Source of the DNA: an uncultured Bacillota bacterium
Lineage (GTDB): Bacteria; Bacillota_I; Bacilli_A; RFN20; CAG-288
Direction of reading: 5' to 3'
DNA length: 64,000 bases
NCBI GenBank assembly: GCA_949290645.1
Contig: CASESG010000002.1
Coordinates: 62,001-126,000 of the forward strand
Below the pieces are notes generated by a model, which was not told where the DNA came from, ran no database searches, and saw only the letters and a list, made by a program, of their open reading frames with translations. This document shows positions 1-64,000 of the stretch, piece by piece. The position numbers were made by a program, and so were the translations under genes. Position 1 is the first letter of the stretch. Every line of letters begins with the position of its first letter.

Positions 1-257
1 TCACCCAATGCGTCCAAGCCGATTCGGGTGAAAAGACACTTGAGATCCATCACGGCTTCCGAAGGACGCTATGATTTGTCATTCATGCAACTATTGAAAA
101 TAGTGCTCGGTTGGTTGCTCCGAAAAGTTTGAAAAATTCCTTGCATTCTGAGATAGGAACTCTTGCTTGTTCGAATTTCATTCTCTACAAAAGCTACGCT
201 TCTCCCAATCCTTCCGGCATCACAAAAACCGTAAAGATTCTTTGCCACTTTTGACAC
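1..257 (-). pseudogene. Interrupted reading frame at left edge, unknown
   Basis: A minus-strand frame opens with an ATG at 257 and runs 62 codons to a TAG at 69-71. The same frame then stays open (R-P-S-E-A-V-M-D-L-K-C-L...) to the window edge. That layout fits one gene broken by an amber codon, or chance. The stretch is visibly more AT-rich than its neighbours. I do not recognise a family; a decayed mobile-element gene is possible but not shown. A plus-strand frame from position 1 to a TGA at 130-132 is equally open, so even the coding strand is uncertain. Confidence 0.2.
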
Positions 258-261
258 GGCA

Positions 262-289
262 CAAGAAAAGCCATCTCTTCCGAGATGGC
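262..289 (-). terminator. Rho-independent terminator after fakA
   Basis: On the minus strand an 8-bp perfect stem (GCCATCTC/GAGATGGC, loop GGAA) is followed by TTTTCTT. It lies 12 bases past the fakA stop codon. Confidence 0.8.
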
Positions 290-300
290 GATTTCTCTAA

Positions 301-2055
301 TCATTCGACCGAGACGAAGAAGGAATAGACAGGCTGGAGTCCGTCCTCGATGGTGACGTCCATCGTGTCGGAATAGCGCTTCTCGACTTCCTTGGTGAGC
401 TTTTCCTTCTCTTTGGGAGTGACGTCCTCTCCGCAGAGAATGGTGATAATCTGGCTCTCGGGGTTGACCATCTTCTCCAGCATGTCCAGAAGGGTGTTGA
501 TCTTGTGCTTGTGGCAGCAAACGATCTTCTTTCCGGTGATGCCCATGAAGTGATCCTTGGCGACCGTCACGCCGTCGATCGTCGTGTCCTTGACCGCATA
601 GGTGATCTCGCCCGACTTGACCGCGGCGATGTTCTCCTTCATCGATTCGATGTTCTCCTCGGCGGTGGAAGCTTGGTTGTAGACCATGCAGGCGACCAGT
701 CCCTCGGGGATAGTCTTCGTCGGCAGGACCTCGACGCGACAGCTGTCCTTCATGATCTCCGCCGCCTGCTTGGCCGCCATGACGATGTTTCCGTTGTTGG
801 GGAAGAGGAAGACCGTGTGGGCATGGACTTCCTCGATGGCCTTGACGAAGTCGCTCGTGGCCGGATTCATGGTCTGTCCGCCCGAGACGATGTAGTCGAC
901 CGAGAGGTCCTTGAACAGGCGCTCGATTCCCGCACCGACCGCGACCGCGATCATGGCGCAGTCCTTCCACTCCTTCTTCTCCTTCTTCTCGATGACCGGA
1001 GCGGAGGTAGTGACTTCGATCTTCGGGCCGGAATCTTCCTGAACGCCCGCCTCGCTCTTCTCCGCCTTGTCCTCGAACATGAGTTCCTCATGCTGCTCGG
1101 TCATGTTGTCAATCTTGATCATCTTGAACTCGCCGAACTGCTGAGCATAGGTGAGGATGTTGCCAGGCTTGAGGGTATGGATGTGAACCTTGACGAGGTC
1201 GCCGTCCGTGACGCAGACGATCGAATTTCCGTGGGCTTCCAAGACCGCCTTGAAGCGCTTCTCGTTGAAGACCTTCTTGTCCTTGGGCAGGGGATCGGGA
1301 ATCTGCATCAGGAACTGCGTGCAGTAGCCGAACTCCTTGTGCTCGAACTTGGACTGGACATTTCCGACATCCATGGCCGGCTGCGGCTTTCCGGTGGAAT
1401 AGCTTCCCGTCTCGGTGACGGAAGGCATGCTCTTCTCGACGATCTCGTTGTGGAGAGCCTTGGCGAAGCCTTCGAGGATCTTGCAGAGTCCCGCACCGCC
1501 CGAGTCGACGACACCGACTTCCTTCAGGACCGGAAGCAGATCCGGAGTCCTCCGGAGGGACTTCTTCGCCTCGTCGAGCAGGATGTCCATGCACTCGTCG
1601 ATCGGCATGTCCTTCTCGGCCTTGTCATAAAGGGCCTGGCTGGCTTCGCGAATGACCGTCAGGATCGTTCCCTCGACCGGGCGCATGACCGCCTTGTAGG
1701 CGACGTTCTTGGCCGAGACGAAGGCATTGGCCAACTCCAGGGCGTCGACGCTGTCCTTTCCCTGAAGTCCGTCGGCAAAGCCGCGGAAGATCTGGGAGAG
1801 AATGACGCCGGAGTTTCCTCTGGCACCCATCAGAAGACCCCTTGCGAAGTCCTTGCTGACGCTGGCGATGGAGCTGTCGTTCTTGTTGAAGACTTCCTTG
1901 GCTCCCGATTGCATCGTCAGGTTCATGTTCGTACCCGTGTCGCCGTCTGGGACCGGGAAGACGTTCAGGCTGTCGATCTCCGGATAGGTGTTGTAGAGAT
2001 TGTTGGATCCGGAGATGATCATCCGTTTCAATATGACGCCATCAATTTTGATCAT
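301..2055 (-). CDS. fakA: Fatty acid kinase catalytic subunit FakA (YloV family)
   Basis: Phosphorylates fatty acids presented by a DegV/FakB carrier, giving acyl-phosphate for PlsX/PlsY phospholipid synthesis; cytosolic. The 584-residue protein has the usual family length. The N-terminal Dak-type nucleotide domain carries NVFPVPDGDTGTNM (residues 31-44) and GARGNSG near residue 78, and a DegV-like domain fills the C-terminal part. It follows the Asp23-family gene by 24 bases, a very common pairing in Bacillota. A DegV protein at 39663-40538 and plsX at 59983-60972 give it plausible partners in this window. A strong terminator follows. Confidence 0.93.
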   Translation of the reverse strand: MIKIDGVILKRMIISGSNNLYNTYPEIDSLNVFPVPDGDTGTNMNLTMQSGAKEVFNKNDSSIASVSKDFARGLLMGARGNSGVILSQIFRGFADGLQGKDSVDALELANAFVSAKNVAYKAVMRPVEGTILTVIREASQALYDKAEKDMPIDECMDILLDEAKKSLRRTPDLLPVLKEVGVVDSGGAGLCKILEGFAKALHNEIVEKSMPSVTETGSYSTGKPQPAMDVGNVQSKFEHKEFGYCTQFLMQIPDPLPKDKKVFNEKRFKAVLEAHGNSIVCVTDGDLVKVHIHTLKPGNILTYAQQFGEFKMIKIDNMTEQHEELMFEDKAEKSEAGVQEDSGPKIEVTTSAPVIEKKEKKEWKDCAMIAVAVGAGIERLFKDLSVDYIVSGGQTMNPATSDFVKAIEEVHAHTVFLFPNNGNIVMAAKQAAEIMKDSCRVEVLPTKTIPEGLVACMVYNQASTAEENIESMKENIAAVKSGEITYAVKDTTIDGVTVAKDHFMGITGKKIVCCHKHKINTLLDMLEKMVNPESQIITILCGEDVTPKEKEKLTKEVEKRYSDTMDVTIEDGLQPVYSFFVSVE

Positions 2056-2079
2056 TGTCGATTCATCCTCATGAAAAAA

Positions 2080-2430
2080 TCACTTCACGGCCAAGACGAA
2101 GACGTTGACCGCATGGAAGTGAACACCGAACTGCTTGTCCAAAGAATAGAGAACCTGCTTCTGGATCTCGCTGGCGACTTCGCTGACCTTGACATCCCGG
2201 CTCAGGACCAGGTAAAGGGAAACCTCGTATCCATCCTTGCCGTTCTTGACGGAGACGCCATCGGCATAGTCCTCCATCTTGAGGAATTGGCTCAAAGGAT
2301 TGGCGAAGGCCTTCTTGTTGACAAGGCCCACGACGCCATAGACCAGGGTGGCCTGATCACCGGCGACTTTGGCGATGGCTTCCAGAGAAATCTCGATCTT
2401 TCCGAACTCGTTGGTTTTTCCAATATTCAT
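2080..2430 (-). CDS. Asp23/Gls24 family envelope stress response protein
   Basis: Small 116-residue protein of the Asp23 (DUF322) family, found next to fakA in most Bacillota. Its biochemical role is poorly defined; relatives are membrane-associated or linked to envelope stress and fatty-acid metabolism. It opens MNIGKTNEFGKIEIS and has the family core with VYGVVGLVNK. The ATG at 2430 is preferred because GAGG lies about 11 bases upstream; the open frame extends 17 codons further without a comparable signal. Likely the first gene of an asp23-fakA operon. Confidence 0.88.
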   Translation of the reverse strand: MNIGKTNEFGKIEISLEAIAKVAGDQATLVYGVVGLVNKKAFANPLSQFLKMEDYADGVSVKNGKDGYEVSLYLVLSRDVKVSEVASEIQKQVLYSLDKQFGVHFHAVNVFVLAVK

Positions 2431-2525
2431 TTCAAAAAGCCTCGGCAGTGCCATTTTAGCAAATGGGAGGACAGAAATCAAACCTTGCTTCTGTGAGGAA
2501 GTGCGAAGAAATCCATAGATTTCAT

Positions 2526-2554
2526 CAAAAAAGACGAAAAATTCTTTGTCTTTT
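2526..2554 (-). terminator. Possible weak terminator after the MazG-like gene
   Basis: On the minus strand AAAGAC and GTCTTT can pair around a 12-base loop, ending in a short T-run. It lies just past the MazG-like stop. The stem is short, so this is tentative. Confidence 0.35.
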
Positions 2555-2564
2555 GTAAAGAACC

Positions 2565-2903
2565 TTAGGATTCCTTCCGGTTTCGGGAGCGATCGGCGAC
2601 AAAGCGATTCCCGCCGAAGCGGCGATGGAGCTTGTCGAGATTCATCGACGCGACCTCCTCCAGGCTCATCCCCAGGCCCGAGGCCGTCTCGGCGATGTAC
2701 CAGAGCACGTCCCCGAGCTCCAGAGCCAGCTTCTCCTTGTCCAGGTCATGCCCCTGGAAGAGGTGTTTCTTGACGAGATCGGCGCATTCGCCCGACTCTC
2801 CCGCCAAGCCCAGGACTCCGTTGAGGACAAGGTTCTTCCTCCCCTCCTCGGAGATCAGGTCATAGGCTTCCTTCTGATATTCGTCAAACGAGATTTTCGC
2901 CAT
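2565..2903 (-). CDS. MazG-like NTP pyrophosphohydrolase
   Basis: A 112-residue all-alpha NTP pyrophosphatase-type protein, expected to hydrolyse (d)NTPs to NMP and pyrophosphate and so clean the nucleotide pool. The metal-binding pattern is visible as GESGECAD followed by ELGDVLWY, the ExxE...ExxD arrangement of the MazG fold. The ATG at 2903 is chosen for its GAGGAAAG ribosome site; the frame runs upstream only because it lies inside the neighbouring NUDIX gene. It starts 10 bases after that gene ends, so the two are probably cotranscribed, which suits a shared role in nucleotide sanitation. Confidence 0.88.
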   Translation of the reverse strand: MAKISFDEYQKEAYDLISEEGRKNLVLNGVLGLAGESGECADLVKKHLFQGHDLDKEKLALELGDVLWYIAETASGLGMSLEEVASMNLDKLHRRFGGNRFVADRSRNRKES

Positions 2904-2913
2904 GTTTCTTTCC

Positions 2914-3399
2914 TCAATCGATCTCCAGGGAGTGGTCTCCCGAGAGATATTTCTGCAAGATGCGCCACGTCCCCCGCAAGAAAGTCTCCTCGGGAGGAAG
3001 TTCGTCCAGGGAGACAAAGCCGACATAGGTCGATTCCCGGTCTCCCTTCGGTTTCACCGTTGTGCTGTCGATAGTGGAGAAGAAGATCAAATCGCAATAC
3101 TCCGTGACATCCCCGTTGGGATAGGAAAGGCGGCCATCCTCGCCGGAGAGGATGAGGAAGAGGGACAGCTTTCCGCAGGTGACCCCCGTCTCCTCGAAGA
3201 GCTCCCTTCTCGCTCCCTCCTGGACCTTCTCCCCGAGGTCGATGGAGCCGCCCGGAAGGCAATAGAGTCCGTTGTCGGCCCTCTTCTCCAGAAGCACCAG
3301 CCTTCTCTTCTCGTCGACCAGCAGGACCGAGAGTCCCACCGACAGGACAAGGTCGTGCCCGACCTTCTTGCGCAGATACGGCAGATAATCGATTTTCAT
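2914..3399 (-). CDS. NUDIX hydrolase
   Basis: A 161-residue NUDIX family protein that should cleave a nucleoside diphosphate linked to another group; the substrate cannot be told from sequence. A complete Nudix box (GX5EX7REUXEEXGU) spans residues 51-73, with RELFEETGV at its end. The start at 3399 is supported by GGAAAGGT just upstream. A TATAAT lies only 9 bases before the ATG, so the transcript leader may be very short. Upstream of the ATG the frame continues open but is antisense to the small plus-strand gene that starts at 3439. Confidence 0.88.
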   Translation of the reverse strand: MKIDYLPYLRKKVGHDLVLSVGLSVLLVDEKRRLVLLEKRADNGLYCLPGGSIDLGEKVQEGARRELFEETGVTCGKLSLFLILSGEDGRLSYPNGDVTEYCDLIFFSTIDSTTVKPKGDRESTYVGFVSLDELPPEETFLRGTWRILQKYLSGDHSLEID

Positions 3400-3408
3400 A
3401 CCTTTCCA

Positions 3409-3416
3409 ATTATACT
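3409..3416. promoter_or_regulatory. Overlapping divergent -10 boxes
   Basis: The same 8 bases read TATAAT towards the NUDIX gene and TATACT towards the gene at 3439. No convincing -35 element is seen on either side, so a shared divergent promoter is only a suggestion. Confidence 0.35.
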
Positions 3417-3438
3417 TTTTGGTGCTAGCATAAGCCAT

Positions 3439-3696
3439 ATGGGAAAAAAGCTTTTGACGCCGAAACAAGCCCTGAACTACCTTCTCTCCGGATATGCCGT
3501 GGAAGGGGAGAAGAGGACCTTCCGCCTCTTCGAAGGAAAGGTCCAGGCTCTGGGGGAGCAAGACCGGCTCCTCCTCAACCGCTATCAGTTCCTGGAGATC
3601 TTCAAGGAGAGCACCTTCACCCTCTCCGAGGAGAACGCAAACGAGGAGCTCGTCGACCCCAAGAAGGACGAGGAATACTACTCCTTCCGCCAGTGA
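3439..3696 (+). CDS. Small protein of unknown function (85 aa)
   Basis: Starts MGKKLLTPKQALNYLLSGYA and ends in an acidic tail (residues 66-80) closing DEEYYSFRQ. The sequence looks like real protein, with a charged, amphipathic N-terminal half. It is transcribed divergently from the NUDIX gene, and its ATG lies 23 bases past a TATACT. No good Shine-Dalgarno sequence precedes it. I do not recognise a domain; it has no membrane segment and no cysteines. The long frame open upstream on this strand is antisense to the NUDIX gene and not part of it. Confidence 0.6.
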   Translation: MGKKLLTPKQALNYLLSGYAVEGEKRTFRLFEGKVQALGEQDRLLLNRYQFLEIFKESTFTLSEENANEELVDPKKDEEYYSFRQ

Positions 3697-3764
3697 GCTT
3701 GAAATCCTCTTTTCCATCGGGTAAAATCTATCATTGCCGATTCAGAAAGTAGAGGATCAAGACC

Positions 3765-3869
3765 ATGGGTAAGAAGAGATTCGAGTGTCGCAACTTCGCT
3801 CAGCAGTGGAAGGAAAGAAGAGAGAAGAAGCTGGCCAAGGAAAAGAAGAGCAAGGCCAAGAAAGCCTAA
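3765..3869 (+). CDS. Small basic protein of unknown function (34 aa)
   Basis: A short gene with all the marks of translation: AGAGGATCAAGACC directly before the ATG, a TAAAAT-type -10 some 38 bases upstream, and a strong terminator 21 bases after the stop. The product starts MGKKRFECRNFAQQW and ends in a lysine/arginine-rich helix closing KKSKAKKA, so it probably binds RNA or the ribosome. That role is inferred from composition only. It is short enough to be missed by routine gene calling. Confidence 0.62.
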   Translation: MGKKRFECRNFAQQWKERREKKLAKEKKSKAKKA

Positions 3870-3890
3870 GTCTCCTTCAAGGAAAGAAGA

Positions 3891-3916
3891 ACCCACTCCG
3901 AGCGAGTGGGTTTTTT
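3891..3916 (+). terminator. Rho-independent terminator of the small basic-protein gene
   Basis: Stem ACCCACTC/GAGTGGGT with a 5-base loop, followed by six T. Confidence 0.9.
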
Positions 3917-3990
3917 CATGCCCGGAAGAAAGTCGAAAGGAGTTCTTGTCGGAAAAGGAAACCCTTTTCAAGTCTCTCTTTTTGAGAGCA

Positions 3991-4014
3991 AAAGAAATGG
4001 CCGCTTTCGCGGCC
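3991..4014 (-). terminator. Terminator of the 4020-5319 gene pair
   Basis: Minus-strand stem GGCCGC/GCGGCC with a GAAA tetraloop, then ATTTCTTTTG, starting 5 bases past the stop codon at 4020. Confidence 0.75.
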
Positions 4015-4019
4015 GTTGT

Positions 4020-4409
4020 TCAACTTTCCTTGGTGGAATCCTTCGGAGTGAGGTCGATGGGGTTGTCCATGAGGATCTTGAGACGTTCCTGACGCCTTCT
4101 CTCCTCCGCCTCCCTTTCGCTCGCCTTGGTGGCATAGACGTAGATGGCGATGAAGAAAAGCAGCATGCTGACGACCATGACGATCGTCCCGACGACGCGG
4201 AAGTCCAGGATGGAACCTTCCGGCATTCCGAAGAATGCGGCCCAGGCCCTCTCCGCCCCATAGAGCGGATTGTGGCTGATCTTGCCGACGTTGTAGGCGC
4301 AGACGCCCAGAATCGCCAAGATCAAGCCAAACAGCCACAAGGCACCCAGGATGCTATACCAGACGATCTCCGACTTCTGAATCTTGCGGATTCTCTTCTC
4401 CTCAGCCAT
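4020..4409 (-). CDS. Two-helix membrane protein of unknown function
   Basis: A 129-residue protein with a basic N-terminal stretch, a first membrane helix around residues 18-39, a short outside loop, a second helix around 71-92 and a charged C-terminal tail rich in E and R. Both ends should face the cytosol. I do not recognise a family. Its start overlaps the end of the upstream gene by 8 bases, so the two are almost certainly translated together and may form a membrane-anchored pair. A GNRA-loop terminator follows directly. Confidence 0.7.
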   Translation of the reverse strand: MAEEKRIRKIQKSEIVWYSILGALWLFGLILAILGVCAYNVGKISHNPLYGAERAWAAFFGMPEGSILDFRVVGTIVMVVSMLLFFIAIYVYATKASEREAEERRRQERLKILMDNPIDLTPKDSTKES

Positions 4410-5319
4410 TGTTTTGTTCCCCCCTCGTCTCTCTCTTCTCCTTCCTCTCCTTGTCGAAGGCCATCATGTCCTCCCCGAGCTTGCGGAAGAGCTCGTTGGA
4501 ATCCTTCTCGGACTGGCGGATGATTTTGTCGAAGTAGGTGATGAAGAGCTGGCGGAAGGCCTTCATGTCGGTCGGCTTCTTCTGTCCCGAGAACAGCTCG
4601 CAATCGGCATAGAGAGACTGCCTTGCGAAGCGGAATTCCTCATCGTCCTCGCCATAGGTGTTGAGGACGTTGACCAGATCCTGGTTGAGCTCGTGGAACT
4701 CGTTCTTGAGCATGCGGACGCTGGGATCGTCATCGATGTTGAAGTCCCGGTCCTTGCGGGGATCGATGCCCCCGTGGCTCTTGGAATAGGACTGCATGTA
4801 GGTCGAGGCATTCTCGTTGATCTCGACGAACTTGTCGAAGATCAATTGGGATCCGATCTTCGCGGCCAGGGAGTGATAGAGGCGGATGTCGGCCTTCACG
4901 GCCTGTTCGAAGAAATCCTCGAGCTGGTCGCTCTCCTTGAGATACTTGAGGGCGCTCTGGAGGAAGCCCTCGAGATACAGACGAAGGTGGACGATTGAAG
5001 TGAAGAGCTCGATCACCAAGGACTGCTCGACGCGGACGTTGTCGTTGAGATCCAGGGTGACGATGCGTCCCGGATCGCCGTAGACGTCCTCGATGAAGAA
5101 CTTCATGTCCTCCGCGAGCTTCTTCCCCTGCTCGCCGTTCTTCTCGCAGTTGATCGCAAAAGGCGTCCCTTCCTTGGTGAGTCCCTCAAGAACCAGCAGG
5201 CGCTTCTTGCGCTCCTCCGCCGAGAAAGGCTCCGGGCGCTTGACGCAATACGCCAAGGTGTTCTCGACAAGGCGGGCCAGGCTCAGGATGGTCACGACGT
5301 TTCTTTCAGCAAGATTCAT
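4402..5319 (-). CDS. Helical soluble protein of unknown function (305 aa)
   Basis: A cytosolic, mostly alpha-helical, charged protein with no signal peptide or membrane segment. It begins MNLAERNVVTILSLARLVEN and ends in a very charged tail (KERKEKRETRGEQNNG). I recognise no domain. GAGGTAATCGAGAC precedes the ATG, and a TATAAT lies about 50 bases upstream, so a promoter just before the gene is likely. It overlaps the downstream two-helix membrane-protein gene, which suggests a linked function. Confidence 0.7.
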   Translation of the reverse strand: MNLAERNVVTILSLARLVENTLAYCVKRPEPFSAEERKKRLLVLEGLTKEGTPFAINCEKNGEQGKKLAEDMKFFIEDVYGDPGRIVTLDLNDNVRVEQSLVIELFTSIVHLRLYLEGFLQSALKYLKESDQLEDFFEQAVKADIRLYHSLAAKIGSQLIFDKFVEINENASTYMQSYSKSHGGIDPRKDRDFNIDDDPSVRMLKNEFHELNQDLVNVLNTYGEDDEEFRFARQSLYADCELFSGQKKPTDMKAFRQLFITYFDKIIRQSEKDSNELFRKLGEDMMAFDKERKEKRETRGEQNNG

Positions 5320-5395
5320 GTCTCGATTACCTCAAATGAAAAGCGGCACACACAACAGACGATATTATAAGAAGAAGAAGGGGAAAAGGCAAAGC

Positions 5396-6259
5396 CTATC
5401 CTTTCTCGGGAATCCGAAACTCGTTCGCCTCCGTCAGCCAGTCCTTCAGATCACAGACGGAGTCGATGACAAAACTCGCCTTCTCCTTGACCATCTTCGT
5501 GGCGTGACTCATGGCGAAAGAGAAAGGGAACAAGGAGAGCATCGCAATGTCGTTTCCGCTGTCTCCGCAGACGAGCACCTCGTCCTTCTGGATTCCTCTC
5601 TCCTGGCAATAGCGCAATAGGCCAGAGCCTTTGTCGACACCCTTTTTCATGATTTCCAGGGAAGTCCCTGAGACGACGACGGAGAAAGAATCTCCCGCCA
5701 ATTTCGACACTTCGGTAAAGGATTGCAAAGCCCTCTTCCTACCTTCATTTCCAAGTCCGAAGACGATCATCAGTTTGTCGATTGGATTGTTCCTCACCCA
5801 GTCCATCGCCTTGTGATAGCCGTGGATGACGCTCTCCCTGTAGGCCCCGTTGAGCTGGTTGGAAAGAAGGAGGGAGATGCGGGAGAAGGCACTGAGGTTC
5901 TCAAAGATGAGATGGAGACGGGTCGTGACGTCAAAGAAGAAATAGGCGTAGATGTCCTTTCTCGGGCGAAGCTTCTCGACAAGGTCGATGAGCTTATCGG
6001 AATCCATCGGACGTCTCTCGTCGATTCTTCCGCCCTGATAGAGATAGGCCCCGTTGCATCCCAGAAGGGGATAGGACTTGTGGGTGATCTTCTCCAGGTA
6101 GGGAAGGACTTTCGGATTCCTTCCCGAAACATAGAGGATGTCGATCTTCCTCTCGGACAGGAAACGGAGGAATTCCCGGTTGTTCTTGGGAACCGCATGG
6201 AGATGATCCTTGGGATAGAAGAGAGTCCCGTCGAGGTCGCTGGCCAGAAGCTTGATCAT
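5396..6259 (-). CDS. HAD superfamily hydrolase, Cof/YidA type
   Basis: A 287-residue phosphatase of the Cof subfamily, which acts on sugar phosphates or flavin/pyridoxal phosphates. The first HAD motif is SDLDGTLF near residue 8, the second is YVSGR, and the last is VCGDSGNDIAML with the family cap domain in between. The substrate is not determined. It overlaps the end of apbE by 4 bases (ATGA), so it is the second gene of an apbE operon. That could hint at a flavin-phosphate substrate, but this is inference from position only. Confidence 0.87.
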   Translation of the reverse strand: MIKLLASDLDGTLFYPKDHLHAVPKNNREFLRFLSERKIDILYVSGRNPKVLPYLEKITHKSYPLLGCNGAYLYQGGRIDERRPMDSDKLIDLVEKLRPRKDIYAYFFFDVTTRLHLIFENLSAFSRISLLLSNQLNGAYRESVIHGYHKAMDWVRNNPIDKLMIVFGLGNEGRKRALQSFTEVSKLAGDSFSVVVSGTSLEIMKKGVDKGSGLLRYCQERGIQKDEVLVCGDSGNDIAMLSLFPFSFAMSHATKMVKEKASFVIDSVCDLKDWLTEANEFRIPEKG

Positions 6260-7776
6260 GAGACCTCCACGATCCGGGCCAAGAGGTTGTCCGGATAGGG
6301 CGTCGAGTTGACGTCGGCGATCGTCTCCAGGGAGGAAAAGAGCCCCTTGGTCGCAAAATACGTCACGGAGAAATCCCTGTCCGCCTTGGTGACGCTCTCC
6401 TTGATGTCCTCGCTACGGATGTCCGTATAGTCCCCTTCATAACGAGTCCCGTCCTGAAGAAGGACGATCGGAAGGCCAAGGTCGGACAGGGGAGAAAGCT
6501 CCATCTGAGAGTAGCGATAGAGGGCGTTGTCGTCGTCTTTCTGGCTCTTTCGAAGGAAGAGAGCCTCGCTTTCGACTCCGTAGTGTTCGTCCAGATGCTC
6601 CTTCAGCTCTAAGGCTTCCTCCAAGGAGGAAGTCAGCATCAGGCTTGTCGTGTACATGTCGGCAAGGCCCGCATCCTCCAGAAGGACGGAGACCTGGTCG
6701 AAGTAGGAAGGCGAATAACCCGTCGAGGGATCGATGATGTGATCGCGTCGGACATAGTTCTCCTCTTCCTTCTTGTAGACATAGAAATGGTTCTCGGCAA
6801 AGCCCGAGGTCGAAAGGGAGAAAGGCCCCTTCCTCCGATAGGAGACCTCATAGGGATTCCTCTTGGAGACAAGAGGGGCTTCCTGGGAGACCGGGTTGGC
6901 GATGCGGATCGACCAGGGCTTCTCGTCCGGCCTATTCCCAATCGACTTGATGGAACTGGTTCCCGAGCTGACGAAGAGCGAGATGTCCGGATATTGAGAT
7001 TGGAAGTCCTCGCAGATCTCGTTTGTCGCAAAGCCCTTGGCGACACCGCTTAAGGAGATCTCGACCCCTTCGACTTCCTTTCCGTCCCGATCGAAGGGAC
7101 GGAAGACGACGCTCTTCTTCTCGTCGTCGAAGGAGAGAAGGTCCTTGCATTCCTCGTAGGTCGAAGGCGTGCGGAAAAGGGCTTCTTCCCTCTCCTTCTC
7201 GCCGATGTCGGAAGAGAAGGTCAAGCCGCCGTTAGCGAGGGAAAGAGAGCGGTCGAGAGCGGAGACATCGAGGTCGTCGAGCTTCTTCTCGTAGAGGTCG
7301 TTGAGCGCTCCCGTGAAGATGTTGAAGCGAAGCTTCCCCTCCTCGTCCTTGGTTTCCAGGGAGAAGAAGAAGCTCTCCTTGAGCAGGTCATAGAGAAAAG
7401 GATCGAGGACGATCTCCGTTCCTCTTGCCGTCTCGTTGACCGTCTTGAGGTTGTTGAAAGGGGCACCGTCGAGCGTGTAGTCGTAATGGCGGTCGCTGAG
7501 AGCGGAATAGTAGCTGATCCGGAACTGAAACTCTTCCTGAAGCTTCTCGATCTCCTGCTTGGTATAGGCTCCCTGATAGGAGTAGATCGAGCCTGAAATC
7601 AGCGTGTGGAAGGGACTGACCATCCCCATGTCTCCCGGAGGGGGAACGACACGCACCCTCCCCTTGGCGGAGAGGATGTAATCCGAATGCAGGCTGTCGA
7701 CCTGTTCCTTTTCCTGGGTGGAGCAGGAAGAGAGAAGAAGGACAGAGGAGAGCAAGAAAAGTGCGCTTTTTTTCAT
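6256..7776 (-). CDS. apbE: FAD:protein FMN transferase ApbE, lipoprotein
   Basis: Transfers FMN from FAD onto a threonine of target proteins such as RnfG/RnfD outside the membrane. A lipoprotein signal ends in LLSSCS with the lipid Cys at residue 18. Family motifs are SGVAKGF (243-249), SSGTSS, HIIDPSTG (346-353) and ADMYTT (372-377, metal site). At 506 residues it is much longer than the usual 320-350, with insertions in the N-terminal half and a C-terminal extension of about 80 residues. The ATG at 7776 is chosen because the ATG at 7785 lies inside a TATAAT. It probably serves the Rnf-like operon at 12.6-16.9 kb. Confidence 0.9.
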   Translation of the reverse strand: MKKSALFLLSSVLLLSSCSTQEKEQVDSLHSDYILSAKGRVRVVPPPGDMGMVSPFHTLISGSIYSYQGAYTKQEIEKLQEEFQFRISYYSALSDRHYDYTLDGAPFNNLKTVNETARGTEIVLDPFLYDLLKESFFFSLETKDEEGKLRFNIFTGALNDLYEKKLDDLDVSALDRSLSLANGGLTFSSDIGEKEREEALFRTPSTYEECKDLLSFDDEKKSVVFRPFDRDGKEVEGVEISLSGVAKGFATNEICEDFQSQYPDISLFVSSGTSSIKSIGNRPDEKPWSIRIANPVSQEAPLVSKRNPYEVSYRRKGPFSLSTSGFAENHFYVYKKEEENYVRRDHIIDPSTGYSPSYFDQVSVLLEDAGLADMYTTSLMLTSSLEEALELKEHLDEHYGVESEALFLRKSQKDDDNALYRYSQMELSPLSDLGLPIVLLQDGTRYEGDYTDIRSEDIKESVTKADRDFSVTYFATKGLFSSLETIADVNSTPYPDNLLARIVEVS

Positions 7777-7783
7777 CACGACC

Positions 7784-7789
7784 ATTATA
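7784..7789 (-). promoter_or_regulatory. -10 box of apbE, leaderless type
   Basis: TATAAT on the minus strand ends 7 bases before the ATG at 7776, the distance expected between a -10 box and the transcription start. No Shine-Dalgarno sequence is present. Confidence 0.55.
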
Positions 7790-7817
7790 ACCGAAAGAGG
7801 GAAGGGGAGGAATCAAA

Positions 7818-7845
7818 ACGAAACGGAAAGGGGCCTTTCGGCCCC
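7818..7845 (-). terminator. Terminator of hpf
   Basis: Minus-strand stem GGGGCC/GGCCCC with a GAAA loop, then TTTCCGTTT, 5 bases after the hpf stop. Confidence 0.8.
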
Positions 7846-7850
7846 TCGAA

Positions 7851-8390
7851 CTACTTTTCGATTTCGATCAGGCCGTAGCCGTGATCCTGTCTCTCGTAGA
7901 GGACGTTGACACTACCCGTGGAGGAATCGAGATAGATGAAGAAGGAATGGCCCAAGGCATCCATGCGAGCCAGAGCCTCGTCGACATCCATCGGCGCCAG
8001 GGAGAGCTTCTTCTTGCGAACGATCTCGAGGTCGAGGCTGTCATCCGCCGGGATGCTTTCCAGAAGAAGGTTGTCGACGAAGGAACCCTTCTTGTGGCTG
8101 CGGTCGAGCTGCGTCTTGAGCTTTCTCATCTGGCCGTCGAGCTTCTCGATGACCAAGTCCAAGGCGGCGTAGAAATCCAAATCGGTCGTCTTGGCGCGGA
8201 GATTGAAGCCGTTGGTGGAGGAGATGGCGACTTCCAAGGTCTTCTTGTCCTGATGGATCATCAGGGTCACCGTACAGTCCACCTCGTCTGTCGTCCGGAA
8301 ATAACGATCGAACCTTCCCAACTTCCCTTCCAGAGCCTCCTGCATCGCGGGAGAAAGAGGGACATCCTTGCACACGTACTGAATTTTCAT
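7851..8390 (-). CDS. hpf: Ribosome hibernation promoting factor, long form
   Basis: Binds the 30S decoding region in stationary phase and, through its C-terminal domain, joins ribosomes into inactive 100S dimers. The 179-residue length marks the long form of Gram-positive bacteria. The N-terminal S30AE domain covers about residues 1-100, starting MKIQYVCKDV, and the C-terminal dimerisation domain includes the ARMDALGHSFFIYLD stretch. AAAGGAACCACTAAC precedes the ATG and TATAAT lies about 40 bases upstream. It is a single-gene unit with its own terminator. Confidence 0.95.
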   Translation of the reverse strand: MKIQYVCKDVPLSPAMQEALEGKLGRFDRYFRTTDEVDCTVTLMIHQDKKTLEVAISSTNGFNLRAKTTDLDFYAALDLVIEKLDGQMRKLKTQLDRSHKKGSFVDNLLLESIPADDSLDLEIVRKKKLSLAPMDVDEALARMDALGHSFFIYLDSSTGSVNVLYERQDHGYGLIEIEK

Positions 8391-8540
8391 GTTAGTGGTT
8401 CCTTTCTTTCGTCATCGCTTAAATTATAGTCCATCCGAAGGGAAAACGAAAGGGCTTCCAATATTATTTTCTTTGAAGTCTCTCCCTCGATGATTCGAGA
8501 AAGACAAAGGAAAGAAGGAAGAAGAGCCTTTGACGTGAAG

Positions 8541-8568
8541 AAAAAGCGCAAAGAAATGTAAGCGCTTT
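8541..8568 (-). terminator. Terminator overlapping the decarboxylase stop codon
   Basis: Minus-strand AAAGCGC and GCGCTTT pair around a 12-base loop and end in TTTTTC. The stem begins within the stop codon region at 8567. Confidence 0.65.
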
Positions 8569-10072
8569 ATGCAAACTCTGGAAGCTCGTTTGCCAGATAC
8601 CAATTCTTGACGTCGATGACCTTCATCGTCTTGGGGGCGCTGTCCTTGAGAACCTGTCCTCCCTCCCTTTCGATGAAGAGAATCCTCTTGATCACGTCCT
8701 GGGTGACAAGCTCGCCCGGGATCACCAGAGGGATGCCCGGAGGATAGGCCATCACCGTCTCGGCCGAGATCTCCCCGACGGCATCCGCCAGGGGGACGAT
8801 GCGAGAAGGGGCGTCATAGCCTTCCCTGGGAGGGACGATGGTCTTGGGGAAGGCCGCGGAGTAGTTCCGCCGATGGTGGACGATCTTTCCGGAGGAATGT
8901 CTCTTCGAGAGATCGCGGAGGGCGGAAAGCAGGCACTCGATGTCCTCCTTGGTCGTCCCCGGCCCGACAAGAGCGAGAACGACATAGAACTCCCCCAGCT
9001 CCAGCTGGATGTTGTTCGTCTTCCTCAATTCCTTGTAGACGTCAAAGCCATAGAGTCCCAGATCCTTGACGGAGATGACAAGCTTGGTGGGATCATAGCC
9101 ATAGAGGGCATCGCTGTTCCTTCTCTCGATCTCCTCTTTCCCAGGGCAGGAAAGGCCGGGGATCTTGTTGATCTCTCTGCGGGCATATTCCGCAAGCTCG
9201 ATGTCCTTGTCGATCAATTCCTCTCCCCGCAGGGCCATCTCCTTTCTCGCCGCGTCGAGGCTGGCGATCAAAAGGGAGTTGGGCGAAGTCGAGGTCAGCA
9301 TGGAGTAGGCCCTCTTGAGCTCGAAGAAGTCGACGCGGTTTCCCTGTGCGAGGATGACCGAGGATTGGGTCAGGCTTCCGGAGTTCTTGTGGAAGGACAG
9401 GGAAGAGACGTCGGCTCCGCATTCCATGGCCGAAGGGGGAAGTCTCTTCGAGAAATAGAAGTTCGATCCATGGGCCTCGTCGACCATGACGATCATGTTC
9501 CTCTTGTGCGCTTCCTCGACGATCTTCCTGAGGTTGGAGACCACTCCGAAATAGGTCGGGTTGATCACGAAGACCGCCTTGGCATCCGGGTGCTCGTCCA
9601 TGCTTTTCACATAGCTTTCCACCGAGACGCCGTTTGCGATCGAGAGGTTCTCGTCGATGTCGGGAGCGACAAAGAGCGGAACCGCGCCCGAGATGATCAG
9701 GGCGCTGATGATCGACTTGTGGCAGTTTCTCGGCAGGATGACCTTGTTGCGGTTGTCCAAGATTCCCAGGAACATCGAAAGGATGCCGCCCGTCGTTCCG
9801 TTGATGGAAAAAAGGGCGTGGTCGGCATGGCAGAGCTTGGCCATCAAGGTCTCGCTCTCCTTGATCACGCCGTGGGGATTCATCAGATGGTCCAGACCGA
9901 TCGGGGCATTGGCATCCGTTCCCAGGATCAAGGGCGAGAGACGGCGGGAAAGGTCGGTCACCAAACGTCCCATCTTGTGCCCGGGCACGTCGAAGGGAAT
10001 CGGACGGGATTGGTAGTATTCCAGCATCGCGTCCAGGAAAGGAGTCCTCTCCTGGGGATTCTTCGTTTTCAT
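8567..10072 (-). CDS. Orn/Lys/Arg decarboxylase family PLP enzyme (SpeA/Cad-like)
   Basis: A fold-type I PLP decarboxylase of the short Bacillus YaaO/SpeA type (501 residues), probably removing the carboxyl group of arginine, lysine or ornithine. The PLP lysine is K229 in SFHKNSG, and DEAHG at 198-202 holds the cofactor-binding Asp. The C-terminal Orn/Arg/Lys decarboxylase domain follows. It overlaps metK by 4 bases, so it is cotranscribed with SAM synthase. That fits polyamine synthesis, but no speB, speD or speE is in the window and substrate choice is not resolved. Confidence 0.88.
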   Translation of the reverse strand: MKTKNPQERTPFLDAMLEYYQSRPIPFDVPGHKMGRLVTDLSRRLSPLILGTDANAPIGLDHLMNPHGVIKESETLMAKLCHADHALFSINGTTGGILSMFLGILDNRNKVILPRNCHKSIISALIISGAVPLFVAPDIDENLSIANGVSVESYVKSMDEHPDAKAVFVINPTYFGVVSNLRKIVEEAHKRNMIVMVDEAHGSNFYFSKRLPPSAMECGADVSSLSFHKNSGSLTQSSVILAQGNRVDFFELKRAYSMLTSTSPNSLLIASLDAARKEMALRGEELIDKDIELAEYARREINKIPGLSCPGKEEIERRNSDALYGYDPTKLVISVKDLGLYGFDVYKELRKTNNIQLELGEFYVVLALVGPGTTKEDIECLLSALRDLSKRHSSGKIVHHRRNYSAAFPKTIVPPREGYDAPSRIVPLADAVGEISAETVMAYPPGIPLVIPGELVTQDVIKRILFIEREGGQVLKDSAPKTMKVIDVKNWYLANELPEFA

Positions 10073-11241
10073 CGCAGTTTGCTCAGGACATCGACCTTGT
10101 CCAGCTTCTCATAGGGAAGGTCGAGGTCCGGACGGCCGAAATGTCCATAGGCCGAGAGGTCGCTGTAGCGGAAGCTCGGATGGGTGAGATGGAAGCGCTC
10201 GATGATTCCGCCGGGAGTGAAGTCGAAGATCGACTCGTCGCAGAGGGCGGAGAGGATCTTCTCCTTGTCGACCGTCTCCGTCCCGAAGGTGTCCAAAAAG
10301 ATGGAGACCGGCTCGCTGACGCCGATCGCATAGGAGAGCTGGATCAGGCAGCGCTTGGCCAGGTGGGCGGCGACGATGTTCTTCGCGGCATGGCGGGCCG
10401 CATAGGCGGCGGAGCGGTCGACCTTGGTCGGGTCCTTGCCCGAGAAGGCACCGCCGCCATGGGGTGCGCTTCCGCCATAGGTGTCGACGATGATCTTCCT
10501 TCCGGTCACGCCCGTGTCGCCAAGAGGTCCTCCGATCTCGAAGCGGCCGGTCGGATTGACATAGTATTCGCTCACTCCGGAGCGGTCGATGCCGAAGGAA
10601 TCGATGACCGGGAAGAGGACCTTCTCGACGGCAATCTTCCTCAGGCTCTCGATGTCGATCGACTTGTCGTGCTGCATGGAGAAGACGACGGCGTTGAGCT
10701 TGGGCTTGTCGCCGGAATAGTCGATCGTCACCTGGCTCTTCATGTCCGGGCGGGCGAAGGGAAGTAGGCCGTTTTTCCGCAAGGTCGAGGCATAGCGGAC
10801 GATCTTGTGGGCCATGACGATCGGAAGAGGCATGAGATTCTCGGTCTCGTCGGTCGCATAGCCGAACATGATTCCCTGGTCGCCGGCGCCGATCTTTCCT
10901 CGGTCATAGGAATGGTTGACGCCCATGGCGATGTCCGGGCTCTGCTGGCCGACGTAGCACTCCACTTTCATATGGTCGGGATCGATGCCGCTTTCCGCAT
11001 CGGTATAGCCGATCTGACGCACGGTGTCCCTTGCGATCTTTTCATAGTCGACCTTGGCCTTGGAGGTGACTTCCCCTGCGATGATGATGCGGTCGCGGAT
11101 GGCCATGACCTCGATTGCGGTATGGGAAGAGGGATCCTGTTCCAGACAAACGTCCAGGATGCTGTCGGCGATGCGGTCGCAGATCTTGTCGGGATGTCCT
11201 TCCGAGACCGACTCCGACGTGAAGAGATGGCGGAGGTTCAT
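10069..11241 (-). CDS. metK: S-adenosylmethionine synthase
   Basis: Makes SAM from methionine and ATP. The 390-residue product begins MNLRHLFTSESVSEGHPDK and carries the family signatures GAGDQGIMFGYA and GGGAFSGKDPTKVDRS. The ATG at 11241 overlaps the upstream TSCPD gene by 4 bases; the open frame upstream is only a shadow of that gene. Gene order TSCPD-metK-decarboxylase with 4-base overlaps means tight translational coupling. No SAM riboswitch is visible in the short region before the operon. Confidence 0.97.
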   Translation of the reverse strand: MNLRHLFTSESVSEGHPDKICDRIADSILDVCLEQDPSSHTAIEVMAIRDRIIIAGEVTSKAKVDYEKIARDTVRQIGYTDAESGIDPDHMKVECYVGQQSPDIAMGVNHSYDRGKIGAGDQGIMFGYATDETENLMPLPIVMAHKIVRYASTLRKNGLLPFARPDMKSQVTIDYSGDKPKLNAVVFSMQHDKSIDIESLRKIAVEKVLFPVIDSFGIDRSGVSEYYVNPTGRFEIGGPLGDTGVTGRKIIVDTYGGSAPHGGGAFSGKDPTKVDRSAAYAARHAAKNIVAAHLAKRCLIQLSYAIGVSEPVSIFLDTFGTETVDKEKILSALCDESIFDFTPGGIIERFHLTHPSFRYSDLSAYGHFGRPDLDLPYEKLDKVDVLSKLR

Positions 11242-11513
11242 CTTTCCACCTCCGAAAGCTTTCCCTCCAGGGCGAGTCTCAAGCCCTTGGCGATCTGGTC
11301 GGGGCAGGAGGTCTTCTTCATCCCGCAGAGGATTCCCTCCAGCTTGTCGATCACGTCTTCGGCCTTCTGTCCGAGAATCAGGGCGCGGATGCCCTTGAGA
11401 TTTCCGTTGCATCCCCTCTCGACGGAAAAATCCTCGATGACGTTCTTCTCGTCCAAGGTAAATTCCATCTTCGTCGAGCAGGTTCCCTGCGGATAATAGA
11501 GATAGGTTCTCAT
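11238..11513 (-). CDS. TSCPD domain protein
   Basis: A 91-residue protein of the TSCPD family (TIGR03905 type), related to a C-terminal domain of vitamin B12-dependent ribonucleotide reductases. As a stand-alone protein its role is unknown. The defining TSCPDQIAKGL motif is at the C-terminal end, and further cysteines (FSVERGCNGN, GILCGMKK) suggest metal binding. AAAGGAGGGAATCCG before the ATG is an excellent ribosome site, and TATCAT lies a little further upstream, so this is the first gene of the operon with metK. Confidence 0.85.
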   Translation of the reverse strand: MRTYLYYPQGTCSTKMEFTLDEKNVIEDFSVERGCNGNLKGIRALILGQKAEDVIDKLEGILCGMKKTSCPDQIAKGLRLALEGKLSEVER

Positions 11514-11580
11514 CGGATTCCCTCCTTTTCAACCGGACACTTATGATAGCACAAAGACGAAGGAAAAGATCGGAAAAAAA

Positions 11581-12102
11581 TCACGCCTTTCGTCTCTTCT
11601 TCTCTTCGCTTCGATAGCTCTTGGGAAGCCTCTTTACCAAGAAATGGTCCAGGAAGGCGATGACAAGCCCCGTGACGATGGAAAGAGGGCCCAGAAACGC
11701 AAGATAGACAAAGATGAAAGGTGTCTGGAAGAAGAGCGCATAGGCGACAAGCTGTCCCACGGAATGGAACAGGGCCGAGAAGGCGGAAGTGGAGTAGATC
11801 GACCCCCGGACGAGGCGGGAGATCGCGATCGTGGCGATGATGGAAAGAAGAGAGCCACCCAAAGAGAGGAAGAAGGAGGGGCCGAAGCCGCTCGTGATCA
11901 AGGCCGAGAGGAAGACCCTTGCGATGACGACGAAGAGATAGGAGGGGATGCCGTAGTAATAGAGGGCGAAGAGGTTGACCAGGTTGCTCAAGCCGAGATG
12001 ATAGCCCGGGACCATCGGCATGGGGATGAAGCCCTCGACATAGTGGAGAGAGACAGAGAGCGCGACCAGAAGGGCCAAGGAGACCAGTCTTCTCGTCTTC
12101 AT
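11581..12102 (-). CDS. Gx transporter family membrane protein (EetB-like)
   Basis: A 173-residue, roughly five-helix membrane protein of the family long named heptaprenyl diphosphate synthase component I, now Gx transporter. It starts MKTRRLVSLALLVALSVSLH and contains PMVPGYHLGLSNL, the family signature loop. Such proteins often sit next to rnf genes and, paired with a NusG-II protein, are known to me as EetB of flavin-based electron transfer. The ATG at 12102 has GGAG 8 bases upstream and overlaps the previous stop; a GTG at 12111 is the alternative. It is the last gene of the rnf operon. Confidence 0.82.
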   Translation of the reverse strand: MKTRRLVSLALLVALSVSLHYVEGFIPMPMVPGYHLGLSNLVNLFALYYYGIPSYLFVVIARVFLSALITSGFGPSFFLSLGGSLLSIIATIAISRLVRGSIYSTSAFSALFHSVGQLVAYALFFQTPFIFVYLAFLGPLSIVTGLVIAFLDHFLVKRLPKSYRSEEKKRRKA

Positions 12103-12593
12103 ACGTCCCACTCCGGGAAATAGCTCGAGACGATCGTCGCCTGGAAACTGTTGGGAAGGCAGACAAGGGGAACATAGGGATCGTAGATCCTTCCGAGATA
12201 GGAGCAGACATGGCGGGGTGAATCCTCCTTGGTGATCTCGATCGAGCGGTCGCTGTAGAGGGTGATGGCGACTTCCTCGCCATAGAACTGGAAGTAGTTT
12301 CCCTCGCCCAAGAACATCTCCCCGTCCTCGCGCCGATAGACGATCTCGACCTTCCCCTGTTCCGGGAAGGAGATGGCGGTGTTGCAGGTGGGATCTTTCG
12401 GATCCCAGAGCAGGGTCGATCCATAGCGGATCTCGACGTGGACGTTCTCCAAAGAAGGGCGAAGGAGATAGGTGACGAAGACCATCACGAAGACCATCAA
12501 AAAAGACAGGAAGATGAGAAACGTATCCTTGACGGGGCGGTAGTGCATGTCGTCGTCGAAAAGGCCCCGCAGAAGTATCTTCTTCCTGTCCAC
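12099..12593 (-). CDS. NusG domain II membrane-anchored protein (EetA-like)
   Basis: A 164-residue protein with a cytosolic N-terminal tail, one membrane helix at about residues 23-44, and an outside beta-rich domain that resembles the NusG domain II family (PF07009). It is unrelated in role to the transcription factor NusG. It is coded by a GTG start with AAGGAA 5 bases upstream, 7 bases after rnfA. Two cysteines occur in the outside domain (NTAIS region and the HVCSYLG region), and a third near VCLPNS. Genes of this type accompany Gx-transporter and rnf genes; a link to extracytosolic electron transfer is family-level inference. Confidence 0.75.
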   Translation of the reverse strand: MDRKKILLRGLFDDDMHYRPVKDTFLIFLSFLMVFVMVFVTYLLRPSLENVHVEIRYGSTLLWDPKDPTCNTAISFPEQGKVEIVYRREDGEMFLGEGNYFQFYGEEVAITLYSDRSIEITKEDSPRHVCSYLGRIYDPYVPLVCLPNSFQATIVSSYFPEWDV

Positions 12594-12600
12594 GATTTCC

Positions 12601-13170
12601 TTAGAAGGTCAAAGAGACGAAGCAGAGGCACATCCCGGAGAGGGTGAGAAGGACAAGGGGCATGCCCTTGAAGCCCCTCATCGCGTTGCTGATCGAGATG
12701 CGCTCGTAGATCGGTTCGAAGATGACGAAAGTCAGGACATAGCCCAGAGGCAAACCGCAGGCATTGCTGAGGAGCAGAAGCGGGTCATCCGTCGTTCCGA
12801 CAAGGCTCAGGACCGACATGGCGATGGCAAAGAGGGAGGTGTTGAGAAGAAGGCCAAACCACTCTGGCTTAAACTCCGCCTTGGCCTTGGGAGAAAGGCA
12901 GATCAAGGCGTAGAAGATCGCAACGAGGACCGCAAGGACAAGGACGAAGAACAGAGGAGCGACATACTCCACCGCTGGATGAAGATTCTCGAGGAAGGTG
13001 AAACCATAGGCTGCGGCGGAGACGGCGATTCCCGCGATCAGATAGAAGAGGAGAAGCAGAGGACGGAACTTCTTCGCCTGATGATACTGATCGATCGCAT
13101 GCATGCCCTGGCCGGTGAGAATCAGATTGCCGGCAAAGAGGGCGACAAAGAACGCTGTCAAGTATTCCAT
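12601..13170 (-). CDS. rnfA: RnfA-like membrane subunit lacking cluster cysteines
   Basis: A 189-residue, six-helix protein of the RnfA/RnfE/NqrD/NqrE family, recognised from position in the operon, length, topology and the N-terminal MEYLTAFFVALFAGNLILTG. In canonical RnfA a Cys near residue 25 (GLCPF) and another in TTNC of the fourth helix bind a [2Fe-2S] cluster. Here the first region reads LTGQGMH and the second LLLNTSL (N110-T111), so both ligands are missing. The remaining cysteines (91, 138, 180, 182) are elsewhere. It starts 3 bases after rnfE. Confidence 0.8.
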   Translation of the reverse strand: MEYLTAFFVALFAGNLILTGQGMHAIDQYHQAKKFRPLLLLFYLIAGIAVSAAAYGFTFLENLHPAVEYVAPLFFVLVLAVLVAIFYALICLSPKAKAEFKPEWFGLLLNTSLFAIAMSVLSLVGTTDDPLLLLSNACGLPLGYVLTFVIFEPIYERISISNAMRGFKGMPLVLLTLSGMCLCFVSLTF

Positions 13171-13173
13171 GAT

Positions 13174-13863
13174 TTATCTCTGACCTCCTTCCATGGCCGG
13201 CATTCCCTTCTTCTTCCGGCCCTCGAAGGCACGGCAGATGGAGGCGTGGAAGCCAGCGACAAGGCCCGTCATCACAAAGCCACCGAAAGGATTGAGGATG
13301 AAGGGAAGAGTGAAGTCCATCACGTGGACGAAGAGCTGGCGCTCCGCATCCAAGGTCCAGACGAGCTCTCCCGTTCCCAGAAGTTCGCGGAAGAAGGCGA
13401 TGAGGGCCAAGGCGAGGATGAAGCCGATTCCCGAGCCCAGAGCGTCAAACAAGGCATGCCCGAAACCCAGTTCCGTCGCCTTCTCGCCCTTGACGAGGAC
13501 GGCCGAGGTCGTACTGACAAAGGGAATGAGGGAGACGATCAGGACGTTGGCAAAGCCGCCGACGCCCTCGATGGCGACGATCGGATAGTAGGCCGAAAGA
13601 AGCATCACGGCGATGCAACTTAGAGAAGCCGAGAGGATGGCCGCAAGGACATAGCTCAGGATCTTGCCGAGGAACTTGCGGAAGAGGGAACAGAAGAGCT
13701 CAACGACGACAAGGACGACAAGGACGATCGCTCCGAGATAGACGGAAGCTTGGACGTTCGTCGTGACAAGGACGGCCAGAGTCAATCCCAGGAAGAGGGA
13801 GAGGACCGGGTTCTTGAGGTAGATGCCATCCAGGAACGTCAGAAAGAGATTGCGTTTTTTCAT
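13174..13863 (-). CDS. rnfE: RnfE-like membrane subunit lacking cluster cysteines
   Basis: A 229-residue, six-helix subunit of the Rnf/Nqr family. The start matches RnfE well (LDGIYLKNPVLSLFLGL), as does LFDALGSGIGFILALALIAF with FFRELLGTG after it. The canonical cysteine in GLCP is threonine here (GLTLAV, T28), and the NCxIxGRAEAFA motif of helix 4 reads STTSAVLVKG (117-126). The two ligands for a membrane [2Fe-2S] cluster are therefore gone. Cysteines at 58 and 83 lie in other positions. Sits between rnfG (6-base gap) and rnfA (3-base gap). Confidence 0.87.
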   Translation of the reverse strand: MKKRNLFLTFLDGIYLKNPVLSLFLGLTLAVLVTTNVQASVYLGAIVLVVLVVVELFCSLFRKFLGKILSYVLAAILSASLSCIAVMLLSAYYPIVAIEGVGGFANVLIVSLIPFVSTTSAVLVKGEKATELGFGHALFDALGSGIGFILALALIAFFRELLGTGELVWTLDAERQLFVHVMDFTLPFILNPFGGFVMTGLVAGFHASICRAFEGRKKKGMPAMEGGQR

Positions 13864-13869
13864 GGTTCC

Positions 13870-14373
13870 TCACCTCCCTTGGGCATCCGTCAGGGCGGCC
13901 TTGATGGCTTTTGCCATGCCTTCGCTTGTCATGGTGACGCCGCTGATGACCTCAGTCGAATCCAGGGTGTAGCCGATGAAGAGCTCCGAAGCTTCATTCT
14001 GGGCCATCTCGACACCCATTCCGTCTTCGTCTCCGGCATCGAGGAAGAGATAGTTGGTGACCGTGCCGTCGACGACGCCGATTGCGAACTCCAAGGAGCC
14101 GCTTCTTCCCTTGGCGGAGACCAGATCATAGTAATATCCCGTCTCCTTGTCAGAAGTCTCGACCTCGTAGCAGGAGCGGATGAATTCCTTGTCGAAATCC
14201 TGGACAGGAGTGGCGGAAACATAGTCGGGGAAGATCGAGGCGACCGTCGCGGGGATGGCCGGCCTGTTCTCTTCCATCATCTTGTGAACGCCATAGTAGC
14301 AGCCGACGACACCGCCGATGCAGCAGGCCGTCGTCAGGATGGCGATCAACGTCTTTCCCAATGCTTTGCTCAT
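13870..14373 (-). CDS. rnfG: RnfG flavoprotein subunit
   Basis: A 167-residue membrane-anchored protein with one N-terminal helix (about residues 7-29) and an outside FMN-binding domain. The covalent flavin site is SGVTMTS at 144-150, a variant of the SGATxTS motif in which ApbE attaches FMN to the threonine. It should carry electrons outside the membrane between other Rnf subunits. Shorter than most RnfG proteins (about 190-210). One base separates it from rnfD. Confidence 0.88.
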   Translation of the reverse strand: MSKALGKTLIAILTTACCIGGVVGCYYGVHKMMEENRPAIPATVASIFPDYVSATPVQDFDKEFIRSCYEVETSDKETGYYYDLVSAKGRSGSLEFAIGVVDGTVTNYLFLDAGDEDGMGVEMAQNEASELFIGYTLDSTEVISGVTMTSEGMAKAIKAALTDAQGR

Positions 14374-14374
14374 G

Positions 14375-15556
14375 TCAGAAGACCTCCTTGACAGTGGTCA
14401 GAAGGGCCGGCGACTTGGAAAAATCGAATTCTCCCGTCATGCCGTATCCGACACCGACCGCGAAAACACCAGCCAGGCAGATCAGGATGGCAAGAGACGG
14501 CGCCCAGTTGTGGAGCGTCCTTCCCGTCAGGCACTTGTCGATGAGCGGGGTGAGGAGATTCATGATGAGGATTGAGTAAGCGACACCTTCCGCCGAATTG
14601 GTATACAGGCGGATGACCATCGTCAAGATCGCGCTCATGAGGGCGAAGATGATCCTGCCGGACTTGCTTGTCGGCGAGGTCACGGGATCGGTGAGGCAGA
14701 AGACGCCACCGAAGAGGATGCCGCCCATCATCACGCTCCTGGCCGCAAGTTCGAAGCTCTGGCGAGCGGTCTCACCTGCCAGGACGAACATCACGGCATA
14801 GCTGAAGAAGAGCGAGGCGCAATAGAAGAAAGGAACGCGCCAGTCGATAATTCCGCGGACGATGAGATAGAGGCCGAGGATGACGATGATGAGAGCGAAA
14901 GTCTCGCCCAAGGTTCCATAGTAATTTCCCAGGACCATGTTCCAGAAGGAGATTCCTTCCGTGGCCATGAAGGAGCCGCCGTTGACCAGTCCCGGAATCG
15001 TCGCACCGGCGTTGATGACCGTGGAATAGCCTTCCGGTGCGACATTGCCGAGGTAGGTCGTCATGTGCGAGGCGAAGGCGAGCTGGGCGAAAAGACGTCC
15101 GAAGATGGCCGGGTTGAGGATGTTGGAGCCAAAGCCGCCGAAGACCAGCTTTCCGACGAAGACGGAGAGGAAGGAAGTCAGGGCGATCTCCCACCATTCC
15201 ATGCCGATCGGAAGGATGAGGACGAGAATCAATCCCGTCACGAAGGAATAGGATCTCAGGACTTTCTTCAGATAGCGGCCGACCGGATTGCCGTCCTTGT
15301 CCTTCTTGAAGAGATAGGGGAAGTACCAGATGAGGTCGGCGATCATCGCAAATCCGACGCCCATCGCGCCGTTTTGCAAAGCCATCAAACCATAGGTGAC
15401 GTTGCTGAAGGTGTCGGAAGGGCCGCCCTTGACGAAGTAGAAGATCACGGCACAGGCATAGAGGATGACAAGAGTGACGAAGAACTCCACCATCATCCGG
15501 GAGGTCTTGCTCTTGGAACGCAGATGCGGTCCGTTCTCAAAGACAAGGGTCTTCAT
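14375..15556 (-). CDS. rnfD: RnfD membrane flavoprotein subunit
   Basis: A 393-residue membrane protein of the RnfD/NqrB family, with about ten helices. Conserved features include FGGFGSNILNPAIFGRLF, GETFALIIVILGLYLI, TDPVTSPTSKSGR and EGVAYSILIMN. The region corresponding to the covalent FMN threonine (SGATPL type) reads NAGATIPG, so flavin attachment is plausible but the motif is not standard. It follows rnfC with one base between. Expected role: membrane flavin relay coupled to Na+ or H+ transport. Confidence 0.92.
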   Translation of the reverse strand: MKTLVFENGPHLRSKSKTSRMMVEFFVTLVILYACAVIFYFVKGGPSDTFSNVTYGLMALQNGAMGVGFAMIADLIWYFPYLFKKDKDGNPVGRYLKKVLRSYSFVTGLILVLILPIGMEWWEIALTSFLSVFVGKLVFGGFGSNILNPAIFGRLFAQLAFASHMTTYLGNVAPEGYSTVINAGATIPGLVNGGSFMATEGISFWNMVLGNYYGTLGETFALIIVILGLYLIVRGIIDWRVPFFYCASLFFSYAVMFVLAGETARQSFELAARSVMMGGILFGGVFCLTDPVTSPTSKSGRIIFALMSAILTMVIRLYTNSAEGVAYSILIMNLLTPLIDKCLTGRTLHNWAPSLAILICLAGVFAVGVGYGMTGEFDFSKSPALLTTVKEVF

Positions 15557-15557
15557 C

Positions 15558-16868
15558 TCATTTCGCTCCTTTCTGCTGTGGCTGCTTCAGAAGCAAAGCC
15601 TTGGCTTTCTGGACATTGTTGGAGACATCGATCTTGCTCGGGCAGACGTAGGAGCAGAGACCGCAGTTGATGCAGAGCGCGGCCTTGAGCTTGAGAAGGC
15701 GGTCGATGTTGTTGGCCTTGAGGGCCATCTGGATCTGGACAGGCTGCAGTCCCATCGGGCAGTTGTCGATGCACTTTCCGCAGTGCCAGCAGGGTTCGCT
15801 CTCCACCTTCGTGGGACGGAAGAGCAAGACGCCGTTGGCCTGAAGCGGAAGGACATAGTCGGATTCGTGGCAAGTGCCGCACATCGGGCCTCCCGAGATC
15901 AGCTTGAACTGGCGGATCGTGGGGCCGCCGGCGAAGTTGATGAGGTCGCTTGCCAGAGTCCCGGCCGGAGCCAGGACATCCTTGGGGCAATTCACCTCTC
16001 CGCTGACGGTGATGCAGCGATCGGCGACCACTTCCCCGAAGACGAAGCGACGGGCCAGGGCCATGACGGTATAGAGGTTGTTGACGATGGCGCCGACTTC
16101 GATCGGCAGGGCCTGGTATTCCTTGTGAAGGATGGCCCGGACCAGGCTTCTCTCATATCCCATCGGATAGCGATCGGGAAGGATCTTGAGAGCGACCGGG
16201 TAGTTCTTGTTCTCCTTTCGGGAAAGCTCCTTGCGGACAGCATCGATCAAGGCCTCTCTTCCGCGTTTGACGGCGATGTAGATCTTCTTGGCACCGGTCA
16301 GGCGAAGGAGATAGGGAATGGCCAGGAAGACCTCCGACATGTTCATCCGACCGTAGTTGTAGTCCGTGGTCAGATACGGCTCGCATTCGATGGCGTTGAC
16401 GATGATCGCCTCGACCGGCTTTCCGGAGTTGTACTTCCGGTACGTCGGGAAACCCGCTCCGCCGAAGCCGACGGCGCCGGAATCCTTGATGGCGGCGAGA
16501 ATCTCTTCCTTGGAACAATGACTGGCGTCAGGAAGAGCAGGCCGACGAATCCACTGGCTTCTCCTGTCGTTGGCAATCTCCAGGCATTCGCGCACCTTGC
16601 CGTCGGCCATCATCATGTACTTGTGCGACACGATCTGGCCCGAGACGGACGAATAGGTGGGAAAATCGTCGACACCGGTTCCCAAAAGGGTGCCCTTGAA
16701 GACCAACGTCCCGACCGGGAGGAGGCCTTTCAAAGGATTGTTGCGGTTATCGACAGCCGGGATGTAGACGAAATCGGGTTGGAACACCTCGTACGGGTGG
16801 CCCTCGGTCGCTTCCTTATGTTCCGGGATTGGAAGCGAGAGAGCCGTTTTCAAAAAATGTAGACCCAT
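15558..16868 (-). CDS. rnfC: RnfC NADH/FMN and [4Fe-4S] subunit
   Basis: The cytosolic subunit that exchanges electrons with NAD(H). The 436-residue protein has the nucleotide/FMN region with GFGGAGFPTYRKY and NAIECEPYLT, followed by a SLBB-type region. Two complete [4Fe-4S] motifs follow: C360-C363-C366-C370 and C399-C402-C405-C409. It is the first gene of the operon rnfCDGEA plus the NusG-II and Gx genes. GAGG lies about 10 bases before the ATG, and TATAAT at 16890-16895 implies a very short leader. Confidence 0.95.
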   Translation of the reverse strand: MGLHFLKTALSLPIPEHKEATEGHPYEVFQPDFVYIPAVDNRNNPLKGLLPVGTLVFKGTLLGTGVDDFPTYSSVSGQIVSHKYMMMADGKVRECLEIANDRRSQWIRRPALPDASHCSKEEILAAIKDSGAVGFGGAGFPTYRKYNSGKPVEAIIVNAIECEPYLTTDYNYGRMNMSEVFLAIPYLLRLTGAKKIYIAVKRGREALIDAVRKELSRKENKNYPVALKILPDRYPMGYERSLVRAILHKEYQALPIEVGAIVNNLYTVMALARRFVFGEVVADRCITVSGEVNCPKDVLAPAGTLASDLINFAGGPTIRQFKLISGGPMCGTCHESDYVLPLQANGVLLFRPTKVESEPCWHCGKCIDNCPMGLQPVQIQMALKANNIDRLLKLKAALCINCGLCSYVCPSKIDVSNNVQKAKALLLKQPQQKGAK

Positions 16869-16889
16869 TGCTTTATAACCTCAAATAGA

Positions 16890-16895
16890 ATTATA
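16890..16895 (-). promoter_or_regulatory. -10 box of the rnf operon
   Basis: TATAAT on the minus strand, 21 bases before the rnfC ATG. The predicted transcript would start almost at the GAGG ribosome site. No clear -35 box is seen. Confidence 0.5.
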
Positions 16896-16949
16896 GACGA
16901 AAGCCAAAAAGGAAGAAACCATAAAAGCAAAAATTTCTGACGAGTTTGA

Positions 16950-16972
16950 CAAAAAAGGAGGCCGAAGCCTCC
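16950..16972 (-). terminator. Rho-independent terminator after the phospholipase C-like gene
   Basis: Minus-strand stem GGAGGC/GCCTCC with a TTCG loop and six T. It separates the pduL unit from the rnf operon. Confidence 0.93.
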
Positions 16973-16982
16973 TCAAGGCCAA

Positions 16983-17927
16983 TCAGAGAACCGAAGGGCC
17001 GTGAAACTTCCTGATTTCTCCCTTTTTCTGGCCGTCATAATTCCGGCCGTCGAAGTAATTGAGATAGACTTCATAGCTATATCCCCGCTCCAGAAGCAGG
17101 TGATAGCATTCCCGAAGAAGGACATAGGCCTCGTTGAAGAGGTCGAGGAAGGATTCCGTCCTCTCCTCTCCAGTGATCGGATCCTGCCACGAGCGATGGC
17201 GCTCGTTGAGGACATCCTTCTCGACCGTCTTGGGAAGGGCAAGGCCTCCCAAGGAGGAGAAGTGGAACAGAGTTCTCTTGAGATCCGGATTGCGGTTGAC
17301 GAAACGGATCGCCCTCCGCATCCAGACGACGGAGGAGCCATAGATGTTCTTCGGGATCTTCCTCTCCGGAAAATAGCGCAAGAGGGCCGCGCGGAAGTTG
17401 CGGCAGATGGCCTCAAGGACAAAGGAGTCCTGGCTCAGGACCTCCTCGGGATGCTCGAGGAAATATTCCATGTGGGCTTTCTTGGCAATCGAGACATCGA
17501 TCTGGCTCTCGAAGGCGCTGTGCTCGTAATGAAACTTTCCCGTCAGCTCCCCGTTCTTGTCGAACCCGGATTGCGCATAGACATAGGGATGGCATTCTCG
17601 GTCGAGCAGATAGTGGGCAAACTGCCCAAGGACAAAGGAGCGGAAGCGAGAGAGCTCCCGAGGCTGGTCGATGTCATAGCAGCATTTCAGAAGCAGACGA
17701 AAGAACTTCCTTCCGTCGCTGTCGTGAAGCAAGCTCCCGTAGCGACGAAGGGCGACCATGAAATGGCCCGAGAGGGGATAGAAGAAAAGAGGATCGGGGC
17801 CCTGCGCCCCAAGGGCGAGGGCCTCGAAATTGCCTTCCAAAAAAGAGGGCAGGGGGCGAAGCTTTCCTTCGACCTCCTCCGCGTACAGCCTTTTGACGAG
17901 GCGATAGTGGGTGAGAAGGCTTGGCAT
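16983..17927 (-). CDS. Zinc-dependent phospholipase C family protein
   Basis: A 314-residue protein with the histidine/aspartate pattern of the zinc-dependent phospholipase C superfamily: LLTHYRLV at the start, GAQGPDPLFFY, and QFAHYLLDRECHPYVYAQSG with further His/Glu residues after it. No signal peptide is seen, so this is the cytosolic branch common in Bacillota, whose substrate is unknown. The ATG at 17927 overlaps the pduL stop; a TTG one codon earlier is the alternative. AGAGG lies about 10 bases upstream. Confidence 0.82.
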   Translation of the reverse strand: MPSLLTHYRLVKRLYAEEVEGKLRPLPSFLEGNFEALALGAQGPDPLFFYPLSGHFMVALRRYGSLLHDSDGRKFFRLLLKCCYDIDQPRELSRFRSFVLGQFAHYLLDRECHPYVYAQSGFDKNGELTGKFHYEHSAFESQIDVSIAKKAHMEYFLEHPEEVLSQDSFVLEAICRNFRAALLRYFPERKIPKNIYGSSVVWMRRAIRFVNRNPDLKRTLFHFSSLGGLALPKTVEKDVLNERHRSWQDPITGEERTESFLDLFNEAYVLLRECYHLLLERGYSYEVYLNYFDGRNYDGQKKGEIRKFHGPSVL

Positions 17928-18574
17928 CAAAGAGCCTCTTTGACGATCGTGCCCGTGACGCCGACGGAATTTCCGCCCAAGGCGTTGGACTCATCGGTGT
18001 CGATGTGCATCGCCAAGGCATATTTCTCGCTGACGCGGATGACGACGTCGCCCAAGATCGCGCTGCGTCCGTTGGCGGAATGGATCTTGACCGCGACGAT
18101 ATCGCCGTTCTTGACGCCGAACTCCTCGGCATCCTTCGGGGTCATGTGGATGTGGCGCTTGGCGACGATCATGCCTTCCTCGCAATCAACTTTGTTTCCG
18201 TTGAGAGGGTTGACAAGAGTGAAGGGGGCACTGCCCTTCGTATCTCCGCTTTCACGAATTGGAACGTTCGCCTTCAAGGAACGGGCTTCCGTCAAGGAGA
18301 TTTCGACCTGGTTTCCCTTGCGGACAGGTCCCAGGATGGACAGGTTCTTGAGGGTGAAGTCCTTCTTCACCATCTCCCCGGTCTTCTTGTCCTTGATGGT
18401 CGCATGATAGATGACATCAAGGCGCTGGTTGGAAGCGAATTGTCCAGGCTGGGAGAGCATCTTGCGGACCTCGAGCTGGAAGCCTGCGCCAAAGAGCTTC
18501 TCCAAAGTCTCCTGGGTGACATGGATATGATGGGCGCTCGTCTCGACGATGATCGGTTTTTTGATTTCTTCCAT
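17927..18574 (-). CDS. pduL: Phosphate acetyl/propanoyltransferase PduL
   Basis: Converts acetyl-CoA (or propanoyl-CoA) and phosphate to the acyl phosphate. The 215-residue protein has the two zinc-binding histidine motifs, AHHIHVT near the N-terminus and KRHIHMT in the second barrel. There is no microcompartment encapsulation peptide and no pdu or eut genes nearby, so it probably serves as the general phosphotransacetylase feeding acetate formation from PFL-derived acetyl-CoA. GAGGTAAC precedes the ATG and TACAAT lies further upstream. Confidence 0.93.
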   Translation of the reverse strand: MEEIKKPIIVETSAHHIHVTQETLEKLFGAGFQLEVRKMLSQPGQFASNQRLDVIYHATIKDKKTGEMVKKDFTLKNLSILGPVRKGNQVEISLTEARSLKANVPIRESGDTKGSAPFTLVNPLNGNKVDCEEGMIVAKRHIHMTPKDAEEFGVKNGDIVAVKIHSANGRSAILGDVVIRVSEKYALAMHIDTDESNALGGNSVGVTGTIVKEAL

Positions 18575-18639
18575 AAGTTACGTTACCTCGCAAAAAAGAT
18601 TGTAGCACAGACGAATCGGAAAAGAAGAGAAAAGGCCTC

Positions 18640-18912
18640 TCACAGGGGAAGGCCATAGGGATTGAGATAGACGACTTTCCGGACTTCAGGAAGCTTTTCC
18701 TGGAAGAGGGCGGTGACATCGCCCAGGTCCTGTCCGGCCAAGGCGCATCCGACGCAAGCGCCCGTGACCGTGATGAACAGGGTCTCTTCCCGAAAGTCCT
18801 TGACGGCGAGATTGCTCCCGTCCTTCTGGAAGAAGGGACGGACTTCCGAGAGCAGGCGCTCGGCTTTCTGGAGGATCTGGAATTCCTCCCTACTTCGATT
18901 GGCCGTCTCCAC
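18640..18912 (-). CDS. Nfu-type iron-sulfur scaffold domain protein, second copy
   Basis: A 90-residue protein consisting almost only of a NifU C-terminal (Nfu) domain, with the cluster-binding CVGC motif in TVTGACVGCALAGQDL. Nfu domains carry or deliver Fe-S clusters. The proposed GTG start at 18912 lies 23 bases inside the preceding Nfu gene, with AGAGGAAGAG upstream; no ATG is available in frame between the domain and that region. It is a diverged tandem duplicate of its neighbour. Confidence 0.8.
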   Translation of the reverse strand: METANRSREEFQILQKAERLLSEVRPFFQKDGSNLAVKDFREETLFITVTGACVGCALAGQDLGDVTALFQEKLPEVRKVVYLNPYGLPL

Positions 18913-19249
18913 CTTTGTTCTCTTCCTCCTGTTTCTTGAGGTCTTCCTCTGCCAGCTGCTGTTCGGCAAGGCGGCGCAGAAGGTCATCGAAAGAGGGCTC
19001 GGGAGGAGCGATAAGCTCCACCTTCTTGACCTCAGGAACCTCGTCCAGGACCATCACCTCGACCGATTCCGAAACGTCGGTCGATGCCATGGCACAGCCT
19101 GCGCAGGCGCCAATCATGTCGACATAGCAGATTCCGGTCTGCTCATCATAGCGATCCAGGCGAATGTCTCCTCCCTCCCTCTGCAAGAAAGGACGAAGCT
19201 TGTCCAGGACCGTCTCGATCTTTTCTTCAATCGTTGGATTCATTTTCAT
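18890..19249 (-). CDS. Nfu-type iron-sulfur scaffold domain protein
   Basis: A 119-residue protein with an Nfu domain carrying CAGC (DMIGACAGCAMASTDV) and a charged C-terminal tail of about 35 residues rich in Glu, Lys and Gln. It probably passes Fe-S clusters to clients; RnfC and PflA in this window are possible ones. Three starts are possible: GTG 19255, ATG 19249, ATG 19243. None has a Shine-Dalgarno sequence, and a TATAAT ends 9 bases before the GTG, so translation may be leaderless or nearly so. I list the middle start. Confidence 0.85.
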   Translation of the reverse strand: MKMNPTIEEKIETVLDKLRPFLQREGGDIRLDRYDEQTGICYVDMIGACAGCAMASTDVSESVEVMVLDEVPEVKKVELIAPPEPSFDDLLRRLAEQQLAEEDLKKQEEENKGGDGQSK

Positions 19250-19264
19250 TTTCACCGGAAAAAG

Positions 19265-19270
19265 ATTATA
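19265..19270 (-). promoter_or_regulatory. Extended -10 box of the Nfu gene pair
   Basis: TGGTATAAT on the minus strand (TG extension present), 9-15 bases before the possible start codons. Confidence 0.5.
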
Positions 19271-19301
19271 CCAGTTTCCTCCGCCAAAGAAAGAAGGACG
19301 A

Positions 19302-21353
19302 TCACGCCTGGAGGATTTTTCCGAGCTCGACCTTCAAAGAGCGGTATTCCAAGCCGTAGACATCCGTCGCCAGAAGATTCTTCTCCGTCTGTTCGAGAGT
19401 CAGAAGGGCAGTCTGGTCGCTCAAGAACTGCTGTTCCAGGGAAGCAAGAGAGGTGGCACTTTCCAAAAGTCCCTTCTTCAGGCGAAGGCACTCCTGCTCC
19501 AGGAGATTCCGAATCTGTCCCCGCTCTTCCTCGGAGAGCAGGTCGACGGAATAGAAGGCCCCGTTTGTTACCGCCTCGGAAGAGGAAAGCTCGGCAAGCG
19601 TTTCATAGTCGAGGGAAGGAAGAAGGGAAGAGAAGTATTCGTGATAGGCCTTGGGAAGAGAGGCGCTTTCCGTCTGGAAGTTCTTCTGCAATTCCTCCTT
19701 TCGGCTCTGGAAAGAGGAGGAGAGGTATTGGTCGGAGATGGAAAGCAAATTGTCAACCTGCTGATAGTCCTCCAAGGCCTTCTCCAGCGTCTCCTCGCTC
19801 GGAGACAGGACGAAGTTCTGGAAGTCCTGCTTGGCTTTCTCAAGCTCTTCCTTGGCACGGGCGAAGCGGTCTTCCCGATACTGATCGAAGGCCTCTTTTT
19901 CCACGCCGGCATCATAGTCCATCAACGCTTGCTCCCAATTGAGGTATTGTGAGACATCTTGGAAGAGTATGACATAGTTGTCATCATCGATTGTCTTTCC
20001 AAGATTTAGGTAATCATTCTTCAATTTCTCAATCTTCTCGACTCCATCCCTGTGTGCTTCCAGAAGGATGTTCGACAGGCTTTCCTTGGTCGATGCGACA
20101 AGGAAACGGTCTCCGAGAAGATCCTTGCCGTCGGAAGAGAGCGCGAAGTAGTTCTCGGCTTGACTCTCCATCTGTGCGACCGCGTTTTGGGAGAGGTCGA
20201 TCTTTCCGTAATCCAGGTCGTTTCCAGAAATCAAGGAATCCTTCCAGGGGATGACGTCCTTGATGGCGGTATAGAAGGGCTGGACTTCCTCATAGATGGC
20301 CTTTCGGGAAGCGAGTTTCTCGTCGAAGCCATCGAAATAATCGTCGGAGAGCTTCTCGTGTTCCTTGTCGAGATTCGCCTCGATGGAGAGGTCAAAGTCG
20401 AAGGTCAAGGCCGACAGAGCCAGAGTGATCTGACACTCCTCGAGCTGATTCATCAAGGTCTCGTCGTCGAAGAGCTTGACCGTCAAGGAAAGCTCGTCGA
20501 GACGGGCGTTGTCCAAGATGGTCGATCCCAGGGCCTTGCTGAGGGACTCGATCAATTGCTCGCGTCCGGTATCATTGATGAACAAGGTAATCTCCGTCTC
20601 TTCCTCAGTGACGGGAAGGATCTTCAGGGAGAGGGAATTCGTCAAGAACTGCACGACATCCCCGACCGTGGAGAAAATCGGGCGAAGAACGGCCTCTCCC
20701 GGAAGCAGGTCGGTGAGGTAATGAAGGAGAGCCGGGACGTCGATCGTCACGTTGGAGAAGTCGATATCCAACCCGCCGTCCTCGTCTTCCTTCTGGGCTG
20801 CCAGGAAGCGGAGCTTTTCCTTGTCCCCTTCCTCGGTGGTGTCGATGACAGAAGTCAAGGAATCGATGCTCTGGAAGGCGAAGGTCTCCTTCGGGAGGTC
20901 GATGACGCTCTCAAAGTCCTCCGAATAGCGATCGGCCAAGACCGGAAGCATCCCCGTCTCCTGATTCAGTCTCAAAAGAAGCTGGCTTGTCAGGGAGAAG
21001 AGGGCGTGAAGGACAGACTGATTGCTGTTGGCCTGCTTGAGCCTTTCCTCGTCCGTACCCGTCACTTCGAAGGGAAGAATCTGGAACGAGGCATTTGGCC
21101 CATAGCCCTGCTTCTCGTCCGCCTGATAGTCTAGGATGACCGGGCTTTGATAGATTTTGTTCTGCCCCGAGATGCCGAGGCCCGAGATGTCCATGGCGAT
21201 CTGGAATCCCCCTTCCCGGCGATAGTTGTCATAGAGCTGGACGGGCAGGACGGAAGAAGGAAGAGAAGAGGAGGAAGCGGAATCCGCCCCGGAACAAGAG
21301 CCAAGAACGGTCACAAGTGCCAGAAGCGGCACGATTGTCTTTCTTTTCATCAT
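19302..21353 (-). CDS. Large lipoprotein of unknown function (paralogue of 36611-38815)
   Basis: A 683-residue protein with a lipoprotein signal ending GSCSG (Cys20), a short serine-rich linker, and then a domain starting near YDNYRREGG. Two regions follow: a beta-rich N-terminal half (about 40-350) and a helical C-terminal half with DYQQVDNLLS-like repeats. I recognise no family, but the plan closely matches the lipoprotein at 36611-38815. It should sit on the outer face of the membrane. GAGGAGGTTGAG precedes the ATG; TATAAT lies about 30 bases further up. Confidence 0.8.
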   Translation of the reverse strand: MMKRKTIVPLLALVTVLGSCSGADSASSSSLPSSVLPVQLYDNYRREGGFQIAMDISGLGISGQNKIYQSPVILDYQADEKQGYGPNASFQILPFEVTGTDEERLKQANSNQSVLHALFSLTSQLLLRLNQETGMLPVLADRYSEDFESVIDLPKETFAFQSIDSLTSVIDTTEEGDKEKLRFLAAQKEDEDGGLDIDFSNVTIDVPALLHYLTDLLPGEAVLRPIFSTVGDVVQFLTNSLSLKILPVTEEETEITLFINDTGREQLIESLSKALGSTILDNARLDELSLTVKLFDDETLMNQLEECQITLALSALTFDFDLSIEANLDKEHEKLSDDYFDGFDEKLASRKAIYEEVQPFYTAIKDVIPWKDSLISGNDLDYGKIDLSQNAVAQMESQAENYFALSSDGKDLLGDRFLVASTKESLSNILLEAHRDGVEKIEKLKNDYLNLGKTIDDDNYVILFQDVSQYLNWEQALMDYDAGVEKEAFDQYREDRFARAKEELEKAKQDFQNFVLSPSEETLEKALEDYQQVDNLLSISDQYLSSSFQSRKEELQKNFQTESASLPKAYHEYFSSLLPSLDYETLAELSSSEAVTNGAFYSVDLLSEEERGQIRNLLEQECLRLKKGLLESATSLASLEQQFLSDQTALLTLEQTEKNLLATDVYGLEYRSLKVELGKILQA

Positions 21354-21547
21354 CTCAACCTCCTCGGAAGTTCGTATTTCTTATTATACTTCATTTTCCC
21401 CAGGAACTCTTCCCGGCAAAAGGCGCGGAGAAAGTCCGATTCAAGAAGCATTCCTCTTTCTTCTGTTCCTTACTTTGCCAAAAGCAAGAAAGAAAAGAGG
21501 CTTTTCTATACAAGAAGCTGGACTTGTCATGACGAAAAGCATCTTCG

Positions 21548-21576
21548 TTGACAGCTTCCTGGCCTTTATTGATAAT
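21548..21576 (+). promoter_or_regulatory. Promoter of the 21649 lipoprotein gene
   Basis: TTGACA, a 17-base spacer and GATAAT. The predicted start leaves a leader of about 65 bases that includes a small hairpin (AAGAGC/GCTCTT). Confidence 0.7.
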
Positions 21577-21648
21577 GTGGGCAAGGAAGGAAAGCGACTT
21601 CCGGAAAGAGCATGGCTCTTTGGGGCACTAGGCCCAGAAAGGAAAACG

Positions 21649-22485
21649 ATGATGAAGACAAAGAAAATCCTCCCCCTCCTCTCCCTTCTCCTGCTCGCCT
21701 CCTGTTCGACGACCTCGACCAACTCCTCCCAGGGTTCCGGCGCAAGCACCGAAACGAAGACAGAAGACATCGCCAACGTCTTTGCTTTCGGAGCGGCAAC
21801 CTCGATCGGCCTTCTCTCCACCCTGGAGACGACCGTCCAAACCCCGCTTGTCAAAAGGGCCGTCGACGACACCCTCAAGCAGACCATCCTGACCTATCTC
21901 CCGACGATTGAAGCGACCCTCAAGGGAGAAGAGGTCCTCACCGAAAACACGATCGTTCCTAGCGACAGAGCGGAATACATGCAGAAGATGACCATCCGCT
22001 ACAAGGACCTAAACCTGGAAGACAAACAGTTCGACATGTACTACAACGAATACCGCGTCGACGACGGAGACGACTTCTTCGAGGACGAGGAAGAGTACCG
22101 CATAGACGGCATCCTCCTGATCGACGGACAGGAATACAAGATGAAGGGAGAAAGAGAGCAGGAGAGAGGAGAGTCGGAGCTCACCTTCTTCTACTATGTC
22201 GGTGAGAGAAGCTATGTCGAAGTCAGCCAAGAGAGCGAGAGAGGAGAGAGCGAGTTCGAGTACGAAGTCGTCTCCAACGGAAGGACGATCCACGAATACT
22301 CCCTGGAGAGAGACGGCAAGGAAGTCGAGCTCGAGCTTCTCAACCGCGAGCAGAAGCTGGATGTCGAGATGAGATTCGTCACCTTCGAGAAAGACGGCAA
22401 GACTTACATCAAGGCCGAAGTCGGAAGGGACGTTCTCTACTTCGCCAAAGACGAGCTCGGACAGTTCGTCGAAACGACACTCTGA
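21649..22485 (+). CDS. Acidic lipoprotein of unknown function
   Basis: A 278-residue lipoprotein: signal peptide ending LLASCST (Cys19), a serine/threonine linker, then a very acidic domain rich in Asp, Glu and Tyr (for example DDGDDFFEDEEEY). The second half looks like alternating beta strands. No family recognised. The ATG at 21649 follows AGAAAGGAAAACG; a second ATG is adjacent. It is divergent from the large lipoprotein gene at 19302-21353 and ends at a strong terminator. Confidence 0.8.
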   Translation: MMKTKKILPLLSLLLLASCSTTSTNSSQGSGASTETKTEDIANVFAFGAATSIGLLSTLETTVQTPLVKRAVDDTLKQTILTYLPTIEATLKGEEVLTENTIVPSDRAEYMQKMTIRYKDLNLEDKQFDMYYNEYRVDDGDDFFEDEEEYRIDGILLIDGQEYKMKGEREQERGESELTFFYYVGERSYVEVSQESERGESEFEYEVVSNGRTIHEYSLERDGKEVELELLNREQKLDVEMRFVTFEKDGKTYIKAEVGRDVLYFAKDELGQFVETTL

Positions 22486-22496
22486 TCAATCGAAAG

Positions 22497-22532
22497 AGCC
22501 TTCTCGTAAATTCCGAGAAGGCTCATTTTTTT
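22497..22532 (+). terminator. Rho-independent terminator of the acidic lipoprotein gene
   Basis: A 10-bp stem AGCCTTCTCG/CGAGAAGGCT, then CATTTTTTT. It can also act for pflA on the minus strand, where the stem is followed by CTTTCG. Confidence 0.92.
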
Positions 22533-22554
22533 ATGTTTTCTCTACAAAACAATC

Positions 22555-23292
22555 TCAAAGAGCGCCAAGAATCTTTCTTGCGTTATCGATTCTCTCCTTC
22601 GTCGGGGAAGGCACACCGAGCAGGGGATAAGGAAGAGCAAGCTTCTCGTACTTCGAAATGGCCAAAGTGTGATAGGGAAGGACCTCGATGCGCTCGACAT
22701 GACTGAGTCCGTCAAGGAACTTTCGCATCGCCCTGAGGTCCTCGTCGAAGTCGGTATAGCCCGGGACGAGGACATGGCGGATCCACATTCTCTTTCCCTT
22801 CTCGTCCAGATAGCGAATGCCGGAGAGGACGTTTTCGTTTCCTCTTCCCGTCAGGACTTGATGTCTCTTCCCGTCCATCTCCTTGATATCGACCAAGAAG
22901 AGATCAGTCACTTCCATCAAACGAGTGAACTTTCCGAAGAAGTTTTCCTCGAAGGAGAAAGAGGCCAAGGACGTGTCCAGGCAGGTCGATATTCCTTCCT
23001 TGCGAAAGAGGGAGAAGAGGTCGATCAAAAAGTCAATCTGTGTCAGAGGTTCCCCGCCGCTGACGGTCAATCCCCCTTCCTTTCCCCAATAGGCCTTGTA
23101 GCGAAGAGCCTTCGTGAGAACCTCCTGACTTGAGATCAAGAAGGAGTCCTTTCCTTCCCAGCTCTCCGGATTGTGGCAATAGAGGCAACGGAAAGGACAG
23201 CCGGTCAGAAACAGGACGAAGCGGATCCCCGGCCCGTCGACCGAGCCGAAGGTCTCGATGGAAAAGGCTCGGCCTAGAGGACTTCGTGACAT
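22555..23292 (-). CDS. pflA: Pyruvate formate-lyase activating enzyme
   Basis: A radical-SAM enzyme that installs the glycyl radical on PflB. The 245-residue protein has the cluster motif [13 protein letters not shown] (CxxxCxxC) and the SAM-binding GGEPL, with [11 protein letters not shown] near the C-terminus. It overlaps the end of pflB by 19 bases, so the two are cotranslated in the standard pflB-pflA order. Oxygen-sensitive; it implies anaerobic growth. Confidence 0.96.
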
Positions 23293-25520
23293 GTCCTTGC
23301 GATGACGTCGAGCTGCTGCTCCCTGGTCAGGTCGATGAACTTGACCGCATAGCCGGAGACGCGGATGGTGAAGTTGGCGTATTCCGAACGCTCGGGATGC
23401 TCCATGCAGTCGATGAGCTTCTCCCTGCCGAAGACGTTGACGTTGAGATGATGTCCGCCGTTGTCAAAGTAGCCGTCCAGGACAAGGACGAGCTTCTCGG
23501 TCCGCTCCTCAAGGGTCTTGCCCAAAGCCGAAGGATTGATGGTCTGGGTGTTGGAGATGCCGTCGAGAGCATATTCATAGGGGAGCTTGGCGACGGAGTT
23601 GAGGGAAGCGAGCAATCCGTTCTTCTCCGCCCCATAGGCGGGATTGGCGCCGGGAGCGAAGGGCTCGGACTTCTTCCTTCCGTCGGGAAGGGCACCGGTC
23701 GCCTTTCCGTAGACGACGTTTGAGGTGATGGTCAAGATCGAGGTTGTCGGCTCGGAATCGCGGTAGGTGTGGTGCTTCCGGATCTTGGTCATGAAGGTCT
23801 TCAGAAGCCAGACGGCGATCCCGTCTGCCCTCTCGTCATCGTTTCCGTAGCGAGGGAAATCCCCTTCGATCTTGAAGTCAACGATGATTCCGCCCTCATC
23901 CCGAATCGGAGTGACCTTGGCATACTTGATGGCGGAAAGAGAGTCGACGACATGGCTGAAGCCCGCGATGCCGGTGGCGAAGGTGCGACGGACGTTGGTG
24001 TCGATCAGGGCCATCTCGGCGGCTTCGTAGTAATACTTGTCGTGCATGTAGTGGATGGCGTTGAGGACGTTGACATAGAGGGCGGAGAGCCAATCCATCA
24101 TCAAGTCGAACTTGTGGACGACCTCGTCATAAGAGAGGACGGGGGAAACGATCGGAGAAAGCTCGGGGCCGACCTGGGTCTTGAGCATCTCGTCCTTGCC
24201 GCCGTTAAGGGCATAAAGGAGGCACTTGGCGAGGTTTGCCCTGGCGCCGAAGAACTGCATCTCCTTTCCGGTCTCGGTCGCCGAGACACAGCAGCAGATG
24301 GAATAGTCGTCCTTCCAGATGGGGCGCATGACATCGTCGTTCTCGTACTGGATGGAAGAGGTGAGGATGGAGATCTTGCTGGCATACTTCTTGAAGTTCT
24401 CCGGAAGCCTGTGGGAGTAGAGAACGGTGAGGTTGGGCTCGGGAGAAGGGCCCATGTTCTCCAAGGTGTGGAGGAAGCGGAAGTCGTTCTTGGTGACCAT
24501 GCTCCTTCCGTCCATGCCCATGCCGGCGACTTCCAGTGTCGCCCAGACGGGATCGCCGGAGAAGAGCTGGTTGTAGGAGGGGATGCGGGCGAACTTGACC
24601 ATGCGGAACTTCATGACCAGATGGTCGACAAGCTCCTGGGCCTCCTTCTCCGTGATCGTCCCTCTCCTGAGGTCTCTTTCGATGTAGATGTCCAGGAAGG
24701 TCGAAATCCTTCCGACGCTCATGGCCGCACCGTTCTGGGTCTTGATGGCCGCGAGATAGCCGAAGTAGAGCCACTGGAAGGCCTCTTTGGCATCCCTGGC
24801 CGGACGGGAGATGTCAAAACCGTAGGAAAGAGCGAGCTTTTTCATCTCCAGAAGGGCGCGGATCTGGTCGGTGATCTCCTCCCTCAGGCGGATAACGTCA
24901 TCGGTCATCGTCCCGTCTCCGGTGTTGTCGAAGTCTTCCTTCTTCTTCTCGACGAGATAGTCGATTCCATACAGGGCGACTCGGCGATAGTCCCCGACGA
25001 TCCTCCCTCTTCCGTAGGTGTCCGGAAGGCCGGTGATGATGTGGCTGTGCCGAGCCTTTCGGATCTCGGGCGTATAGACGTCGAAGACCCCTTGGTTGTG
25101 GGTCTTGTGATATTCGGTGAAGATCTTGTGGAGCTCAGGGTCGGGAGTGTAGCCGTAGGTCGTGAGGCTCTCCTCGGCCATCTTGATTCCGCCATAGGGC
25201 ATGAAGGCCCTTTTCAGGGGCTTGTCCGTCTGAAGGCCGACGACCTTCTCCTCTCCCTTTCCCTCCGGAGAGAGATAGGCCGGGGGATAGGCGTTGATCG
25301 AGGAGACGACATGCTCTTCCATGTCCAAAACCCCGCCTTTCTTCCTCTCTTCCTTCTGAAGCTCCTGGAGATGGTCCCAGAGTCGTCTTGTCGCCTCGGT
25401 CGGCCCTTCCAGGAAAGACTCGTCTCCGTCATAGGGACGATAGTTCCTCTGGATGAAGTCTCGGACGTCGATATCCGTCTCATAGTGTCCGCCGACAAAG
25501 CCGTTCCATTCTTCTCTCAT
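23274..25520 (-). CDS. pflB: Formate C-acetyltransferase (pyruvate formate-lyase)
   Basis: Splits pyruvate with CoA into acetyl-CoA and formate. The 748-residue protein has the active-site cysteines in [15 protein letters not shown] (usually CC, here a CCC run), [15 protein letters not shown] after it, and the glycyl-radical loop RVSGYAVKF near the C-terminus. The ATG at 25520 follows AAAGGAGAAGAGA; the frame stays open 30 codons upstream but without a ribosome site. An imperfect palindrome around GAAAACAATGTTTTG lies just upstream and might bind a redox regulator. Confidence 0.97.
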
Positions 25521-25606
25521 TCTCTTCTCCTTTCTCCGTCCATAGGGGGACAGGAAAACAATGTTTTGTTCACTATGGGAAAGGATAAAGAAAAGAAGAG
25601 GGAGAT

Positions 25607-26767
25607 TCAAGCGATTTGATTCAGGTCGGAGAAGGAGGCGAGATTGACCTGCCTTGAGACGAGAAGGGAGATCGAAAGGACAACCAAGCCGACAAGAAGG
25701 AAGACAAGGCTGTCCCAGGTGAAGCCGATCTTCTTCCTCCTGAGCATGTCCAGAAGCAGATAGGCCAAGGCGGAAAGAAGGACGCCGATCGTCATCAAGG
25801 ATTCATGATAGGAACTATCCAGGTATTCCGCATAGGCCAGTCCGTATCCGATGGAAGAGCCAAAGCAGGCCATGGCCATGACGAAAGTCAAGGGCAGGAC
25901 AAGGCGCAAGCCAAGCCAGGACTTCGAGGCCCTTCCCGTATCTTCGCTCTTCTGCCGCTCCACCAAAAAGAGCAAGGCCGGGACGATCAAGAAGGCCAGG
26001 ACGACAAGGAAGACAAAGGCTCCGAGGAACGTCCAGTTGTCATAGTTGGCTGGCCGGATTCCCAGATCCAGGATCGGCCCGTCCACCGGGGCGGCCGATG
26101 CCATCACCCCTTGATAGGAATGCCCGATCAACGTGTCGAAGATCAAGGTCACGTAGCTGATTCCCGTCAGAGGGACAAAGGAGAGGAAAGAACCTTTGAT
26201 GGAGTCGTCAATCAGAATGGAAAGCAGAAGGAAGAAGAGCTGCGAGAAGAGAAGGACGAAGATGTTCTCCAAGACGCTTCGTGAGACAAGGGAGAAGACG
26301 CTTCCCATGGAATAGACGAGTACGAGCAAGATCCAAGCGACCGGAAGATAGCTGAAGAAGTTTCCGAAGAACAGGGCGTAATGGGGAACGGAAAGCCGCA
26401 TCAGGATTCCGAATAGATAGGGGATGGTGAAGCAGATCAAGACCGAGGTCAAGCCGACAAGATATTCAAGGAAAGCCAGAGTCCTCCTTCTCATGGGGAG
26501 GGAGTAGAGGAGGTCTTCCTTCTGCCGGGAATGGCGATAGGAGAAGAGGTAGATGGGAAGAAGAAGGGCATAGGATGCTCCCAAATAGGTCAGGAAGGAG
26601 ATCGTCGGAGAGACATAGCGAACGACGAGATATCCGTATTTGGGCCAGTTGTAGTCGCTCGAAGAAATCTCGATGAAATGGAACACCAGGAAGAAGACGA
26701 GGACGATCGCCGTCATGGGAAGAATTCGCTTGAGCTGGTCGACGTAGAATTTCCGTTTTGCGTTCAT
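25607..26767 (-). CDS. ABC transporter permease, ABC-2 type
   Basis: A 386-residue integral membrane protein with eight or more predicted helices, typical of the permeases paired with YtrB-type ATPases. It follows the ATPase gene with a 4-base overlap and belongs to a GntR-ATPase-permease cassette. Such cassettes are usually induced by cell-envelope stress or antibiotics; the substrate here is unknown. No signal peptide or extra domain. Confidence 0.82.
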
Positions 26768-27651
26768 TTCCCTTCCTCCTTGCTCTTCTCGACTTCGATC
26801 AAAAACAGATCCTCGAGGCGGATCTCCACCTGTTCCAGAAAGACGGGGTGGAGAGTCTCAAGCTTTTCCCTTTGTTCTTCCGCCTCTCCCCTAAGGACGA
26901 TCTCGACGATCTTTCCGTTTCTCTTCAGGGAGACGGGGTGGAGGAAGGAAAAGGCCTCTTCCGGAAGTTCCTCTTTGGCCGCAAGCTGGAACTTGACAAA
27001 GGGTGCCTTTCCCTCGGCGACCATCTTGTGATCGATCAGCTTTCCGCCGTCGAGCAGGCCAAAGCCGTCGACGATGTCCTCAAGCTCCCTCAAGGAATGG
27101 CTGGAGATCAGACAGGTCAAGCCCTTCTCCATCTTCTCGACGAGGATCTTCTTCATCTTGAGACGGGAGAGAGGATCAAGGCCGTCGAAAGCCTCGTCGA
27201 AGAGGAGTGTCTTGGCACCGCTGGCAAAGGCGAGGGCGAGGAAGAACTGCCTCTTCATGCCCTTGGAAAAGGTCGAGATGCGATGGGAGACATCCAGCTC
27301 CAGGATGTTCAAGACCCGATTTAGCTCCTCCTTGTCGAACTCAGGATAGAAGCAGGAGTAGAAGGAGACGAAGTCCTTCGCCTTCCACAGAGGAGAGTAA
27401 TAGGGATTGTCGTTGAGGAAGAAGAAGGAGCTCTTCGCCTTCTCGGGATTCTGAAGGACATCCTCGCCGTCGATAGTCACCCTTCCCTGGTCGGGTCGAT
27501 AGATGCCGGCGATGATTCGCAACAGGATGGACTTTCCCGAGCCGTTGATGCCGACAAGTCCGTAGATCGTCGGCTCCTTCAGGGTGAGGTTGATGCCATC
27601 AAGGACAAGCTTGTCCCCGAAGCTTTTGGAGACAGAATCAATCTTGATCAT
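26764..27651 (-). CDS. ABC transporter ATP-binding protein, YtrB-like
   Basis: A 295-residue ATPase with Walker A GINGSGKS (34-41), a signature motif FSKGMKRQ that departs from LSGGQ in the usual way for this group, and Walker B LLFDEAFDGLD. An H-loop histidine is in SSHSLRE. A C-terminal extension of about 90 residues follows the ATPase core. It overlaps gntR by 14 bases and the permease by 4 bases. Confidence 0.92.
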   Translation of the reverse strand: MIKIDSVSKSFGDKLVLDGINLTLKEPTIYGLVGINGSGKSILLRIIAGIYRPDQGRVTIDGEDVLQNPEKAKSSFFFLNDNPYYSPLWKAKDFVSFYSCFYPEFDKEELNRVLNILELDVSHRISTFSKGMKRQFFLALAFASGAKTLLFDEAFDGLDPLSRLKMKKILVEKMEKGLTCLISSHSLRELEDIVDGFGLLDGGKLIDHKMVAEGKAPFVKFQLAAKEELPEEAFSFLHPVSLKRNGKIVEIVLRGEAEEQREKLETLHPVFLEQVEIRLEDLFLIEVEKSKEEGK

Positions 27652-27985
27652 TCTTCCTCCCTTCCAAGGACTCCAGAGAGAGTCGGATCTCCTCGGCGGT
27701 ATAGCCTTCCCCTAGGAGCTTCTTGAGCTCTTCCTTGAGATAGGAGAGCCGGTCTTTTCCCTTCTCGTAGCAGACATAGATGCCTTTCTTTGGAATCGTC
27801 AAAAGATAGCCCTCTTCCTCAAGCCGGCGGTAGGCCCGCAAGACCGTGGTGGGATTCACGCCACGGGAAAGAGCTTCGCTCCGCACCGAAGGCAAGACAT
27901 CGCCTTTGCGGTAGACCGAGTTCTCGATCAGCTTTCGATAGTGGTCATAGATGATCTCGTAGAGGGCCAAGGGAGTCCTTTCCAT
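27638..27985 (-). CDS. GntR family regulator, YtrA subfamily
   Basis: A 115-residue regulator with a winged-helix DNA-binding domain (YRKGDVLPSVRS... GVNPTTVLRAYRRLEEEGYL) and only a short helical tail, the YtrA layout. It probably represses its own ABC cassette. The promoter is unusually clear: TTGACG, 17 bases, CATAAT, then 6 bases to the ATG. There is no ribosome site, so the transcript should be leaderless. A four-unit 9-bp repeat overlaps the -35 box and is the obvious operator candidate. Confidence 0.92.
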   Translation of the reverse strand: MERTPLALYEIIYDHYRKLIENSVYRKGDVLPSVRSEALSRGVNPTTVLRAYRRLEEEGYLLTIPKKGIYVCYEKGKDRLSYLKEELKKLLGEGYTAEEIRLSLESLEGRKNDQD

Positions 27986-27991
27986 GTCTCT

Positions 27992-28020
27992 ATTATGGAG
28001 GCAAAAGAAAAGTTCGTCAA
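27992..28020 (-). promoter_or_regulatory. Promoter of the gntR-ABC operon
   Basis: Minus strand TTGACG (28015-28020), 17-base spacer, CATAAT (27992-27997). The -10 box ends 6 bases before the ATG at 27985, so transcription should begin at or within a base or two of the start codon. Confidence 0.8.
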
Positions 28021-28052
28021 CAGATGATACAGTTGAAACAGATGAAACAGAT
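28017..28052 (-). repeat. Four tandem 9-bp units at the gntR promoter
   Basis: Read on the minus strand the units are ATCTGTTTC, ATCTGTTTC, AACTGTATC, ATCTGTTGA. They run from the stop codon of the SDR gene into the -35 box of gntR. Even spacing and location suggest an operator array for the GntR regulator; 9 bp is close to one helical turn. Confidence 0.75.
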
Positions 28053-28846
28053 TATTTGGCGTAGATCTGGTAGACGATGTAAGACCGCACCTTCCTCGGA
28101 AGGACATGGAAGAGGAAGTTGAGGAAGCGGTCCTTTCCTCCGATGCGATAGACCTGCTTGGGATTTCTCTTCTTGCTGGCGGAAAGGGCCTTCCTGGCCA
28201 CCTTGATCGGAGCAAAGCCACCCTGCTCATCCTTCTCCACCTGCTTCAAGGAACGAGAGAGACGTTCCTTGTAGAGAGAAGAGCACGGAAGAGTCTTCCG
28301 GTTCCGTGTGAAGGATGTCTTGCTGTCTCCGGGGCGCAGGGAGACGATCTTGATTCCGAAGGGCCGGATCTCCGAGCGCAAGGCATCAAAGAGGGTGTCC
28401 AGGGCACACTTTCCCGCCGAGTAGAAGGACTGGAAGGGAAGAGGGACTTCGCTTCCGATGGAGGAGGTGTTGATGATCTTGCTCTGTTTGCCTTTGCGCA
28501 GAAGAGGCAGGGAAAGCTGGGTCACGTTGAGAGCGCCAAGGACATTGACCCGATAGATTCTCTCCGCCTCTTCCAGAGGGGTCTCCTCGATGGCCGAGAA
28601 GATGCCATATCCGGCGTTGTTGATCAGGATGTCGAGATGCCCTTCCTCCTTTTCAATCCGGGAAAGGACTTTCGATACAACATTGCGGGAAGTGATGTCT
28701 CCCGAGAAGTAGTTCAATCCCGGAAGGGAGAAATTCTCCAGCAAGGCCAGGCCATAGACCTTGTCCCCGTTCTTGAGAAAGAGCTTGGCCATCTCAAGGC
28801 CGAATCCGGAAGAGACTCCGGTGATCAAGACGACACGCTTTTCCAT
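28052..28846 (-). CDS. Short-chain dehydrogenase/reductase
   Basis: A 264-residue classical SDR oxidoreductase. The NAD(P) motif is TGVSSGFG (10-17 region), followed by INNAGYG, the catalytic Ser in NTSSIGS near 129, and Tyr142/Lys146 in YSAGK. Substrate unknown. It begins one base after nnrE and shares an operon with it and the sugar transporter. The gntR repeat array starts at its stop codon. Confidence 0.88.
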   Translation of the reverse strand: MEKRVVLITGVSSGFGLEMAKLFLKNGDKVYGLALLENFSLPGLNYFSGDITSRNVVSKVLSRIEKEEGHLDILINNAGYGIFSAIEETPLEEAERIYRVNVLGALNVTQLSLPLLRKGKQSKIINTSSIGSEVPLPFQSFYSAGKCALDTLFDALRSEIRPFGIKIVSLRPGDSKTSFTRNRKTLPCSSLYKERLSRSLKQVEKDEQGGFAPIKVARKALSASKKRNPKQVYRIGGKDRFLNFLFHVLPRKVRSYIVYQIYAK

Positions 28847-28847
28847 T

Positions 28848-29663
28848 TCATTCTCTCCTTTTCATATAGACATGAAGGCCATCGGAAAGGAAGCGATAAT
28901 TATCGTTCTCGAATCGACAGCACTTCTGAGAAGTGGCTTTGGCCTCCAAAGCCGAAAGCGGATTCTCTCCTTCCGCAAGAAGGGATTCCATCGGAATGGA
29001 AGTGGCATCCCCAAGGGAAAGAGGAAGAGCCTCTGCTTCATCCAGAAGGAAGTATGGAGTCCCTTCTTCGGGCAGGAGAATTCCGATGTCCAAAACAGCG
29101 ATCTTCTCAAGAGGAATGTCCGCAAGGAAGAAGCCGAGCTTGAGAAATTGAATCGTGAACACGAAATCCGCTGGGAAGAGAAAGCCAAGCGTCTTTCCCG
29201 TTGTGGAATCTAGGCCGGAAGGAACGTCGATCGCATATTTCCGGGCCTTGGTCGCGGAAGCTTCCTTGAGAACATCCAGGGGAAGGGAACGGATGTCCTT
29301 GTCAAGACCGGTTCCGAAAAGGCCGTCGATGATCACCGAGTAGGAAGAATCGATTTTGTCGACCATCGGTCCTTGATAACGGCTTCGATTGACTTGGCAG
29401 GACTCGTTTCTGGGATTCAATACCGCAAGGCAAGAGACATCGTATCCCTTTTCCAAAAGAAGTCTTCCGATGACGTATCCGTCTCCGCCATTTCCGCCGC
29501 TTCCACAGAGGATGAGAATTTTGTCTGCCTTCGAAATCAAAGGAAGAAGTCTTTCTGCGATTTTTGTTCCGGCTCTCTCCATCAGTTTCAAGGATGGGAT
29601 GCCTTTTGCCATCGTTTCACAATCGGCGAGATGCGAAAGAAAGCGGTCTAGGACTGGAATCAT
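28848..29663 (-). CDS. nnrE: NAD(P)H-hydrate epimerase
   Basis: Epimerises damaged NADHX/NADPHX so that a dehydratase can repair them. The 271-residue YjeF N-terminal-type protein has the Rossmann motif CGSGGNGGDGYV and DGLFGTGLDKDI, with DVPSGLDSTTG after it. The usual fused or neighbouring dehydratase domain (NnrD) is absent here; the last 60 or so residues are not recognisable. It starts 3 bases after the transporter gene. Confidence 0.85.
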   Translation of the reverse strand: MIPVLDRFLSHLADCETMAKGIPSLKLMERAGTKIAERLLPLISKADKILILCGSGGNGGDGYVIGRLLLEKGYDVSCLAVLNPRNESCQVNRSRYQGPMVDKIDSSYSVIIDGLFGTGLDKDIRSLPLDVLKEASATKARKYAIDVPSGLDSTTGKTLGFLFPADFVFTIQFLKLGFFLADIPLEKIAVLDIGILLPEEGTPYFLLDEAEALPLSLGDATSIPMESLLAEGENPLSALEAKATSQKCCRFENDNYRFLSDGLHVYMKRRE

Positions 29664-29666
29664 GAA

Positions 29667-30608
29667 TCACCTCATCGTGAAGCCGATCATCACGCATCCG
29701 CCCACGATCAGAAGGACGCCGAGGATGGTCAGGATCAACTCTTTCTTGGTCTTGTTCTGGTAATCTTTGAGGAAGAGGAAGGCGAAGATCGTCGAGAAGG
29801 CGACGCAGGTCTGGGAGAGAGTGAATCCGATGGCGTTCCCGACCATCTGGTTGGCGTAGATCAAGCCGATGTTGGCTCCGCCGAAGGACAGGCCAACGAT
29901 GGTCGAAAGCCAGGTCTTCTTCTCGAAGAATTGAGTCATTTCAAACTCGGGTTCCGCCTTTTTCTTCCTTCTCTCGAGAAGGTGCGTGACAAGGACGAGA
30001 AGGAACGTCCCGACAATCATGCCAAAAGCCTGAGGAAGAAGGGTGGAAGTCCCTTGGACGCTCTTCATCGTGACCATCTTCGGAAGGTCGGCATAGAGGA
30101 CGAGGAAGACGTCGGCGACAAGGACGATCAGAAGGCCCTTGAGGAGCGTGACGCGATCCTTCTTCTCCTTTTTCACCGTATAGGAGTTGAGGAAGCAGCC
30201 GACAATGATGACCGCAATCGCCCCGAAGCCAAGACCATACTGAAGACCCGTCTGCCACTCCCGAAAGACGAGGCAGGAGAAGAGGGCGTTGAGAACGAGA
30301 TTCAGACCCGTGCCTAGGGCAAAGCCGGTCGAGGTCCCAAGGGCCAAAAAGGACTTGTATTGGAAAAGCTGTCCGATGCTCCAGAAAAAACCGGAGAGGA
30401 AAGGAATCAGCAAGACCAGATAATCTCCCTGAAGGTCATTGATGGACTGCTTCATCGTGCAGAAAAAGACGACCAGGGCAAAGAAGCTTGCTCCCAAAGT
30501 CGTTCCCAGCTGTTGCTGGATGGACTTGGCTTTGATCTTCCCGACGATGGTCGGATTGATGCCCCAGAGCAGGGCCGGGATCAAGGCGACGACAATTCCC
30601 CATTCCAT
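29667..30608 (-). CDS. GRP family sugar transporter (GlcU/RhaT-like)
   Basis: A 313-residue membrane protein with ten predicted helices, of the drug/metabolite transporter superfamily, glucose/ribose porter branch. It begins MEWGIVVALIPALLWGINPT, which carries the family's N-terminal signature. Glucose or a similar sugar with H+ or Na+ is the expected cargo. GAGGT lies 9 bases before the ATG at 30608; the frame continues upstream only as an antisense shadow of the LDH-like gene. First gene of the operon with nnrE and the SDR. Confidence 0.87.
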   Translation of the reverse strand: MEWGIVVALIPALLWGINPTIVGKIKAKSIQQQLGTTLGASFFALVVFFCTMKQSINDLQGDYLVLLIPFLSGFFWSIGQLFQYKSFLALGTSTGFALGTGLNLVLNALFSCLVFREWQTGLQYGLGFGAIAVIIVGCFLNSYTVKKEKKDRVTLLKGLLIVLVADVFLVLYADLPKMVTMKSVQGTSTLLPQAFGMIVGTFLLVLVTHLLERRKKKAEPEFEMTQFFEKKTWLSTIVGLSFGGANIGLIYANQMVGNAIGFTLSQTCVAFSTIFAFLFLKDYQNKTKKELILTILGVLLIVGGCVMIGFTMR

Positions 30609-30719
30609 GATCGCAATACCTCGCTTGAAGGACAGACTAATACAAAGATAAACTTCAAGGAGGCGAATGTTAAGCTCTATTTTGTTATGATATACCTGAA
30701 ACCGGAAAGGGGGACAAGA

Positions 30720-31652
30720 ATGGAAAGAATCGGAATCTTCGGAATCGGAAACGTCGGGAAAGCTCTCTGCAGTCGGCTTTCGGGTTCCCTCCTTGCGAAG
30801 GATGTCTATCTCTACGGAAAAAACGATGCTGAAATCCTGGGCCTTGTCCAAGACCTGGAGGATGCCCGATTCCTCCTTGGAGGTCCCCTGTTCCACAAAG
30901 GCAGGTACGAAGACATCGCTTTGCTCGACTATGTCGTGATCACCGCCGGCGTCACACCCAAGGTTCAGGAGGGCGGAGACCGGAACACCGGAAGCCAAGA
31001 CGCCTACAAGATCATCGAAGACATCGCAAACAGGCTCAAAAAGAGCTCCTATTCCAAAGATATCCTTGTCGCGACCAATCCCCTGGACGTCATGACCTAT
31101 GCGATGAAGGTCCTCCTTCCCCAGTGCACGGTCTACGGGACTGGGACCCTTCTGGAATCCGCACGGCTGGGAAGCTATCTTGTCGACAAGAGAAAGGCCG
31201 CTCTTGAGACGGTTTTCCCTCTGGCTGTTGGAGAGCACGGACCCCACACGGTCCTTCTCTCCCAGATGACAAGGATCGGCGATCATCTTCTCTCCGAGGA
31301 AGAGAAGGATTTCCAGCATCTTGCCTTGGAGCACGTCAAGAGCCGAGGAACCGACATCGCAAAGCTCCGCCGCTGCACGACCGAAGGAATCGCCGCCTCG
31401 ATCCTTGTCATCCTCCAGGCAAGGGATGGAGAAGAAGATGCAGTCCTTCCTCTCTCCTATCCCTCCTTGAGGGAAAAAATCGCAATCTCCCGTCCTTGCC
31501 TCATCGCCAAGGACACAATCTCTCCCCTTGTTGAGGAAGAGGACTGGACAGAGGAAGAAAAAGATCAGTTCGAAATAGCCAAGAAAGAGATCCGGAAGAA
31601 CATCGAAAAGATCCCGGAATTGCTCAGAAAAGAGAAGGAGAAAGAAGAATGA
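30720..31652 (+). CDS. L-lactate/malate dehydrogenase family protein
   Basis: A 310-residue NAD-dependent 2-hydroxyacid dehydrogenase. The Rossmann motif FGIGNVG is at 7-13, TNPLDVMT at 119-126, the substrate arginine in ESARL (R149), and the catalytic His173 in GEHG. The active-site loop (ITAGVTPKVQEGGDR) differs from the standard LDH loop (QxPGETR), so lactate, malate or a branched 2-hydroxyacid are all possible. GGAAAGGGGGACAAG precedes the ATG. Cotranslated with an aminotransferase, which hints at amino-acid-derived 2-oxoacids. Confidence 0.85.
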   Translation: MERIGIFGIGNVGKALCSRLSGSLLAKDVYLYGKNDAEILGLVQDLEDARFLLGGPLFHKGRYEDIALLDYVVITAGVTPKVQEGGDRNTGSQDAYKIIEDIANRLKKSSYSKDILVATNPLDVMTYAMKVLLPQCTVYGTGTLLESARLGSYLVDKRKAALETVFPLAVGEHGPHTVLLSQMTRIGDHLLSEEEKDFQHLALEHVKSRGTDIAKLRRCTTEGIAASILVILQARDGEEDAVLPLSYPSLREKIAISRPCLIAKDTISPLVEEEDWTEEEKDQFEIAKKEIRKNIEKIPELLRKEKEKEE

Positions 31653-32827
31653 CGCAGATTATGAGGTACGACATCCTCTCCATCCAGGAGAGGGCGACAA
31701 AGAGAAAGAAGGAAGGAAGAAACGTCATCAACGGCTGCGCCGGGATGCTCTTCGAGGAAGACAAGACCCTCTGCACCTTCGAGAGCATCAACGACATCCT
31801 GAAGGAGAGAATCGACCACTACCTCGCCTATCCCGGAGTCTTAGGAAGCGAGGAGTTTCAGGAAGGAGTCCTCTCCTGGCTCTTCGAGGAGAGGAAGGAA
31901 GACCTCGAGAGAAGATACACGATCGCCTTTGGCGCCTCCCTTGGCGGAACCGGAGCCCTCTATCTCGCCTTCAAGGATTTCGCCAGCAAGGATTGCGAGC
32001 TTCTTCTGAGCGACATCCGCTGGCCAAACTATGACACCTTGGCCAAGGAGGCCGGAATTGGATTTTCCATCTATTCTCTCTTCAACGACGAGGAAACGCT
32101 GAATATTTCAGATATCAAGGCAAAGATCGATCAATCCTTGACTCGCTTCTCTTCCGCCTTGCTTCTGATCAACGACCCCTGCCAGAATCCCTTGGGATAC
32201 TGCATGAGCGAAAGGGAATACGAAAATTTGTTTGCCCTTCTGGAGAGCTATCGGGGACAGGTCTCCTTGCTTCTGGACCTCGCCTATGTCGACTACCATC
32301 CCTCGACCTTCCCTCTCTATGACCTCCTCCAGAAGAAGACGTGGAACTTCTCTCTCTTCTTCGCCTTCTCCGCCTCCAAGTCCTTCGGCCTCTATGGCTT
32401 GAGACTGGGTGCGTTGATTGCCTTCCTCCAAAAGGGTGAGAACAAGGACAAGTTTCTGGAAGACTGGAAGACCATCGCACGGGGAACCTATAGCTGTGTC
32501 AACAACGGGGCGATGGGTCCTCTCACCGAGTTCTTCCACAGCCCTGCCGCACGCTTTGTCACCAAGGAGAAGATCCAGATGGAGAGCCGCCGTCTCTTCA
32601 AGATGGGAGAGAGGTTGGAACGACTTCTCGACCGTCTGGGACTCTCCTACTTTCCCTACAAGGGAGGATTCTACCTGACCTTCAAGGTCGAGGATTCCTT
32701 GTCCTTCTGCAAGAAGCTGGAGAGCAAGGACATCTACTTCGCCCCAATCGACGAGAGACATATCCGGATTGCCGTCAGCGGTCTCTCCCAAGGCGACCTG
32801 GAGGAGCTCGAAAGGAGACTCTCATGA
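31649..32827 (+). CDS. Class I/II PLP aminotransferase
   Basis: A 392-residue aminotransferase of the aspartate/aromatic group: NDPCQNPLGY in the cofactor-binding region, and the PLP lysine K244 in SASKSFGLYGLRLGAL, close to the SCSKNFGLY of AspC/TyrB. Donor and acceptor cannot be told. It overlaps the upstream dehydrogenase by 4 bases (ATGA) and the downstream kinase-like gene by 4 bases. GGAGAAAGAAG precedes the start; the ATG 12 bases further on is an alternative. Confidence 0.88.
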   Translation: MTQIMRYDILSIQERATKRKKEGRNVINGCAGMLFEEDKTLCTFESINDILKERIDHYLAYPGVLGSEEFQEGVLSWLFEERKEDLERRYTIAFGASLGGTGALYLAFKDFASKDCELLLSDIRWPNYDTLAKEAGIGFSIYSLFNDEETLNISDIKAKIDQSLTRFSSALLLINDPCQNPLGYCMSEREYENLFALLESYRGQVSLLLDLAYVDYHPSTFPLYDLLQKKTWNFSLFFAFSASKSFGLYGLRLGALIAFLQKGENKDKFLEDWKTIARGTYSCVNNGAMGPLTEFFHSPAARFVTKEKIQMESRRLFKMGERLERLLDRLGLSYFPYKGGFYLTFKVEDSLSFCKKLESKDIYFAPIDERHIRIAVSGLSQGDLEELERRLS

Positions 32828-34485
32828 ACAAGATCCTCTTTTCCCTGAAGAAGGATGCCCTTCCGTTGACAGACGAGGAGATTCTCGACCATCCTCTCTT
32901 CGACCGCCTGCTCAACAGCTACTTCAAGGAGTCGGAGAAGAGCGAGCGCCCCAATTCCGCCTACTATCGGGAATACGGAGCAAGAACGGCCAAGGTCTTC
33001 CTCCGCCACATCCTCACGGGTGACGAGAGAACGAAGACATTCCTCAAAGGCCTCTCGATGCAGAAGAGAGACGACCTGCTCAACCTGATTGACTCCCTCT
33101 ATGACTTCTACCGCCAGAAGGAACGCTATGTCCTCTATGAGAACGACAAAGGGAAGAAGATCACCCATCGCGAGTTCGTCCTTCTCTTCGAGAAGCTCTC
33201 CGAGCGTCTTGTCTCCTTCTACCGGGACATCTACGAGACCGTCTACGGGAAGGAGCAGACCGTCTATCGCATCCTTCCTTCCGGCGGAAACGCTGGAATC
33301 CTGCTCTCCCGTCGCCCTCTTTCCCTTCCGAAGAACCTCTCCTTCCTCGGAAGGATTCCCTTGATGGAAGCGGTCGTCAGCGACCCTCCCTTCCTTCTCA
33401 AGACCAGGGAGAACAAGAGAAAGGGACTCTTCCAGGAGAAGAAGAGAAGAGTCAAGATGGAGGACTTCGACCTCCGCCACAGCCACGGGGTGATCATCGA
33501 CGTCTACGACCAGAGAGGACTTCTCTACTTCGACGATGAATATCTCGGCTTCCTCGTCGCCCTGGGGAATCTCTTCCAGATCGAGCCGAGCACTTCCGCA
33601 AACGACAAGAACTTCGATTTCATCCTCCTCTTCGGAACGGAGAACACTGGCGAGAGGTGCTATTACTACAAGGAAGGCGGAACCTATGTCGGCGTCTGCC
33701 CCAAGAAGGCCCAGATCGACTACTTCGGCTACGCCAAGAAGATGATCCTGACCCTCTTCAACCTCACCATGATCGACCGCCAGTCCCTGCCCATCCACGG
33801 CGCGGGAGTCAGGATCCGGAAGAAGGAGAAGACGAAGAACTTCTTCTTCCTCGGGGATTCCGGAGCCGGAAAGAGCGAGACCTTGGAAGCGATGCGAAAC
33901 CTCTGCAAGGGGGAATACCAGATCGACACCATCTTCGACGACATGGGAACCTTCCACCTGATCCACGACAGGGTCTATGCGACCGGAACGGAGATCGGAG
34001 CCTTCGTCCGCCTGGATGATCTCGACCAGGGCTACTCTCTCAAGAGCGCTGACCGCGCCGTCTACTTCAACATCGAGGAGGAGAACTCCCGGGTCGTCAT
34101 CCCCATCGAGGACTATGAGACAACCTATACCTTCCATCCCGTCGACGCCTTCCTCCTCGCCGACAACTTCACCGACTCCAGCCGGGGAATCAAGATCTAT
34201 CACAACATCGAGGAGGCTATTTCCGACTTCTCGAAAGGAGAACGAGTTGCCTTGAACACGACTTCCGAGCAAGGAAAGGTCTCGACCTACTTCGCCAATC
34301 CCTTCGGACCCGTCCAAAGAAAAAAGGACGTGGAACTCTTCCTTCCGGATTACTTCCACGCCCTCTTCGAAGGACACGTCCCGGTGGGAAAACTCTTCAC
34401 CCGTCTCTCCCTCGACCGCAAAAACGGTCCCAAGGAAGGGGCGAAAGCCTTGCTGCGCCTCTTCGACAAGCTTCCCGAGGATTAG
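32824..34485 (+). CDS. PEPCK/HPr-kinase superfamily P-loop protein
   Basis: A 553-residue protein whose second half carries a P-loop of the PEP carboxykinase/HPr kinase superfamily: FFLGDSGAGKSET (about 340-352), then TIFDDMG, the kinase-2 position. The length matches ATP-dependent PEPCK (about 530-550), but the loop spelling SGAGKSET is nearer to HprK than to the SGTGKTTLS of PEPCK. I therefore leave open whether it makes PEP from oxaloacetate or phosphorylates a protein or small molecule. Last gene of a three-gene operon with a dehydrogenase and an aminotransferase. Confidence 0.75.
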   Translation: MNKILFSLKKDALPLTDEEILDHPLFDRLLNSYFKESEKSERPNSAYYREYGARTAKVFLRHILTGDERTKTFLKGLSMQKRDDLLNLIDSLYDFYRQKERYVLYENDKGKKITHREFVLLFEKLSERLVSFYRDIYETVYGKEQTVYRILPSGGNAGILLSRRPLSLPKNLSFLGRIPLMEAVVSDPPFLLKTRENKRKGLFQEKKRRVKMEDFDLRHSHGVIIDVYDQRGLLYFDDEYLGFLVALGNLFQIEPSTSANDKNFDFILLFGTENTGERCYYYKEGGTYVGVCPKKAQIDYFGYAKKMILTLFNLTMIDRQSLPIHGAGVRIRKKEKTKNFFFLGDSGAGKSETLEAMRNLCKGEYQIDTIFDDMGTFHLIHDRVYATGTEIGAFVRLDDLDQGYSLKSADRAVYFNIEEENSRVVIPIEDYETTYTFHPVDAFLLADNFTDSSRGIKIYHNIEEAISDFSKGERVALNTTSEQGKVSTYFANPFGPVQRKKDVELFLPDYFHALFEGHVPVGKLFTRLSLDRKNGPKEGAKALLRLFDKLPED

Positions 34486-34486
34486 T

Positions 34487-34762
34487 TCAGCAAACGATCC
34501 CCTTCTCTTGAACCACTCTTCTCAGCTCGCTCTTCTTCGCCTTCCAGCCGCAGGAGAGAATCCAGTCCGGTTCTCTTCTCTTCCCTTGCTTTCGGATGCT
34601 CTTGAGATAGCGAAACAATGTCCTCCGGGAGCAAAAGCTGGCCAAGAGAAAATCCTTCGTCCGATAGGACTGCCCGCTCAGGAACATGTCCTAGACGATG
34701 AGCAGGGCCTCCGCATTGGAGAGGAAGGGGGAATCCTTTTCTTGCGCCTTCTTCGGATTCAC
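34487..34762 (-). pseudogene. HTH regulator gene with in-frame amber stop
   Basis: A frame begins at a GTG (34762) with GAGAGGAAC upstream, 13 bases after the cysE stop. It reads MNPKKAQEKDSPFLSNAEAL, then LIV, then TAG at 34691-34693 (codon 24), then DMFLSGQSYRTKDFL and a helix-turn-helix CSRRTLFRYLKSIRKQG to a stop at 34487. The frame on both sides of the TAG makes good protein, and tyrosine (TAT/TAC) is the likely original residue. Either the gene is dead, or the piece from ATG 34687 (66 residues, holding the HTH) is still made. TAG ends intact genes here (recR, ricT), so recoding is unlikely. Confidence 0.65.
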
Positions 34763-34775
34763 GATCGTGTTCCTC

Positions 34776-35585
34776 TCAGGACTTCTTGTCGATCCGCACG
34801 CCCGAATCGGTCAAGAGCACCCTGGAGTTCGGCTCGACGGAAGAGAGCAGATAGGTGTTGGCCCCGATCGTGGTGTCATGCCCGATGACGGTCTCTCCGC
34901 CCAGGATGGTGGCGTTGGAATAGATCGTGCAGTCGTTTTCGATGGTCGGATGTCTCTTCTTTCCGGAGAGAAGGTGTCCGTCCTTGAGAGAGAGGGCTCC
35001 CAAGGTGACGCCTTGGTAGAGCTTGACCCGGTCACCGATGATGGCCGTCTCCCCGATGACGATGCCCGTCCCATGGTCGATGAAGAAGGATTCCCCGATC
35101 GTCGCACCGGGATTGATGTCGATTCCGGTCGAGCGATGGGAATCTTCGGAAGCCACCCTCGCCAAGAAGGAGAGGCCCATCCGGACAAGGATGTTGGCGA
35201 TGCGATAGGTCAAGATCGCATAGAATCCCGGATAGCAAAGGATCACTTCCTGAAGCGAAAGGGAAGCGGGATCTCCCTCCAAGATCGCTCTTGCCGAAGA
35301 GAGGACAAGCCTTCTCGCCTGGGGGAGCATCGAAAGAAAATATCGGACCTTCTCGGAAGGCTCTTCCTTGCGCTCGAGAAGGATCTGATCGAGCTTCTTC
35401 TCCATTCCATCGACGAGATCCTCGACATCGCTCCTTTCGTATCCCGGCTTCAGGAAGTCCAGGGTAAGAACCCTCCGGGCATCATCCAAAAAAGAGAAGA
35501 ACAATCCACGATCGAAACGGACCTTCTTCTCCTTCTCCTCCTGATAGAGGGAGAGAAGCTCTTCGACGATCTTCTTGTCACTCAT
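34776..35585 (-). CDS. cysE: Serine O-acetyltransferase
   Basis: Acetylates serine with acetyl-CoA, the step before cysteine synthase. The 269-residue protein has the N-terminal helical SATase region and the left-handed beta-helix with hexapeptide turns (IDINPGATIGESFFIDHGTG, IGETAIIGDRVKLYQGVTLG). This is the longer EpsC/NifP-like layout, with the C-terminus ending VRIDKKS. The ATG at 35585 overlaps the cysK stop by 8 bases. An interrupted HTH gene follows. Confidence 0.93.
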   Translation of the reverse strand: MSDKKIVEELLSLYQEEKEKKVRFDRGLFFSFLDDARRVLTLDFLKPGYERSDVEDLVDGMEKKLDQILLERKEEPSEKVRYFLSMLPQARRLVLSSARAILEGDPASLSLQEVILCYPGFYAILTYRIANILVRMGLSFLARVASEDSHRSTGIDINPGATIGESFFIDHGTGIVIGETAIIGDRVKLYQGVTLGALSLKDGHLLSGKKRHPTIENDCTIYSNATILGGETVIGHDTTIGANTYLLSSVEPNSRVLLTDSGVRIDKKS

Positions 35586-36507
35586 AGAGCCCCTCCACGG
35601 AGAGATAGCGTTCGCCGTTGTCGGGAAGGACCGTGACGATGTTCTTTCCTTCGTTTTCCTTCTTCTTCGCCACGGAAATCGCGGCAAAGACGTTGCATCC
35701 CGAGGTGATTCCGCAGAGAAGTCCCTCCTTCCTTCCCAGAAGGCGAGTCATCTCGTAGGCTTCCTCGTCCTTGACCGTCATGATCTCGTCGACGATGTCC
35801 TTGTCGAAGACTTTCGGCAGAAAGCCCGCTCCGATTCCCTGGATCTTGTGCGCCCCCTTCCTCCCCTGGGTGACGAAAGGAGAGGAAAAAGGCTCCACGC
35901 CGACAAGACGGACGCCGGGAATCTTCTCCTTCAGATACTTCCCGACCCCCGTCAGGGTGCCGCCCGTCCCGAAGGAACAGACGAAGACAACGATCTTTCC
36001 GTCCAGCTGGGAAACGATCTCCGGGCCGGTCGTCTTGTAGTGTCCAAGAGCGTTGTCCGAGTTTCCGAACTGATCCGGGATGAAAGCCGAGCGGCAGCTT
36101 TCGGCATAGCGATGGGCCTCCTTCACCGCCCCCTCCATTCCCAAAGCGGCAGGGGTGAGAAGAACCTCCGCCCCGAAGGCCTTCATCATGAGAATCCGCT
36201 CCTTGGAGCAGTTCTCCGGCATCACGATGACCGCATGAAGACCCATGGCGGCCGCAAGACTGGCCAAGGCGATTCCGGTATTTCCGCTGGTCGGTTCGAC
36301 GATGACCGTGTCCTTCGTGATTTCTCCTCTTTCCATAGCCCCCAGAAGAAGCTGCTTTGCCGCCCGGTCCTTGATGGAACCCGTCGGGTTGCATCGCTCC
36401 AGCTTGGCATAGAGATGACACTTCAGAGAAAAGAAACTCTCCAGTCTTGAGAGATGAAGAAGAGGAGTGTTTCCAATCGCATCCAAGACGCTTTCCTTAA
36501 TATCCAT
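35578..36507 (-). CDS. cysK: Cysteine synthase A
   Basis: PLP enzyme that makes cysteine from O-acetylserine and sulfide. The 309-residue protein has the PLP lysine K46 in NPTGSIKDR, the substrate loop TSGNTGIALA, and the phosphate-binding GTGGTLTGVG. First gene of a cysK-cysE operon. The 58 bases between its start and the terminator of the neighbouring lipoprotein gene contain no recognisable T-box or riboswitch. Confidence 0.95.
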   Translation of the reverse strand: MDIKESVLDAIGNTPLLHLSRLESFFSLKCHLYAKLERCNPTGSIKDRAAKQLLLGAMERGEITKDTVIVEPTSGNTGIALASLAAAMGLHAVIVMPENCSKERILMMKAFGAEVLLTPAALGMEGAVKEAHRYAESCRSAFIPDQFGNSDNALGHYKTTGPEIVSQLDGKIVVFVCSFGTGGTLTGVGKYLKEKIPGVRLVGVEPFSSPFVTQGRKGAHKIQGIGAGFLPKVFDKDIVDEIMTVKDEEAYEMTRLLGRKEGLLCGITSGCNVFAAISVAKKKENEGKNIVTVLPDNGERYLSVEGLYE

Positions 36508-36565
36508 GTTCGTTGACCTTTCAAGAGAAAATTATAAACGACCTTCTTCCCCGGCACAACGAAAG

Positions 36566-36599
36566 CGAAAAAGGCCCTCCCGCCAAAGGCGAGAGGGCC
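36566..36599 (-). terminator. Rho-independent terminator after the large lipoprotein gene
   Basis: Minus-strand stem of about 12 bp (GGCCCTCTCGCC/GGCGGGAGGGCC, one mismatch), three-base loop, then TTTTT. Confidence 0.93.
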
Positions 36600-36610
36600 A
36601 AGAAGATCGA

Positions 36611-38815
36611 TCAGAGAGTGGAGAAGTAATTCGTCGCCTGCGCCAACGTCTGATCCAGAGCGGAGGTCTTGTCCCCGAGCTGGAAGAGCGTGGAAAGCGT
36701 GTCGACATCCGCAAGGCCGTTGGCGATTTCCTTGGTAGCGGATTCAAACGTCGCCTTGTCCGAACTCTCCTTGATCGCGGCAAAGAGTTCGTTTCTCAGA
36801 TCAAGGACTTTGCCATCCAGGACAGAGGAGATATTGCTAAGGGCCGTCTCGTCGGCTTGGAAAGCGGCAGCAAGTTTTTCGTCAAACGTCGCCTGGTCAC
36901 CCTCGGAAGTAAGATTCAGCCGGAAGCAATCCTCCGCGAGGAAGTCCGCCGAGAGGTCGTCGAAAGTCTTCTTCTCCTGATAGGCCGTGACAAGGCCATC
37001 GATCACAGGAGCGAAGGCTTTGTCGAGATATCCATCGAGTTTCGCAAGAAGCTCATCCATCTCCAGAAGTTGCTCCTCGGTCACATACTTGCGAGCGGAA
37101 TTGCTGTCATCCACCTCGACGAAGCTGAGGACAGAATGGTAGGTCTTGATATCCGCAAGGATGCTCTCCTCGGTTCTTTCCCCGCTTTCGAGATTGTTGA
37201 GAATCGTCTCGGCATTTTGCTTTGCAACCTGCAATTCGTTTTTCATCGTTTCATCGATAGCCTTGGCGATCTCCGCACCGACTTCGTCTTCAGCAAGAGC
37301 CTCTTTCCAATAGGCATAGCCAGAGATGTCCTTGACAAGGCTCGTGATTTCACCATCATTGGCGAAGGACTTGTTCTCCCTCTTGTTCCAGTTCTCGAGA
37401 ACCTTGCCGAAATTCTCTCTTCCGCTCTGGTAAGCCTTGAGGATGGATTCGGGGCTGACACTCGTTCCCAGCATGAACTTCACGTCTTCGGAGAGGTCGT
37501 TATATTCCGCGGCATAGGCCTGAAGGAGCTCTTCGGTCTCGGCGCGCAGGTCGATCTCGGCAGCGGTTCCGCTAACATAAGACTTGACCTTCGAGTAGAA
37601 GCTCTCGAAGGCCGCATCCGTCGTGGCATGGCCAGCGATCGTCTGGTTTCTCTTCTCGAAGTAATCCTTCTCCAAGGTCGTCTTCTCCTTGTCGAAGCCA
37701 AGGTCCAGTCTCACGCCGATCGGCATGGAAAAACCAGGGAAGAGCTCAACGCCAAGCCCGGCATCCAATCTCAGTCCTCCGAACTGGTTGACCATCTCGC
37801 CATCGGTGAAGAGAGTGAAGCCCAAGGAGAGGGAGCTGACCGAAAGCATCGATCCCATGTCACCAGCCGCTTCGACCAGCAGATCGGTGACCTTGGAAAG
37901 ACCCGTCTCGTTGAGGCGGAAGTCGACGTCGACGCTCGCATTCACGAGGTCGGAATTGATGTCGATGTCCAGGCCATCCCCGGCGATGTAGAAGATCTCG
38001 CCAAGAAGGGAGGAAATCGGGCGGATGGTGTCTTCCGTCGGGAAGAGCATGTCCAGCATCTGGAAGATCTGGGTCAGATTGATGCTGGAAAAGTCGAGGC
38101 TCTCAAGCAAAGAGTCGAGATCGAGACTTCCCAGCGACTCGCTCACGGAGGAGACATCGGAAGAGACAAAGGCACGAAGCTTCTCCTTTCCCTCTTCGGC
38201 AGCGACATCGGTGTAGACCAAATCCGTGCCGTCGACGAGATTGATGTTGAGTCTCTCCTTCGGGAAGGCCTCCGCATCCTTGGAATCGATGATTTCCTGA
38301 TACGCCGGGACAGCGGCGGTGAAATCATTGGGGAGGAAGCTCAAATCCAGATCTGGAGGCAGCATGCCAGAGAGAGCCCCAAGGAGGGCCGGCAAGTTGT
38401 AGACGAATTGGATGGATTTGAAATTCTCCGTGGCGGAATACATCGAAGGCTCCTCTTCCGTGCCCTTGTCATAGACCTCGTCGAGACGGAGGGAAAGCTC
38501 CATGTCGTCACCAAGGCTCTTGTCCGATCCATAGGCGAAGGACAAGTCGGCCGGAACGCTCAGTTTGTAAGAGTCCTTCGAGAGGAAGTCGATGCTGGCG
38601 TTGAGGTGTCCGTTTCTCTGGTAGTTCTCGTAGGTCACCTCTTCCGGTTCCTCGGTCGTGGAAGAAGTGGAGGAGGAAGAGGAATTCTCGCTCTCGGAAG
38701 AGAGCGTCGAGGAGGTAAGAGAGGAGGATGTTGTGCTGCTCGGGCCGTTCTGGCAGGAAGCCAGTGTGACCAGGGACATCAGTCCCAGAAGCGAAAGAAT
38801 CTTTTTCGATTTCAT
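36611..38815 (-). CDS. Large lipoprotein with Ser/Thr linker (paralogue of 19302-21353)
   Basis: A 734-residue lipoprotein: signal ending TLASCQ (Cys21), about 35 residues of almost pure Ser/Thr, then a domain starting near TYENYQRNGH. As in the protein at 19302-21353, a beta-rich N-terminal half is followed by a helical C-terminal half. Corresponding stretches include TIRPISSLLGEIFYIAGDGL here and the LRPIFSTVGDVVQFLTNSL region there. Function unknown; expected on the outer membrane face. AAGGAGAACAAATT precedes the ATG. Confidence 0.82.
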   Translation of the reverse strand: MKSKKILSLLGLMSLVTLASCQNGPSSTTSSSLTSSTLSSESENSSSSSTSSTTEEPEEVTYENYQRNGHLNASIDFLSKDSYKLSVPADLSFAYGSDKSLGDDMELSLRLDEVYDKGTEEEPSMYSATENFKSIQFVYNLPALLGALSGMLPPDLDLSFLPNDFTAAVPAYQEIIDSKDAEAFPKERLNINLVDGTDLVYTDVAAEEGKEKLRAFVSSDVSSVSESLGSLDLDSLLESLDFSSINLTQIFQMLDMLFPTEDTIRPISSLLGEIFYIAGDGLDIDINSDLVNASVDVDFRLNETGLSKVTDLLVEAAGDMGSMLSVSSLSLGFTLFTDGEMVNQFGGLRLDAGLGVELFPGFSMPIGVRLDLGFDKEKTTLEKDYFEKRNQTIAGHATTDAAFESFYSKVKSYVSGTAAEIDLRAETEELLQAYAAEYNDLSEDVKFMLGTSVSPESILKAYQSGRENFGKVLENWNKRENKSFANDGEITSLVKDISGYAYWKEALAEDEVGAEIAKAIDETMKNELQVAKQNAETILNNLESGERTEESILADIKTYHSVLSFVEVDDSNSARKYVTEEQLLEMDELLAKLDGYLDKAFAPVIDGLVTAYQEKKTFDDLSADFLAEDCFRLNLTSEGDQATFDEKLAAAFQADETALSNISSVLDGKVLDLRNELFAAIKESSDKATFESATKEIANGLADVDTLSTLFQLGDKTSALDQTLAQATNYFSTL

Positions 38816-38848
38816 AATTTGTTCTCCTTATCCGAAATCGTCTTCACC

Positions 38849-38877
38849 ATCATAGAAGACGGTCTCTTTTTTGTAAA
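38849..38877 (-). promoter_or_regulatory. Promoter of the large lipoprotein gene
   Basis: Minus strand TTTACA (38872-38877), 17-base spacer, TATGAT (38849-38854), about 33 bases before the ATG. Confidence 0.65.
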
Positions 38878-38960
38878 ATGTTATCTCTTTCAATGATTTT
38901 TGGTAGAAACATTGCGTCGTTCCAACAATGAAGGTAGAAAACAGTTGTCTCTTCCAACCA

Positions 38961-39536
38961 TCATCTCTTCGTGACGAGGTCGAAGAGGGAATCGACCATC
39001 TTCTGCTCCGAGATCGTTCCCTTGGAGAGATAGAAGATGATATTGGTGAGCGCTCCCGCATAGAAGTGGATGCTGACCTCCCTGTCCAGGCTCTGGGGAA
39101 GGAAGTTCGGATTGATCTCGCTCGTCCTCCGCAAGGCGTTGGTCATGAACTTGAGGAAGCACCAGTAGAGCTTCTTGAAGCGGTCGTTCTCGATCGCCCT
39201 TTTCAGTTCCTTCTCCTTCTCGCAGAAGAAGTGGACGGCAATCTCGAGGAATCGTCTTCCGACTTCCGCCTCCGTCTTTCCCTTGGCGAGAAGATCGTCC
39301 GGATTGACCACCCGGTAGAGACGGTCGACATAGCGGACGAAGAGGTATTCCAGAAGTTCCTCCTTGTCCTTGAAGTTGTTGTAGAACGTGTTCTTGCTGA
39401 CCATCGCCCGGTCGGCGATCTCCTGGATGGTGATGCTGTCGATCCCCTTCTCCTGCAGAAGCTGTTCCATGGCCGTTGCCAGGTCCCTCCGGCTGCGGAT
39501 GATCCGGGGATCGTTGGGATTTCTCTGTCTCTTCAT
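38961..39536 (-). CDS. TetR/AcrR family regulator
   Basis: A 191-residue regulator with the N-terminal TetR helix-turn-helix (ITIQEIADRAMVSKNTFYNNFKDKEELLEYL) and a helical ligand domain that includes aromatic residues (KLYWCFLKFM). The ATG at 39536 follows GGAGGTTTG, a near-perfect site; the ATG at 39554 does not. Target genes are unknown; the divergent side has no gene, so autoregulation or control of the lipoprotein downstream are the nearest options. A 9-bp inverted repeat frames its promoter. Confidence 0.92.
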   Translation of the reverse strand: MKRQRNPNDPRIIRSRRDLATAMEQLLQEKGIDSITIQEIADRAMVSKNTFYNNFKDKEELLEYLFVRYVDRLYRVVNPDDLLAKGKTEAEVGRRFLEIAVHFFCEKEKELKRAIENDRFKKLYWCFLKFMTNALRRTSEINPNFLPQSLDREVSIHFYAGALTNIIFYLSKGTISEQKMVDSLFDLVTKR

Positions 39537-39542
39537 CAAACC

Positions 39543-39608
39543 TCCGATAAACAAGCGTATACATATTTAACACAAGTGCAATAATTTGACAAGTATCCAT
39601 TTATCGGA
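39543..39608. repeat. 9-bp inverted repeat framing the tetR promoter
   Basis: TCCGATAAA at 39543-39551 and TTTATCGGA at 39600-39608 are perfect inverted copies, 48 bases apart. Between them the minus strand has TTGTCA, 17 bases, TAAATA. The downstream copy overlaps the ribosome site of tetR. Possible paired TetR operators. Confidence 0.6.
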
Positions 39609-39616
39609 AAGGCATG

Positions 39617-39656
39617 AAAAAAGGGCTGTCCCTCTTCTTTCGGGTGAGAACAGCCC
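39617..39656 (-). terminator. Terminator of degV
   Basis: Minus-strand stem GGGCTGT/ACAGCCC with partial pairing inside the 20-base loop, then six T, just past the DegV stop. Confidence 0.85.
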
Positions 39657-39662
39657 CACTTG

Positions 39663-40538
39663 TCATCTCTTGATCTTCTCGGGATCGAGCAGGTAGAGGA
39701 TGCCGATCGTCTTCGGCCCGCAGTGGGCGGAGACCACGCATCCAGCCCTCGTGTGATAGACACGCGAGGGGTCGAAGTGCTCCTTCGCCTTCGAGAGCAT
39801 GTACTGGTCTTCCCCGTCCATCCTTCCCGAATCCGTCACGAACAGGGCGAAGTCGTCGATCATGGGGAGGTCTTTCAGGAACTCCTCGAGCTGGGCATCG
39901 ACGGCCTTCCGATACTTCCCGCGCACCTTGCTTGCGACCATGAGCTTGTTGTCCTTGACCTTGGCGATGGGATGGATGTGGAGGAAGTGAGCGAGATTCA
40001 TCGACAGTCCCGAGCAGCGTCCGCCCCGATAGAGATAATCCAGGCGGTCGATGCAGAACTTCGCCGAGACGTAGGGAACAAGGGTGCGGGCTTTCTGTGC
40101 GATCTCCCCGACGGGAAGGCCCTCATCCCGGAACTGGGCCATCTTCAGGACGAGAAGTCCTGTCCCGGTCGAAAGGTTCTGGGAATCCACGACCTCGATC
40201 CGGCCCTCCGGAAACTCCTTCTTGGCCAGAAGGGCGTTCTGGCAGGTCGAGGAAAGGCCCGAGCCGATGCCCGTGAAGAGGATGTCCTCTCCCCGTTCGA
40301 TGTGCGGACGGAAGGCCTCGACCAGCTCGAAGACATTCAAGGCTCCGGTCTTGGGAGTGGTATTGAGAAGTTCCGCCTTCTGGTACAGCTCGTCGCTTGT
40401 CAGGCTGACGCCGTCGAGATAATCCTTCGGATCGCCCGGGAAGGAGACGTGAAGCGGGAGGATCTCCACCCGATGCCTTTGGACAAGCTCCGGGCTCAAG
40501 TCACAGGTGGAATCGGACAAAAGAACAACCTTGTTCAT
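39663..40538 (-). CDS. DegV family fatty-acid binding protein (FakB-like)
   Basis: A 291-residue DegV protein, the class that holds a fatty acid for phosphorylation by FakA. The N-terminal strand SDSTCDLSPELV, the TTPKTGA stretch with its fatty-acid carboxylate Thr/Ser, and GSGLSSTCQNA match the family. CIDRLDYLYRGGRCSGLS carries the conserved Arg-rich loop. FakA is encoded at 301-2055. It starts 10 bases after a frameshifted zinc-ribbon gene. Confidence 0.92.
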   Translation of the reverse strand: MNKVVLLSDSTCDLSPELVQRHRVEILPLHVSFPGDPKDYLDGVSLTSDELYQKAELLNTTPKTGALNVFELVEAFRPHIERGEDILFTGIGSGLSSTCQNALLAKKEFPEGRIEVVDSQNLSTGTGLLVLKMAQFRDEGLPVGEIAQKARTLVPYVSAKFCIDRLDYLYRGGRCSGLSMNLAHFLHIHPIAKVKDNKLMVASKVRGKYRKAVDAQLEEFLKDLPMIDDFALFVTDSGRMDGEDQYMLSKAKEHFDPSRVYHTRAGCVVSAHCGPKTIGILYLLDPEKIKR

Positions 40539-40548
40539 CGTCTTTTCC

Positions 40549-41002
40549 TCAATAAGGGATGAATCCAGGATTCAGGAGCAAGGAAATCAGATAGAAGAGG
40601 ACCGCAACCACGGACAAGGCGATTCCGCACCAGGCCGTGATGGTCCCGGCCAAGCAGAGCTTTCCTCCGCTCACCCCGCCCGTCCGACGATAGAAGCCGG
40701 AGAGTCCGATGCTTGCCGTCGCCAAGGGGAAGGAAAAGACAAACAGGGAATAGGTCAGGAAAGAAAGCGAGGCGAAGGATCGAGGCGATTCCCCGGACCA
40801 TTGAAAAGATGGCAAAGCCAATGGAGGTTTCCTTGGGAACCTTCAGGACATCCGGAGTCGAAGCCACCGGATGCTCCACGCTTCCCGTCTTCTTCTCTTC
40901 CTCACAAGTCGGATTATTTTGGACCGTCGGCATCTTCTTCCCACCGAAGGGGCAAGAGTTGTCGCCCTCGGGAACGTCATGACCACAGAAGGAACATTTC
41001 AT
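40549..41002 (-). pseudogene. Zinc-ribbon membrane protein gene, frameshifted
   Basis: The gene starts MKCSFCGHDVPEGDNSCPFG at 41002 and reads in one frame to about 40775 (KETSIGFAIFSMVRGIASIL). The sensible continuation then lies one base over: LTYSLFVFSFPLATASIG, then two membrane segments ending LLLNPGFIPY at 40549. One extra base near 40769-40780 explains this. The zinc ribbon is damaged too: the second knuckle reads CPFGG where CPxCG is expected. Together these point to a decayed DUF4190-like zinc-ribbon protein, unless the base is a sequencing error. Confidence 0.7.
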
Positions 41003-41020
41003 CTTCCTCTTCTCCTTTCT

Positions 41021-42799
41021 TCAATCGTTTTTCGAATCCAACTCCTTCTCGAGACGGTCGACCAGCTCTTCCATGCGGCGCACGACCGCGACGAAGGGTT
41101 CCTTCGTCGTCAAGTCAACGCCCGCTTTCTGGACCTCATAGATCGGATAGTCCGAACCGCCCTGGGAGAGCAGGGAGAAATAGTCCTCGAAGGCGTGATC
41201 CTCCTTCTTCTTGACTCGGGAGTAGAGCTCCAGGGAAGCCGAGAAGCTTGTCGCATACTGATAGACGTAGAAGGGCGTTCCGTAGAGGTGAGGGATGTAG
41301 CACCAGACCAGAGGTTTGTAGACTTCCTCGGTGATGTCGATTCCGTAATATTCCTTGTAGAGCTTGGCCATGATGTCGTTCAGGACTTGATAGCTGATGG
41401 CCTCTCCCCTTTCCGCCTTCTTGCTGGCGAGATACTCGAACTCGGCGAAGAGCGTCTGGCGATAGAAGGTCCCGCAGATCTCGTCGATGGCCTTCTGGAG
41501 CAGGGAGATTCGGTCGTCCCGGGTGAGTTCTTCTCTCTCGAGCAGGTCGTCCAGGAGGTTGTGCTCGTTGAAGGTCGAGGCGATCTCCGCGACGAAGATC
41601 GTGTAGTTCTGCTTCATCAGGGGCTGGTTCTCGTCGGAATAGAGGGTGTGGATGGAATGGCCAGACTCGTGGGCGAGGGTGAAGACGTCCTCCAGCGTCC
41701 CCTGGAAGTTGAGCAGGATCATCGGCTCGAGTCCGCCACCGCCTCTGGAATAGGCGCCGGTCGTCTTTCCCTCCTGAGGGTAGACGTCGACCATCCCGTC
41801 CATCGTGACCTTCCTGGCCTTGTCCTGGAAGTCCTTGGGGAACTTCTCGATGGAGTGGAAGAACATCTCCTTGCTCTCCTCGTAAGTGACCTTCTTCTTG
41901 CTTTCGGTCAGGGAGAGGAAGCGGTCGTAGGAGCGATGCTTCTCCAGATGGAGAGACCTTCTCCTCAGCTCGTAATATTTCTGAAGGGGCTTTGCTCCCT
42001 CGTGGGCGACTTCGATGAGGTTGAGGAAGACGCTCGTCGGGATCTTGTTCTTGTCCAGATGCTCCTCCAGGATCGAGGAATATCCCCTGGCCTTCATCTC
42101 CGCAAGCTGGCTCTGGAGCAGGAAGGAATAGATCTCGGCATAGGTGTTCTTGTGTTCGTCATAATAGAGATAGAGGGCTTCGAAGATGCTCTTCCTGTCC
42201 TCGGCCTTCTTCTCCTCGGCGATCAAGGTCGTCCAGTTGGCGGTCGTAACCTCGACCTCCCTGCCGTCGGAGAGATGGGCCTTCTTGGGGCGATAGTCCC
42301 CGACGCTGAGGGTGGAGTAGAGGTTGTCTCCGACATCGTGGAAGGCCGCAAAGTCCGAGAGCAGTCTTTCCTTGTCGTCGGTGAGGACATGGCTCTCCCG
42401 GTCGAAGAGCTTCCGAATCTGGAAGTCGAACTGGTCATAGTCCTTGTTCCTCTGGAAGTAGGAATCCATGTGATCCTTGCCCAGGGCGAGGATCTCCGGC
42501 TCGAAGAAGGAAGAGGAGCTCTCCAGCTGACGAAGCAGAAGGACAAGCTCGCTCTCTCTCGAGACATTGTCGACATCCTTGCGGTTGAGGTCCGCCTTGG
42601 AGGCGGCATAGGCATAGAGGCGATTGACGAGAAGCTCCAGCTCGATCTGGAGGTCGAAGTATTCCGAGAGCTTGTCGTCCTCCGCAAGCTTTCCCTTGTA
42701 TTGCGGAAGAAGGGAGATTTCCTTCTTCAGCTTTTCCAGATCGTTTTCATAGGCCTTGTCATCCGGATAAAGGCGAGTCAAATCCCAATGAGCGTTCAT
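41021..42799 (-). CDS. pepF: Oligoendopeptidase F
   Basis: A cytosolic zinc metallopeptidase of family M3 that cuts short peptides. The 592-residue protein has the HExxH motif at H377-E378...H381 (LAHESGHSIH), the downstream Glu ligand in EIASTFNEH, and the C-terminal GGSDYPIYE stretch typical of PepF. The ATG at 42799 follows AAAGGGGACAAGA. Stand-alone gene with no visible terminator before the pseudogene. Confidence 0.95.
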   Translation of the reverse strand: MNAHWDLTRLYPDDKAYENDLEKLKKEISLLPQYKGKLAEDDKLSEYFDLQIELELLVNRLYAYAASKADLNRKDVDNVSRESELVLLLRQLESSSSFFEPEILALGKDHMDSYFQRNKDYDQFDFQIRKLFDRESHVLTDDKERLLSDFAAFHDVGDNLYSTLSVGDYRPKKAHLSDGREVEVTTANWTTLIAEEKKAEDRKSIFEALYLYYDEHKNTYAEIYSFLLQSQLAEMKARGYSSILEEHLDKNKIPTSVFLNLIEVAHEGAKPLQKYYELRRRSLHLEKHRSYDRFLSLTESKKKVTYEESKEMFFHSIEKFPKDFQDKARKVTMDGMVDVYPQEGKTTGAYSRGGGGLEPMILLNFQGTLEDVFTLAHESGHSIHTLYSDENQPLMKQNYTIFVAEIASTFNEHNLLDDLLEREELTRDDRISLLQKAIDEICGTFYRQTLFAEFEYLASKKAERGEAISYQVLNDIMAKLYKEYYGIDITEEVYKPLVWCYIPHLYGTPFYVYQYATSFSASLELYSRVKKKEDHAFEDYFSLLSQGGSDYPIYEVQKAGVDLTTKEPFVAVVRRMEELVDRLEKELDSKND

Positions 42800-42885
42800 T
42801 CTTGTCCCCTTTCGTGGTTCGGCAAGAAAAGAGTTTGCCACCAACTACTATAGTCAATCTCGGGATAACTTACAATCGAGCAGGA

Positions 42886-43494
42886 CTAGGCAAAGAGACG
42901 GATCTCCCCGTCTTCCCGAAAGAGGGAGAGATCCTCCCATCCCTGTTCGGCGATCATCAGCTTCCCTTGAGAATCCCGCTCGTCGATCCCGACAAAGGCC
43001 AAATAGAGGGAGACGGTTCGATACGGCCACTCTCCCCAATCCGCAAAAAGCTCCGAGGGAAGAAGAACCTCCTCCCGATGGGAAAAGACACGGCCCCTCC
43101 ACAGAGAGACATCCTCGAAGAGATAATCGGAGGAATAGAATTCCTCGGGAGAAAACTTCCGGTAGAGAAGGTACTCGTCGCTGTCGTAGGGATTCTCCTC
43201 GGGTGGGCAGGAAAGAGAGAGCCCATCGACATGGAAGAAGAGGCCGACGAAGAGCGGAGAGAAATCCCGAAATTGCGGCACCCCATCCTTCCAGAGATGC
43301 CCATAGGAAAGCTCGATCCGAATCTCCCCTTCCTTCTGGACCTTCTCCCCCTTGAGGGCGATGGCCAGGGAATGGGGAGTCTCGTAATACAAAAAGCCAA
43401 TCTCCAGATCATCTTCCTGGCAGGAGGAGAGAAGAAGGGAGAAGGACAAGGGGAGGAGAAGGGGCAACTTTCTTTTTCGAAAGGGAGTGTTCAT
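42886..43494 (-). CDS. Lipoprotein of unknown function (202 aa)
   Basis: A signal peptide with a strongly basic start (FRKRK) and lipobox LLSSC (Cys25), then a beta-rich domain with many Trp, Tyr and Phe (for example LYYETPHSL, EEFYSSDYLF). No family recognised. It begins 34 bases past pyrG, after the pyrG terminator, with no good ribosome site, so expression level is uncertain. Confidence 0.72.
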   Translation of the reverse strand: MNTPFRKRKLPLLLPLSFSLLLSSCQEDDLEIGFLYYETPHSLAIALKGEKVQKEGEIRIELSYGHLWKDGVPQFRDFSPLFVGLFFHVDGLSLSCPPEENPYDSDEYLLYRKFSPEEFYSSDYLFEDVSLWRGRVFSHREEVLLPSELFADWGEWPYRTVSLYLAFVGIDERDSQGKLMIAEQGWEDLSLFREDGEIRLFA

Positions 43495-43500
43495 TTTTCA

Positions 43501-43524
43501 AAAAGGAGCAGCTTTCGGTGCTCA
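43501..43524 (-). terminator. Possible terminator of pyrG
   Basis: Minus-strand GAGCA/TGCTC stem, 8-base loop, then CTTTTTG. A short stem, so leaky at best; the lipoprotein gene may depend on read-through. Confidence 0.55.
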
Positions 43525-43528
43525 CGAT

Positions 43529-45133
43529 TTACTTGTCCCGATGCTTGATGCTGGCCTCGACGAAGCCGCGGAAGAGGGGATGGGGCTTGTCCGGGCGGGA
43601 CTTGAACTCCGGATGAGCCTGGGTGGCGACGAAGAAGGGATGCGCCGGGATCTCGATCATCTCGACGATCCTTCCGTCGGGCGAGAATCCGACCGGAACC
43701 ATGCCGTGGGAAATCAAATCGTCGAGATAGTCGTTGTTCACCTCATAGCGATGGCGATGCCTCTCGTTGATCTTCTTTGCCCCGTAGAGACGATAGGCCT
43801 TGCTGTCGGTCCTCAGGACGCAGGGATAGGAGCCAAGGCGCATCGTTCCGCCGAGGTCCTCGACCTTCTCCTGCTCGGCCATCAGGTGGATGACCGGATG
43901 CTTCGTCTTGGGATCGAACTCCGTGGAGTTGGCATCGGCAAAGCCCAAAACATCCCTTGCGAACTCGATGATGGCGGTCTGAAGGCCAAGGCAGAGGCCA
44001 AGGAAGGGAATGCCGTTTGCCCGGGCGTAGCTGATCGCCTCGATCATGCCGGGGATGCCGCGGTCGCCAAAACCGCCGGGAACCAGGATCCCGTCCACGC
44101 TCGAGAGCAGTTTCTTCGCACTCTTGGCGGTGACATCCTCTGCCTCGATCCAGTCGATCTCGACCTTGTTGTGATAATAATAACCCGCCGCCTTGAGGGC
44201 CTCGTTGACGGAGATGTAGGCATCGTGAAGGGCGGTGTACTTTCCGACCAGGGCGATCTTGACGATCTCCTTGGAGGTCTTGATCCTCTCGACCATCCTC
44301 TTCCATCCGCTGAGATTGGGCTCCGGCATCGGAAGGTGGAGAGTCTCTCCGACCGCCTGAGCGAAGCGCTCCTTGTCCAGCTCCAGAGGAAGCTCATAGA
44401 CCGTCTCGACATCGAGGTTGGGAAGGACGTGATTGCTGGGGACGTTGCAGAAGAGGGAGATCTTGTCCATCACGTTCTGCGGAAGGGGGTATTCCGAGCG
44501 GCAGACGATGATGTCCGGCTGAAGGCCCATGGACTGCAGGGTCTTGACCGCCATCTGGGTCGGCTTGGTCTTGAGCTCCTGGCTGGCCTTGAGATAGGGG
44601 ATGAGGGAGACCATGACGATGCAGCAGTTCTCCTGTCCGATCTCGTGGGTGAACTGGCGGATGGCCTCGAAGAAGGGCTGGGATTCGATGTCGCCGATCG
44701 TTCCGCCGATCTCGACGATTGTGATCTCGGTCTCGTCGGCCTTGTCGTTGCGATGGAACTTGCTCTTGATGGTGTTGGTGACATGCGGAATGACCTGGAC
44801 GGTTCCTCCACCGTAATCGCCGTGCCTCTCCTTGGAGAGGACTTCCTCGTAGATCTTTCCCGTGGTGACGTTGGAGTTCTTGTCCAGGTTCTCGTCGATG
44901 AAGCGCTCGTAATGGCCGAGGTCGAGGTCGGTCTCCGTCCCGTCATCCGTGACGAAGACTTCGCCGTGCTGGATAGGAGACATCGTCCCGGGATCGACAT
45001 TGAGATAGGGATCGAACTTCTGCATCGTGACCTTGTAGCCACGGGCCTTGAGGAGACGGCCGAGCGAGGCAGCGGTGATTCCCTTGCCCAAACCCGAAAT
45101 GACGCCGCCTGTGACAAAGATGTACTTCTCCAT
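43529..45133 (-). CDS. pyrG: CTP synthase
   Basis: Makes CTP from UTP, ATP and glutamine. The 534-residue protein has the synthetase domain starting MEKYIFVTGGVISGLGKGIT (P-loop), the middle region with TVQVIPHVTN, and a C-terminal class I glutaminase with the Cys nucleophile in FLGLCLGLQ and the His-Glu pair in AHPEF. It begins 12 bases after the CBS-domain gene, so the two form an operon. Confidence 0.97.
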   Translation of the reverse strand: MEKYIFVTGGVISGLGKGITAASLGRLLKARGYKVTMQKFDPYLNVDPGTMSPIQHGEVFVTDDGTETDLDLGHYERFIDENLDKNSNVTTGKIYEEVLSKERHGDYGGGTVQVIPHVTNTIKSKFHRNDKADETEITIVEIGGTIGDIESQPFFEAIRQFTHEIGQENCCIVMVSLIPYLKASQELKTKPTQMAVKTLQSMGLQPDIIVCRSEYPLPQNVMDKISLFCNVPSNHVLPNLDVETVYELPLELDKERFAQAVGETLHLPMPEPNLSGWKRMVERIKTSKEIVKIALVGKYTALHDAYISVNEALKAAGYYYHNKVEIDWIEAEDVTAKSAKKLLSSVDGILVPGGFGDRGIPGMIEAISYARANGIPFLGLCLGLQTAIIEFARDVLGFADANSTEFDPKTKHPVIHLMAEQEKVEDLGGTMRLGSYPCVLRTDSKAYRLYGAKKINERHRHRYEVNNDYLDDLISHGMVPVGFSPDGRIVEMIEIPAHPFFVATQAHPEFKSRPDKPHPLFRGFVEASIKHRDK

Positions 45134-45145
45134 GGGATAGCCCTC

Positions 45146-45550
45146 CTAGTTCTTCTGGCTCGAAAAGTAATATTTCAGAATCGACTGGCGCGTGACGATG
45201 CCGATGAAGACCCCCTTGTCATCCGTGACAGGGACAAAGTTCTGTCCCAAGGCCAGGTGATAGAGGTCTTCCATCCGGGCCATCGAGTGAATGGCGAGGA
45301 TCTCACGGCTGCTTTGGACATCGGAAATGGAGACGTCCTCGGCCTTCTTGAAATCCATCCCGTCATGCTCGGTGAGATAGGAGAGGATGTCGCCCTCCGA
45401 AACCGTCCGGAGATACTTCCCTTCCCGGTCGAGGACCGGAATGGCCGTGTAGTGATGATAGTGGAGCTTTTCGACCGTTTGGCGCAAAGTAAAATCATCC
45501 AGGACGTAAGCGATTTGGCTTTTCGGAAGCAAGAAAAACAATATGTTCAT
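45146..45550 (-). CDS. Two-CBS-domain protein
   Basis: A 134-residue protein made of two CBS domains, the pair that senses adenine nucleotides. The first repeat is marked by HHYTAIPVLDREGKYL, the second by QNFVPVTDDKGVFIGIV. Stand-alone CBS proteins like CbpB/YkuL bind c-di-AMP or AMP; ligand not shown here. Its place before pyrG would suit nucleotide sensing. The ATG at 45550 has no ribosome site and lies 5 bases after a TATTAT, so it may be translated from a leaderless transcript. Confidence 0.83.
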   Translation of the reverse strand: MNILFFLLPKSQIAYVLDDFTLRQTVEKLHYHHYTAIPVLDREGKYLRTVSEGDILSYLTEHDGMDFKKAEDVSISDVQSSREILAIHSMARMEDLYHLALGQNFVPVTDDKGVFIGIVTRQSILKYYFSSQKN

Positions 45551-45864
45551 ACGGGATAATATCTTAAGCAAAAAGGCGAGTCGGAATCAACCTTCCCGAG
45601 AAAGGAATCGATCTTTTCTTCTCTTGTCTTTCATTCATCTATGAAAGTTGGTCAGTGATAACATTCCTTTATTATCATACTTATTTCAATTTCATTATTT
45701 TCATTCTTTCCTTTCCTATCCTCTCATCCTTCTCTTTCGGAAAGCGTTGTCTTTCCCCTTCTTCCTTTTTCCAGGAGAAGACTCGTCCTCTTTCTTTTCT
45801 CTGTCTCCTTTCCTGGCTCGGCGCTATCGCTTATAATATCTGTCGTACCCGACAAGGAGCGAAA
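45551..45864. other. Divergent intergenic region before dnaX
   Basis: 314 bases between the CBS gene and dnaX. The plus strand is strikingly T/C-rich, with runs of TTTC and CTTTCC. TATAAT at 45832-45837 fits a dnaX promoter with a leader of about 25 bases. In many Bacillota the SRP RNA gene lies here; I find no matching hairpin. Short open frames in it lack ribosome sites. Confidence 0.6.
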
Positions 45865-47523
45865 ATGGCCTATCAAGCACTGTATAACAAGTATCGACCG
45901 CAGACCTTTGCGGAAGTGGTCGGACAGAAGAGCATCGTCCAGACGTTGAAGAACGCCATCGCCGAGGACAAGATCGCCCACGCCTATCTTTTCTGCGGTC
46001 CCAGAGGAACGGGAAAGACCACGATGGCCCGTCTTTTCGCCAAGGCCTTGGACTGCCTCGAGGGTCTTGGAGAGCAGTGCCTGACCTGCCAATCCTGCAA
46101 GGCGATCGCCTCCGGGGAGCATCCGGACGTGGTCGAGATCGATGCCGCCTCCAACTCCTCGGTCGATTCCGTCCGTCAGCTGATCGACAATGTCTCCTAT
46201 CAGCCGATTCTCTCCCGCTACAAGGTCTACATCATCGACGAGGTGCACAACATGTCCACCCCGGCCTTCAACGCCCTGCTCAAGACCCTGGAGGAACCCC
46301 CTTCCTTCGTCATCTTCATCCTCTGCACGACCGATCCCCAAAAGATCATCCCCACGATCCTCTCCCGCGTGCAGCGCTTCAACTTCTCCAAGGTTTCCAA
46401 GGAAGATTTGATCTTCAACCTCAAGAGAGTCCTCAAAGCCGAGAAGATCGACTATGAGGAGGAAGCCCTGGAAAGCATCGCCGCTCTCTCCGACGGCGGA
46501 GTCCGGGACTCTCTCTCCCTGCTCGACCAGCTGGTCTCCTATTGCGACGGCAAGATTCTCTCCAAGGACGTCGACGAACTCTTCGGCTTGCTCTCGCGCA
46601 AGGACGAGCTCTCCCTTCTCTCCCTCATCGAGAAGAAGGATACCGCCCGTGTCCTCAAGCTCATCCGGGAGAAGTATCATAGCGGCATGAACGTCCTTCG
46701 TCTCCACGACGACCTGATCGACATCTACAAGGACCTTCTGATCTTGAAGACCACCAAGGATCCTTCCCTGATGTCCCGACTGACCAAGGAGGAAGCGACG
46801 CCGCTGCTCATCTTGAGCAACTCCGCTCTCCGGGACAACATCGACCTCTTGATCCAGAAGAGAAGGGACTATCGCTATGCCGATTCCCTGCTCTCCCATC
46901 TGGAATTGACCCTGATGTCCATGGCCGAGAAAGAAAACTACGAACCGACTCCCACGCCCTCCCCTCGAGTCGAGGAGAAGAAGACGGAGCCTTCCGCAAC
47001 CATCGAGAGCACGGCGGTCGAGATCACGTCCACTCCCAAGGAAAGGAAGGTCGAGACTCCCGAGAAGAAGGAGGAGCCGATCCACTACGAGCTCTCCGAC
47101 ATCGTCAACCTGATGAACCAGGCCAGCAAGGAAGAGAGGCTGTCGGTCTCCTCCCAGTGGGAGAAGCTCACCGAGCTGTTCTTCGACCAGAGGAGGGGAT
47201 ACAAGGCCAAGGCCCTCTACAGCGCCAAGCTGAGGCTTGTCTCCCAAGGCGTCCTTGTCCTGACGACGAAGGTCCTCTCCGACCTCGAGATCCTCAAGGA
47301 CAAGGCGGAGCAGGAATCGCTCTCCCTTCTGGCGAAGGAAGTCTTCCAGAAGGACTACGACATCCTTGCCATCTCGGACGAGGAGTTCAAGGAAGCCCTG
47401 AACCTCTTCCGAAGCCAAGGCGAGAAGAAGAAAGAGAAATGCAATATCGACTTCGGACGAAAGAAGGCCACGACAGGATCGACGGCCTTCTTCCAGGAGC
47501 TGATGCAAGACAAGGAGGATTGA
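45865..47523 (+). CDS. dnaX: DNA polymerase III subunit gamma/tau
   Basis: Clamp-loader ATPase of the replisome. The 552-residue protein has Walker A GPRGTGKT (45-52), the zinc module C-x8-C-x2-C-x2-C just after, DEVHNMS, and the sensor SRVQRF. A Pro/Thr/Glu-rich linker (about 355-420) leads to the tau C-terminal domain. AAGGAGCGAAA precedes the ATG at 45865; the frame extends 70 codons upstream through a hydrophobic stretch without support. First gene of a seven-gene plus-strand operon. Confidence 0.97.
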   Translation: MAYQALYNKYRPQTFAEVVGQKSIVQTLKNAIAEDKIAHAYLFCGPRGTGKTTMARLFAKALDCLEGLGEQCLTCQSCKAIASGEHPDVVEIDAASNSSVDSVRQLIDNVSYQPILSRYKVYIIDEVHNMSTPAFNALLKTLEEPPSFVIFILCTTDPQKIIPTILSRVQRFNFSKVSKEDLIFNLKRVLKAEKIDYEEEALESIAALSDGGVRDSLSLLDQLVSYCDGKILSKDVDELFGLLSRKDELSLLSLIEKKDTARVLKLIREKYHSGMNVLRLHDDLIDIYKDLLILKTTKDPSLMSRLTKEEATPLLILSNSALRDNIDLLIQKRRDYRYADSLLSHLELTLMSMAEKENYEPTPTPSPRVEEKKTEPSATIESTAVEITSTPKERKVETPEKKEEPIHYELSDIVNLMNQASKEERLSVSSQWEKLTELFFDQRRGYKAKALYSAKLRLVSQGVLVLTTKVLSDLEILKDKAEQESLSLLAKEVFQKDYDILAISDEEFKEALNLFRSQGEKKKEKCNIDFGRKKATTGSTAFFQELMQDKED

Positions 47524-47525
47524 AG

Positions 47526-47873
47526 ATGGCTGACGATTTTGAGAAACAGGCCAAAGAGGCCGCCAATCTTGCCGCCATCCAGGACAAGGCGAGGGAATTC
47601 CAGACCATGTCCAACCAGTTGGCGGAGAAGACCTATCAGGGCATCCACCAGGGTGTCACCATCACGATGAAAGGAAACCACGACGTCATCAACGTCCACA
47701 TCGACCAGGGTTTCTACGAAACGAGTTCCAAGGGTGCGATGGAGATGGCCTTCCAACGCTGCCTCTTTAACCTCAACCAGGCCATCAACACCGACGTCGA
47801 GAGGCTGCAGAAGGAAATGCAGGAGCAGCTCTACGAGCTTCAGATGCACGGCGGAACCTATGGAACCGATTAA
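47526..47873 (+). CDS. YbaB/EbfC family nucleoid-associated protein
   Basis: A 115-residue DNA-binding dimer protein almost always found between dnaX and recR. It has a helical N-terminus, the beta-sheet with GVTITMKGNHDVINVHIDQG, and a long C-terminal helix. It starts 3 bases after dnaX ends and overlaps recR by 14 bases. Confidence 0.92.
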   Translation: MADDFEKQAKEAANLAAIQDKAREFQTMSNQLAEKTYQGIHQGVTITMKGNHDVINVHIDQGFYETSSKGAMEMAFQRCLFNLNQAINTDVERLQKEMQEQLYELQMHGGTYGTD

Positions 47874-48477
47874 GACCATCAAGGAGCTGGAGGAGAGCTT
47901 CGAGAGACTCCCCGGAATCGGAGGAAAGACGGCCGAGCGTTTGGCCTATGCGACCCTGCGCCTATCCAAGGAAGAGAAGGAAGCTTTCGTGAAGGCCTTT
48001 GAGGATTCCCTGACCAAAGTCACCAAATGTCCCCACTGCGGATTCTACTTCGAGGAGAATTGCCCCCTCTGCTCCGACAAGGACAGGGACCAGAAGACCC
48101 TCCTTGTCGTCTCCGAGAGCAAGGACATCCTCTCAATCGAGAAGACCAAGACCTATCACGGCCTCTATTTCACCTTGGACGGATTGCTCTCTCCCCTGAA
48201 GAACAAGACACCTTCCGCGATTGGAGTCGACCATCTGCTCAAGAGAGTTCAGGAAGAAGGAATCCAGGAAGTCATCCTCGCCCTTCCCACAGACATGGAA
48301 GGGGAGACGACAAGGCTCTACCTCTCCAACGCCCTCTCGAGGCTCTCCGTCAAGGTCAGCCGCCTCGCCTACGGCATCCCCGTGGGAACCCATCTCGAGT
48401 ACCTGGACAATCTCACCATCGCGCAATCAATCCAATATCGCGTCGACATGGACAAGGGAGGAAAGAAGAATGGCTAG
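47860..48477 (+). CDS. recR: Recombination protein RecR
   Basis: Works with RecF/RecO to load RecA at gaps. The 205-residue protein has an N-terminal helix-hairpin-helix (RLPGIGGKTAERLAY), a complete zinc finger C57-C60-C68-C71, and the Toprim domain with ILALPTDMEGETT and LAYGIPVGTHLEY. Stop codon is TAG, useful evidence that amber is a normal stop in this genome. Confidence 0.96.
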   Translation: MEPIKTIKELEESFERLPGIGGKTAERLAYATLRLSKEEKEAFVKAFEDSLTKVTKCPHCGFYFEENCPLCSDKDRDQKTLLVVSESKDILSIEKTKTYHGLYFTLDGLLSPLKNKTPSAIGVDHLLKRVQEEGIQEVILALPTDMEGETTRLYLSNALSRLSVKVSRLAYGIPVGTHLEYLDNLTIAQSIQYRVDMDKGGKKNG

Positions 48478-49105
48478 AGGACTGTTCGTCACTTTCGAAG
48501 GCGGAGACGGCTCGGGCAAGACGACCGTCATCCATGAGCTGGAAAAGAGACTCGACAAGCTCCAAATCTCCTATCTCCACACCCGGGAGCCGGGCGGCAG
48601 CGTCATCGCCGAGGAGATCCGGAACATCATCCTCGACCGGAAAAACACCGCCATGGACAAGAGGACGGAGGCCCTCCTTTATGCCGCCTCGAGAAGGCAG
48701 CATCTCGTCGAGATCGTCTTCCCGGCCCTCAAGGAGGGAAAGATCGTTCTCTGCGACCGCTACCTAGACTCTTCTCTGGCCTACCAGGGCTATGCCCGCA
48801 AGATCGGCATGGACGAGGTCTATTCCATCAACCTCTTCGCCACGGAGAACACCCTTCCCGACCTGACCTTCTTTCTCGACCTTCCTCCCAAGGAGGGGCT
48901 CCTGCGCATCGCCAAGAACAAAGAGAGGGAAGTCAACCGCCTCGACCTCGAGAAGGAGAACTTCCACCAGGCCGTCTATGAAGGCTATCAGCTGCTCTTG
49001 AAACGCTATCCGGAAAGAATCAAGAGAATCGATGCCAGAAAAAGCGTCGACGAAGAGGTCGAAGAAATCGAGAAGATTCTTCTTCCGAGGATCAAACAGG
49101 GATGA
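48470..49105 (+). CDS. tmk: Thymidylate kinase
   Basis: Phosphorylates dTMP to dTDP. The 211-residue protein has the P-loop FEGGDGSGKTT (9-19), the DR(Y) motif in LCDRYLDSSLAYQG, and a lid region. REPGG follows the P-loop region, as in Gram-positive enzymes. It overlaps recR by 8 bases and holB by 4. Confidence 0.96.
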   Translation: MARGLFVTFEGGDGSGKTTVIHELEKRLDKLQISYLHTREPGGSVIAEEIRNIILDRKNTAMDKRTEALLYAASRRQHLVEIVFPALKEGKIVLCDRYLDSSLAYQGYARKIGMDEVYSINLFATENTLPDLTFFLDLPPKEGLLRIAKNKEREVNRLDLEKENFHQAVYEGYQLLLKRYPERIKRIDARKSVDEEVEEIEKILLPRIKQG

Positions 49106-50097
49106 ACAAAGAGACGTTCTTGAAATACGAGCCGAAATTGGCTAAGTTCTTTCTCAATTCGAGAAAACAGAACCGTCTTTCCCATGCCTATCTTCTCTAC
49201 GGAGAGAACAATGCGCCCTTGAAAGAGGTTGCCCTCTTCCTGGCCCAATCTCTCTCCTGCGAAAGAGACCTGCTCGCCTGTGGAGAGTGCCCCTCCTGCC
49301 AGCGCTTCGAAAAGGGCATCCATCCCGACTTCCGGCTCATCGACGGAAAGCTCGAGACCATCAAGAAGGAGAGCATCAAGAGCCTTCTGGAGGGCTTCTC
49401 CCTTTCCGCTTTGGAAAAGGGTCATGTCCTCTGCTATGTCATCAACGAAGTCGACAACATCACGGAGGAGGCGGCAAACACGCTCCTGAAGTTCCTGGAG
49501 GAGCCCAAGGAAGGACAGATTGCCTTCCTGACGAGCACGAACCCGACCCGGGTCTTGAAGACCATCCGCTCGAGGTCTCTCCTCTTTCGGGTGGAGACCA
49601 TCGATCCTCTGAGCTTCTATCATCGGCTGGAGAAGACGGAATTCCTCGACGAGAAGGGAAAGAGGATTCCCCTTTCGGCCACTGCCCTCTACTTCCTCTC
49701 CAAGACCTATTCCTCTTCCAAGGAGATCAGGGACATGCTCCTTGAGGATCCTTCCTTCCTGGAAGGCTTCGCGGACGCGGAGATGTTCCTCAACGAGCTT
49801 GCCCACTCCCTGAAGGGAGCGAAGCTCTCCCTTTTGGAAAGCAACCATCGGATTAAGGATTCCAAGTGTTATAATTGGTTGTACCGGACTCTTTTGTGCG
49901 TCTTTCAGGAAGCCCTCTTCCCGAAGGAGAATCCGGAGAATCCCTTCCGCGAGATCGAGCTCTCTCTCTCCCAGCATGACAAGGCGCTCCTGGAAGGCAT
50001 CGGCATCCTGGAGAAGGCCCTGCGCCTGAGGCAGATCAATCTCTCTCCCACCGCTCTTTGCGCACGGCTCATCCAGAGAATCAGCGAGGAATACTGA
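49102..50097 (+). CDS. holB: DNA polymerase III subunit delta prime
   Basis: Non-catalytic clamp-loader subunit. The 331-residue protein keeps the zinc-module cysteines (CERDLLACGECPSC) and the ATPase-like fold, but the P-loop is degenerate (GENNAPLKE), as expected for delta prime. NEVDNITEEAANTLLKFLEEP corresponds to the Walker B region. Its ATG overlaps the tmk stop. Confidence 0.92.
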   Translation: MNKETFLKYEPKLAKFFLNSRKQNRLSHAYLLYGENNAPLKEVALFLAQSLSCERDLLACGECPSCQRFEKGIHPDFRLIDGKLETIKKESIKSLLEGFSLSALEKGHVLCYVINEVDNITEEAANTLLKFLEEPKEGQIAFLTSTNPTRVLKTIRSRSLLFRVETIDPLSFYHRLEKTEFLDEKGKRIPLSATALYFLSKTYSSSKEIRDMLLEDPSFLEGFADAEMFLNELAHSLKGAKLSLLESNHRIKDSKCYNWLYRTLLCVFQEALFPKENPENPFREIELSLSQHDKALLEGIGILEKALRLRQINLSPTALCARLIQRISEEY

Positions 50098-50098
50098 C

Positions 50099-51265
50099 AT
50101 GCATACTTCCCTTTTGGGCATCTTCCTGGACTTCCAGGGACTGAAGTTCTATCAGACGAACAAGGACGTCAAGGTCGGCTCCTTCGTCGCCGTCGAGACC
50201 GAGCACGGAACCTTCCTCTCCAAGGTCGAGAAAGTCCGTCCGGCCACCGATCAAGAGCAGGGGCGGAAGGATTTCCTGACCCTCTTTCCCCCGATCTTGC
50301 GCGTGGCGACTTTCCAGGATCTCGACTTCCTCAAGACGAGCGGCCTGAAGGAGAAGAACATCCTCGCGGAATCCCAGCGCCAAGCTGATTCCCTGAAATT
50401 GGAGATGAAGATGCTCTCCGCCCATCTCGACTGCGACGAGAACAAGGTCCTGATCACCTTCACGGCGGACGGAAGAGTCGACTTCCGCGAGCTTGTCCGC
50501 ATCCTCTCCGGATTGTTCCGCCTGAGGATCGAACTCCGCCAGATCGGGCCGAGGGACCAAGCCCGCTCCATCGGAGGCATCGGTGCCTGCGGCCTCCCTC
50601 TCTGCTGCACGACCTTCCTCAAAACCTTCGACGGCATCTCCATCTCGATGGCCAAGAACCAGCTTCTGGCCATCAACATCCCCAAGCTCTCGGGAGCCTG
50701 CGGAAAGCTGATGTGCTGCCTGAAGTTCGAGGATGCCTGCTACACCGAGCTTCGTCCGACCTACCCCAAGATGGGAGAGAAGATCCACTACAAGAAGAAG
50801 GACTACACCGTCACCGGCATCAACGTCCTGACCGATACCATCACCCTCAACGACGGCTCGAGCTACGAGAACGTCAACCGCGAGCAGCTCGAGAGGATGA
50901 GAAAGGGTCTCGAGAAGTCGACCGAGCCGATCGTCTTCAAGGACATCAACTCCGGCGTCAATCTCTCCGGCCTTGGCATCAACGACACCAACAAGCGCAT
51001 CGCCAAGATCAAGGAGAGTGAGGAGAGGAGAATGGAGAACCTCAGCCGCCAAAACAACGGTGGCAAGAGGGATCGAAGAGACAATCGCAACAACAACCAG
51101 AGGAACGACCGCAACAGCCGCAACAATGACCGCCGTCGACAAAACCGCCCCTTCTCCTACAGTCAGAATAAGGAGAGCGGCTTCATCCCCGTCAGCCAGA
51201 TCGCGGACAAGGAAGTCCTCTCCATCAAGGGCCACGTGAAGAAGGAAGGCGATGATAAGAAGTAG
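50099..51265 (+). CDS. ricT: PSP1 domain protein RicT (YaaT)
   Basis: A 388-residue PSP1 protein; in Bacillus it belongs to the Ric complex that carries [4Fe-4S] clusters and modulates RNase Y. Its conserved cysteines are seen in GGIGACGLPLCCTTF and SGACGKLMCCLKF. After about residue 300 comes an Arg/Asn-rich low-complexity tail (about 315-360), unusual length and probably RNA-binding. Standard place between holB and rsmI. Ends in TAG. Confidence 0.92.
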   Translation: MHTSLLGIFLDFQGLKFYQTNKDVKVGSFVAVETEHGTFLSKVEKVRPATDQEQGRKDFLTLFPPILRVATFQDLDFLKTSGLKEKNILAESQRQADSLKLEMKMLSAHLDCDENKVLITFTADGRVDFRELVRILSGLFRLRIELRQIGPRDQARSIGGIGACGLPLCCTTFLKTFDGISISMAKNQLLAINIPKLSGACGKLMCCLKFEDACYTELRPTYPKMGEKIHYKKKDYTVTGINVLTDTITLNDGSSYENVNREQLERMRKGLEKSTEPIVFKDINSGVNLSGLGINDTNKRIAKIKESEERRMENLSRQNNGGKRDRRDNRNNNQRNDRNSRNNDRRRQNRPFSYSQNKESGFIPVSQIADKEVLSIKGHVKKEGDDKK

Positions 51266-52112
51266 TTTTCCTGTTGACCAGAAGGGGCCGATGCTTTTTC
51301 TCGTCTCGACCCCAATCGGCAACCTCGAGGACATCACCTATCGCGCCGTCCGCATCCTCAGGGAGAGCGATGTCATCTGCTGCGAGGACACGAGAAACAC
51401 CAAGAAATTGCTCGACCGCTACGACATTCACCCCAAGAAGCTGATCTCCCTTTATAGCCAGAACGAGATCGAGGAATCCAAGAAGATCCTCTCCCTCGCC
51501 AAGGAGAACGATTTCAAGGTGAGCTATTGCTCCGATGCCGGAATGCCGGGCATCTCCGACCCCGGGGCCTTGCTCCTTCTCGCTTTCCGAAACGAGAACA
51601 TCCCGGCGACGATCCTTCCGGGGCCAAGCGCCTCCCTCTCCGCCCTGGTGCTCTCGGGCCTGGACACGGCCGATTTCTCCTTCTATGGCTTCCCTCCTGC
51701 CAAGAGAGGAGCGAAGAAGACCTTCTTCCAGTCTCTCCTCCATCGCAAGGAGACTCTTCTCTTCTACGAATCCCCGCACCGCATCAAGGAGACTCTTCAG
51801 ATCATGTCGACCGTCTTTCCGAAGGAGAGGAAAGCGGCCATCATCCGCGAGCTGACCAAGATCCACGAGGAGACCATCTTCGGGACATTGGAGGAACTTT
51901 CTTCCCTTGACGAGATCAAAGGCGAGATTGTCCTCGTCCTGGAAGGGGAGAAGGAGAAAGAAGTCGACATCGAAACGATCGATAAGGAAATCCTTCCTCT
52001 TCTGAAGAAGGGGCTTCCGGTGAAGGAGATCAGCGCCCTTCTGAGCCAAAAATACCTCCTTCCGAAGAAGGAGGTCTATCAGAGAGTCTTGAGGCAGAAG
52101 GAGAGAAGCTGA
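51252..52112 (+). CDS. rsmI: 16S rRNA 2'-O-ribose C1402 methyltransferase
   Basis: SAM-dependent methyltransferase of the tetrapyrrole methylase fold. The 286-residue protein has the signature LFLVSTPIGNLEDIT, CCEDTRNTKKLL, SDAGMPGISDPG and LPGPSA motifs in order. The ATG overlaps the end of ricT by 14 bases; an ATG 13 codons further on (MLFLVS) is an alternative. Its TGA abuts the stop of the convergent HAD gene (TGATCA). Confidence 0.96.
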   Translation: MIRSSFPVDQKGPMLFLVSTPIGNLEDITYRAVRILRESDVICCEDTRNTKKLLDRYDIHPKKLISLYSQNEIEESKKILSLAKENDFKVSYCSDAGMPGISDPGALLLLAFRNENIPATILPGPSASLSALVLSGLDTADFSFYGFPPAKRGAKKTFFQSLLHRKETLLFYESPHRIKETLQIMSTVFPKERKAAIIRELTKIHEETIFGTLEELSSLDEIKGEIVLVLEGEKEKEVDIETIDKEILPLLKKGLPVKEISALLSQKYLLPKKEVYQRVLRQKERS

Positions 52113-52961
52113 TCACTCGTCGGTCGTTCTCTTCGCCTGTTTGTTGTGAATCGAGACAAGCTGGTCCTGGATTGCCATCTTGCGGACCAGAAGGCGGACG
52201 ATCTTGTCGAGATCCGTTTTTTCCCGATAATCCGCCATCGCCATGAAGTCGACCCGGTTGTCGTCGAAGAGCTGCTTCGCCTGGGGCATCTTTCCGGGTG
52301 CGTAGACCGCGATCGAACAGCCGCCCTTCTCCCGGACGAGCTTCATGCAGGGGACGTCGGTCAAGCCGTCGGCGATGTAGATCATGTTCCGGAAGGGGAC
52401 AATCCTCTCTTCGTCCGGAGTCGAGGCGTTGATTTTCTCGTTCTCCGAGATGTCCAAGACCCCCTTGTTGATGCGGAAGAGGAACTGCGTCTTGGTCGTG
52501 TAGTTGACGACGCTCTTCGGCCAGACGGCCTTGTCATCGACATAGAGAAACTCGCAGGCGAAGACCTTCTTGAAATAGGGATAGATCTCCGAGCCTTCGA
52601 TGATCTCCCGGTTGCCCGAGGAGATGACGTAGTGCTCGATGCTGATGCCGAGCTCCTTTCCGAAAGCGTTGATCCTTGGGAACCACTCCGCCACGCCCGG
52701 AAAATACTGGATTCCCTTTCCCATCGAGACGAAGGCTTCCCGGTTGATGGGAAGGTTCTTCTCCTTGGCCCACTGAATCATCTGGTACATGTAGACCAGA
52801 AGCGGATCCATGTGATGCTTCTTGGAGAAGCGGTTGCAGTTCTCCCAGAACTCCTGCGGATGGATGTTCAGAGCGGGGATGAAGGTATAGTTTTGCATGT
52901 CGGTCGTGCAGAGGGTCTTGTCGAAGTCGTAGAGGAGGGCGATCTTCGTTTTCTTTGCCAT
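52113..52961 (-). CDS. HAD superfamily phosphatase, unknown substrate
   Basis: A 282-residue HAD-like hydrolase: first motif LLYDFDKTLCTTDM, second ISSGNREI, last IADGLTDVPCM. The helical cap lies after motif 1. The pattern is like phosphoserine phosphatases but the subfamily is not identified. ATG 52961 has GAGGTGAACGTC before it; an in-frame ATG 13 codons upstream is less likely. TATAAT lies about 40 bases upstream. Confidence 0.85.
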   Translation of the reverse strand: MAKKTKIALLYDFDKTLCTTDMQNYTFIPALNIHPQEFWENCNRFSKKHHMDPLLVYMYQMIQWAKEKNLPINREAFVSMGKGIQYFPGVAEWFPRINAFGKELGISIEHYVISSGNREIIEGSEIYPYFKKVFACEFLYVDDKAVWPKSVVNYTTKTQFLFRINKGVLDISENEKINASTPDEERIVPFRNMIYIADGLTDVPCMKLVREKGGCSIAVYAPGKMPQAKQLFDDNRVDFMAMADYREKTDLDKIVRLLVRKMAIQDQLVSIHNKQAKRTTDE

Positions 52962-53123
52962 GACGTTCACCTCAATCCTTCCATGGGTTTCTTCTTTCAT
53001 TATATCAAATTCCGCAAGGGCATTGACGAAGCAACCGAAAGGAAGGGGAAGGAGGTGGAAGTAAGGCACCTTTGTCTTTCTCCTTCCTCCGGAATTCCTC
53101 TCTCTATTTCTGCCGATTTTCCC

Positions 53124-53152
53124 TTGCAGTCTCGCTGAGAAATGTTTATACT
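53124..53152 (+). promoter_or_regulatory. Promoter of rpmE
   Basis: TTGCAG (53124-53129), 17-base spacer, TATACT (53147-53152). The predicted leader is about 50 bases. Confidence 0.7.
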
Positions 53153-53160
53153 AGCTGTTG

Positions 53161-53184
53161 CCTTGTCGGTAACTCCCGCCAAGG
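53161..53184 (+). promoter_or_regulatory. Leader hairpin upstream of rpmE
   Basis: CCTTGTCGG and CCGCCAAGG pair with one internal mismatch and a 6-base loop, within the predicted rpmE leader. L31 leaders that bind L31 are known in other Bacillota; this may be such an element, but the match is only structural. Confidence 0.45.
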
Positions 53185-53209
53185 TGGAAAGTCGAGGAGG
53201 ACAGAGAAG

Positions 53210-53431
53210 ATGAAGAACGACATCCATCCGAAATATTATCGCGCCAAGGTGACCTGCATGACCTGCGGCAACACCTTCGAGACGGGTTCGACCCTTCCGG
53301 AGATCAAGGTCGATACCTGCTCCAAGTGCCACAGCTTCTACACCGGAAAGCTGACCTTCGCTGCGGATACGGGCCGCGTTGCCAAGTTCAACCGCAAGCT
53401 CAAGGACAGCGAAGCGAAGAAGACGAAGTAA
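53210..53431 (+). CDS. rpmE: 50S ribosomal protein L31, zinc-binding type
   Basis: A 73-residue L31 with zinc ligands in VTCMTCGNTF and DTCSKCHSFYTGK (four cysteines), so it is the zinc-dependent form that is swapped out under zinc limitation in many bacteria. It starts MKNDIHPKYY. Ribosome site GAGGAGGACAGAGA (AGGAGG). Followed by a strong terminator, so it is a single-gene unit. Confidence 0.96.
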   Translation: MKNDIHPKYYRAKVTCMTCGNTFETGSTLPEIKVDTCSKCHSFYTGKLTFAADTGRVAKFNRKLKDSEAKKTK

Positions 53432-53453
53432 GTTTTTTCTCTTTCGAGACAAC

Positions 53454-53477
53454 GGGGTCGCCAAGCGACCCCTTTTT
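53454..53477 (+). terminator. Rho-independent terminator of rpmE
   Basis: Stem GGGGTCGC/GCGACCCC, loop CAA, then five T. Confidence 0.95.
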
Positions 53478-53511
53478 GCGTTTCCGAGGATTCTTTCTTC
53501 CTCGCCTGTGG

Positions 53512-53517
53512 TATAAT
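53512..53517 (+). promoter_or_regulatory. Extended -10 box of the DtxR-type gene, leaderless type
   Basis: TGGTATAAT with its TG extension ends 8 bases before the ATG at 53526. No ribosome site lies between. Confidence 0.6.
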
Positions 53518-53525
53518 GGCTTCCA

Positions 53526-53927
53526 ATGAACACGAAAATCGAATATCAGTCTCCCATCCACGAGTCGGGAGAGGACTACCTCGAGAAGATCCTGATGCTC
53601 TCCAAGGAAGGAAAGACCTGTCGGAGCGTCGATCTGGCGGCGGCCTTTGGCTATTCCAGGCCCGCCATTTCCCGTGCGGTCCACACCCTCTCGAGCAACG
53701 GCTATCTCACCATCGGCGAGAAGGGCGTCCTGCTTCTGACGGAAGAAGGGATGAAGAGAGCGATGGGCACGCTCCACCGGCACAAGATACTGACCGATCT
53801 CTTCGTCTCCCTGGGCATCGACCCGGAGATCGCGGAGACGGATGCCTGCCGCATCGAGCACGTGCTCCACGAAGAGACCTTCCAGGCCCTTTCCAAGATC
53901 CGGCCGGACAAAGATGAATCTCACTGA
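53526..53927 (+). CDS. DtxR/MntR family metal-dependent regulator
   Basis: A 133-residue repressor that should bind Mn2+ or Fe2+. It begins with HESGEDYLEKILML and a winged helix (CRSVDLAAAFGYSRPAISRAVHTL... split here), and the metal-binding part has the DACRIEHVL motif that supplies Cys, Glu and His ligands. There is no SH3-like third domain, as in MntR. Metal transporter genes are not nearby. It overlaps recG by 14 bases; a -10 box lies directly before the ATG, so the operon transcript seems leaderless. Confidence 0.9.
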   Translation: MNTKIEYQSPIHESGEDYLEKILMLSKEGKTCRSVDLAAAFGYSRPAISRAVHTLSSNGYLTIGEKGVLLLTEEGMKRAMGTLHRHKILTDLFVSLGIDPEIAETDACRIEHVLHEETFQALSKIRPDKDESH

Positions 53928-55890
53928 TCTCTATCGCTTGTTGGGGGCGCAGGGATGCGAGGATGTCCTGCGCCATTTTCCTGTCCGCTATGAGTCCCTT
54001 CTCCCCTGCGGGAACCTCAAGGATCCCCACGACCACGAGCGCTTCGTCCTCAGGGGCTATCCCTTCCAGGTCAAGAGCGTCAACGCCCGAGGGACAAGCA
54101 TCATCCGCTTCAAGATCAAGAGCGACCTTCGAAACATCCCCGCCATCCTCTTCAACCAGCCCTTCTATCTCGGCAAGCTTTACAAGGGAGAGGAGCTTCT
54201 TTTCGTCCTCACCTACGTCGAGGCGAGAAAGGCCTATGTCGTCTCCTCCATCCACGACAGCGAGTCCTACTTCGCCCAGACCGGGATCCGTCCTCTCTAC
54301 TCTCTTCCCAAGGGAATCAGCCAGAACTACTTCTCGAGCTATCTGAGAAAGATCCTCCTTCCCGGAGGGGAGGGAGACTATGTCGTCTCTCCCCTTCCGA
54401 AGAAATATGTCGAGAAATATCGCCTGCTTCCGGAAAGGGATGCCTTTTTGGCCGTCCATTTCCCAAGGACGACGGAGGAGTTGAGAAAAGGTCTCCGCGT
54501 CTTCAAGTACGAGGAAGCACTCTCCTACTCCATCCGCTCCCTGCGGCTGCGGAAGATCGCCCAGAGCCGAAAGAAGAAGGTCAGCACCACCATCGACCAC
54601 AAGAAGATCAACGGCAAGATCAAGAGCCTTCCCTACCGATTGACCCACGACCAGATCCAGGCCATCCGGGAGATCGTCCTGGACATGGAGAAGGAAACGG
54701 TGATGTACCGCCTCCTTCAGGGCGATGTTGGAACCGGAAAGACCATCGTCTCCCTCCTTGCCCTCTACGCCAACGCCCTGAGAGGACGGCAAGGAGTCCT
54801 GATGGCACCGACCTACGAGCTCTCCCATCAGCACTACGAAAACGCCCTCTCCTTCTTCCAGGGAACAGGCTACAAGGTCGCCTTCCTCGCCAGCGGCTCC
54901 CAGCTAAAGGCCAAGGAGAAGAGAGAGATCCTGGAAGGGATCAAGGATGGCTCGATCGCCCTCCTTGTCTCCACTCATGCCGCCCTCTCGGAAAAGATCA
55001 GCTTCCAGGACCTCGGCCTTTCCATCATCGACGAGCAGCAGCTCTTCGGCGTCCGCCAGAGAGATCAGCTTCTCCAGAAGGGAGACAGCGATCTGCTGAT
55101 GGTCACCGCAACGCCCATCCCACGGACGCTCTCCCAGATTGTCAACTCCGATCTCGATGTCTCGACACTGGAGCAATATCCGTTCGGGAAAAGAAACGTC
55201 AAGACAAAAGTCGTCCGTTCGACCGACCCATTGATCCACCAGGCCATCCAGAAATGCCTCGAGGTGGGAAGGCAGGTCTTCGTCGTCGCACCGAAGATTG
55301 AGGGCGACGAGAAGAAAGCCTCCGCCACCACGATCTACAACGACATGGTCGAGCGCTACGGGGAAGAGGAATGCCAGCTTCTCCACGGTCGGATCAAGAA
55401 GGAGGAGCAGAAGGAGATCTATGCCCGCTTTCTCTCTGGGGAGAAGAAGATCCTAGTCGCGACGACGATCGTTGAGGTCGGAATCGATGTCTCGAGGGCT
55501 GCCCTTCTTCTCGTCTATGATGCCAATTGCTTCGGGCTCTCCAGCCTTCATCAGCTGCGGGGAAGGATCGGTCGCTCCGGAGATTTCGCACTCGCCCTTC
55601 TCATCTATGACGGCAATGACAAGGAAAGCCAGGACAAGCTGGACTTTTTGAGCACGTGCGACGACGGATTCCAGATCAGCGAATACGACCTCAGGATGCG
55701 GGGCTCCGGATCCTATTCCGGAGAGAAGCAATCCGGTCAAAGCGAGCTTCAGGTCTGCAACTTCGTCACCGACTCCAATATCTTCTTCGCCGCCAAGCAG
55801 GACGCCCAGGAGATCTTGCGCGATCCCACAGATAAGGAGAACGCTCTCTATCTCTCCACCCTTCCGAAAGAAGGGACCAATCTCATCTGA
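53914..55890 (+). CDS. recG: ATP-dependent DNA helicase RecG
   Basis: Rewinds forks and remodels Holliday junctions. The 658-residue protein has an N-terminal OB/wedge domain, Walker A GDVGTGKT (270-277), motif II DEQQ (373-376; commonly DEQH), TATPIPRTLSQ, and the C-terminal QLRGRIGRSG. The ATG lies within the end of the DtxR-type gene. Its last 8 bases overlap the convergent ABC gene. Confidence 0.94.
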   Translation: MNLTDLYRLLGAQGCEDVLRHFPVRYESLLPCGNLKDPHDHERFVLRGYPFQVKSVNARGTSIIRFKIKSDLRNIPAILFNQPFYLGKLYKGEELLFVLTYVEARKAYVVSSIHDSESYFAQTGIRPLYSLPKGISQNYFSSYLRKILLPGGEGDYVVSPLPKKYVEKYRLLPERDAFLAVHFPRTTEELRKGLRVFKYEEALSYSIRSLRLRKIAQSRKKKVSTTIDHKKINGKIKSLPYRLTHDQIQAIREIVLDMEKETVMYRLLQGDVGTGKTIVSLLALYANALRGRQGVLMAPTYELSHQHYENALSFFQGTGYKVAFLASGSQLKAKEKREILEGIKDGSIALLVSTHAALSEKISFQDLGLSIIDEQQLFGVRQRDQLLQKGDSDLLMVTATPIPRTLSQIVNSDLDVSTLEQYPFGKRNVKTKVVRSTDPLIHQAIQKCLEVGRQVFVVAPKIEGDEKKASATTIYNDMVERYGEEECQLLHGRIKKEEQKEIYARFLSGEKKILVATTIVEVGIDVSRAALLLVYDANCFGLSSLHQLRGRIGRSGDFALALLIYDGNDKESQDKLDFLSTCDDGFQISEYDLRMRGSGSYSGEKQSGQSELQVCNFVTDSNIFFAAKQDAQEILRDPTDKENALYLSTLPKEGTNLI

Positions 55891-57886
55891 TTTTTCCGGG
55901 GCCTTCGTTCTTGGAGAGACGGCAAAGGGACATGGTTGAAACAAAAACAAGGATGAGAGCCAAGGGGACAAGGACGAGGATGATGGGGGAAGGCTTGAAA
56001 AGTCTCAGGGGTTCCCTCAGGGAATCGTAGTACGGACAAAGAGGTTCCTTGCTGTAGTAATAGAACCCCTCAGGAATCTCGGCATATCGATAGCGAAGCA
56101 GCATCGAGAACAGATTGGCCAGCTGCGGAAACAAGGTGCAAGAGAGAAGAAGGCCAGCCACAAGGCCAGGAAGGATGAGAAGCAAAGGGAGAAGAATTTC
56201 GCCAGGAAGGATCTTCTTGGCGAGGCCGCTATGCACGTAGACATCCTTGACGCTCTTGGACCAGGAACGGAGGTAAGCCTTGAAGACATGAAGAGCGAAG
56301 ATGGTGAAGAAGAGAAGCGCAAGGCCAAGAACCAATAGGACGATTGCCGTTGTCGACAACCTCTCCGAATAGTCACTTACAAAGAGTTCCGGCGAAAAAA
56401 GACGGCCTTCCTCCTTGAAGAAATACTCTTTGGGGGCGAAGAAGGAAAGACCGTCCTGCTCTTTCCGAGAAAGAAGGTCGACGTAGATGTCCAGGCTCAT
56501 CTCCGCTTCTCCGCTTTCGGAAGGAACGACGGGATAGAAAAAGTCCCCATAGTGCATTTCCTGCGCCTGAGAAAGGCCCGGAAGAGCAAAGTAATTTTCC
56601 CTATCCGGAAGAATGGTCGGCTCCTCTCCTCGATTTGTCAGAAGCTCATCTTGCGAATAGGAGACCACAAGCTCCGGGAAAAGCTTCGTCCCTCGATTCG
56701 ATTGGACTGTCCCCTTTGAAAGCAGAATCCCCTTCAGAAAGGAAGGAGAACAGAGAGTCAGATTTCCTGGCACATAGCCGTCCCGAATCAAGGAAAGGGA
56801 GTAGGTATCCGGAAGAAGGGAGAGCTCCTCCTTCTTGACCAAACGAACAAGGTATTCCTTGCCCGAAACAGAAAAGCTCTCTCCCTCCGTAAATGGAAAG
56901 CCGAGAGTAGAATAATGCCAGAGCTCATCATCCTTGGAAAGACAGGCGACAAAGGTCGTCTTTCCATTTGATGTCGAAAGAGAAAGCGACCAGAGAAAAG
57001 AGTCGGGGATATCATTTCCGACTTCTTTTTCGTCATTTGGAATGGCACGAACACATGAAAACGGATCTGCCGAAAGGATTGTATTCGAAATTTCTTCTTC
57101 CGGTCGGAATTGGAAGAAACACAGGGACAGGGAAAGGCAGAGGAAGGACAGGAAGGAAAGGACAAAGAGAGTCAGAAAATTCCCCGCCCTGGCCCGAAAG
57201 GCAATGCGGGCAAACCAGAGCATCGGATGGAGGCTTCTCTTTGTCGAAGGGGTTTTCGAATCTCTTCTCCTCGTGTCCTTTCGGGATTTCGAATTTTCCA
57301 GAACCGTGACCTGCCCCTTTGAGTCAAAGACGATTTTCCTGTCATACGGAAGAGAAATTCCCTTCTCGTGTTCCACGACGATGACAAGGTTCTCCTCGGA
57401 AAGTTCGGCTAGCAGGGAGAGAACGACTTTTCTCGTCTTCTCATCCAAGGAGGAAAGGCACTCGTCCAAAAGATAGACCTTGGGCTTGCGGAAGAAGAGA
57501 AGGAGCAATTCCGCCTTCTTCCTTTCCCCGCCGCTGAGAGAAAGGATCTTCTTGTCCAGCCAGGGGCTAAACGAGAAGGCATCGACCAAGTCTTTCTGCT
57601 TCTGAGTCAATTTCCGCAATCCCAAGAGGAGCCGTGCATTGGTCAAGAAGGACTCCTCCGGAAACAAAGTGCTTTCCGTGCCGCAATAGCAGACGTTTTG
57701 CTCTTCCTCTTCAAGGACGATTTTTCCTTTTGTCGGTTGTCTGCTTCCTTCGATGAGCGAAAGTAAGGTCGATTTCCCGGATCCCGAAGGTCCAACGATC
57801 CACAGCAGTCCCTTTTCCATCTCCAGATTGAGATTGGAAAAGAGAGTGCGGTCTCCGTATTTTATTTCCAGGGAAACAAGTCTCAT
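55883..57886 (-). CDS. ABC transporter, fused ATPase-permease (MacB-like), partner 1
   Basis: A 667-residue protein with an N-terminal ATPase (1-205) and a C-terminal FtsX/MacB-type permease with four membrane segments around a large outside domain. Walker A is GPSGSGKST, signature LSGGERKKA, Walker B YLLDECLSSLD, and H-loop VEHEKG. The Q-loop position reads VCYCGTE, lacking the usual glutamine. It follows its paralogue with a one-base gap. The pair is probably a heterodimeric exporter or lipoprotein/peptide-handling complex; cargo unknown. Confidence 0.82.
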   Translation of the reverse strand: MRLVSLEIKYGDRTLFSNLNLEMEKGLLWIVGPSGSGKSTLLSLIEGSRQPTKGKIVLEEEEQNVCYCGTESTLFPEESFLTNARLLLGLRKLTQKQKDLVDAFSFSPWLDKKILSLSGGERKKAELLLLFFRKPKVYLLDECLSSLDEKTRKVVLSLLAELSEENLVIVVEHEKGISLPYDRKIVFDSKGQVTVLENSKSRKDTRRRDSKTPSTKRSLHPMLWFARIAFRARAGNFLTLFVLSFLSFLCLSLSLCFFQFRPEEEISNTILSADPFSCVRAIPNDEKEVGNDIPDSFLWSLSLSTSNGKTTFVACLSKDDELWHYSTLGFPFTEGESFSVSGKEYLVRLVKKEELSLLPDTYSLSLIRDGYVPGNLTLCSPSFLKGILLSKGTVQSNRGTKLFPELVVSYSQDELLTNRGEEPTILPDRENYFALPGLSQAQEMHYGDFFYPVVPSESGEAEMSLDIYVDLLSRKEQDGLSFFAPKEYFFKEEGRLFSPELFVSDYSERLSTTAIVLLVLGLALLFFTIFALHVFKAYLRSWSKSVKDVYVHSGLAKKILPGEILLPLLLILPGLVAGLLLSCTLFPQLANLFSMLLRYRYAEIPEGFYYYSKEPLCPYYDSLREPLRLFKPSPIILVLVPLALILVFVSTMSLCRLSKNEGPGKIR

Positions 57887-57887
57887 A

Positions 57888-59774
57888 TCATTTCCTCTTG
57901 ATTTCGAACAGCAGATGGGAGAGGTCCTTCGGAGAAAGTCTTCGGCAAACGAAGAACAGAGTCACCAGAGCAAAAACGGGAAGAACCGCAACGGAAAGAA
58001 GGGAAGAGAGAACCGGAGCAAGAAAGATTGTCGAGGAGGAAGAAAGAAGGGAGGAATAGATGGCCTGGAGAAGGCCCAGGCAAGAATAGCCAAGAACAAA
58101 GCCAAGAGCGATTCCAAAAGCACCCGGAACGAGAAGGGCAAGAAGGAGCTCTTGATTGAGGACATTGTGCGAGCGCCCGCAAACCCTTAGGAAGAGAACG
58201 GTCCTCTTCCTTGAGAGAGCGAAAAGGAACGGACAGAGGAGCGCAGAGAGGAAGGAGAGGGAAAGGGCAAGAAGAGAGAAGGACAAAGAGGAACCGGTCG
58301 ACCGAAAGAGTGGATTGTCCAGAGGATTCTGTCCTTGCTCATCGATTTCGATTGGACAATAGGGCATTCCCTCCTCCGCTTCCTGGTAGAGCGAGAAGTC
58401 GACGACATCCTCGCCCTTGAGCAATCTTCTGTTTTCCTCTGTCGCAATCAAGAACTGCGGATTGACCTCATCCTCTCCATAGCAAAAGGCCACTTCCGAG
58501 AAGAAGGCATACGAGACAAGATATTCCGCCGGCGCTCCACGTTCCGCGGTCAGATTCTTTCTTGCGGAATATTCACCGCTTTCCTCCGCCTGGAACACCC
58601 CGACGATGATGTCGTGGCTCGGATAGTTCAAGATAGCGGAAAGAAGGTCAATTCCCAAGGCCTTGGACAAATCCTCTCCGGGGCAGAGGAAAGAGACAAG
58701 AGCCGAGGAGACCAAGACCTCTCCTTCTTTCTCCGGAAGGCGACCGGAGACCAATCGGTCGGCAAAGAAGGTGAAATCCCTCGCTTGAAGAGTCGCGACG
58801 ATTCGATTGCCGATTCCTTCCTCCTCGGAAAGGACGAAAGGCCCAGAGGAAGACAAGGTGAAAGACGTTCCTTCTTCCGGAGAGAGGGAGACATCCCTGT
58901 CCCTGAGAGCGATGGCTTGAGCAGTCTGAAGATAGGTATGGAAGATTCTCTTCTGGTTGCTCTCAGCCGTAAAGGAGACGGCAAAGGAGTGGAACAAAAG
59001 AGAAAAGGAGGTCAGGAAGGCAAAGAGAAGGAAAAGAACAAGAGGGAACGGCCTGGACAAACGGATTCCTTTCCGAAACGAAGACAGAAGAGTTCGACTT
59101 TTGATTGGAACGGCTTTTTCCATTGAGGAAGAAGAAAGATTCGAATGCAAATCAATTTGTCCATCCCAGAGATCCAAGAGAGAGCAATCTTTGATTTCTT
59201 CCTTGACAAGAGGATCATGCATTGCCAAGAAAACAAGATGATCGTTTCCTAGCATCTTGATTGTGTCAAGAAGAATTTCTGTGCTTTCTTGATCGAGGTC
59301 GGACGTGCATTCATCCAAGAGGAGAATCGGTTTCTCCTCATAGAGAACACGAGCGAAGGAGAGTCTTTGTCTCTCTCCTGTCGAGAGGGTTCGGATGTCT
59401 TGATTCAACAGTTGGCCAAGTCCAAGAGATTCCAAGATCCTTTTTGCCTTCCCCTCGTCTTTCTCCGAAAAAGGGAAGAGAACGTTCTCCATCACGGAGA
59501 GATCGTCGAAGATCAAAGGATCCTGTGGGCAGTAGGAGACATCGTATTCCTGGTATTCGCCATTGTTCTTGCTGTCGATTTTCTCTCCATTCACCAACAG
59601 TTTTCCATCGTAGTCGAGGTCGTTTCCGGAAAGCATGGAAAAGAGTGTCGATTTGCCGGCACCATTTGGTCCTGTCACAAGGACGATTCCACAGCCGTGC
59701 AGGGAAAAGCCCGTATTCTTCAAGACGACATGGTCGCCAAACGCTTTCTTTCGAATCGTGAGCTCAATGTCCAT
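57888..59774 (-). CDS. ABC transporter, fused ATPase-permease (MacB-like), partner 2
   Basis: A 628-residue paralogue of the next gene, with ATPase Walker A TGPNGAGKST, an intact Q-loop (SYCPQDP), signature LSTGERQRLS, Walker B LLLDECTSDLD and H-loop AMHDP, then a four-segment permease with a large outside loop. Both partners spell DEC where DEP is usual. The pair lies on the minus strand between recG and plsX, genes that are often close neighbours, so it looks like an insertion into a conserved region. Confidence 0.82.
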   Translation of the reverse strand: MDIELTIRKKAFGDHVVLKNTGFSLHGCGIVLVTGPNGAGKSTLFSMLSGNDLDYDGKLLVNGEKIDSKNNGEYQEYDVSYCPQDPLIFDDLSVMENVLFPFSEKDEGKAKRILESLGLGQLLNQDIRTLSTGERQRLSFARVLYEEKPILLLDECTSDLDQESTEILLDTIKMLGNDHLVFLAMHDPLVKEEIKDCSLLDLWDGQIDLHSNLSSSSMEKAVPIKSRTLLSSFRKGIRLSRPFPLVLFLLFAFLTSFSLLFHSFAVSFTAESNQKRIFHTYLQTAQAIALRDRDVSLSPEEGTSFTLSSSGPFVLSEEEGIGNRIVATLQARDFTFFADRLVSGRLPEKEGEVLVSSALVSFLCPGEDLSKALGIDLLSAILNYPSHDIIVGVFQAEESGEYSARKNLTAERGAPAEYLVSYAFFSEVAFCYGEDEVNPQFLIATEENRRLLKGEDVVDFSLYQEAEEGMPYCPIEIDEQGQNPLDNPLFRSTGSSLSFSLLALSLSFLSALLCPFLFALSRKRTVLFLRVCGRSHNVLNQELLLALLVPGAFGIALGFVLGYSCLGLLQAIYSSLLSSSSTIFLAPVLSSLLSVAVLPVFALVTLFFVCRRLSPKDLSHLLFEIKRK

Positions 59775-59982
59775 AATCTTGGGAGAGAACTAGTAAAGTC
59801 CATAGGATTGAGGATCGTGGTAATCAATCTTATCGTGCTGTTCCCACTCCTCCTGTTGTTTTCATTGCCCTGTCAAATTCAAGCCGATAAGGCATGGAAA
59901 TGGTGAGAAATCGATAAGGGGAAACAAAAACTACATTCTTTTGATAGAATATTATTCTGTAACGTGAAACGAGGTATTTTCC

Positions 59983-60972
59983 ATGATCAAACTAGCTGTG
60001 GACATGATGGGTTCCGACAAAGGGCCTGAGACTCTTGCGCAATCCGTCCTGAAATATGTCAAGGAGCACAGGGACGTCTCCTTCACTTGCTTCGGTGACG
60101 AGAAGATCCTCTCTCCGCTCTTTGCGGGCCAGGAGAGAGTCGAAGTGGTCAACACGACAGAGATCATCCCGATGGAGGTCAAGCCTCTGGACTTCCTGAG
60201 AAAGAGGGATTCCTCGATGTACAAGGCCATCCAGGCAGTCCAGGAAGAACAGTGCCAAGGTGTCGTCTCCGCCGGCTCGACGGGCGGATTCATCTCGGGG
60301 GCGACCATCCTTCTGAGAAACATCGAAGGCGTGACCAGGGCCGGCCTTTGCGCGGCCTTCCCGACGGCCGACAAGAAGAAGGCGGCCGTCATCCTCGATG
60401 TCGGTGCCAACAACGTCAACACCGGAGCAGACCTGGTCTGCTTCGCCAAGATGGGTTCAATCTATGCCCGTGAGATCCTCCATGTGGAGCATCCTCAAGT
60501 CTATACGCTCTCCAACGGTGTCGAGGAAGGAAAGGGAACCGACGAGGTCGTCGATGCCTATCACCAGATGAAGGAGATGAACTTCCCGGGCTTCATGGGA
60601 AACAGCGAGGCGAGGGAAGTCCTCGACGGCAAGCACGATGTCATCGTCACAACCGGCTTTGCCGGAAACATCCTTTTGAAGTCCACGGAAGGAACCGCCG
60701 GATTGATGAACAGCCTCATCAAGAAGGCCTTCACCAAGAACCTCTTCACCAAGATCGGCTATCTCCTGTCCAAGAAGGGTTTCCAGGAGATGAAGGAGAA
60801 CATGAACTACAAGAAGTATGGCGGAGCGATCCTGATGGGCGTCAACGGCGTCGCCGTCAAGGGACACGGAAACTCCGACAGCTATGCCTTCTACAACGCC
60901 ATTGACGTCGCCGTGAGGATGGTAAAGAGCGACATCGTCGAGAAGATCAGGAGCACGTTGAAGAATGATTGA
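59983..60972 (+). CDS. plsX: Phosphate acyltransferase PlsX
   Basis: Interconverts acyl-ACP and acyl-phosphate for membrane lipid synthesis; also takes acyl-phosphate from FakA. The 329-residue protein starts IKLAVDMMGSDKGPE, with SAGSTGGFISGAT and DVGANNVNTGAD as conserved stretches. GAAACGAGG precedes the ATG. rnc follows directly (8-base overlap); the fabD, fabG and acpP genes that lie here in many Bacillota are missing. Confidence 0.96.
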   Translation: MIKLAVDMMGSDKGPETLAQSVLKYVKEHRDVSFTCFGDEKILSPLFAGQERVEVVNTTEIIPMEVKPLDFLRKRDSSMYKAIQAVQEEQCQGVVSAGSTGGFISGATILLRNIEGVTRAGLCAAFPTADKKKAAVILDVGANNVNTGADLVCFAKMGSIYAREILHVEHPQVYTLSNGVEEGKGTDEVVDAYHQMKEMNFPGFMGNSEAREVLDGKHDVIVTTGFAGNILLKSTEGTAGLMNSLIKKAFTKNLFTKIGYLLSKKGFQEMKENMNYKKYGGAILMGVNGVAVKGHGNSDSYAFYNAIDVAVRMVKSDIVEKIRSTLKND

Positions 60973-61645
60973 GGGCCTTCTTTCCGTCCTGGAGCGCTTC
61001 TCCATCCATCCCAACGACATCTCCCTCTACGAGATGGCCTTCACCCATGCCTCCTACACCAACGAACATCCGGAGTGCCATTCCTATGACCGTCTGGAGT
61101 TCCTGGGCGATGCCGTTTTGGACATGGTCATGGCCGAGGAGCTCTACCGCCGCTTTCCCGAGAAGAACTCCGGAGAGATGAGCAAGGCCCGTGCCGTCCT
61201 GATCGAAGGAAAGACCCTGACGGATTTCTCCGAGAACCGCTTCGGCTTCGCTCCCTTGGTCCGCTATTCGATCGGCGAAAAGTCGAACACCCGCTTCCAT
61301 CAGCACATCGACGAGGACATCTTCGAATCCTTCATCGGAGCCTGCTATCTCGACCAAGGCTTCGACTTCGTCCGACGCCTTCTGCTCGACATCTATGAGC
61401 CTCTGTTCAAGGATCTCCAAGCCCGCGTCGACGAATCCGATCCCAAGACGCGGCTTCAGGAGCTCGTGCACAGCAACATCGACTACGTCCTGGCCCACCA
61501 GGCCAATCTCAATTCCCCGGACGTCTGCTATCGTGTCAACGCCCAGATCCAGGGAACCATCCTGGGAACCGGAATTGGGCACAACATCAAGGAGGCGGAA
61601 ATCAACGCCGCCAAGGACGCACTCTCCAAGAGGGTAGGTAAATGA
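60965..61645 (+). CDS. rnc: Ribonuclease III
   Basis: Cuts double-stranded RNA in rRNA processing. The 226-residue protein has the signature RLEFLGDAVLDMV with the metal Glu/Asp, a second acidic site in EDIFESFIGACYLD, and a C-terminal dsRNA-binding domain (TRLQELVHSN... GIGHNIKEAEINAAKDAL). Between plsX and ftsY as expected, though smc is absent from its usual place after rnc. Confidence 0.96.
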   Translation: MIEGLLSVLERFSIHPNDISLYEMAFTHASYTNEHPECHSYDRLEFLGDAVLDMVMAEELYRRFPEKNSGEMSKARAVLIEGKTLTDFSENRFGFAPLVRYSIGEKSNTRFHQHIDEDIFESFIGACYLDQGFDFVRRLLLDIYEPLFKDLQARVDESDPKTRLQELVHSNIDYVLAHQANLNSPDVCYRVNAQIQGTILGTGIGHNIKEAEINAAKDALSKRVGK

Positions 61646-61646
61646 C

Positions 61647-63047
61647 ATGGGACTGATCAATTTTCTCAAGCAGAAGTTCTCCCGCTGGAAAGAGGAGAAG
61701 GAAAAAGTCGAAGAGAAGGGAGAACAAACCGCTGAGGAAGAAAACACTTCCCCCTCGGCTTCCGCTCCCGCCGAGTTTTCTTCCCCGGAGAAGGAAGAAG
61801 AGCTTCCCAAGGAAGAACCTCTCTCCCAACTGGAAGAGATCGGGAAGGAAAAGGAAAGCATCGAAGAGGAGAGGCTTCCCGTCGAAGAGAAAAAAGAGGG
61901 GAATCCCATCCCCGAAAAAGAGGAAGAAACTTCTTCTCTTCCTTCCGTGAAGGAAGAAGCTTTGGAAACGCCCGAAAAAGAGGAGAAACCTCTCCCAGAG
62001 ACGAAAGAGGAAGTGAAACCTCTGCCGAAGAAAAAGGAAGAGATTTCCCTTCCTTCCCCCTCCAAGAAAGTGGAGGAGGAGACGAAAGAGAGCAAGGGCA
62101 AGGAAAGCGAGTCTCAGGTGATGGACAAGTACATCACCGGCCTCGACAAGTCCCGGACGGGATTCACCGACCGCATGAGAAAGCTTGCCGCCCGCAACAA
62201 GATCGTCAACCAGGATTACTTCGATCAGCTGGAGCGCATCCTCATCGAGGCCGATGTCGGTGTCGACCTCTCCCTGGAACTGATCCGGGAGACGGCAGCG
62301 GAAGCGGCCCTGCAGAAGATCGACGATCCCCAACAGCTCAACGACCTTTTGATCGACAAGATGTTCATCGGCTATGCCAACGAAGGCGGATCGTTCAAGA
62401 CCGATCTGGAGATGGCAAAGGAGGGGCCGACGGTCGTCTTCATGTGCGGCGTCAACGGTGGCGGAAAGACGACCACCACGGCCAAACTCGCCAAGAAGTA
62501 CAAGGACCGGGGAAAGAAGGTTCTCCTTGTCGCGGCCGACACCTTCCGAGCCGGCGCGGTCGAGCAGCTCACCTATTGGGCGGAGAAAGTCGGTGTCGAC
62601 ATCCTCTCCCGCCCCTTGGCCGATCCGGCCTCCCTCTGCTTCGACGCCCTGAAAAAGGCCAAGAACGAGAACTACGACCTCGTCTTCGTCGATACGGCCG
62701 GTCGCCTTCAGAACAAGAAGGCCTTGATGGACGAGCTCTCGAAGGTCGTCCGCGTGATGAAGAAGGTCATCCCCGAGGCACCCCATGAATCCCTGCTTGT
62801 CATCGATGCCAACACCGGACAAAACGGCATCGACCAGGCTCAGGTCTTCAAGGAGTCGGTTCCCTTGACGGGCATCGTCATCACCAAGATGGACGGGACC
62901 AGCAAGGGCGGAATCCTGCTTGCTATCCGCAAGCAGCTCTCCCTTCCGGTCCGCTTCATCGGCCTGGGCGAGAAGATGGACGATCTGGAAGAATTCGATC
63001 TCGACAAGTACCTCTACGGACTTCTGATCGGCAACGAGGAGGAATGA
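61647..63047 (+). CDS. ftsY: Signal recognition particle receptor FtsY
   Basis: GTPase that docks SRP-ribosome complexes at the membrane. The 466-residue protein has a very acidic, Lys/Glu/Pro-rich A region (about 15-155), then the N domain and G domain with GVNGGGKTTTTAKL, DTFRAGAVEQL, DTAGRLQNK and TKMDGTSKGG. One base separates it from the rnc stop. ffh is encoded just downstream. Confidence 0.97.
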   Translation: MGLINFLKQKFSRWKEEKEKVEEKGEQTAEEENTSPSASAPAEFSSPEKEEELPKEEPLSQLEEIGKEKESIEEERLPVEEKKEGNPIPEKEEETSSLPSVKEEALETPEKEEKPLPETKEEVKPLPKKKEEISLPSPSKKVEEETKESKGKESESQVMDKYITGLDKSRTGFTDRMRKLAARNKIVNQDYFDQLERILIEADVGVDLSLELIRETAAEAALQKIDDPQQLNDLLIDKMFIGYANEGGSFKTDLEMAKEGPTVVFMCGVNGGGKTTTTAKLAKKYKDRGKKVLLVAADTFRAGAVEQLTYWAEKVGVDILSRPLADPASLCFDALKKAKNENYDLVFVDTAGRLQNKKALMDELSKVVRVMKKVIPEAPHESLLVIDANTGQNGIDQAQVFKESVPLTGIVITKMDGTSKGGILLAIRKQLSLPVRFIGLGEKMDDLEEFDLDKYLYGLLIGNEEE

Positions 63048-63049
63048 CC

Positions 63050-63301
63050 ATGGCATCCTTTCTGATTTGGATCGTTCTCTGCCTGGTGGTCAACTCGGTC
63101 GTCTCCCTGCTGGTCACCACCCTGGGCGGAAACTCCTACCTGGCGACGATGGTCACTTCCCTTGTCCTCTCTTTCCTGGTCGCCATCATCAACACCCGCT
63201 TCGACCGAAAGCACTTCTATCGCCAGCGCTTCTTCTGGGTCACCTTCATGGCGACGGCTCTCATCTTCCTGCTGCTCGACCTGCTGATGTTCCTCATCTA
63301 G
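63050..63301 (+). CDS. Small membrane protein of unknown function (83 aa)
   Basis: An 83-residue hydrophobic protein with three likely membrane helices and a short basic loop (NTRFDRKHFYRQR). The ATG at 63050 has AGGAGG 7 bases upstream, better than the ATG at 63044 that overlaps ftsY's stop. It lies between ftsY and ylxM, where most Bacillota have no gene. I recognise no family; the place suggests a link to membrane-protein insertion, which is inference only. Ends in TAG. Confidence 0.72.
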   Translation: MASFLIWIVLCLVVNSVVSLLVTTLGGNSYLATMVTSLVLSFLVAIINTRFDRKHFYRQRFFWVTFMATALIFLLLDLLMFLI

Positions 63302-63310
63302 GGAGTCAAG

Positions 63311-63646
63311 ATGGACATCCTCGACAGCAAGGAGAAGTATTCGGCCCTTCTTCTCCTCTACGGCAAGCTGCTTTCCAAGACGACAAGAAGGCGCCTTTCC
63401 GACTTCTATCTCTCCGATCTCTCCTTAAGTGAGATCGCCAGTAACGATCACGTCTCGCGAAGCGCCGTCCAGCAGAGCATCAAGGAGGGAGAGAAGGCCC
63501 TTCTGGAATACGAGAAGAAGCTTTCCTTCCTCAAGAAGGAGAGGGCGATCGTCCATCTCCTTGGGGAAGTCGAAAAAGAGAACGATCCGACGAAGAGACA
63601 AGAAAAGATCGACAAGATCAAAGGAGAACTCGATTATGGCATTTGA
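63311..63646 (+). CDS. ylxM: YlxM/p13 family SRP-associated protein
   Basis: A 111-residue HTH protein usually found just before ffh, which modulates SRP activity. The helix-turn-helix reads LSLSEIASNDHVSRSAVQQSI, and the C-terminal half is a long charged helix. It overlaps ffh by 11 bases. Confidence 0.9.
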   Translation: MDILDSKEKYSALLLLYGKLLSKTTRRRLSDFYLSDLSLSEIASNDHVSRSAVQQSIKEGEKALLEYEKKLSFLKKERAIVHLLGEVEKENDPTKRQEKIDKIKGELDYGI

Positions 63647-64000
63647 GGCACTGGGCGACCGTCTGGGTCGCATCGTCAAGAAGATTCGCGGACAGGCCAC
63701 CCTCAACGAACGGAACATGGACGAGATGCTCCAGGAGGTGCGAAAAGCCCTTCTGGAAGCGGACGTCAACTACGATGTCGTCACCGACTTCATCAAGGAA
63801 GTCAAGGAAGAGGCCAAGGGACAGAAAGTCCTGGACAAGGTCTCTCCCGGAGACATGGTCGTCAAGATCGTCCACGACAAGATGGAAGGACTTCTGGGCG
63901 ACGGGGACAACGATGTCTGCTTCCGCATGGACGGGAAGCCGACCGTCTTAATGATGGTCGGTCTCCAAGGTACCGGAAAGACGACCTCCGCCGCCAAGCT
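63636..64000 (+). CDS. ffh: Signal recognition particle protein Ffh (partial, cut by window end)
   Basis: The first 121 codons of the SRP54 GTPase. The N-domain starts MAFEALGDRLGRIVKKIRGQ, and the P-loop VGLQGTGKTTSAAK is reached just before the window ends. The G domain remainder and the RNA-binding M domain lie outside the window. Confidence 0.95.
   Translation, partial: MAFEALGDRLGRIVKKIRGQATLNERNMDEMLQEVRKALLEADVNYDVVTDFIKEVKEEAKGQKVLDKVSPGDMVVKIVHDKMEGLLGDGDNDVCFRMDGKPTVLMMVGLQGTGKTTSAAK

Follow-up and report, generated by a model that had tools for sequence, protein, structure and literature searches.

An rnf operon without rnfB and without the RnfA/RnfE cluster cysteines in an uncultured Bacillota bacterium

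Introduction

In an ordinary Rnf complex, electrons pass from ferredoxin through RnfB to the [2Fe-2S] cluster of RnfA and RnfE (A/E), on to RnfG outside, and then through RnfD and RnfC to NAD+. In Rnf and Nqr alike, ion pumping is held to be gated by the A/E cluster. These complexes have two transmembrane paths, one leading out via the A/E cluster to RnfG and the other back via RnfD (PMC8238504; PMC12174285), and alternating access of A/E is considered to be driven by whether the cluster is reduced (PMC12174285).

The window analysed here, a stretch of 64,000 nucleotides from an uncultured Bacillota bacterium, carries an rnf operon that has neither rnfB nor the four cysteines that bind this cluster. 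This raises the question of whether the operon encodes a decaying complex or a remodelled one, and which path electrons might still take through it. No description of an RnfB-less or cluster-less Rnf was found in the open-access literature searched, which leaves out most subscription journals. With a natural complex that has A/E without the cluster, one can test directly which roles A/E have beyond electron carrying, whether the C-D-G half works alone and whether pumping depends on the cluster. Annotation that relies on rnfB, or on the mere presence of rnf, misjudges ferredoxin-based energy conservation in such genomes.

The Operon and Its Relatives

The operon runs on the minus strand from 16868 to 11581 in the order rnfC-rnfD-rnfG-rnfE-rnfA-NusG_II-Gx, with apbE farther along at 7785-6256. 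RnfC, RnfD, RnfG, RnfE and RnfA are all encoded in this single operon, which marks it as Rnf by subunit content. The features are:

15558-16868, minus strand: rnfC, NADH/FMN subunit (TIGR01945, 275.8 bits over cut-off; Complex1_51K, SLBB and Fer4 domains)
15756-15791, minus strand: RnfC [4Fe-4S] motif 1, CWHCGKCIDNCP
15639-15674, minus strand: RnfC [4Fe-4S] motif 2, CINCGLCSYVCP
14375-15556, minus strand: rnfD, membrane flavoprotein (PF03116, 224 bits)
14999-15001, minus strand: codon of T186 in the RnfD flavinylation-type motif GATIPG
13870-14373, minus strand: rnfG, extracytoplasmic FMN-binding subunit (PF04205, 28.1 bits over cut-off)
13933-13935, minus strand: codon of T147 in the RnfG flavinylation-type motif SGVTMT
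13174-13863, minus strand: rnfE without either [2Fe-2S] cysteine (PF02508, 77.4 bits; alignments; model TM-score)
13780-13782 and 13504-13506, minus strand: replaced RnfE ligands T28 and S120
12601-13170, minus strand: rnfA without either [2Fe-2S] cysteine (phmmer match to 9eri_A, 5.4e-5; alignments; model TM-score)
13099-13101 and 12835-12837, minus strand: replaced RnfA ligands H24 and S112
12099-12593, minus strand: NusG domain II protein (PF07009, 29.3 bits, just under the cut-off of 29.6; synteny)
11581-12111, minus strand: Gx / Hpre_diP_synt_I membrane protein, a conserved rnf neighbour (PF07456, 103 bits; synteny)
6256-7785, minus strand: apbE, FAD:protein FMN transferase lipoprotein (PF02424, 83.5 bits)

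The reading frames of rnfE (229 aa) and rnfA (189 aa) are open and lie in the same frame, 3 nt apart. RnfA is strongly diverged and falls under the Pfam cut-off for PF02508, yet it matches A. woodii RnfA in both sequence and predicted fold, and RnfE likewise matches RnfE chains. The models, which are of single chains only and of moderate confidence (pLDDT 76-79), reach TM-scores of 0.72 to 9eri_A for RnfA and 0.73 to 8ahx_E for RnfE, and both show the Rnf fold.

Upstream of the operon, two adjacent small genes (18640-18987 and 18890-19255, minus strand) were assigned by eye as resembling NifU C-terminal (Nfu-type) Fe-S carriers. Such a pair also lies upstream of rnf in G014 and G016.

Relatives were sought with a family-level search and an order-level profile search. 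The same kind of operon, without the cysteines and without rnfB, is present in eight genomes, that is, in seven besides the window assembly (G000). Five of these operons belong to the genus of the window (G017, G015, G014, G016 and G007:C37) and two to another family of the same order (G239:C6 and G240:C28). The class- and phylum-wide profile search gave no further close members beyond these eight, and a search of genome contigs with RnfE returned only a single distant locus. G007, G239 and G240 each carry, in addition, a second, ordinary rnf operon with the four cysteines; the two kinds can therefore coexist in one cell line.

Loss of the Cluster Ligands

The ligand columns were set by alignment with 19 cysteine-intact relatives and with solved Rnf/Nqr chains, using C25/C113 of A. 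woodii RnfA and C25/C108 of its RnfE (numbered on the 9eri chains) as reference. All four [2Fe-2S] ligands are replaced in the window, by T28 and S120 in RnfE and by H24 and S112 in RnfA. For the last RnfA site, the profile placement shifts by one residue (T111 or S112) but never meets a cysteine.

The sites are likewise free of cysteine in all of the seven to eight readable operons of this kind, the RnfA of G007 being unread as its contig ends within rnfE. The first RnfE site is threonine in 8/8 and the second is serine or phenylalanine; the first RnfA site reads H/S/N/N/N/R/R and the second is serine or alanine. A column check found no invariant cysteine or histidine at or near the ligand sites among these operons. 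Among columns with a residue, the sole invariant His/Cys column in either protein is RnfE H206, which sits in the last helix near the C-terminus, outside the cluster half-helices.

A preliminary description, made from the sequence alone, had claimed that four motif replacements (GLTLAV and STTSAVLVKG in RnfE, LTGQGMH and LLLNTSL in RnfA) removed the four cluster cysteines together from genes that are otherwise intact. The alignments bear out all four replacements, the joint loss holds in full, and the rnfE and rnfA frames are indeed open. Of the checks it named, alignment with solved Rnf/Nqr subunits placed no cysteine at the four ligand columns, and close relatives showed the same ligand loss to be fixed in eight operons of one clade.

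Substitute ligands, the case that would have refuted that description, were considered and rejected. The candidates RnfA C91 and C138 and RnfE C58 and C83 are unconserved even within the cysteine-less clade, where their columns read CCQIICC, CCFIIII, CCVIVLVV and CCVTTTTT, respectively.

Absence of rnfB

The NusG_II gene, a conserved rnf neighbour in the class, lies directly 3′ of rnfA, at the usual position of rnfB. In sister-genus operons of the same synteny, rnfA is followed by a short open reading frame (ORF) with a cysteine-rich tail, then by rnfB and only after that by the NusG_II gene. In the cysteine-less operons this slot is only a few bases wide.

No rnfB was found in the window operon, nor in the window assembly (85% complete) by a whole-assembly PF04060 search, and the same search of the whole assemblies of G017, G015, G014 and G016 was also negative. 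The only rnfB of G007 and of G239 belongs to the separate cysteine-intact operon, and the intact copy of G240 is cut by the contig end. Thus rnfB is missing from every cysteine-less genome unless a second, intact rnf operon is also present. The genomes are MAGs of 68-92% completeness; a distant rnfB could escape notice in one of them, but hardly in all.

The small ORF encodes one membrane helix and a cysteine-rich tail (e.g. DNCPKVEVGCKGCMLNC; an example lies in the 6663-7287 region of L029), and at least 94 of the 115 intact loci carry it, placed between rnfA and rnfB. It has no match to NqrM (PF04400) and no Pfam family, giving only a sub-threshold FeoB_associated match. On its NqrM-like architecture, it is possible that the product is a maturation factor for the A/E cluster. 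The ORF is missing in the window clade. G268 (described below) keeps it although rnfB is absent there, and loss of the ORF therefore does not strictly accompany loss of the ligands.

The RnfB of ordinary operons in the class is nearly always a mini form consisting of a membrane helix and PF04060 only (median 111 aa, mostly 4-5 cysteines; census loci L022-L115 and L132-L211). The exceptions among 115 loci are full-length, many-cysteine proteins in L151 (266 aa) and L156 (268 aa) and one with a doubled FeS domain in L169 (184 aa).

Census and Phylogeny

The four ligand columns were read from profile alignments for about 137 rnf loci across the class. All 122 of the 122 complete rnfB-bearing loci keep all four cysteines, and on that count the loss in the window is no matter of chance. 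Two loci have four cysteines without rnfB (L088 and L076), and both are truncated at the end of a contig or locus; in two rnfB-bearing loci, RnfE was incompletely read (L167 and L176). Every locus truly without rnfB has lost ligands, namely the eight window-type operons, G265/G266 and G365. These tallies count loci and not independent events.

The degree of loss differs among the loci outside the window type. In G265 and G266, the second RnfA site is lost and three of four cysteines are left. The genus of G265 supplied two more genomes, G267 and G268. G267 is in the same state as G265. G268 retains none of the four (F/G at the RnfE sites, T/A at the RnfA sites). G365 holds an rnfC-rnfD-rnfA remnant (L212, 8572-11580, minus strand) in which the first RnfA site is lost. 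PF04060 was not found in the whole assemblies of G265-G268 and G365. The RnfD of the G365 remnant has no clear GAT motif, and rnfE, rnfG and rnfB are absent there.

In the RnfC+RnfD tree, the eight window-type operons form one clade (bootstrap 100), sister to G003, which has intact cysteines, and nested among cysteine-intact, rnfB-bearing operons. The joint loss in these eight operons is one evolutionary event, not eight. G265-G268 fall in a distant part of the tree, and with G365 this makes no fewer than three joint losses of rnfB and ligands. From the partial state of G265-G267 it may be inferred that rnfB was lost first and the ligands after.

Selection on RnfA and RnfE

Pairwise dN/dS values of the cysteine-less proteins are 0.166/0.068/0.108 for A and 0.142/0.069/0.061 for E. 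This range (0.06-0.17) lies within that of rnfC and rnfD (0.04-0.17), which indicates purifying selection; dS is high in several pairs and the ratios are rough. Pseudogene decay was ruled out on these values. Between G239 and G240, the cysteine-less A/E are 82/84% identical as against 94/94% for the cysteine-intact A/E of the same two genomes, and since the former are more diverged, some constraint has been lifted on them. The cysteine-less A/E are not decaying, though they are held less tightly than the intact copies.

The preliminary description had also argued that the correlated loss and the missing RnfB point to an electron path that was remodelled rather than to random decay. This is supported by the fixation of the loss in eight operons, purifying selection on A/E, the absences of rnfB and a second independent lineage. 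Its term "remodelled" can be sharpened: one of two transmembrane legs has been removed and the other kept.

Retained Leg and Proposed Electron Path

RnfC, RnfD and RnfG, together with ApbE, remain and still carry their cofactor motifs. The window RnfC retains GFGGAGFP and ECEPY, and both 4Fe-4S motifs and the FMN/NADH motifs are kept in 8/8 cysteine-less operons. The RnfD flavin column reads GAT/GAS/GSS in 8/8, and the [S/A/T]G[V/T/A]T motif of RnfG is kept, imperfectly in G007 (AGVTGD, GGVTVM). Covalent FMN on RnfD and RnfG is inferred from these motifs and the apbE gene; there are no data on flavinylation itself.

A genome search found ApbE in 6/8 cysteine-less genomes (G000, where only one apbE was found, G017, G015, G014, G016 and G239). 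It did not find ApbE in G007 and G240, nor in any of four rnf-free congeners (G004, G008, G012 and G013). An [FeFe] hydrogenase is present in 15/15 congeners searched, so ferredoxin can be reoxidised in the genus without Rnf.

In G007, G239 and G240, the gene directly before rnfC encodes a lipoprotein (about 520 aa) that bears two motifs of TGAT/SGAT type. A homologue adjoins apbE in G010, on a contig without rnf. The loci are:

L026, 768-2324, plus strand: two-TGAT lipoprotein
L085, 12182-13795, minus strand: two-TGAT lipoprotein
L086, 3310-4971, plus strand: two-TGAT lipoprotein
L124, 6180-7706, minus strand: two-TGAT lipoprotein

The protein has no Pfam match, and it is therefore called flavinylated on motif and neighbourhood alone. 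No homologue was found in the window genome, G017, G015, G014 or G016, and no extra redox gene common to the cysteine-less operons was found.

The loss of the RnfB-A/E leg is well supported and shown by sequence. The reading favoured here, with moderate confidence, is that the remaining complex works as a conduit outward from NADH through RnfC and RnfD to RnfG, which would be the simplest machine that the retained parts could form. NADH would reduce RnfC, whose two [4Fe-4S] clusters would hand the electrons to the flavins of RnfD. From there they would cross the membrane to the FMN bound covalently to RnfG and finally reach an extracytoplasmic acceptor, which in G007, G239 and G240 may be the two-TGAT lipoprotein. 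The outward direction and the acceptor are inferred and not shown. RnfA and RnfE, without a cofactor, may be retained as a scaffold for D and G. Such a complex would not be expected to oxidise ferredoxin and would probably not pump Na+ by a cluster-gated switch, its activity being untested; since alternating access of A/E is considered to depend on cluster reduction, loss of the cluster should uncouple that pumping step.

A bolder reading is that Rnf repeatedly became a ferredoxin-independent, cluster-free, one-leg NADH exporter; that rnfB was lost first and the A/E ligands thereafter; and that the A/E dimer, by then cofactor-free, stayed because it is needed by D and G or for residual ion movement. 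The sequence of states would run from intact operons through G265-G267 (no rnfB, three of four cysteines) to G268 and the window clade (none of four). Taken jointly, these propositions may as readily prove wrong as right.

Alternative Explanations

The first alternative, considered unlikely, is that A/E still carry an electron by a different cofactor or different ligands, with an unknown donor in place of RnfB. In its favour, both A and E persist under constraint, T28 of RnfE is unchanged in 8/8, and H206 offers one invariant histidine. Against this, the first RnfA site varies (H/S/N/N/N/R/R) as does the second RnfE site (S/F), no further Cys/His column is conserved, H206 lies outside the cluster half-helices, and the operons share no extra redox gene.

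It is also improbable that RnfA and RnfE are only assembly and ion-path subunits of a complex that runs inward, from an external reductant through RnfG, RnfD and RnfC to NAD+. The C-D-G order is retained, and RnfG to RnfD to RnfC is the physiological direction in forward Rnf (PMC12174285). However, no extracytoplasmic reductant is known to us for such a fermenter, and a hydrogenase-bearing genus is expected, by inference, to need an electron outlet.

A dying complex, in which RnfB was lost and the remainder is drifting, is very unlikely. The lower identity of the cysteine-less A/E in G239/G240 (82/84% versus 94/94%) and the partial ligand loss in G265-G267 speak for it, but A/E dN/dS (0.06-0.17) is similar to that of rnfC and rnfD, every gene is open in deeply diverged genomes and ApbE is kept.

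That RnfB is encoded elsewhere or was missed, or that the proteins are misassembled or misaligned, is all but excluded: the window genome is a MAG of 85% completeness, but eight independent assemblies agree, PF04060 is negative in the five cysteine-less genomes without a second rnf operon, and the rnfA-NusG_II slot is a few bases wide whereas intact operons hold the small ORF and rnfB there.

Comparison with Known Systems

The operon resembles the Rnf complexes RnfABCDGE of A. woodii (9eri), Clostridium tetanomorphum (7zc6) and Azotobacter vinelandii (8ahx) in its CDGEA subunits and their order, in the A/E fold and in the cofactor motifs of RnfC, RnfD and RnfG. It differs in that RnfB is absent and all four A/E [2Fe-2S] cysteines are replaced, and so the ferredoxin-side leg is missing. 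With Na+-NQR (NqrABCDEF) it has the A/E-D-G core and flavinylation-type motifs in common; it differs in that the operon has no NqrF-like gene and no A/E (NqrE/D) cluster, and RnfC (TIGR01945) replaces NqrA. G265-G267 also carry an nqr-like BCDEF operon with intact cysteines and an NqrF-like last gene (L227, 3244-7206, minus; L228, 2981-6943, plus; L229, 5053-8976, plus), and no nqrA was seen adjoining it.

Flavin-based extracellular electron transfer of the cAD1 precursor/PplA type (PMC7074142) is similar in its ApbE and Hpre_diP_synt_I-type gene. It also has a two-site flavinylated lipoprotein, to which that of three cysteine-less relatives is similar; this likeness is limited, as the latter matches no Pfam family and the window genome gave no homologue. 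Electrons enter that system via Ndh2 and quinone, whereas entry into the cysteine-less Rnf would be via RnfC-RnfD-RnfG.

The two-leg layout and unidirectional partial systems were argued in PMC8238504. The NQR/RNF-like partial systems are alike in having one transmembrane leg, which takes electrons from NAD(P)H to an FMN protein outside the cytoplasm and is presumed to be unidirectional. They consist of RnfD/NqrB fused to the NAD-binding domain of NqrF (PF00175), whereas the window RnfD is unfused, a single PF03116 domain of 393 aa, and does not fall under that definition. The window further differs in that electrons would enter on the cytoplasmic side at RnfC, with its two 4Fe-4S motifs, and that cofactor-free RnfA and RnfE are still encoded. 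In that survey (Meheust et al. 2021), an operon was counted as RNF only with rnfB, so the rnfB-less kind would have gone uncounted.

Long C-terminal extensions are found in many RnfD proteins of the class (proteins of up to 996 aa), some with extra GAT-type motifs (e.g. L034, 9477-12464, minus; L213, 3453-5408, plus; L031, 4761-6623, plus). These extra parts could possibly be added flavin domains.
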